A stretch of 24,998 nt of DNA from a bacterium (GTDB lineage Bacteria; CAIWAD01). The stretch covers positions 1-24,998 of the forward strand of contig JAUIFJ010000042.1 of assembly GCA_030429345.1 (NCBI GenBank). The letters are read 5' to 3'. Each line of letters opens with the position of its first letter. The first letter of the stretch is position 1. The position numbers and the translations under genes were made by a program. Positions 1 to 24,998 of this stretch are shown in pieces. The notes below the pieces were generated by a model. It was given only the letters and a program-made list of their open reading frames with translations. It was not told where the DNA came from and ran no database searches.

Positions 1-1
1 C

Positions 2-1984
2 TTCGATGTCGAGGTCAGCGACGGCCTCTGCACGACCACCGAGACCCTGCAGCTGCACGTGCAGCCGCTGGAAGAGCCTTTCAACCTGGAGGCCGTGCTC
101 GACACGGAAGACGGCAGCGTGGACCTGAGCTGGAATTTCTTCGAGGACCTGGTCTACCTGATGTACGACAACGACGAAGCCAGCGGCAGCTACACCTACG
201 AAGGTTCTGCCATGGCCGTGCACATGAGTCCTTCCGCCCCCTGCCGCCTGATGGCCCTGGCCTACTACACGACGGACACGGGCAGCGGGAGCGAGTTCCT
301 GGCCGAAGTCTACCCCTGGGGGGAGAGTTCACCGGACACGTCCCTGGTCCATGCCGAGACCGCAACCGCCGAGGACGGCGAGTGGGTCTACGTGGAGACC
401 TGGATGCAGGACCTGGAGCTCGCCGGCGATTTCGTCGTCGGCTTCGGCTCGCTGAACGACATGGCGGGCCTGGGCTATGACGAGAACCTGGACAACGGCC
501 GCAGCTGGGACTATGACCACGACGGCACCTGGTCCGCCTGGAACGAGGCCTACGCGATCCGCGCCATTGTGCAGTACATCGGCGAGGAGGAGCTGAGGGT
601 GCTGCAGCCCGCGAGCCACCCCTACATGGACCGGCTGGCCGGCATGGACGGACCGCGCCTCGCGACACAGGCCCCGGTGGCCCTGCCCTTCCTTGAATAC
701 GGCGAGGCATCGCGCGACTTCATCGAGTTCAATGTATACCGGGACGACGTGCTGCTGGGCAGCACCGCGGTCATGTCCTACACGGACACGCTTCCCGGTC
801 CGGGAGACTATTTCTACGAGGTCAGCGCGCTCTACGACGAAGGCGAGTCCGAGACCACGGAGACGGACATCGAATGGATCACGATCGAGGATCCCTACGA
901 GCTGGTCGCCGACCTGGATCCGGAAGACGGCAGCGTGGCCCTGGAGTGGAGTTTCGGTGATCCGCCGGCCGCCCTGGTCTACGACAACGACGAGGCCAGC
1001 GGCAGCTATACCTACGAAGGCTACGCCATGGCGACGCGGATGTCCCCCGAAGGTCCCTGCCGGCTGGCCGGCGTGGCCTTCCTGACGACGGACTCGGGAG
1101 TCGACAGTCCCTTCCAGGCCGAGATCTACGGCTGGGCCGGCGAAGAGCCGGACACCACGCTGCTCGGCCTTCAGGACCTGGGCGCCCTGGACAACGAATG
1201 GGTCTACACGGAATTCTTCGACGAGGAGATCACCTTCGAAGGCGATTTCGTCGTCGGCTTCGGGTCGCTCAACGACGCCGCGGGACTGGCCGTTGACGAG
1301 AACCTGGACAATGGCCGCAGCTGGGACTACGACCATGCGGGCACCTGGGGCGCCTGGAACGAGGCCTACCTGATTCGCGCCTTCGTCTTCTACGAGGAAG
1401 AGGACCGCCTGGCCATGCTGAGTCCTGTCGCGCCGGGTCGACGCCCCGAGGCGCCCTCCCGCGAGGCGGAGCGCGGACTGCGGCGCTGGTTCGGCCAGGT
1501 CCCGCCGCTGGCGGAGGCCTCCCGCGATTTCATCGAGTTCCGTGTCTACCGCGACGGGGCGATGGTCGGCAGCAGCAGCGAACCCTTCTACGTGGACCAG
1601 CTGCCGGAAGCCGGTGTCTACAGCTACGAGGTCACGGCCAGCTACGACGAAGGCGAAAGCGCTCCCAGCAATCCGGTCAGCGTGGACTGGGATCCAGTCG
1701 GTGTCGACGCCCTGAGGCCGGTCAGCCTCTACCTGGCGCCGGCGCGGCCCAATCCCTTCAATCCGACGACGCGGCTGGCCTTCGGCCTGCCCGTGGAGCA
1801 GGAGCTGCGCTTCGCCGTCTACAATCTGCTCGGGGAGCAGGTGGAAGTCGTCTACCAGGGGCGCCTGCCCGCCGGTCACCATGTGCTGGACGTGGACGGC
1901 CGTCGACTGGCCAGCGGCATCTACTTCCTGCGCCTCGAGGCGCAGAGCGGCATCCTGACGCGCAAGGTCACGCTGATCAAGTGA
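2..1984 (+). CDS. Secreted modular protein with two tandem sensor/FnIII-like units and C-terminal sorting tail (5' partial)
   Basis: The reading frame is open from base 2, so the true start lies upstream; the GTG at 59 is only the first internal start-like codon. Visible are 660 residues. A ~270-residue unit occurs twice, at about 83-890 and 890-1690. Each unit begins with a stretch containing YDNDEASGSYTYEG, GDFVVGFGSLND and DENLDNGRSWDYDH, probably a beta-rich domain. Each ends in a fibronectin III-like segment (EASRDFIEF.VYRD ... Y.YEV.A.YDEGES). The last ~85 residues carry PNPFNPTT, a YNLLGEQV strand and SGIYFLRL, the hallmark of type IX-like (Por-secretion) C-terminal tails, which direct proteins across the outer membrane in FCB bacteria. 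The first residues (VEVSDGLCTTTETLQLHV) look like the end of another FnIII-like domain. The substrate or binding partner is unknown. Export by such a system is inferred from the tail. Confidence 0.85.
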   Translation, partial: FDVEVSDGLCTTTETLQLHVQPLEEPFNLEAVLDTEDGSVDLSWNFFEDLVYLMYDNDEASGSYTYEGSAMAVHMSPSAPCRLMALAYYTTDTGSGSEFLAEVYPWGESSPDTSLVHAETATAEDGEWVYVETWMQDLELAGDFVVGFGSLNDMAGLGYDENLDNGRSWDYDHDGTWSAWNEAYAIRAIVQYIGEEELRVLQPASHPYMDRLAGMDGPRLATQAPVALPFLEYGEASRDFIEFNVYRDDVLLGSTAVMSYTDTLPGPGDYFYEVSALYDEGESETTETDIEWITIEDPYELVADLDPEDGSVALEWSFGDPPAALVYDNDEASGSYTYEGYAMATRMSPEGPCRLAGVAFLTTDSGVDSPFQAEIYGWAGEEPDTTLLGLQDLGALDNEWVYTEFFDEEITFEGDFVVGFGSLNDAAGLAVDENLDNGRSWDYDHAGTWGAWNEAYLIRAFVFYEEEDRLAMLSPVAPGRRPEAPSREAERGLRRWFGQVPPLAEASRDFIEFRVYRDGAMVGSSSEPFYVDQLPEAGVYSYEVTASYDEGESAPSNPVSVDWDPVGVDALRPVSLYLAPARPNPFNPTTRLAFGLPVEQELRFAVYNLLGEQVEVVYQGRLPAGHHVLDVDGRRLASGIYFLRLEAQSGILTRKVTLIK

Positions 1985-2005
1985 TGCCTCGCGATCCCGA
2001 TCCAC

Positions 2006-2034
2006 AAAGGGGGGCCTTGCGGTCCCCCTTTTTT
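2006..2034 (+). terminator. Rho-independent terminator of the secreted-protein gene, possibly bidirectional
   Basis: A G-run at 2009-2014 plus CC pairs with GG-T-CCCCC at 2021-2028 around a TTGC loop, followed by six T at 2029-2034. An AAA at 2006-2008 can pair with the first T residues and gives a short U tract on the minus strand. It could therefore also stop the converging pyrD transcript. Confidence 0.85.
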
Positions 2035-2088
2035 GTGCTCTGTGGCGCAGGGCTTTTGCAGCGCCTGGCGTATGACAGAAGGACGCGG

Positions 2089-3000
2089 CTAGAGTTCCGG
2101 ATTCTCCGCGCGCAGGCTGCGCAGGTGCAGGGCGAAGGGCAGCCAGACCAGGGCATTGGCCAGCACGGTCAGCGGGGACGCCAGCAGCAGGTAGAATCGT
2201 TGCCAGCCCTCGGGCCGGTAGGGCGCCGCCAGGGCGCTGTCCATGGTGCCGGACAGCCAGTTGGACAGCATGTCGAGATAGGTCGGGAAGCCGAGCAGCA
2301 GGTGGATCACGCCGGAGAGGAGGAAGCAGGCGGCGAGCAGCAGCATGCCGCGCAGGGGACGCCTAAGCGAAAGCCGCAGACCGAGCAGGACGCTGTCCGT
2401 GATGCTCTCCTCGTCCCACATCCGCAGAAGCGGCATCAGCAGGAATGCGGGCAGGAAGAGCGCGGCCCACAGGGGAAAAATCAGCAGCGACAGCGCCGTG
2501 GCGAGGACAGCGCCGACGAATGGAATGGCATCCAGCAGGCCCGCCAGCAGGAACACCGACAAGGCCAGCAACCCGAGGCTGACCAGGGCCAGCAGTCCCT
2601 GCAGGATCGCCAGGGCGAGCAGCGAGAGCGTGTTGCCGGTCAGTCTTCCCAGCAGGCCGTGGAAGAGCGTCGCGAAGCGGACCTGCCCCGGCGCAGCGTG
2701 CAGCTGCAGCAGCACACAGACGGCGCTGAGCACGATGGCGTGAGACAGAAGGCCCAGCAGCAGGAGCAGCAGATAGCTGAAGAGGCTGCTTCCGCTGAAG
2801 ATCGCGGCGGGGTCCGCGGCGATCACTTCCGGATCGACCTGCATGCCGAAGGAGGCCCATTGCATCAGCCAGGTCAAGGGGTAGGACAGGAGGAGCAGGG
2901 CCGGCACCAGGGCCTGCCAGTGCATGCGGAAGAGGTCCAGTCCCGAGGTGAAACAGTCGCCGAGGCCTCGCGGGCGCTCAAGCTCCAGTTCGTGATTCAT
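2089..3000 (-). CDS. Polytopic membrane protein, uncharacterised, coupled to pyrD
   Basis: 303 residues from an ATG at 3000. The frame is open 14 codons further upstream, but those codons lie inside pyrD. The ATG overlaps the pyrD stop as ATGA, which suggests translational coupling and settles the start. After a short charged N-terminus (MNHELELERPRGLGDCFTSG) come about six long hydrophobic stretches rich in Leu and Ala. The order is a soluble amphipathic opening, two separated membrane segments, a cluster of closely spaced ones around GLLDAIPFVGAVLATALSLL, and two near the C-terminus. The opening 'RGLGDCFTSGLDLFRMHW' followed by a membrane segment resembles the glycerophosphodiester-phosphodiesterase membrane-domain/DUF7847-like families. 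That resemblance is from memory and is weak. No catalytic motif is visible. Function unknown. Confidence 0.75.
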   Translation of the reverse strand: MNHELELERPRGLGDCFTSGLDLFRMHWQALVPALLLLSYPLTWLMQWASFGMQVDPEVIAADPAAIFSGSSLFSYLLLLLLGLLSHAIVLSAVCVLLQLHAAPGQVRFATLFHGLLGRLTGNTLSLLALAILQGLLALVSLGLLALSVFLLAGLLDAIPFVGAVLATALSLLIFPLWAALFLPAFLLMPLLRMWDEESITDSVLLGLRLSLRRPLRGMLLLAACFLLSGVIHLLLGFPTYLDMLSNWLSGTMDSALAAPYRPEGWQRFYLLLASPLTVLANALVWLPFALHLRSLRAENPEL

Positions 3001-4031
3001 TGGGCTTCCCTTTGTAGTACATCGAGGCAGGACCGGCGGCATTCCGTGACCAGGGCCGGACCGCGGAAGATCAGCCCGCTGTAGACCTGCACCAGGTCCG
3101 CGCCCCGCTGAAGCTTCGCCGCCGCGTGTTCGCCGCGCGTGATCCCCCCGGCGCCGATCAGAGCCACGCTCGGCGGAAGCCCGGCGCGGAACAGTTCCAG
3201 GACCCGGTTGCTGCGCTTAAGCAGCGGCGCGCCGGAAAGGCCGCCTTCCTCGCCGGCAAGGGCATGGGAAGCGATCTCAGCCCGCGAGCGGGTGGTGTTG
3301 CCGGAGATCAGCCCCTCCAGTCCCAGGTTCTCGACCACCGAACAGATGGCCTCGATTTCCTGTTCTTCCAGGTCGGGCGCCACCTTGAGCACCAGCGGCA
3401 GGGAGGGCCTCAGGCGATCCCGGCACTCCAGCAGCGGTTCGAGCAGGGCATGCAGGGCTTCGCGGCTCTGCAGTTCGCGCAGGCCGGGCGTGTTGGGGCT
3501 GCTGATGTTGAGCACCACGTAGTCCGCCAGTTCGTGAAGGCCTTCCAGGCAGTTGCGGTAGTCGGCGAGGGCCTCCTCGTTGGGCGTCGTCTTGTTGCGG
3601 CCGATGTTGACGCCCAGCGGGCCGGGCAGGGACTCCCGGCGCAGGGACTCCAGCCGCCTTCGCAAGGCCTGCAGGCCGGCATTGTTGAAGCCCATGCGGT
3701 TGATCAGTCCCTCTTCGCGCACCAGCCGGTAGAGGCGGGGACGCGGGTTCCCGGCCTGGGGGCGTGGAGTGACCGTTCCCACTTCCACAAAGCCGAAGCC
3801 CAGGGCAAAGAGCGCGGCGACCGCCTCGGCGTCCTTGTCCAGGCCGGCGGCCACGCCCACGGGATTGGGAAAGCGCAGTCCCAGGACGCGCAGCTCTCGT
3901 TCGGGGAGCGCGGGGGCGCGGAACAGGCCCAGGGGACGCGCCAGACGCAGCCCGCGCAAACCCAGGCCATGGGCGCGCTCAGGATCGAGGCGGAAGAGCA
4001 GGGGCTTCAGCAGGGAATAGGGATCGGGCAT
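2997..4031 (-). CDS. pyrD: Dihydroorotate dehydrogenase (quinone), class 2
   Basis: 344 residues, close to the 336 of the E. coli enzyme. It oxidises dihydroorotate to orotate in de novo pyrimidine synthesis, passing electrons through FMN to membrane quinones. Class 2 features are present: an N-terminal helical membrane-associating region (PDPYSLLKPLLFRLDPERAH), the FPNPVGVAAGLDKD FMN/substrate strand, INRMGFNN, VNIGRNK, and NISSPNTPGLR with the catalytic serine at about residue 178. The phosphate-binding end reads LIGAGGITRGEHA and GADLVQVYSGLIFRGP. The start ATG at 4031 is preceded by an AGGA-type ribosome site. A small perfect hairpin (GGAAGC-AGGA-GCTTCC) lies in the leader at 4061-4076. 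The gene is followed by a membrane-protein gene whose ATG overlaps its stop, so the two form one operon. Confidence 0.97.
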   Translation of the reverse strand: MPDPYSLLKPLLFRLDPERAHGLGLRGLRLARPLGLFRAPALPERELRVLGLRFPNPVGVAAGLDKDAEAVAALFALGFGFVEVGTVTPRPQAGNPRPRLYRLVREEGLINRMGFNNAGLQALRRRLESLRRESLPGPLGVNIGRNKTTPNEEALADYRNCLEGLHELADYVVLNISSPNTPGLRELQSREALHALLEPLLECRDRLRPSLPLVLKVAPDLEEQEIEAICSVVENLGLEGLISGNTTRSRAEIASHALAGEEGGLSGAPLLKRSNRVLELFRAGLPPSVALIGAGGITRGEHAAAKLQRGADLVQVYSGLIFRGPALVTECRRSCLDVLQREAQ

Positions 4032-4242
4032 GCGAACATCCTGTGTAGTGCAACGGGAATGGAAGCAGGAGCTTCCACTGCCCGACCGTCCGGTGTGAAA
4101 AACCGGGGCGACGGCAAAAATCTAAGGAAGGGAGGCCGCCCCTTGAAACTTCTGCCCTTCTTTGGCGTCTTAAGTGCTTCGGGGGGACTCCGGGTCCGGA
4201 GGGCGAACCCTCTTTCCTTCCATTTAGCACAGAGAGGATGCA
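4032..4242. promoter_or_regulatory. Divergent promoter region between pyrD and the M16 protease
   Basis: These 211 bp separate two divergent genes and must hold both promoters. An imperfect hairpin lies at 4086-4114 (CCGTC-CGGT ... ACCG-GGGC-GACGG). A TTGAAA at 4143 is followed 19 bp later by TCTTAA, only a weak match to a sigma-70 pair. I cannot assign a promoter with confidence. Confidence 0.35.
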
Positions 4243-7149
4243 ATGATTCCCGCAAGCCGGAAAGGCGCTCGCCTTTTTCTTAGATCCCTGTTCTCCCTGG
4301 CCCTGCTCGGCGGTCTGCTGACCGCCTGCAAGGCGCCCGGGGGAGCGATGCAGGACACCAGCCGTTTCGTCGTGCCTCCCCCCGTCGTGGATCTGGAGCA
4401 TCGTCCGGGCATTCACCAGGAACAGCGCAGCATCGTCCTGCCCAACCGCCTGGAAGTGCTGCTGGTCTCCGACGCCAACGCCAACAAGAGCTCGGCGGCC
4501 CTGGACGTGGCCGTCGGCAGCCTGGAAGATCCCAGGGACGCGCCCGGCCTGGCCCACTACCTGGAGCACATGCTCTTTCTGGGCACGGAAAAGTACCCGG
4601 ACGTGGAAGGCTACAAGGCCTACCTCAACGAGAACCAGGGCTATTCCAACGCCTATACGGCGGCCATGCGCACCAACTACCATTTCCAGGTCAACCCCGA
4701 CGCCTACGAGAACGCCCTGGACCGCTTTTCGCAGTTCTTCAAGGCCCCGCTCTTCGACGCGGACTTCATGGAGCGCGAAAAGAACGCCGTCCACAGCGAG
4801 CACAGCAAGAACCTGGACAGCGACTACTGGCGCCGCCGCATGGTCGAGCGCGCCACGCACCGCGCCGACCACCCGCGCTGCAGCTTCTCCACCGGCGATC
4901 TCGAGACCCTGAAGGGGGCGACCCGCGAGGCGGTCATCGAGTTCTACGAGAAATTCTATTCCGCCAACGTGATGCGTCTCTGCCTGCTCGGCCCCCACAG
5001 CCTGGACGAGCTGGAGGACATGGCCCGCACCTGGTTCAGCGACATACCGGACCATGATCGCGGCGATCTCGCCTATTCGGAGGATGTATACGACGAGCAG
5101 CTGCTGCCTGAGCTGATCCGCGTCAAGGCCGTGACACAGGAGCGCGAGCTGCAGCTGGTCTTCCCGCAGTCGCCGGACCCGGAACGCTGGCGCAGCAAGC
5201 CCTACCGGCTGATCGGCAGCCTGATCGGCCACGAGGGCGAGGGGTCGCTGCTCAGCGCCCTCAAGGAGGCCGGGCTGGCCACCGGCATCAGCCCCTGGAC
5301 CCAGGAAGAGCAGTGGGCCACCTATTTCCGCGTCATCGTCGATCTGACGGAAGAAGGCAGCCGCCGGCCGGAGGAAGTGGCCTCCATGTGCTTCGCCTAC
5401 CTGCGCATGCTCAAGGACGAAGGCATTCCCGACTGGTACTGGGCCGAGCAGAAGGCGAGCAGCGAGCTGGAGTTCGTCTACCGCGAGCACTGGGAAGGCG
5501 CCCAGCTCGCCAGCTGGTACGCGGGCGAGATGCAGGAGCATCCGGGCGAGGAGATCGAGTCGCGCGCCTTCCTGATCAGCGAGTACGACCCCGCGGGCAT
5601 CTCGCGCGCCCTGAACAGCCTGCAGCCGGAACGCTTCCGCGCGGTCCTGCTGTCGCCGGACCTGGAAGGGCTGGATCGGGTCGAACCGCACTACGGCACC
5701 GAGTACAGTCGTGAGACATTCAGCGCCGAGCAGCAGGCGCGCTTCCGCGAGGCCGCCTTTCCGGGCGCTTTCCGCCTGCCGCGGCAGAACCCCTACATGC
5801 CCGACCGCCTGGCCCTTCTGCAGGATCAGGACAGTCCTCGGCCCCTGCAGCTGCTGGACGAGGAGCAGGGGGAGTTCTGGTTCGAGTGCAACACGAGCTT
5901 CGGCGTGCCCCGCGGCCGCCTGAGCCTGCTCGTGTTGAGCGACAAGGCCAACGAGGATCCGCGCACCCGCCTGCTGCACAAGCTCTATGTGCGCTCCCTC
6001 AACGAAAGCCTCAACGAGTGGAGCTACCCGGCCCGCGAGGCCGGCCTGGACCTGGACCTGGCCGACGAGAGCCGCGGCCTGCGCATCGAGATCGAAGGAT
6101 TCAGCCAGCGTCTGCCGGAGCTGCTGCGCCAGCTGGGATCGCGCCTCAAGCGCCTGGAGATCGACGAGGAACGCTATCGGCAGATCCAGGAAAGCCTGAG
6201 CCGCGAGTTTGCCAACACGGATTTCGACCAGGCCTACCAGCACGGCTTCTACGAAGTGAACATCCTGCTCAACCCCGAAGCCCATCACCGGCGCGACTAC
6301 CGCGAGCTTGTATCACAAGTGTCGCTGGAGGAGGTGAAGGCCTACGCCGGGGACTTCTATGCGAGGACGGCCCTCGAGGGCTCGGCCAGCGGCAATCTTT
6401 CCCGCCAGGAAATGAAGGCCTCGCTGCTGGATTTCCAGGAAGCCATCGGCGGCAGCCGCCTGGCCATGGAAGAGCGTGAACCGGCGCCGATGGTCCTTCT
6501 GAACGAGGGAGAGCGCGACGGACGCCGTGTCAGCACCCTGGGCACCAACCACTGCTGGCTCGGCTACACGCAGCTGGGAGCGGACAGCCCCGCGCTGGAG
6601 GCCGTGCTGCGCGTCGGCAGCACCTGGCTCGAGGCCCCCTTCTACGGCGAGATGCGCACCCGGCAGCAGCTGGGCTACATTGTCTTCTCGGGACCGATGC
6701 TGAACCGGCCGGCGGTGGGCATGTATTACGCCATCCAGTCCGGGGAATACGCGGCCGACGAGCTGCGTCGCCGCGCCGTCACCTTCCTGGGCGGACAGCA
6801 GGCGGCCCTGCAGGAACTGGACGAGAGCACCTTCGACGCCATCAAGCAGGCCATTGCCGTCCAGCTGGCCCAGCCCGACAAGGACCTGGGCGATCGCATG
6901 AACACCCTGGAAACCCTGGGCCACGAGCGTCACGGCCGTTTCGGCTGGAAGCAGGAAGTGCTCGCCGCCCTGGACGAGCTGAACCTGGAGGATTTCCGCG
7001 CCGCCTTCCTGCCCGCCCTTAGCGCCGATAGCTGGGCGCATCTGGGCATCTACGTGGAAGCCAAGGACAGCGAACCGGCGGAGATCGCCGAAGAGCCCGT
7101 CAAGGACCTGGAGGACTGGCGGCAGAGCAAGGGAAGGATTACTTCGTGA
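4243..7149 (+). CDS. M16 family zinc metalloprotease (pitrilysin/insulinase type), predicted lipoprotein
   Basis: 968 residues, about the length of E. coli pitrilysin, so all four M16 domains fit in one chain. The inverted zinc motif HxxEH is at residues 105-109 (HYLEH). The third ligand, Glu186 in NAVHSEH, is 77 residues further on, the same spacing as in pitrilysin. The usual GYSNAYT and FxxPLF segments follow. The N-terminus has basic residues, a hydrophobic stretch and a lipobox LTAC with Cys29, so the protein should be a lipoprotein facing the periplasm. The inactive C-terminal half carries the conserved YGEMRTRQQLGYIVFS segment. The start ATG at 4243 follows AGAGAGGA at 4231-4238. The likely role is degradation of peptides or small misfolded proteins in the envelope. 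It stands alone between two opposing genes and ends at its own terminator. Confidence 0.93.
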   Translation: MIPASRKGARLFLRSLFSLALLGGLLTACKAPGGAMQDTSRFVVPPPVVDLEHRPGIHQEQRSIVLPNRLEVLLVSDANANKSSAALDVAVGSLEDPRDAPGLAHYLEHMLFLGTEKYPDVEGYKAYLNENQGYSNAYTAAMRTNYHFQVNPDAYENALDRFSQFFKAPLFDADFMEREKNAVHSEHSKNLDSDYWRRRMVERATHRADHPRCSFSTGDLETLKGATREAVIEFYEKFYSANVMRLCLLGPHSLDELEDMARTWFSDIPDHDRGDLAYSEDVYDEQLLPELIRVKAVTQERELQLVFPQSPDPERWRSKPYRLIGSLIGHEGEGSLLSALKEAGLATGISPWTQEEQWATYFRVIVDLTEEGSRRPEEVASMCFAYLRMLKDEGIPDWYWAEQKASSELEFVYREHWEGAQLASWYAGEMQEHPGEEIESRAFLISEYDPAGISRALNSLQPERFRAVLLSPDLEGLDRVEPHYGTEYSRETFSAEQQARFREAAFPGAFRLPRQNPYMPDRLALLQDQDSPRPLQLLDEEQGEFWFECNTSFGVPRGRLSLLVLSDKANEDPRTRLLHKLYVRSLNESLNEWSYPAREAGLDLDLADESRGLRIEIEGFSQRLPELLRQLGSRLKRLEIDEERYRQIQESLSREFANTDFDQAYQHGFYEVNILLNPEAHHRRDYRELVSQVSLEEVKAYAGDFYARTALEGSASGNLSRQEMKASLLDFQEAIGGSRLAMEEREPAPMVLLNEGERDGRRVSTLGTNHCWLGYTQLGADSPALEAVLRVGSTWLEAPFYGEMRTRQQLGYIVFSGPMLNRPAVGMYYAIQSGEYAADELRRRAVTFLGGQQAALQELDESTFDAIKQAIAVQLAQPDKDLGDRMNTLETLGHERHGRFGWKQEVLAALDELNLEDFRAAFLPALSADSWAHLGIYVEAKDSEPAEIAEEPVKDLEDWRQSKGRITS

Positions 7150-7186
7150 TGTAAGTACGAAGGTTGAAGGTTGCAGGTATGAAGTG

Positions 7187-7225
7187 AGGGGCGGTGCTGG
7201 AGGAATCTGGTGCCGCCCCTTTTTT
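7187..7225 (+). terminator. Rho-independent terminator of the M16 protease gene
   Basis: AGGGGCGG at 7187-7194 pairs perfectly with CCGCCCCT at 7213-7220, followed by a T run to 7225. The loop is 18 nt. Confidence 0.85.
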
Positions 7226-7270
7226 GCGCGGGACAGGGGAGAGGCACTCCAGTCTCAGCGCGGACCGTCT

Positions 7271-7290
7271 CTGCGGGCTGGCGCCCGCAG
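7271..7290. repeat. REP-like palindrome, copy A
   Basis: Perfect 8-bp stem CTGCGGGC / GCCCGCAG with a TGGC loop. The same stem recurs in opposite orientation at 9947-9966, and the flanks are similar too (AGAATAGCTGC here on the minus strand, ATATTAGCTGC there on the plus strand). It lies between the converging M16 and amidohydrolase genes and has no T tract. Confidence 0.7.
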
Positions 7291-7392
7291 CAGCTATTCT
7301 GTCGCCGCTTCGCGTCTTTTAGGGTAGGATTATTGGAAGGGGGTGTTTTGGATTGACAGTTGGTTATGCATTTGACACCGTAGCTTCATGTT

Positions 7393-8166
7393 TCATTCTT
7401 CCCCCATTACCGTCAATACCTGTTGTACGGCGGTTTTCGTGTCTTGCAGCAGGGACTGGTGCGCTTTGTGATCCAGTTCGCCGGTCCATTCGTCCATGAA
7501 GTCCTTGCGGTATTCGACGGAGAAGACGCCGATCCGGCCCTTGCCGGTCCGCACCAGGCGGCGGTTCAGGTAGCCGCCGTTGAACTTGACGTTGAGCCGC
7601 GTATCGCGGCCGCGCTCGCGCAGGCCGTCTACGAAGGCTTCCAGCAGGTCGCCCCATTCGTCCAGGTCCAGGGCGCCGGTGCCGATGTTGATCTCCGGGT
7701 TCTCGGCCGGATCCGCGGGGGGAGTATCACGGCCGTCGCGGCGATGGTTGTAGCTGTGGAAATCGAGCACCAGCAGGCGCTCGTGTCGCACAAGACGCCG
7801 CAGCAGGTCCTCCTTCAGCATGCGGTAGAACGAGCGATGCAGCGAGAGGGACTGCTCCCGCTCTTCCTCGGGCAGATCACCCTTCCAGCAGCGCAGCCCC
7901 CAGGCGTCCTCCGGGCGGCGGTATACAGCCTTGGAGGGCGGGCGGTTCAGGTCGACCTCGAAGCGTGAGTGACACCCGGCAAGCCACTCCGGGCAGAGTT
8001 CGGCAAAGGGCCGCGTGAAGGGGTCCTCTTCGCGCAGGCGGCCGGCCCGGCCCAGGGCGCAGAACGATTCCAGGGAAGGACGCAGGCGGTGGCCATCGTG
8101 AATGGCGGTGCCCAGCAGGGCCGAGTCGCCGGGGAGGGAGCAGGCGTAAAAGGGAGCAGGACTCAA
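7393..8166 (-). CDS. N-formylglutamate amidohydrolase family protein
   Basis: 257 residues from a TTG at 8166, which is preceded by GGAAG four bases upstream. A GTG at 8223 directly after an in-frame stop would give 276 residues, but the extra 19 do not look conserved, so I prefer TTG. Family features are AIHDGHRLRPSL near the N-terminus, FEVDLNRPP, the metal/active-site strand LVLDFHSYNHRRDG, PEINIGTG and SVEYRKDFMDEWTGE. Members hydrolyse N-formylglutamate to formate and glutamate at the end of one histidine-degradation route. No hut genes are nearby, so the true substrate is uncertain. It is divergent from htrA, with which it shares a short promoter region (8167-8262). Confidence 0.85.
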   Translation of the reverse strand: MSPAPFYACSLPGDSALLGTAIHDGHRLRPSLESFCALGRAGRLREEDPFTRPFAELCPEWLAGCHSRFEVDLNRPPSKAVYRRPEDAWGLRCWKGDLPEEEREQSLSLHRSFYRMLKEDLLRRLVRHERLLVLDFHSYNHRRDGRDTPPADPAENPEINIGTGALDLDEWGDLLEAFVDGLRERGRDTRLNVKFNGGYLNRRLVRTGKGRIGVFSVEYRKDFMDEWTGELDHKAHQSLLQDTKTAVQQVLTVMGEE

Positions 8167-8262
8167 GGAACTTCCAGCTTGTTGCGGGGTATGAAGATCA
8201 GCAGCGGCGCACAGGCCGCGCACGGTTCCCTAAAAAAGAGAAAACCGGAGGAAAGCCCCAAC

Positions 8263-9720
8263 ATGCCTGCTCTTTCTTCGCGAACGATTGCTCCCGCGCG
8301 CAAGCTGCGCGCCCTGGCCTGGACCCTTGTCGCCCTGCTCGTCCTCGGGCCGCTCGGCGTGGCACAGGCCGCTTCGGATCCCGCCGTCGATGCGCTCAAG
8401 GAATCCGGAAAGACCTTTGCGCGCATCGCCAGGGAGGTCTCGCCGGCCGTGGTCTTCATTCAGACCGAACAGAAGCAGCGCGCCGATCGCCGCGGCCTGC
8501 ATCCCTTCTACAACGACCCCTTCTTCGAGCGCTTCTTCGGCACTCCCCGCCAGCGCGCCCCCGAAAACGGTGAAGGCTATCGTCCTTCCGGGCAGGGCTC
8601 GGGCTTCATCTACCGCTCCGACGGACACATCCTGACCAATGCCCATGTGGTCGAGACCGCGGACCGGGTCAACGTGACCCTGGCCGACGGCCGCGAGCTG
8701 CGCGCCACGGTCGTCGGCAAGGATTCGGACAGCGACGTGGCCGTGCTCAAGATCGATGCCGACAACCTGCCCGTCGTCCCCCTGGGCTCCAGCGGGAAGC
8801 TGGAGATCGGCGAATGGGTCGTGGCGATCGGCAATCCCTTCGGCTTGTCTCACACGGTCACGGCGGGCATCGTCAGCGCCATGGGGCGCAGCCAGGTCGG
8901 CATCGCCGAATACGAGGATTTTATCCAGACCGACGCCGCGATCAATCCCGGCAATTCGGGCGGCCCGCTGCTCAACCTGGACGGCGAAGTGGTCGGCATC
9001 AACAGCGCGATCATGAGCCGCAGCGGCGGCAGCGTCGGCATCGGTTTCGCCATTCCCATGGACATGGTGCACCTGATCGAGGAACAGCTGGTCGCCGACG
9101 GCCGTGTCACACGCGGCTACCTCGGCGTCAACATCCAGAACCTGGACGCCGACCTGGTGCAGGCCTTCAACCTGAAGGACAACAAGGGCGTCCTGGTCAG
9201 CACCGTGCAGCCGGACACGCCGGCGGAGCGTGCGGGTGTGGAGAACGGCGATGTGATCATTGCCGTCAACGGCCAGGAGGTCGACGATACGGGCCAGCTG
9301 CGCAATGCCATCAGCCTGATCCGCCCCGGCGAGAAGGCCGGCATCCGGGTGCTGCGCGACGGCCGCGAAAAGGACCTGACAGCGACCATCGGCTACCGGG
9401 ACGGGGAGACCCCCGAAGAGCAGCTTGCCGACAAGGCCGGCAGTGGCCTGGGCCTGGCGGTCAAGGAGCTGGACGCGCGCATGAAGAGCCGCATCGGCGG
9501 CCGCGAGGGCGTGCAGGTCGAATCCGTCGAGATGGGCAGCCCGGCCTACTACGCCGGCCTGGAGCCGGGCAACGTGATCCTCGAGGTCGATCGCAAGCCG
9601 GTCTCCGATCCCGAGGCCTTCTACGACCGGGTGGACAAGGCCGGAGACGAGGAGCGCATCCTGGTGCTGGTCTTCAACGGCAGCGCCGCCCGCTACCTGG
9701 CCATCGAACTGAACGAGTAA
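8263..9720 (+). CDS. htrA: HtrA/DegP-type periplasmic serine protease with two PDZ domains
   Basis: 485 residues. The ATG at 8263 is chosen because GGAGG at 8247-8251 precedes it and a signal peptide follows at once (basic start, hydrophobic stretch, AQA cleavage site at about residue 36). The trypsin-like domain has the triad His128 (TNAHVV), Asp158 (SDVAVLKI) and Ser232 (NPGNSGGPL), spaced as in E. coli DegP. PDZ1 begins at about residue 285 (GYLGVNIQNLD) and PDZ2 at about 396. A flexible loop at 65-95 (HPFYNDPFFERFFG) matches the LA-loop position. It should act as protease and chaperone for misfolded envelope proteins. The frame is open upstream to 7969, but the extra part overlaps the divergent amidohydrolase gene. 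Envelope-stress control is typical of the family; no operator was recognised here. Confidence 0.96.
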   Translation: MPALSSRTIAPARKLRALAWTLVALLVLGPLGVAQAASDPAVDALKESGKTFARIAREVSPAVVFIQTEQKQRADRRGLHPFYNDPFFERFFGTPRQRAPENGEGYRPSGQGSGFIYRSDGHILTNAHVVETADRVNVTLADGRELRATVVGKDSDSDVAVLKIDADNLPVVPLGSSGKLEIGEWVVAIGNPFGLSHTVTAGIVSAMGRSQVGIAEYEDFIQTDAAINPGNSGGPLLNLDGEVVGINSAIMSRSGGSVGIGFAIPMDMVHLIEEQLVADGRVTRGYLGVNIQNLDADLVQAFNLKDNKGVLVSTVQPDTPAERAGVENGDVIIAVNGQEVDDTGQLRNAISLIRPGEKAGIRVLRDGREKDLTATIGYRDGETPEEQLADKAGSGLGLAVKELDARMKSRIGGREGVQVESVEMGSPAYYAGLEPGNVILEVDRKPVSDPEAFYDRVDKAGDEERILVLVFNGSAARYLAIELNE

Positions 9721-9742
9721 CTTCTTCCGCCTTTTGTGCGAC

Positions 9743-9791
9743 ACAATGGGAACGGGGATCCGCAAGGCTGCGGGTCCCCGTTTCTCATTGT
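9743..9791 (+). terminator. Long imperfect terminator hairpin after htrA
   Basis: The core stem ACGGGGA-TCCGCA / TGCGGG-TCCCCGT (9752-9781, AGGC loop) is extended outward by ACAATG at 9743-9748 pairing with CATTGT at 9786-9791. The T tract is short (TTTCT), so efficiency is uncertain. Confidence 0.7.
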
Positions 9792-9966
9792 CCGCGGCAT
9801 TCTGTTGAGGCTAGTTGCAAGCTCTCCGCAGCATTCTGCTGCGGCTATACGCAAGCACCGCTACGCGGTGCCTCGCGGAGATTCGATTCTTCCCCCCGCC
9901 TGGTATACCTGGAGAGCCAGCCGCAACGCGGCGGCACCCATATTAGCTGCGGGCGCAAGCCCGCAG
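9792..9966. repeat. Cluster of palindromes and a 34-bp-period repeat in the gap after htrA
   Basis: The 369 bp between htrA and the PDZ gene hold no gene. After the terminator, a 31-nt unit occurs twice, at 9792-9822 and 9826-9856, with 26 of 31 positions identical. The second copy begins with a perfect hairpin (CCGCAGCA-TTC-TGCTGCGG, 9826-9844). Next come GCACCGC-TAC-GCGGTGC (9855-9871) and GCCGC-AAC-GCGGC (9920-9932). Last is CTGCGGGC-GCAA-GCCCGCAG (9947-9966), the second copy of the palindrome seen at 7271. The array resembles REP/BIME-type extragenic clusters. Function unknown. Confidence 0.75.
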
Positions 9967-10031
9967 ACGTCAAACGTCAGATGTCAGACGGCATCCACCC
10001 TCAAATGACACAATCCAACAGACGGCGCACA

Positions 10032-10067
10032 CAAAGAGAAAGGGCCGCGAGAAGGTCTCACGGCCCT
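10032..10067 (-). terminator. Rho-independent terminator of the PDZ-protein gene
   Basis: On the minus strand AGGGCCG-TGAGA, a CCT loop and TCTCG-CGGCCCT form a 12-bp stem with one G-T pair, followed by a T-rich tail (TTTCTCTTTGT). One arm contains CGTGAGAC, the octamer over-represented in this window. Confidence 0.85.
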
Positions 10068-10089
10068 GGGGAAATCGTCGCCTTGCCGT

Positions 10090-10980
10090 CTAGAAGGTCT
10101 GGCCGGACTGCCCGTGGATCCCGTTCTCCAGGATGATCACATCCTCCGGTGCTTCGGGGTCGATGTGAATCAGGCCGGGAGTGTGCTCGTCGAAATGGAT
10201 GTTGAAATCGAAGTCCATCTCGTCCAGCAGGTCCGGAAACTCGCCCATGCCGAAATCCCAGCTGTCAATGTCGCTGCGCTTGCCCAGGGTGACCTTGAGG
10301 GTTTTCATCTTGCCGTCGCGCAGCAGCCGCAGGTCGACTTCCGTGCCGGGATCGTTGCGGCGGCAAAGGCGTCCCAGGCGATCGCTGGAGTAGACGGGGC
10401 TGCCGTTCAGCTCGATGATCAGGTCGCCGGCCTTGACGCCGTCGCGTTCGGCGGCGCTGCCCTCGATCACCGTGTTGACCAGGATGCCGTAGCCTTCCTT
10501 GACCTGCCAGGTCTCGAGCAGCTCGTCGCTCAATTCAATGGTGGTCACGCCGAGGAAGCCCTGTTTGTCCTTTTTTTCCTTCCAGTGACCGAAAAATTCG
10601 TCCGAATTCCAGTTCGTCTTGCCGCTCTTGCGCGCGCCCAGGATCACGTCGATCTTCCGCTCCTTGCCGTCGCGGAAAACGGTCAGCTCGACCTTGTCGC
10701 CCTTTTTGTGCTTGCGCAGGAAATAGCCCAGGTCGTCGTTGTCCTGCAGTTCCATCTTGCCGAAGCGGATGAGCACGTCGCCGGCAAAGAGGCCCGCTTC
10801 TTCCGCAGGACCGTCCTCGACGATGTCGTTGATCATCAGGCCGCTGCCGTCATGGCCGCGCGCCTCCAGGTTGACCTCCTTGCCGGGGTAGACGCCGAGA
10901 AAGGCCTTGGCCGCGGCCGATCCGGCAAGCAGGAAGAGCAGCGCAAGGGTCAGCAGGCCGCGTTGTCCGGTTGTCTTCAT
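10090..10980 (-). CDS. Secreted protein with two PDZ domains and an acidic tail
   Basis: 296 residues from ATG at 10980, preceded by GGAGG nine bases upstream. The frame is open further upstream, but the ribosome site and signal peptide fix the start. A signal peptide with an SAAA end is followed by PDZ1 (about 26-115: FLGVYPG, IVEDGPAEEAGLFAGDVLIRFG) and PDZ2 (about 140-235: FLGVTTIELSD, VIEGSAAERDGVKAGDLIIELNG). There is no protease domain. The last ~55 residues are rich in Asp and Glu (FGMGEFPDLLDEMDFDFNIHFDEH). PDZ domains bind C-termini of other proteins, so it is probably an extracytoplasmic adaptor or scaffold. It converges on htrA, whose PDZ domains are of the same general type. A working link with HtrA is only inference. 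Confidence 0.85.
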   Translation of the reverse strand: MKTTGQRGLLTLALLFLLAGSAAAKAFLGVYPGKEVNLEARGHDGSGLMINDIVEDGPAEEAGLFAGDVLIRFGKMELQDNDDLGYFLRKHKKGDKVELTVFRDGKERKIDVILGARKSGKTNWNSDEFFGHWKEKKDKQGFLGVTTIELSDELLETWQVKEGYGILVNTVIEGSAAERDGVKAGDLIIELNGSPVYSSDRLGRLCRRNDPGTEVDLRLLRDGKMKTLKVTLGKRSDIDSWDFGMGEFPDLLDEMDFDFNIHFDEHTPGLIHIDPEAPEDVIILENGIHGQSGQTF

Positions 10981-11189
10981 GGTTGATGTTCCTCCGTGAT
11001 GGGAAGCTGTGGATTGGAATCTGCAGGCTTGGACAGCCGAAGCGCCTGCCGGTTTCGCTATGGAACTCTTCCTGGTCAGGAATCTTCGAGGGCGGGATCC
11101 GCGAAGACCGATCGACACCCGGATTGCCTTATCTTCGCCCCGTGCCGGAAGACTGTCCGGATACCTTCCCTTGCCGTTGAAAGGACCGC

Positions 11190-12014
11190 ATGAAGCCAGC
11201 CCGTCTCGAGAAGCTGCGCCGCCTGCTGGAAACACCGCTCCAGGAGTGTCTGGAGGGTCCGCGCCCCCTGGCGCCCTTTCGCCGTCTGGCGGTCTACAGC
11301 CATCCCCGCGACTACGAACTGGGCGCCTTGCTGGTCTGCCTGCTGGATTTCGGCCCGCGGGAAGGCCGCACGCGCTGCCTGGATCAACTCTTCAATCGCC
11401 TGGGCGACAAGCCGGCCCGCGTGCTGGGACGGGCCAATCGCCAGATGACGATGGAACTGGTCCGCGGCCTGGCCTTCGGCTTCCTCGAGGAACGGGACCT
11501 GGAGCTGCTGCTGCATGTGCTCAAGCAGGCGATTCGGCAGCAGGGCAACCTGGAAGAGCTGTATCGCCAGGTGGCCGAACACCACGCGGGGCAGCACCTG
11601 CAGAACCTGGATCGCTTCATGCTGCGGCTGGCGCGTTCCCTTTCGGCAGAGGAACGGGCACGGCGCGGCCTGGGGCACCTGCTTCCGCGGCCGGCGCGAG
11701 GCAGCAGCGTGCGCCGCCTGCATCTCTTCCTGCGCCACATGGCCCGTTCCGTCGACGGAGGGGACGCCGGCATCTGGAGCTGCCTCAGGCCGAAGGACCT
11801 CTACCTGCCCCTGGATCAGCCCCAGCACAAGCTGCTGCTGAGCCTCAAGCTGAGCACCCGCACGACCTGCAACCGGGGGGCGGTGGTCGAGGCCAGCCGC
11901 AACCTGGCCCTGCTGGACCCGGAGGACCCCCTGCGCTACAGCCTGGCCCTGGAGCAGCTGGTGGCCGCGGGCGTGGAGGAAGAGGAACTCAACCGGCGCT
12001 TCCGCCGGGCCTGA
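11190..12014 (+). CDS. DUF2400 (TIGR02757-like) family protein, function unknown
   Basis: 274 residues from ATG at 11190, with AAAGGA just upstream. The recognisable family pattern is HPRDYELGALLVCLLDFG near the N-terminus, then LFLRHMARSVDGGDAGIW, LYLPLDQPQHKLLLSLKL, and a C-terminal DPEDPLRYSLALEQLV. In the family the third block usually reads 'PLDTH'; here it is PLDQPQH. Members are found mainly in Bacteroidota and proteobacteria and have no established biochemical role. It lies divergent from the PDZ gene, with 209 bp between them, and 107 bp before the DHH gene, so it may head its own transcript or the nrnA one. The family assignment rests on motifs recalled, not on a search. Confidence 0.8.
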   Translation: MKPARLEKLRRLLETPLQECLEGPRPLAPFRRLAVYSHPRDYELGALLVCLLDFGPREGRTRCLDQLFNRLGDKPARVLGRANRQMTMELVRGLAFGFLEERDLELLLHVLKQAIRQQGNLEELYRQVAEHHAGQHLQNLDRFMLRLARSLSAEERARRGLGHLLPRPARGSSVRRLHLFLRHMARSVDGGDAGIWSCLRPKDLYLPLDQPQHKLLLSLKLSTRTTCNRGAVVEASRNLALLDPEDPLRYSLALEQLVAAGVEEEELNRRFRRA

Positions 12015-12121
12015 GGCCCTTCGCTCCTTGGGGCCTTGCAGGGCCTTTGCTAGCTTCGCCGAATGGTTCCGGTATCCATTCCGCGGCGACCTCGCGCCGC
12101 CACAGCTTGGCCGTACAGCAC

Positions 12122-13156
12122 ATGACAGATCCTTTCTCCCCTGCCGAGGCCGCCTCGCCCGGTCGCGCCGACTGGGGTCCGGCAATCGAGTTCCTCAGCA
12201 GCGGCAGCAGTTTCGCGCTGACCACGCACATCAATTCCGACGGGGACGGCCTGGGCTGCCAGTCGGCCCTGGCCCGCGCCCTGCTGGCCATGGGAAAGAA
12301 GGTGCGGATCCTCAATCCGACCCGGATCGAGCACACCTACGCCTACCTGGTCGAGGGACTGGACCTGGCCATCGCCGCCGATCGCGCCGAGGCCGATTCC
12401 CTGCTGCCGGCGGACTGCGACCGCAGCGTGATCCTGGATGTCTCGACCCGGCGCCGCACGGGAGCCATGGACGAGCTCTTCCGCGCCCGCGATCTGCCCG
12501 AGCTGGTGATCGACCACCATGTCTCCAGCGAGTACGACGGCAGCCTGTGCTACATCTTTCCGGACAGCGGCAGCACCGGCGAAGTGCTCTACGAGCTCTT
12601 GTCCGCCATGGGGGCACCCATCGATTCCGCCATCGCGACGGCGCTGTATACGGCGATCTACACCGACACGGGAGGATTCGCCAACACGGCGACCTCGGCG
12701 CGCAACATGGAGATCGCGGCCAGCCTTGTGCGCCAGGGAGCGGACCCGGTCCGGATCTACGACCGCCTGCACCAGCAGCACCCGCTGGGCCGCTACCGCC
12801 TGATGGGCCGCATGATGGACGGCATCCGCAGCCTGGCCGGGGGCAGGATCAATGCCTTCACCATCAGCCGGGCCATGTTCCGTGAGACAGGCACGGGCCG
12901 CGAGCACACCGAAGGCTTCGTCAACCTGGGGCTCAACATCGCCGGCAGCGAAGTCGCCATCCTGATGACGGAGGTCGACGAGTTCTGCTGCAAGATCAGC
13001 TTCCGCAGCAAGGGACGCTACGATGTCAACGCCCTGGCCGGCCTCTTCGGCGGCGGCGGACACCACAACGCCGCCGGCGCCACCATCCAGGAGCCGCTGG
13101 CCGTGATCCAGCCCCGCATCCTGCAGGCCGCCGAGGCCATGGTGGCGGGTGAATAG
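12122..13156 (+). CDS. nrnA: DHH/DHHA1 phosphoesterase, NrnA-like oligoribonuclease/pAp phosphatase
   Basis: 344 residues from ATG at 12122. No clear ribosome site precedes it, and the frame is open far upstream inside the DUF2400 gene, so the start is chosen by homology (the DHH fold begins shortly after). Metal motifs are THINSDGDGLGCQ (Asp40, Asp42), ILDVSTRRRTG, VIDHHVSS (Asp131-His132-His133) and YTAIYTDTGGF. The DHHA1 substrate-binding end has GGGGHHNAAGA (His314-His315). NrnA proteins degrade 2-5 nt RNA fragments and hydrolyse 3'-phosphoadenosine 5'-phosphate, replacing Orn in many bacteria. The presence of rny in the same window fits an RNase Y/NrnA type of RNA decay. Confidence 0.92.
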   Translation: MTDPFSPAEAASPGRADWGPAIEFLSSGSSFALTTHINSDGDGLGCQSALARALLAMGKKVRILNPTRIEHTYAYLVEGLDLAIAADRAEADSLLPADCDRSVILDVSTRRRTGAMDELFRARDLPELVIDHHVSSEYDGSLCYIFPDSGSTGEVLYELLSAMGAPIDSAIATALYTAIYTDTGGFANTATSARNMEIAASLVRQGADPVRIYDRLHQQHPLGRYRLMGRMMDGIRSLAGGRINAFTISRAMFRETGTGREHTEGFVNLGLNIAGSEVAILMTEVDEFCCKISFRSKGRYDVNALAGLFGGGGHHNAAGATIQEPLAVIQPRILQAAEAMVAGE

Positions 13157-13158
13157 AG

Positions 13159-13280
13159 ACTCACGCAGAGACGCAGAGGCGCAGAGGCGCAGGAAAGAGG
13201 ATTTTCAGAGAGAATGGCTTCGCCCGCGGAGGCCGGCAGCGTAAACAAACCTCCTCCGTGTCTCCGCGTCTCTGCGCGAG
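13159..13280. repeat. 122-bp imperfect inverted repeat ('CGCAGAGACGCAGAG' type)
   Basis: The left arm (13159-13193, beginning ACTCACGCAGAGACGCAG) is about 80% complementary to the right arm (13249-13280, ending CGTCTCTGCGCGAG). They flank about 55 bp that include the phrase GCGGAGGCCGGCAG. Direct sub-repeats of GCAGAGGC occur in the left arm. Such purine-biased 'CGCAGAG' repeats are scattered through many environmental genomes and generate spurious ORFs. It sits between nrnA and the radical SAM gene. There is no transposase, so it is MITE-like at most. Confidence 0.75.
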
Positions 13281-13385
13281 AAAATGCGAGTACATCCCCC
13301 GGGACCCTGTCCCGTGTTCCGACAACCGGCGGTTCGATTCCGCCTCCCCGCCCGGCGGGGATCACGACCCAATTCGGAGAGCCCC

Positions 13386-16001
13386 ATGGAACCCACCCGG
13401 ACACGTCGGGAGCTGGACATCGACCAGGTCCTGGATCACATTCTGCCTTCCGTGAACAAGCCCGGCCGCTACATCGGCGGCGAGCTGAACACCATCCGCA
13501 AGGATTTCGAGAACACCGAGGTGCGCCTGGCGCTCTGCTTTCCGGATGTCTACGAGATCGGCATGAGCTACACGGTCGGTTTCGGCATCCTCTACAAGCT
13601 GGTCAACGGCATGAACTTCGCCCTGGCCGAGCGCGTCTACGCTCCCTGGCCGGACATGGAAGCCGCCCTGCGCGAGCGCGATCAGCCGGTCTTCTCCCTG
13701 GAGAGCCGCCAGCCCCTCCACCGCTTCGAGGTCGTCGGCTTCACCCTGCAGTACGAACTGCACTACACCAACATCCTGACCATGCTCGACCTGGGCGGCG
13801 TGCCCCTGCGCGCGGAAGAGCGCGGCGAGGACGACCCCTTCGTGATCGCCGGAGGCCCCTGCGCCTACAACTGCGAGGCGGCGGCCGACTTCTTCGACTG
13901 CGTGCTTGCCGGCGACGGGGAAGAGGCCCTGCCGCGTTTCCTGCAGCTGGTGCGTGAGACAAAGGGCCTTCCCCGCATCGAGCGCCTGCGCCGTTTCGCC
14001 CAGGAGGAGAACATCTACGTGCCGCGCTTCTACCGGCCCGTATTCGGAGCCTTCGATCCCGAAAAGAGCTGTTCGCCCTTCCTGGAGATGGAGCGTCTCG
14101 ACGATGCGGCGCGTCCCCTGATCCGCCCGGCGATCATCGAGGAGCTGAGCGCGGACAACTATCCCGACAAGCCCCTGGTGCCGATCATCGAGGCCACCTT
14201 CACCCGGCTTTCGCTCGAGGTGATGCGCGGCTGCAGCCGCGGCTGCCGCTTCTGCCACGCGGGCATGGTCTACCGTCCCGTGAGACAGCGCAAGCCCGGC
14301 GAGATCCTCGAGCAGGCCCGCGAGAGCCTGAAGAACACGGGCTTCAAGGAGGTCTCGCTGCTCTCGCTGAGCACGGGGGACTACGAGCCGCTGCACGAGT
14401 TCCTCGACGAGGCCCTTGACGAGTTCAGCGCCAGTGACACATCGATCAGCTTTCCCAGCCTGCGCACGGAGATGTTCACCCCGCGCATGGCCCAGGCGGC
14501 GAGCACGATGAAGACCTCCGGCATGACCTTCGCCCCGGAGGCGGGCACCGAGCGCCTGCGCCGCATCATCAACAAGGGCAACTCGGACAAGGACCTCTAC
14601 GCCGCGGTGAAGACGGCCTTCGAGTACGGCTGGCGACACATCAAGCTCTATTTCATGATCGGCCTGCCCTTCGAGGAGGACAGCGACGTGGAAGGCATCG
14701 TCCACACGGCCAACGAGGTGGCTCGCATCGGCCGCGAATACGGACGTGTCACGGTCCGCGCCGCGGTCAGTCCCCACAGCCCCAAGCCCAACACGCCCTT
14801 CCAGTGGTTCGGCCAGCCGACCACGGAGCAGTTCCTGCACAAGGTCCACGTGCTGAAGAGCGTGCCGCGTGAAAAGGGGGTCAAGCTCGACTACCGCGAT
14901 CCGGAAGTGAGCTATGTGGAGGACGCCCTGGCCCGCGGCGATCGCAGGCTGTCACACGTGATCGAGGAGGCCTGGAGGCGCGGCGCGCGTTTCGACGCCT
15001 GGTCCAGCGAGTTCCGCATCGAGCTCTGGGAACAGGCCTTCGAGAAATGCGGTCTCGACATGGAGGAGTTCACCCGCCCGCGGGGCGAGGAGGAGCCCCT
15101 GCCCTGGGAGCACACCAGCGGACACATCAAGAAGCGCTTCCTGCTCAAGAGCTGGCACAACGCCCAGCAGGAAGTCTGGAAGCCGGACTGCCGCGAGAGC
15201 ACCTGCGACGCCTGCGGAGCCTGCACGCCGGAAATGGTCAAGAAGGTGGTCGGCAGCCTGACCCCGGTGGCCGATCGCGACGATTCCAGGCTGAAGGCCC
15301 GCGAGAGCGTGGCCAGCCGTCCGGAGCGCGGCGACCTGCCGCGTCACACGCTGCGGATTCTCTACGCCAAGCGCGGGGTCGGCCGCTATGTGGGACACCT
15401 GGACATGCAGGGGCACGTGGGCCGCGCCCTGGGCATGCTGGGCGCGCCGGTGGCCTGGACCCAGGGCTTCAATCCACGGATGAGGCTCAATTTCGGTCCG
15501 CCTCTTCCCCTGGGCTGGGCCGGAGAGCGGGAGATGCTGGACATCGAGCTGAACGGCGAATGGAACGAGGCCGAGACGCTCTTCGCCCTGCTGCCCGAAG
15601 GCATCGACTACGTGGATTCCCTTTTCAGCGCGCAGAAGCTGGCCTCGCCGGCGGGCCGCATCCACAGCCAGCGCCTGGGAATCCGCAGCAGCCGCGGCCC
15701 CGAACTGCTGGAAGAAATGGCAAAAGTGGCAGCGCAATCTTCCTATATTGTAGAACGCGAACGCAAGGGCCGCCGGCGCACCATCGACCTGCGGCCTTTT
15801 CTTCTCGACTATTGCGCCCTGGATCCGGCCGATCCGTCCAGCGCGGGCGCCTGCCTGCAGCTGACGCTGCTGGTTCGCGAAGGCCAGAGCGCGCGTCCCG
15901 AGGAACTGCTTCCGGCCGAATGGATCGACCGGGTAGTGCGCCTCGAACAATGCCTGAGCACGAAGGCGGGAATCGTTCCGCCCCTGATGGAGACCCCATG
16001 A
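13386..16001 (+). CDS. B12-binding-type radical SAM protein fused to DUF2344 domain (TIGR03960/TIGR03936-like)
   Basis: 871 residues from ATG at 13386, with CGGAGA upstream. The N-terminal third (ALCFPDVYEIGMSYTVG ... GGPCAYNCEAAADFFD) is the cobalamin-binding-like domain. The radical SAM cluster motif is Cys283-x3-Cys287-x2-Cys290 (GCSRGCRFCHAG). A second cysteine set, Cys602-x4-Cys607-x2-Cys610-x2-Cys613, sits in the linker and may bind another metal centre. From about residue 655 (LRILYAKRGVGRYVGHLDMQ) the DUF2344 radical-SAM-associated domain follows. In many bacteria this is a separate protein next to the radical SAM gene; here both form one chain. The reaction is not established; an RNA- or ribosome-related modification has been suggested from gene neighbourhoods. 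The stop overlaps the dxs start as ATGA, so the two genes are coupled. Confidence 0.9.
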   Translation: MEPTRTRRELDIDQVLDHILPSVNKPGRYIGGELNTIRKDFENTEVRLALCFPDVYEIGMSYTVGFGILYKLVNGMNFALAERVYAPWPDMEAALRERDQPVFSLESRQPLHRFEVVGFTLQYELHYTNILTMLDLGGVPLRAEERGEDDPFVIAGGPCAYNCEAAADFFDCVLAGDGEEALPRFLQLVRETKGLPRIERLRRFAQEENIYVPRFYRPVFGAFDPEKSCSPFLEMERLDDAARPLIRPAIIEELSADNYPDKPLVPIIEATFTRLSLEVMRGCSRGCRFCHAGMVYRPVRQRKPGEILEQARESLKNTGFKEVSLLSLSTGDYEPLHEFLDEALDEFSASDTSISFPSLRTEMFTPRMAQAASTMKTSGMTFAPEAGTERLRRIINKGNSDKDLYAAVKTAFEYGWRHIKLYFMIGLPFEEDSDVEGIVHTANEVARIGREYGRVTVRAAVSPHSPKPNTPFQWFGQPTTEQFLHKVHVLKSVPREKGVKLDYRDPEVSYVEDALARGDRRLSHVIEEAWRRGARFDAWSSEFRIELWEQAFEKCGLDMEEFTRPRGEEEPLPWEHTSGHIKKRFLLKSWHNAQQEVWKPDCRESTCDACGACTPEMVKKVVGSLTPVADRDDSRLKARESVASRPERGDLPRHTLRILYAKRGVGRYVGHLDMQGHVGRALGMLGAPVAWTQGFNPRMRLNFGPPLPLGWAGEREMLDIELNGEWNEAETLFALLPEGIDYVDSLFSAQKLASPAGRIHSQRLGIRSSRGPELLEEMAKVAAQSSYIVERERKGRRRTIDLRPFLLDYCALDPADPSSAGACLQLTLLVREGQSARPEELLPAEWIDRVVRLEQCLSTKAGIVPPLMETP

Positions 16002-17899
16002 GCCGCATCATCGATCGCATCAACAGCCCCGCCGATCTCAAGCTATTGTCGGACGAGGCGCTGCTGGGCGCCTGCAAGGAACTGCGCGACTACACCGTCG
16101 AGACCATCACCCGCGTCGGCGGACACCTGGGCGCCAGCCTGGGCGTGGTGGAACTGACCGTCGCGCTGCACAAGGTCTACGACAGCCCGCGCGATGTGCT
16201 CTGCTGGGATGTCGGCCACCAGGGCTACATCCACAAGGTGCTCACCGGGCGGCGCGACGAGCTGCCGACCATTCGCCAGTACAAGGGCCTGAGCCCTTTC
16301 CTCAAGCGCAGCGAATCCGAGCACGACCACTTCGGCGCCGGGCACGCCTCGACCTCGATCAGCGCCGCCCTGGGCTTCGCCGAGGCCCGCGACCGCCTGG
16401 GCCAGGACCACAGCGTGATCGCCGTCATCGGCGACGGCAGCATGACCGGCGGTCTGGCCTTCGAGGCGCTGAACAACGCCGGCCATTCCAACCGCGACCT
16501 GACGGTGATCCTGAACGACAACAACATGTCGATCAGTCCCAATGTGGGCGGGCTCAACCGCTACATGACCGAAGCGACGACCAGCCCGCTGCTCAACAAG
16601 CTGCGCGATCAGCTGTGGGACATGCTCGGCAAGCTGCCCAAGGGCGGTGACCGCCTGGCCCGCGAAATGGGCAAGCGTTTCGAGGACAGCATGCGCAACA
16701 TGGTGGTCAGCGGCATGTTCTTCGCCGACATGGGCCTGCGTTATTTCGGTCCTGTCGACGGCCACGACCTGCACGAGCTGATCCACGTGCTCGATCGCAT
16801 GAAGAACATCGCCGGTCCCAAACTGCTGCATGTGATCACGGAAAAGGGCCGCGGCATGCCGGGCAACCGGGAAAACCATCTGAAGCATCACGCGGTCGGC
16901 GGCAAGGTCAAGCCGGCCTTTCCCAAGCACATCGATCGCCCCGAGCGCTCCAAGGCGCCCAACTACAACGACCTGCTGCCCGACCTGCTGGACGCGATGA
17001 TGGAAAAGGACGACAAGCTGGTCGCGGTGACGGCGGCGATGACCGAGGGCACCGGGCTGGCCAGGCTGGAAAAGAAGCGGCCCGAGGCGATCATCGATGT
17101 GGGCATTGCCGAAGGACACGCCGTGACCTTTGCCAGCGGCCTGGCCGCCGGCGGCGCCCGCCCCGTCGTCTGCATCTACTCGACCTTCCTGCAGCGCGCC
17201 GTGGATCACATCGTCCACGACGCCGCCCTGCAGAAGCTGCCCGTCATCTTCACCCTCGACCGCGCCGGCCTGGTCGGTCCCGACGGCCCGACGCATCACG
17301 GCGCCTACGACCTGAGCTATCTCTCGATGATCCCCGGCATGGTCGTCGCCGCCCCGAAGGACGGCAACGAGTTCCGCGACCTGCTGGCGACGGCGCAGGC
17401 GTATACGGACGGCCCCTTCGCCATTCGCTACCCCAAGGACAACAGCTACCGCTTCGACAAGGAGGCCCCGGCGAAGAGCCTGCCCATCGGCAGCTGGGAG
17501 ATCCTGCACGAGGGCAGCGACCTGGTCCTGGTGGCCGTAGGCGCCATGGTCGAGGAGGCGCTGGAGGCCCGCGAACGCCTGCAGGCCGAAGGGCAGAGCG
17601 TCGGCGTGGTCAACGCCCGTTTCGTCAAACCCATGGACGAGGACTGCCTGCGCCGCCTGGCAAAGAGCAAGGCGCGCATCGTGACCCTGGAAGAGAACAG
17701 CGTGCTGAACGGCTTCGGCGCCCAGTGTCGCACACGCCTCGCCGAGCTGGGCTTCCGCGGCGACCTGAAATGCCTGGGCATCCCCGACCGCTACATCGAA
17801 CACGGCGACCGCTGGATCCTGCTGGACCTGGCGGGGCTGACAGCCGAACGCATCCACGCGCAGATCCAGGACTGGATCGGCCAGGGTGTCGACGCCTGA
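15998..17899 (+). CDS. dxs: 1-deoxy-D-xylulose-5-phosphate synthase
   Basis: 633 residues. It condenses pyruvate and glyceraldehyde 3-phosphate to deoxyxylulose 5-phosphate, the first step of the MEP isoprenoid pathway (also feeding thiamine and pyridoxal). Motifs are WDVGHQGYIHK, GAGHASTSISAALG, and the thiamine-diphosphate signature GDGSMTGGLAFEALNNAG (from residue 145) ending at NDNNMSIS. The central domain has GLRYFGPVDGHD and ITEKGRG. The pyrimidine domain reads DVGIAEGHAVTFASGLA, STFLQRAVDHIVHD, and DRAGLVGPDGPTHHGAYDLSY. Its ATG overlaps the upstream radical SAM stop, and the next gene starts 34 bp downstream, so it is inside an operon. Confidence 0.98.
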   Translation: MSRIIDRINSPADLKLLSDEALLGACKELRDYTVETITRVGGHLGASLGVVELTVALHKVYDSPRDVLCWDVGHQGYIHKVLTGRRDELPTIRQYKGLSPFLKRSESEHDHFGAGHASTSISAALGFAEARDRLGQDHSVIAVIGDGSMTGGLAFEALNNAGHSNRDLTVILNDNNMSISPNVGGLNRYMTEATTSPLLNKLRDQLWDMLGKLPKGGDRLAREMGKRFEDSMRNMVVSGMFFADMGLRYFGPVDGHDLHELIHVLDRMKNIAGPKLLHVITEKGRGMPGNRENHLKHHAVGGKVKPAFPKHIDRPERSKAPNYNDLLPDLLDAMMEKDDKLVAVTAAMTEGTGLARLEKKRPEAIIDVGIAEGHAVTFASGLAAGGARPVVCIYSTFLQRAVDHIVHDAALQKLPVIFTLDRAGLVGPDGPTHHGAYDLSYLSMIPGMVVAAPKDGNEFRDLLATAQAYTDGPFAIRYPKDNSYRFDKEAPAKSLPIGSWEILHEGSDLVLVAVGAMVEEALEARERLQAEGQSVGVVNARFVKPMDEDCLRRLAKSKARIVTLEENSVLNGFGAQCRTRLAELGFRGDLKCLGIPDRYIEHGDRWILLDLAGLTAERIHAQIQDWIGQGVDA

Positions 17900-17933
17900 G
17901 AACCCACGAACCGCAAGCAACCCGGGAGACCCC

Positions 17934-19436
17934 GTGATCCAATGCCAGCTCAAGACAGGCGCCCTCAGCGGACTGGGCGCCGAGCTCTATGTCCTGCCGC
18001 TTTTCAGCGGCCAGTCCCTGACCCCCGAGGAACAGCAGGCCCTGGCCTCCTTCGGCCTTGCCGAGCGCCTCAAGGACGGTGATTTCAAGGCCGGCGCCGG
18101 CGAGCAGCTGCTGCTCTTCGCCTCCGGAGTGAAAGGGCCCCGGCGGCTGCTGCTGCTCGGCCTGGGAGAGGTCGAGCGCTTCACGGCCCAGGTCTGGCGC
18201 GAGCTCGCCGGCGACCTGGGCATCTGGCTCAAGGGGCAGTCCTTCCGCGAGGTCGTCTGCGAACTGCCGGTGCTCGACGAGGGGCCGGAAGCCGCGATCC
18301 TTGCCGAGGCGCTGGGAAAGGGCATCGGCCTGGGGACCTGGATCTTCGACAAGTACCTGGCCAGCCGCCAGAAGCTGGCCCTGAAGAGGGTCGGGCTGCG
18401 CCTGGGCGGCGCGCGTGATGCAAAAGCGCTGGCGGGCCTGAAGCGCGGCCTGCTGATCTCCACGGGAGCGAACACGGCCCGCGAACTGGCCATGGAGCCG
18501 GCCAACACGGCGACCCCGAGCTGGCTCGCCTCCCGCGCCCGCGCCCTGGCCAAGGCATGCCCGCGCATGAAGGCCACCGTATACAAGGACGCCGATCTCA
18601 AGCGCCTGGGCATGGGCGGCATTCTCTGTGTCGGCCAGGGCAGCCGCGAAGCCAGCGCGCTGATGGCGCTTTCCTGGAGCTGCGGCAGGAAGAACGCGCC
18701 CACGGTGGCCCTGGTGGGCAAGGGCGTCAGTTTCGACACGGGGGGCATCAGCATCAAGCCCGCCGCCGGCATGGAGAACATGAAATTCGACATGGGCGGC
18801 GCCGCCGCCGTGCTCGGCCTGATGAGCATCGTCGACGAACTGAAGCCGAAGGTCAATGTGATCGGCGTCGTCGCCTCGGCGGAGAACATGCCCGACGGCG
18901 CGGCGGTCAAGCCCGGAGACATCATTCGCGCCTTCAACGGCAAGACCATCGAGGTGATCAACACGGACGCAGAGGGACGCCTGCTGCTGATCGACGCCGT
19001 CTCCTGGGTCGAGAAGACGCACAAGCCCGACGCGATCCTCGACATCGCGACCCTGACCGGAGGAGCGCTGGTCTCGCTGGGCCAGGAGATGAGCATCGTG
19101 ATCGGCAACGACCCCGGCCTGCAGGACGCGGTCATCGAGGCCGGCAGCACTTCCGGCGACCTCTGCTGGCCGCTGCCCCTGACCGAGAACTACGCCCGCG
19201 TGATGAAGTCGAAGATCGCCGACCTGCGCAACCATCCCAATTCGCGCTACGGCCAGTCGATCACCGCGGCGGCCTTCGTGCGCGAAGGCCTGATGCAGGA
19301 CACGGCCTGGGCCCACCTGGACGTGGCCGGCACCGCCAGCCGCGACAGCAAGCGGGAAGGCTGCCTGCCCGGCGCGACCGGTGTGGGAGTGCATTTGTTC
19401 GCGGACCTGCTGAAGGCCTACGGCGAAGGTGCCTGA
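17934..19436 (+). CDS. pepA: Leucyl aminopeptidase, M17 (cytosol aminopeptidase) family
   Basis: 500 residues from a GTG at 17934, chosen because GGGAG lies just upstream; a GTG at 17886 inside dxs is also in frame. The C-terminal catalytic domain has all M17 metal ligands: Lys263 and Asp268 in VGKGVSFDTGG, Asp345 and Glu347 in NTDAEGRL, and the intervening Asp in KFDMGG. Spacing equals that of E. coli PepA (K270, D275, D352, E354). TLTGGALVSLG and the C-terminal AHLDVAGTA segment are also present. The N-terminal domain is the usual variable macrodomain-like part. It removes N-terminal residues from peptides in the cytoplasm with two metal ions. Some PepA proteins also bind DNA; nothing here shows that. 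It overlaps the next gene by 8 bases. Confidence 0.95.
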   Translation: MIQCQLKTGALSGLGAELYVLPLFSGQSLTPEEQQALASFGLAERLKDGDFKAGAGEQLLLFASGVKGPRRLLLLGLGEVERFTAQVWRELAGDLGIWLKGQSFREVVCELPVLDEGPEAAILAEALGKGIGLGTWIFDKYLASRQKLALKRVGLRLGGARDAKALAGLKRGLLISTGANTARELAMEPANTATPSWLASRARALAKACPRMKATVYKDADLKRLGMGGILCVGQGSREASALMALSWSCGRKNAPTVALVGKGVSFDTGGISIKPAAGMENMKFDMGGAAAVLGLMSIVDELKPKVNVIGVVASAENMPDGAAVKPGDIIRAFNGKTIEVINTDAEGRLLLIDAVSWVEKTHKPDAILDIATLTGGALVSLGQEMSIVIGNDPGLQDAVIEAGSTSGDLCWPLPLTENYARVMKSKIADLRNHPNSRYGQSITAAAFVREGLMQDTAWAHLDVAGTASRDSKREGCLPGATGVGVHLFADLLKAYGEGA

Positions 19437-20280
19437 AAGCCTCGACCTGCACACGCACTCGCTGCATTCCGACGGACGGCTATCGACGCACGCCCTCGCC
19501 GACCGGCTGGCCTCGCGGCGCGTCTCCCTGGCGGCGCTCAGCGATCACGACACCCTCGACGGCACGGCCCCTTTTCGCCGGGCCTGCCGGCGCCTGGGAG
19601 TGGCCACGGTGCCGGCCGTCGAGATCTCCAGCCTCTGGCAGATCGGGGGCCGCGAAAAGGAGCTGCACCTGTTGGCCTACGACCTGCCGGAGAAGCATCC
19701 GGACATCGAGTCCTTCCTGGCCGGCATCCGGCGCGAACGGCGTATACGCTTCCTGAAGATGCACGAGAAGCTCCTGGCCGGCGGAGTCCGCCTGCCGGAG
19801 GAAGAAGTCCTGGCGGCAGCGGATCGCGGCAACCCGGGCCGGCCCCACCTGGCGGAGCTGCTGATCCGCCATGGCCAGGTGCGGGACATCGAGCAGGCCT
19901 TCGGCCGCTGGCTGGGGGACGAAGGCGCCGCCTGGATGCCCAAGGTGGCACCCCCGGGAGAAGAGGTGATCCGTCGCGTCCGCGAATGGGGCGGAGTGCT
20001 GGTGCTGGCGCACCCGGGCAAGAGCCTGGCCCCCGCTCAGTGGCAGCTGCCGATCGAGGCCGGCATCGACGGACTGGAATGTATACACCCGTCCCACGGC
20101 AGCGCGGCGCGGCGCGAGCTGCTGGCGCTCTGTCGCAGGAACGGCCTGTCGGCGACGGGCGGCAGCGATTATCATGGCATTCCCGAAAAGGGGGCCTACC
20201 GGGAGCCTGGCTGGGAGCTGTCCCGGGTCGGCGGCCCCCTGGAGGAGCGGCTGCGCCAGCGCCTGAAAATGGCCGGCTAG
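19429..20280 (+). CDS. PHP-domain phosphoesterase (TrpH/YciV, RNase AM-like)
   Basis: 283 residues from a GTG at 19429 that overlaps the pepA stop by 8 bases. PHP metal motifs are complete: DLHTHSLHSDG at the extreme N-terminus, LSDHDT, VEIS, HPGK, and GSDYHG near the end. The extreme N-terminal position of DLHTH supports this start. Relatives in enteric bacteria (YciV/RNase AM) hydrolyse short oligonucleotides and 5' ends of RNA or 3',5'-nucleotide bisphosphates; others are less defined. The middle (about 85-190) is the inserted helical domain typical of this group. It lies directly upstream of rny, which agrees with a nucleic-acid role but does not prove it. Confidence 0.88.
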   Translation: MPESLDLHTHSLHSDGRLSTHALADRLASRRVSLAALSDHDTLDGTAPFRRACRRLGVATVPAVEISSLWQIGGREKELHLLAYDLPEKHPDIESFLAGIRRERRIRFLKMHEKLLAGGVRLPEEEVLAAADRGNPGRPHLAELLIRHGQVRDIEQAFGRWLGDEGAAWMPKVAPPGEEVIRRVREWGGVLVLAHPGKSLAPAQWQLPIEAGIDGLECIHPSHGSAARRELLALCRRNGLSATGGSDYHGIPEKGAYREPGWELSRVGGPLEERLRQRLKMAG

Positions 20281-20341
20281 CGCGGATCGCGCACCCCGCG
20301 ACCGACGAAGGTCGGCGGTAGCAAACAAGGAAACACGACAC

Positions 20342-21886
20342 ATGGATCAGACAGTCTGGATCGGAGCGGGAGCAGGGCTGATCGCCGGCGCGGTCGCCGT
20401 GCTGCTGGTGGTGCTGGTGACCAACCGCCAGCGCAAGAACGCCGGGCGCGACCTGCTCGACCTGGCGCGCAAGGAGGCTGATCGCCTCAAGAAGAGCGCC
20501 ATCAACGAAGGCCGCGAGGAATGGGCCCAGCAGGAGAAGAAGCGCAAGGAGGCCCTGAAGAGCCGCGAGCGCAAGCTGACCCAGAAGGAACGGCAGCTGA
20601 AGAGCCGTGAGACAGAGATCCGCGCCCAGGGCAAGGCGGCCCAGGAGACGGAGATGCAGCTCAAGCTCAAGGAGAAGCTGCTGGATCACAAGGAAGAGGA
20701 GCAGGCGACCCTGAAGAAGGAGCTCAAGGAGCTCGTCGAGCAGGAGCGAGCCCGCATCGAGAGCCTGGCCTCGCTGAGCATGGAGGAGGCCCGCCAGCGC
20801 CTGATGGACATGGCCCGTGAGACCTACGAGAGCGAGGCCGCCACCATTGCCGCCGAGATCAAGGGCAATGCCCGCGAGAACGCCGGCCGCCTGGCGCGCG
20901 AGATCATCACCACCGCCGTCGAGAAGCACGCCGCGGAAACGGCCAGCGAGACGACGATCAAGGAAGTGGCGATTCCCAACAACCGCATCAAGGGCATGGT
21001 GATCGGCCGCGAGGGCCGCAACATCAAGTGCTTCGAGGCGGTCAGCGGCTGCAAGATGATCGTCGACGAGACCCCGGACACGATTCTCATTTCGAGCTTC
21101 GATCCCGTGAGACGCGAAGTGGCCCGCGTGGCCCTCGAGTCCTTGATCCGCAGCCGCAACTTCAGCCCGCGCACGGTGCAGGAGGCCATGAAGAAGGCCG
21201 CCAACAAGGTCGAGAACCAGATGCGCGAGGCGGCGACCCGCGTGCTCAAGGACCTGAAGCTCAAGGTGCATCCGACCCTGCTCAGCATGCTGGGCCGGCT
21301 GAAGTACCGCACGAGCTACGGGCAGAATGTGCTGGATCACAGCGCCGAGGTGGCGAAGATCGCCGGCGGCCTGGCCGCCGAGCTGGGCATGGACGTGATG
21401 CTGGCCCGCCGCGCCGGGCTGCTGCACGACATCGGCAAGGCCGATTCCAACGGCAGCGAGAAGAGCCACGTGACCCTGGGCGTCGAGGTCTGCCGCCGTG
21501 TGCGCGAGCATCCGGTGGTGATCAACGCCGTGATGGCGCATCACCAGGAGGCCCCGCCCATCGACCCGATCAGCGAGCTGGTGACGGCGGCGGACATCCT
21601 TTCCAGCGCGCGTCCCGGCAGCCGCCGCGACAGCGTCGACAGCTACACCAAGCGCGTCGAGACCCTGGAAGGAATTGCCGACAGCTTCCCCGGCGTCAAC
21701 CGCGTCTACGCGCTCTACGCCGGCCGCGAGATCCGCGTCATCGTCGAAGGCGACAAGGTGGACGACGGCCGCGCCGAGAAGCTCTCCAGCGACATTGCCA
21801 CCAAGATCAGCGAGGAAATGGAATTCCCGGGCGCGATCAAGGTCGTCGTGATCCGCGAAGCGCGCGGCGTGGCGATGGCCTCCTAA
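20342..21886 (+). CDS. rny: Ribonuclease Y
   Basis: 514 residues, the usual length for RNase Y, starting at ATG 20342 with AAGGAA upstream. Domain order is an N-terminal membrane anchor (about 5-27), a long Lys/Glu/Arg coiled coil (about 35-190), a KH RNA-binding domain with MVIGREGRNIK (about 218-230), and an HD domain with His362-Asp363 in LLHDIGKAD plus MAHHQEAPP. A conserved C-terminal domain (GVNRVYALYAGREIRV) follows. It is a membrane-tethered endoribonuclease that starts mRNA decay in bacteria lacking RNase E. The gene starts 61 bp after the PHP gene and is probably the last in the operon. Three of the window's CGTGAGAC octamers lie inside it. Confidence 0.97.
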   Translation: MDQTVWIGAGAGLIAGAVAVLLVVLVTNRQRKNAGRDLLDLARKEADRLKKSAINEGREEWAQQEKKRKEALKSRERKLTQKERQLKSRETEIRAQGKAAQETEMQLKLKEKLLDHKEEEQATLKKELKELVEQERARIESLASLSMEEARQRLMDMARETYESEAATIAAEIKGNARENAGRLAREIITTAVEKHAAETASETTIKEVAIPNNRIKGMVIGREGRNIKCFEAVSGCKMIVDETPDTILISSFDPVRREVARVALESLIRSRNFSPRTVQEAMKKAANKVENQMREAATRVLKDLKLKVHPTLLSMLGRLKYRTSYGQNVLDHSAEVAKIAGGLAAELGMDVMLARRAGLLHDIGKADSNGSEKSHVTLGVEVCRRVREHPVVINAVMAHHQEAPPIDPISELVTAADILSSARPGSRRDSVDSYTKRVETLEGIADSFPGVNRVYALYAGREIRVIVEGDKVDDGRAEKLSSDIATKISEEMEFPGAIKVVVIREARGVAMAS

Positions 21887-22204
21887 GAGCTCGCACGGAG
21901 GGCACGGAGAAGAGAATAGCGGATTAACGATTCCGTCGCCCCCGCGCAGGCGGGGGCCCATCCAGGAACCCGAAGGGCTACGCCATCACCCCGGGCAAGC
22001 GGGAATCCCGTCGCGTACCGGGAGAGCCGCCCCGCGCGCGAGCACATGGCATCTGCAAGGGTCTAAGCACGAATCTGACCCAGGTCAAGTCCGGACCAGC
22101 CGCGGCTTGGCAAGTTGACCGACTAAGCGGGTTGCGCCCGTGATGCAGCGCTTCCCGAAGGCTTCGACGCGATTCATTCATACCTGACAATACGGAGTCC
22201 CAGC
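21887..22204. repeat. Repeat-rich intergenic region upstream of mdh
   Basis: These 318 bp contain no gene. At 21890-21912 is a fragment of a 'CACGGAGGGCACGGAG' repeat, related in style to the inverted repeat at 13159. At 21938-21957 a perfect hairpin GCCCCCGC-GCAG-GCGGGGGC is followed by CCATCCAGG. At 21984-22010 is a degenerate second unit (CCCG-GGCAAG-CGGG with GAATCC). These 'CCCCGCG..GCGGGG-atcc' units are a widespread dispersed repeat in environmental genomes and give the familiar spurious ORF 'MGPRLRGGDG'. The remaining ~190 bp before mdh must hold its promoter; I could not identify one convincingly. CGGAG at 22194-22198 is the mdh ribosome site. Confidence 0.7.
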
Positions 22205-23146
22205 ATGAGCAAGATCACCGTCATCGGCGCCGGCAACGTGGGCGCCACAGCGGCCCAGCGCGCCGCGGAGAAGGAACTGGCCGAGCAGGTCGTCCTGGTC
22301 GACATTCTCGAAGGCATTCCCCAGGGCAAGGCCCTCGACATGTGGGAAACCGCTCCCATCGAGCTCTACGACAGCCGCGTCATCGGCGCCAACAGCTACG
22401 AAGAGACCGCGGGCAGCGATGTGATCATCATGACCGCCGGCCTTGCGCGCAAGCCGGGCATGAGCCGCGATGACCTGCTGAAGAAGAACACGGAAATCGT
22501 CCACAACTGCATCAGCGCCGCGGCGAAGCAGAGCCCGAACGCGGTGATCATCGTCGTCAGCAATCCGCTGGACGCCATGACCTACGTGGCGCTGAAGGCC
22601 AGCGGCTTCCCCACCGAGCGCGTCTTCGGCATGGCAGGCGTGCTCGACACGGCGCGCTATCGCAGCTTCATTGCCGAAGCGCTGAATGTCAGTGTGCGCG
22701 ATGTGGCCGCCCTGGTGCTCGGCGGACACGGCGACACCATGGTCCCGCTGCCGCGTTACACGATGGTCGGCGGCATCCCCCTGCCGCAGCTGATGCCCGC
22801 CGAGCAGATCGAGGCCATCGTCGACCGCACCCGCAAGGGCGGAGCGGAGATCGTCGGCCTGCTGAAGACCGGCAGCGCCTACTACGCCCCCAGCGCCGCC
22901 GCCGTCGAGATGGCCGCCAGCGTGATGCGCAACCAGAAGCGCGTCCTCCCCTGCGCCGCATGGCTGACGGGCGAGTACGGCCTGAAGGACCTCTACATGG
23001 GCGTCCCGCTGAAGATCGGCAAGGGCGGAGCCGAGCAGGTGCTCGAGCTGGAGCTGAACGCGGAAGAGCAGAAGCTTTTCGACGGCAGCGTCGCGGCGGT
23101 GCGGAAGAACATCGGCGAGGTCGAGGCGATTTTGAACGCGATGTAA
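22205..23146 (+). CDS. mdh: Malate dehydrogenase, lactate-dehydrogenase-like type
   Basis: 313 residues. It interconverts malate and oxaloacetate in the TCA cycle. The Rossmann motif is GAGNVGAT (Gly8, Gly10, Gly13). Asp33 at the end of the second strand indicates NAD rather than NADP. Substrate residues are Arg82 and Arg88 in LARKPGMSR; the Arg82 position marks malate over lactate specificity. Also present are Asn120 (VSNPLD), Arg151, and the catalytic Asp148-His175 pair (GVLDTARYR and [10 protein letters not shown]). Length and pattern match the tetrameric MDH group common in the FCB and Chloroflexi lineages. It stands alone with its own terminator. Its last 23 codons and terminator are duplicated downstream at 23349-23478. 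Confidence 0.97.
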
Positions 23147-23172
23147 ACTTCCGCCAGATTGTAGACTTTTGG

Positions 23173-23200
23173 AAGGGCCGTCCGTTGGGACGGCCCTTTT
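23173..23200 (+). terminator. Rho-independent terminator of mdh
   Basis: Perfect 11-bp stem AAGGGCCGTCC / GGACGGCCCTT with a GTTG loop, ending in TTTT. A related hairpin follows the duplicated mdh tail at 23449-23477. Confidence 0.92.
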
Positions 23201-23269
23201 GCATTGATGGAAGGTGTCCTATTGGCGAGGATGTCTTCGCAAGTCACTGTCACTGCAGGATTACCACCC

Positions 23270-23291
23270 TTTACTCAATGCATTGAGTAAA
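23270..23291. repeat. 22-bp perfect palindrome
   Basis: TTTACTCAATG at 23270-23280 is followed without spacer by its exact reverse complement CATTGAGTAAA. It is A+T-rich and lies in the stretch between the two copies of the mdh 3' end. It could be a dimeric-protein operator or a recombination site; nothing decides this. Confidence 0.75.
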
Positions 23292-23348
23292 ACTACTCAC
23301 GATAAAGGCTGCGCCTACCCCAGTTCTGGCGAAACGTGGAGAAGCCCT

Positions 23349-23422
23349 AGCTCTTCGACGGCAGCGTGGCCGCGGTGCGCAAGAACATCGGCGAGGTCGA
23401 GGCGATTTTGAACGCGATGTAG
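23349..23422 (+). pseudogene. Relic of a second mdh: duplicated 3' end only
   Basis: Codons 23351-23422 encode the identical 23 C-terminal residues of mdh ([12 protein letters not shown] ... ILNAM) followed by TAG instead of TAA. Four codons differ from mdh and all four changes are synonymous. A 41-bp core (23381-23421) is identical to 23105-23145. Similarity continues through the untranslated region and terminator to about 23478, giving about 130 bp in all. The upstream coding part is absent: before 23349 the sequence is unrelated. It is the tail of a lost paralogue, or the far junction of an element inserted in the mdh 3' end. Confidence 0.85.
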
Positions 23423-23448
23423 ACATCCGCCAGACTGTAGACAATGGG

Positions 23449-23477
23449 AGGGCCGCCCTGGTTGGTGCGGCCCTTTT
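23449..23477 (+). terminator. Terminator hairpin after the mdh relic
   Basis: AGGGCCGC at 23449-23456 pairs with GCGGCCCT at 23467-23474. The loop holds a further CC/GG pair, and TTTT ends at 23477. It is homologous in position and sequence to the mdh terminator. Confidence 0.85.
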
Positions 23478-23756
23478 GTACTCCCACATTTGAACGGATA
23501 ATGGAATCTTCTGAACCTGGTGCGCGAACCAGCTGTGTAGCCACCGTCAGGGTGAGTGGCTTGTTGTGTCGGGATCTGCGGATTTTCCTGGTCCACAGTG
23601 CCGGGACTTCTGGTGATACATTCGCGGCAGGATCAACTGGACGTGCAGTGGGGCGAAGGGCAGATCTCCTGGATCAGAATTCGAGGAAGACTGGGCTGGA
23701 TCGCTCCACCGGCGTGTTCGAAGGCGACTGTTGCACCGACAAGAGGCAGGAGAGTC

Positions 23757-24440
23757 ATGACATCTTTGTTATTCGCCATTCTGGTTGTGTTCCTCTTTGC
23801 AGCATTCGGCGCTCTGCTTGTCAGACATTCTGATGGTTCTGCATCGAAGGCAAGGGTCGGAGGCAGTGCGACGCTGGTCTATCTCATTCTTCCAGCCGTG
23901 CTGGCCCTTGGCGGTCTGTTGGACAGCTACGATCCAGTTCCTCGTCCGATGGTTGTCGTCGTACTCGTGACAGGTATTACAGTATGGATTGCTCGATCCC
24001 CTCTCGGTGCCAGGTTGGCCAGAACGACGCCTTTGGCCTTGCTGGTCGGTTTTCAAGCATTCCGGATCCCCGTAGAGCTCTTGCTGCACCAGTTGTGGAA
24101 AGAGGGGCAGATTCCCCAGGCAATGACCTTCACCGGATGGAACTTCGACATAGCGAGTGGTATCACGGCGGGAATTCTGGGGGTGCTGCTTGCGGTTGGC
24201 CGAGTCGACAAGCGTGTCCTGATGGCATGGAATGTTGCCGGGTTGCTTCTCCTGATCACGATCATCATCATCGCGGTCCTGGCAACCCCCGTCTTTGATC
24301 CGGCCCTCTTCGATGGTCCTCTCAATACTTTGCCCGGCACGTTCCCTTACATCTGGCTCCCCACGGTGTTGGTTCAGCTCGCGCTGCTTGGACACTTGCT
24401 GCTGTTTCGTCGACTCGGCATGAAGGATGCCGCTGTATGA
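23757..24440 (+). CDS. Integral membrane protein, uncharacterised, on lower-G+C segment
   Basis: 227 residues from ATG at 23757, chosen because CAGGAGAG lies directly upstream and the first residues (MTSLLFAILVVFLFAAFGALL) form a membrane helix. The frame is open to a GTG at 23556. About six to seven hydrophobic segments alternate with short polar loops. The most distinctive part is FRIPVELLLHQLWKEGQIP followed by MTFTGWNFDIASGITAGILG, and a late WLPTVLVQLALLGHLLLF. I recall similar 'RIPVE...MTFEGRNFDI..G' proteins annotated only as hypothetical in other bacteria, and I know of no function. Codon use is less G+C-biased than in the genes before 23.2 kb, so recent acquisition is likely. Confidence 0.7.
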   Translation: MTSLLFAILVVFLFAAFGALLVRHSDGSASKARVGGSATLVYLILPAVLALGGLLDSYDPVPRPMVVVVLVTGITVWIARSPLGARLARTTPLALLVGFQAFRIPVELLLHQLWKEGQIPQAMTFTGWNFDIASGITAGILGVLLAVGRVDKRVLMAWNVAGLLLLITIIIIAVLATPVFDPALFDGPLNTLPGTFPYIWLPTVLVQLALLGHLLLFRRLGMKDAAV

Positions 24441-24543
24441 CAAGCCAATTCACCGGTCTGATTGAGTTTCCAGCGGATAGCCCACTTGTTGATACTGCAG
24501 AATGATCCTCCAGATCACTGCTGTCCCACAGTTTGAGACGAAA

Positions 24544-24617
24544 ATGCCCGAATCTCTGGCTTTTGTAGTACATTGCAAGTGCTAACAAAACAAGTACAGC
24601 AAAGGAGATCCGGGCAT
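24544..24617 (+). promoter_or_regulatory. Leader hairpin enclosing the transposase ribosome site and start
   Basis: ATGCCCGAATCTC at 24544-24556 can pair with GAGATCCGGGCAT at 24605-24617 (12 of 13 positions), extended by CTTT/AAAG after a TGG bulge. The right arm holds part of the AGGAG site and reaches the TTG start codon. Confidence 0.65.
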
Positions 24618-24998
24618 TGGCTTACCAACATACAGTACTCTCTCAAGTCCTCAAAATGATCCCCCGACATGAAGTGGAAGCGATCGGGCTGAAGCATCAT
24701 GTAGGTCAGAAGTTCAGGAAAATCAATCACTGGTCTCATTTCCTGGTGATGCTGGTAGCCCAGATTTCAGGCGCAGGCAGCCTTCGAGAAGCCGTTTCCG
24801 GATTCTTGTCGAATTCCCAGTATTACTATCACCTGGGCTGCAAGGGCATTTCACGATCGACGCTTTCTCGAGCGAACAGTCAGCAGCCTTGGGAGATCTT
24901 TCGAGAGCTTTACTTCTTGCTGGCAAAGCGCGCCCCGCTTCGAGGAAAGCACAAATTTGATTTCCCAAACAAGCTGATCTCGATGGATGCGACGACGA
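24617..24998 (+). mobile_element. IS4-type transposase with DUF4372 N-terminus (3' partial, runs off window)
   Basis: 127 codons are visible from a TTG at 24617, preceded by AGGAG at 24603-24607. A later ATG at codon 14 is possible but would cut the conserved start. The protein opens YQHTVLSQVLKMIPRHEVE, then KFRKINHWSHFLVMLVAQISGAGSLREAV and YYHLGCKGISRSTLSRANSQ. This is the DUF4372 pattern that precedes the DDE domain in one IS4-related group. The first catalytic aspartate is probably Asp124 in ISMDATT at the window end. The left end of the element should lie between 24441 and 24544, perhaps near the GTCCCACAGTTTGAGACG phrase at 24522-24540. No inverted repeat can be tested because the right end is outside the window. 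Confidence 0.85.

Follow-up and report, generated by a model that had tools for sequence, protein, structure and literature searches.

A second, silently diverged copy of the mdh 3' end as a probable scar of tail-replacing integration

Why should an intact malate dehydrogenase gene be followed, 276 bp downstream, by a second copy of its own last codons and its own terminator? The question arises in a window of 24,998 nucleotides, which is the entire contig C29 of a draft assembly; the view ends, of course, where the contig does, at 24998. The features that raise it are these.

22205..23146, plus strand: mdh, NAD-dependent malate dehydrogenase, 313 aa, intact (TIGR01763 E=4e-141; Pfam Ldh_1_N/Ldh_1_C)
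23075..23146, plus strand: gene-proximal mdh tail, 23 codons and TAA (alignment, codon comparison); supplied by an element in the model favoured below
23105..23145, plus strand: 41-bp core, identical to 23381-23421 (alignment)
23173..23201, plus strand: intrinsic terminator of mdh, 11-bp stem (fold -27 kcal/mol, z -4.2)
23333..23350, plus strand: decayed stretch resembling mdh (N V E K P stop), just 5' of the displaced tail, 12/18 identical; candidate element arm beside the crossover
23351..23422, plus strand: displaced tail, 23 codons and TAG, four silent differences (alignment, codon comparison); the host's original mdh tail in the model
23449..23478, plus strand: diverged homologous terminator of the displaced tail (alignment, fold -24 kcal/mol)

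Local gapped alignment pairs 23057-23201 with 23333-23478 over 147 bp at 85% identity, and its score of 181 compares with a maximum of 27 in 200 shuffles. On the 3' side, the homology ends at the T-run of the terminator. Over the 23 codons the tails differ at four nucleotides, every one of them (4/4) a silent third position; the pairs, mdh copy first, are CTT/CTC, GTC/GTG, GCG/GCC and CGG/CGC. Taken alone, these four differences are weak evidence (P about 0.003). Between the two terminators, one stem pair has been altered on both sides, T-A to C-G. Together, the silent changes in the tails and the two-sided change in the stem imply that both tails were functional while they diverged.

The original prediction had described the copy as encoding the last 23 residues of mdh, with four silent differences, another stop codon and a diverged but homologous terminator, and as sharing an identical 41-bp core with the gene; alignment, codon comparison and folds agree with this. 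Its placing of the copy at 23349-23478 is right at the 3' end but not at the 5' start, as homology begins 18 bp further 5', at 23333-23350. Among random 18-mers of the window, a match to mdh this good has a probability of about 0.001. Divergence that is silent only, also claimed, holds over the 23 codons but not in these 18 bp, which carry non-silent changes and a TAG stop. Further upstream, there is perhaps weak gapped similarity, but nothing else that is mdh-like.

The silent-only coding homology stops at 23351, and the decayed homology goes on to 23333. At 23350/23351, the alignment steps from no non-silent codon among 23 to several. The step resembles the junction that recombination would leave where a non-coding arm meets a coding tail. 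The crossover would then sit close to the 5' border of the displaced tail, and it need not have fallen within the 41-bp core. At that border, TTCGACGGCAGCGT is identical in both copies. The core had been proposed as the duplicated attachment site. A duplication it is, but the duplicated unit is the 147 bp of tail and terminator, with the crossover perhaps at the 5' edge of that unit.

One history that might leave two tails is the loss of most of a second mdh, duplicated in tandem or acquired, with only its 3' end and terminator surviving. This would give an identical two-tail layout, and the decayed 18 bp would be what remains of mdh-derived sequence at the edge of the deletion. A dead tail, however, should gain non-silent changes. 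Here all four changes in the tail are silent, while the six codons next to it are mostly changed non-silently. Nor does the 92-contig assembly hold a second mdh or a further mdh fragment; the tail occurs in it twice, both times at the mdh locus.

The original prediction had looked to the mdh downstream regions of other genomes to choose between deletion and integration. Comparison gave neither of the expected signs. Among 77 other loci with downstream sequence there was no tandem mdh and no convincing copy of the gene's own tail, and no island or integrase lay beside mdh at 80 other loci of the genome collection. The three nearest genomes belong to the same family but to another genus; their mdh is 78% identical and their tails are single. 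In two of the three, mdh is followed by genes that we take, from their translations, to be elbB and then glgC. In the present genome, elbB was not found in the assembly and glgC lies on another contig. What follows the displaced tail is instead the following.

23479..24998, no strand: lower-GC DNA (54%) where relatives have elbB-glgC (composition, relatives' loci)
23757..24440, plus strand: orphan hydrophobic ORF, 227 aa, no Pfam/PHROGs family (ORF, profile search)
24617..24998, plus strand: IS4-type transposase (DUF4372), 5' part, cut by the contig end (profile search)

The 227-aa ORF has no relatives in the related genomes. Between the displaced tail and the contig end there is no third mdh tail. 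That the DNA beyond the displaced copy looks foreign, and is not elbB-glgC, argues further against a deleted second mdh. The predicted change in base composition is real, with GC falling from about 65% to 54% past the displaced tail. As for the insertion hotspot that it was said to fit, none of the other mdh loci examined has islands at this site, so that mdh is not a general hotspot.

A different model comes from elements that insert into the 3' end of a gene and bring a replacement tail with them, as e14 is known to do in icd of E. coli (PMC6379469). In MG1655, a tail of 165 bp is common to the icd gene completed by e14 and to the displaced icdC; the two versions differ at 11 codons, nine of them silently. 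A diverged spacer follows, then a homologous terminator, and homology ends at the T-run. The mdh locus shares this anatomy: the 3' end of a TCA-cycle dehydrogenase gene as target (phage 21 also uses icd), a duplicated tail whose differences are silent or almost only silent, a diverged spacer, a homologous terminator and the same T-run limit. There are, of course, differences. The e14 element is 15.2 kb long and carries intE/xisE, whereas the mdh insert has 276 bp and no genes; the duplicated tail is 165 bp in icd and 72 bp in mdh. In icd/icdC, homology drops abruptly to chance level 5' of the crossover, and two further cases described below (on contigs C60 and C63) end as sharply; the mdh pair, by contrast, keeps a short stretch of decayed homology beyond the 5' end of the tail.

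By this model, an element targeting the mdh 3' end would have integrated by site-specific recombination. With its attachment site would have come a replacement for the tail and terminator, and in this replacement mdh would now end (23075-23201). The host's own tail and terminator would have been shifted beyond the insert (23351-23478), where they persist as a displaced piece. The element's body would then have been lost, to leave a scar of 276 bp. The integrase step at mdh, the identity of the foreign tail and the deletion of the element body are the parts that we infer.

Which tail is the foreign one? Two of the silent sites (an L and an R codon) can be compared with the relatives, which have CTC or CTG at the first and CGC at the second. 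The displaced tail has the relatives' codons (CTC in 2/3, CGC in 3/3); the mdh copy has none of them. This would make the displaced copy the original and the gene-proximal copy the one brought in. The genome also prefers CTC, GCC and CGC over the mdh copy's CTT, GCG and CGG, so that the displaced tail has more of the host-preferred codons, which points the same way. With few sites, confounded by codon preference, the assignment is suggestive only.

The interior of the insert holds two features.

23205..23332, no strand: non-homologous interior, 128 bp, 49% GC, no ORF (alignment); remnant of inserted DNA in the model
23270..23291, no strand: perfect 22-bp palindrome TTTACTCAATGCATTGAGTAAA (sequence)

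No integrase gene, ORF or recognised arm site was found in the 276 bp, and the integrases of this genome sit on contigs other than C29. The interior has no match in phages or plasmids (blastn) or in relatives, and none with the ends of the C60 and C63 inserts. Scans of viral contigs with a degenerate core pattern, the exact core pattern and the palindrome gave no matches. A likeness between the mdh core and the C60 core (GCGGAAGA) was considered and rejected as not significant (P 0.12). All three TACTCA hexamers of the window fall within 23272-23299, the third beside the palindrome; the region 23270-23299 could hold operator or recombinase arm sites.

At so small a size and with no integrase, the insert is at best a decayed remnant or a non-autonomous element. 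CIMEs, which are generally much larger, offer the nearest description. Like the mdh insert, they are non-coding remnants that have a copy of a gene 3' end on either side, lack an integrase and adjoin foreign-looking DNA. CIMEs are what is left when integrated elements decay but retain attL and attR, and they frequently form tandem accretions (PMC5704250); at mdh, by contrast, the att sites are only putative, and no related intact element or excision is known. Elements of the SGI1 type, and others, insert in the 3' end of a protein gene (thdF/trmE), keep the gene functional and form known tandem arrays (PMC5704250, PMC2297512). They, too, use the end of a conserved protein gene that stays functional, but they are complete, mobilizable and equipped with an integrase, and their target is thdF/trmE rather than mdh.

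The same design recurs elsewhere in this genome. A survey of 3,745 ORF tails, searched for same-strand copies downstream, covered 1.96 Mb (46%) of the assembly, in contigs picked partly for integrases. One case is on C60, where the tail and terminator of a 1433-aa FlgD-tailed ORF (ending ...DARKMILLK) lie at 4663-4754 and again at 51992-52083, a spacing of 47,329 bp. The 47-kb island between them has about 47% GC, against 62-64% outside, and a 376-aa tyrosine integrase ORF starts at 4879, 125 bp past the first tail copy.

Three further cases lack an integrase. On C63 (24148-25713), the last 46 codons of a gene for an FAD-dependent oxidoreductase are repeated 1,391 bp downstream, with five of six codon differences silent. 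Its insert (1.25 kb, 49% GC) contains one orphan 350-aa gene for a lipoprotein-like PQQ-repeat protein. On C9 (1-5991, minus strand), a gene whose sequence we read as lpd (dihydrolipoyl dehydrogenase) is followed by displaced tails at distances of 2,344 and 4,422 bp; with its own, three tails are stacked in an array that extends to the contig end. Every pairwise difference among them is silent (9/9, 7/7, 4/4), and between the tails lie two related orphan genes for surface-protein-like products of 507 and 559 aa. On C13 (117202-125800), an EnvC/M23-like gene has a decaying displaced tail with its own terminator 7,209 bp downstream; here all three changes are non-silent.

An integrase beside the C63 duplication had at first been assigned to it, and was rejected because an adjoining tRNA-Gln 3' fragment marks a tRNA island. 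Such fragments occur at C63:24023 and C82:4838, beside related integrases of 384-390 aa, and the intact tRNA lies on C25 near 668, which suggests that two islands use this tRNA-Gln gene. Other survey matches were also set aside: tandem paralogous secreted genes on C8, a match on C71 that is not a gene tail, and repeats or wrong-frame ORFs on C28, C61, C11 and at C9:50799. The C71 match (12792-14026) is a HigBA-like toxin-antitoxin pair between 116-bp direct repeats (95%). Separately, C42, C43 and C62 carry a repeated module (86-92% identity) that combines a XerC-like tyrosine recombinase with a small ORF and a HigBA-like toxin-antitoxin pair; C77 has only its recombinase part. In a control survey of 1.15 Mb drawn from 80 genomes, none of 1,187 ORF tails was a clean case of this kind, although a sample of this size cannot establish enrichment.

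Pooled over mdh, lpd and the FAD-dependent oxidoreductase, 18 of 19 codon differences are silent, which under neutral change has a probability of about 5e-9. This means that the displaced tails mostly diverged as working gene ends, as serial tail replacement predicts and simple duplication followed by decay does not. The repeated pattern also weighs against the deleted second mdh. Recurrence at unrelated genes would require many independent duplicate-and-delete events, which that history leaves unexplained, just as it needs a dead tail with silent changes only beside a stretch that has decayed. We regard it as unlikely.

Recurrence on four other contigs bears, in turn, on the assembly. A misassembly or a strain chimera might have joined two mdh variants; the genome is a draft (4.24 Mb, 92 contigs, 98% complete), and C29 ends about 1.5 kb beyond the displaced tail, in the transposase. 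However, the displaced copy is joined on its 5' side to unrelated sequence, where a graph misjoin would have no k-mer in common to act on, an ordinary read is longer than the 41-bp core, and contamination is 0.58%. An artefact is very improbable.

The small inserts invite another explanation, in which no integrase took part. A circle carrying the mdh tail of a related strain might have recombined homologously within the mdh tail, by a Campbell-type insertion. At small inserts, this would leave the same picture as integration. The inserts at mdh, the oxidoreductase gene and lpd have no integrase, and the lengths and borders of the tails vary among loci and among the lpd copies, as expected if any homologous stretch can serve. 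Yet the origin of such circles has no explanation here, the C60 island has its integrase directly behind the tail, and loss of the integrase is the route commonly described for remnants of this kind (PMC5704250). We hold this history, too, to be improbable.

Site-specific integration with tail replacement, followed by loss of the element body, is probably what happened at the 3' end of mdh. It is favoured by the e14 anatomy, the integrase island on C60, the stacked silent-only tails of lpd and the foreign-looking region downstream. Against it stand an insert with no integrase or ORF, no match to a mobile element, no islands at 80 other mdh loci, and the tail on C13 with non-silent changes only. 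Of the two histories first proposed, integration like that of e14 in icd is thus preferred over a deleted second mdh, but what it left is only a remnant with no integrase, or a non-autonomous element.

It is also possible, if rather doubtful, that mdh, the oxidoreductase gene and lpd record something more general. This lineage may carry a class of small cassettes with no integrase, each a housekeeping-gene tail with at most one orphan gene. They would enter genes at the 3' end and accumulate there, as in the three tails of lpd, mobilised in trans or through homologous recombination between conserved gene tails. Each newcomer would replace the working tail and leave its predecessor as a fossil.

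Elements that enter the 3' end of a gene and supply it with a new tail are known (e14, SGI1 and many islands), as are decayed tandem remnants with no integrase, the CIMEs (PMC6379469, PMC5704250). The use of mdh as a target looks new; a literature search for mdh as an attachment site found nothing relevant. It would make mdh the second TCA-cycle dehydrogenase gene among the insertion sites where an element rebuilds the gene's own 3' end, and this in a barely studied lineage. Even a tiny scar would stay recognisable after its element has gone. The stacked, silent-only tails of lpd suggest, further, that a history of repeated insertion can be read from displaced tails as from fossils, a signature that can be searched for in one genome after another.
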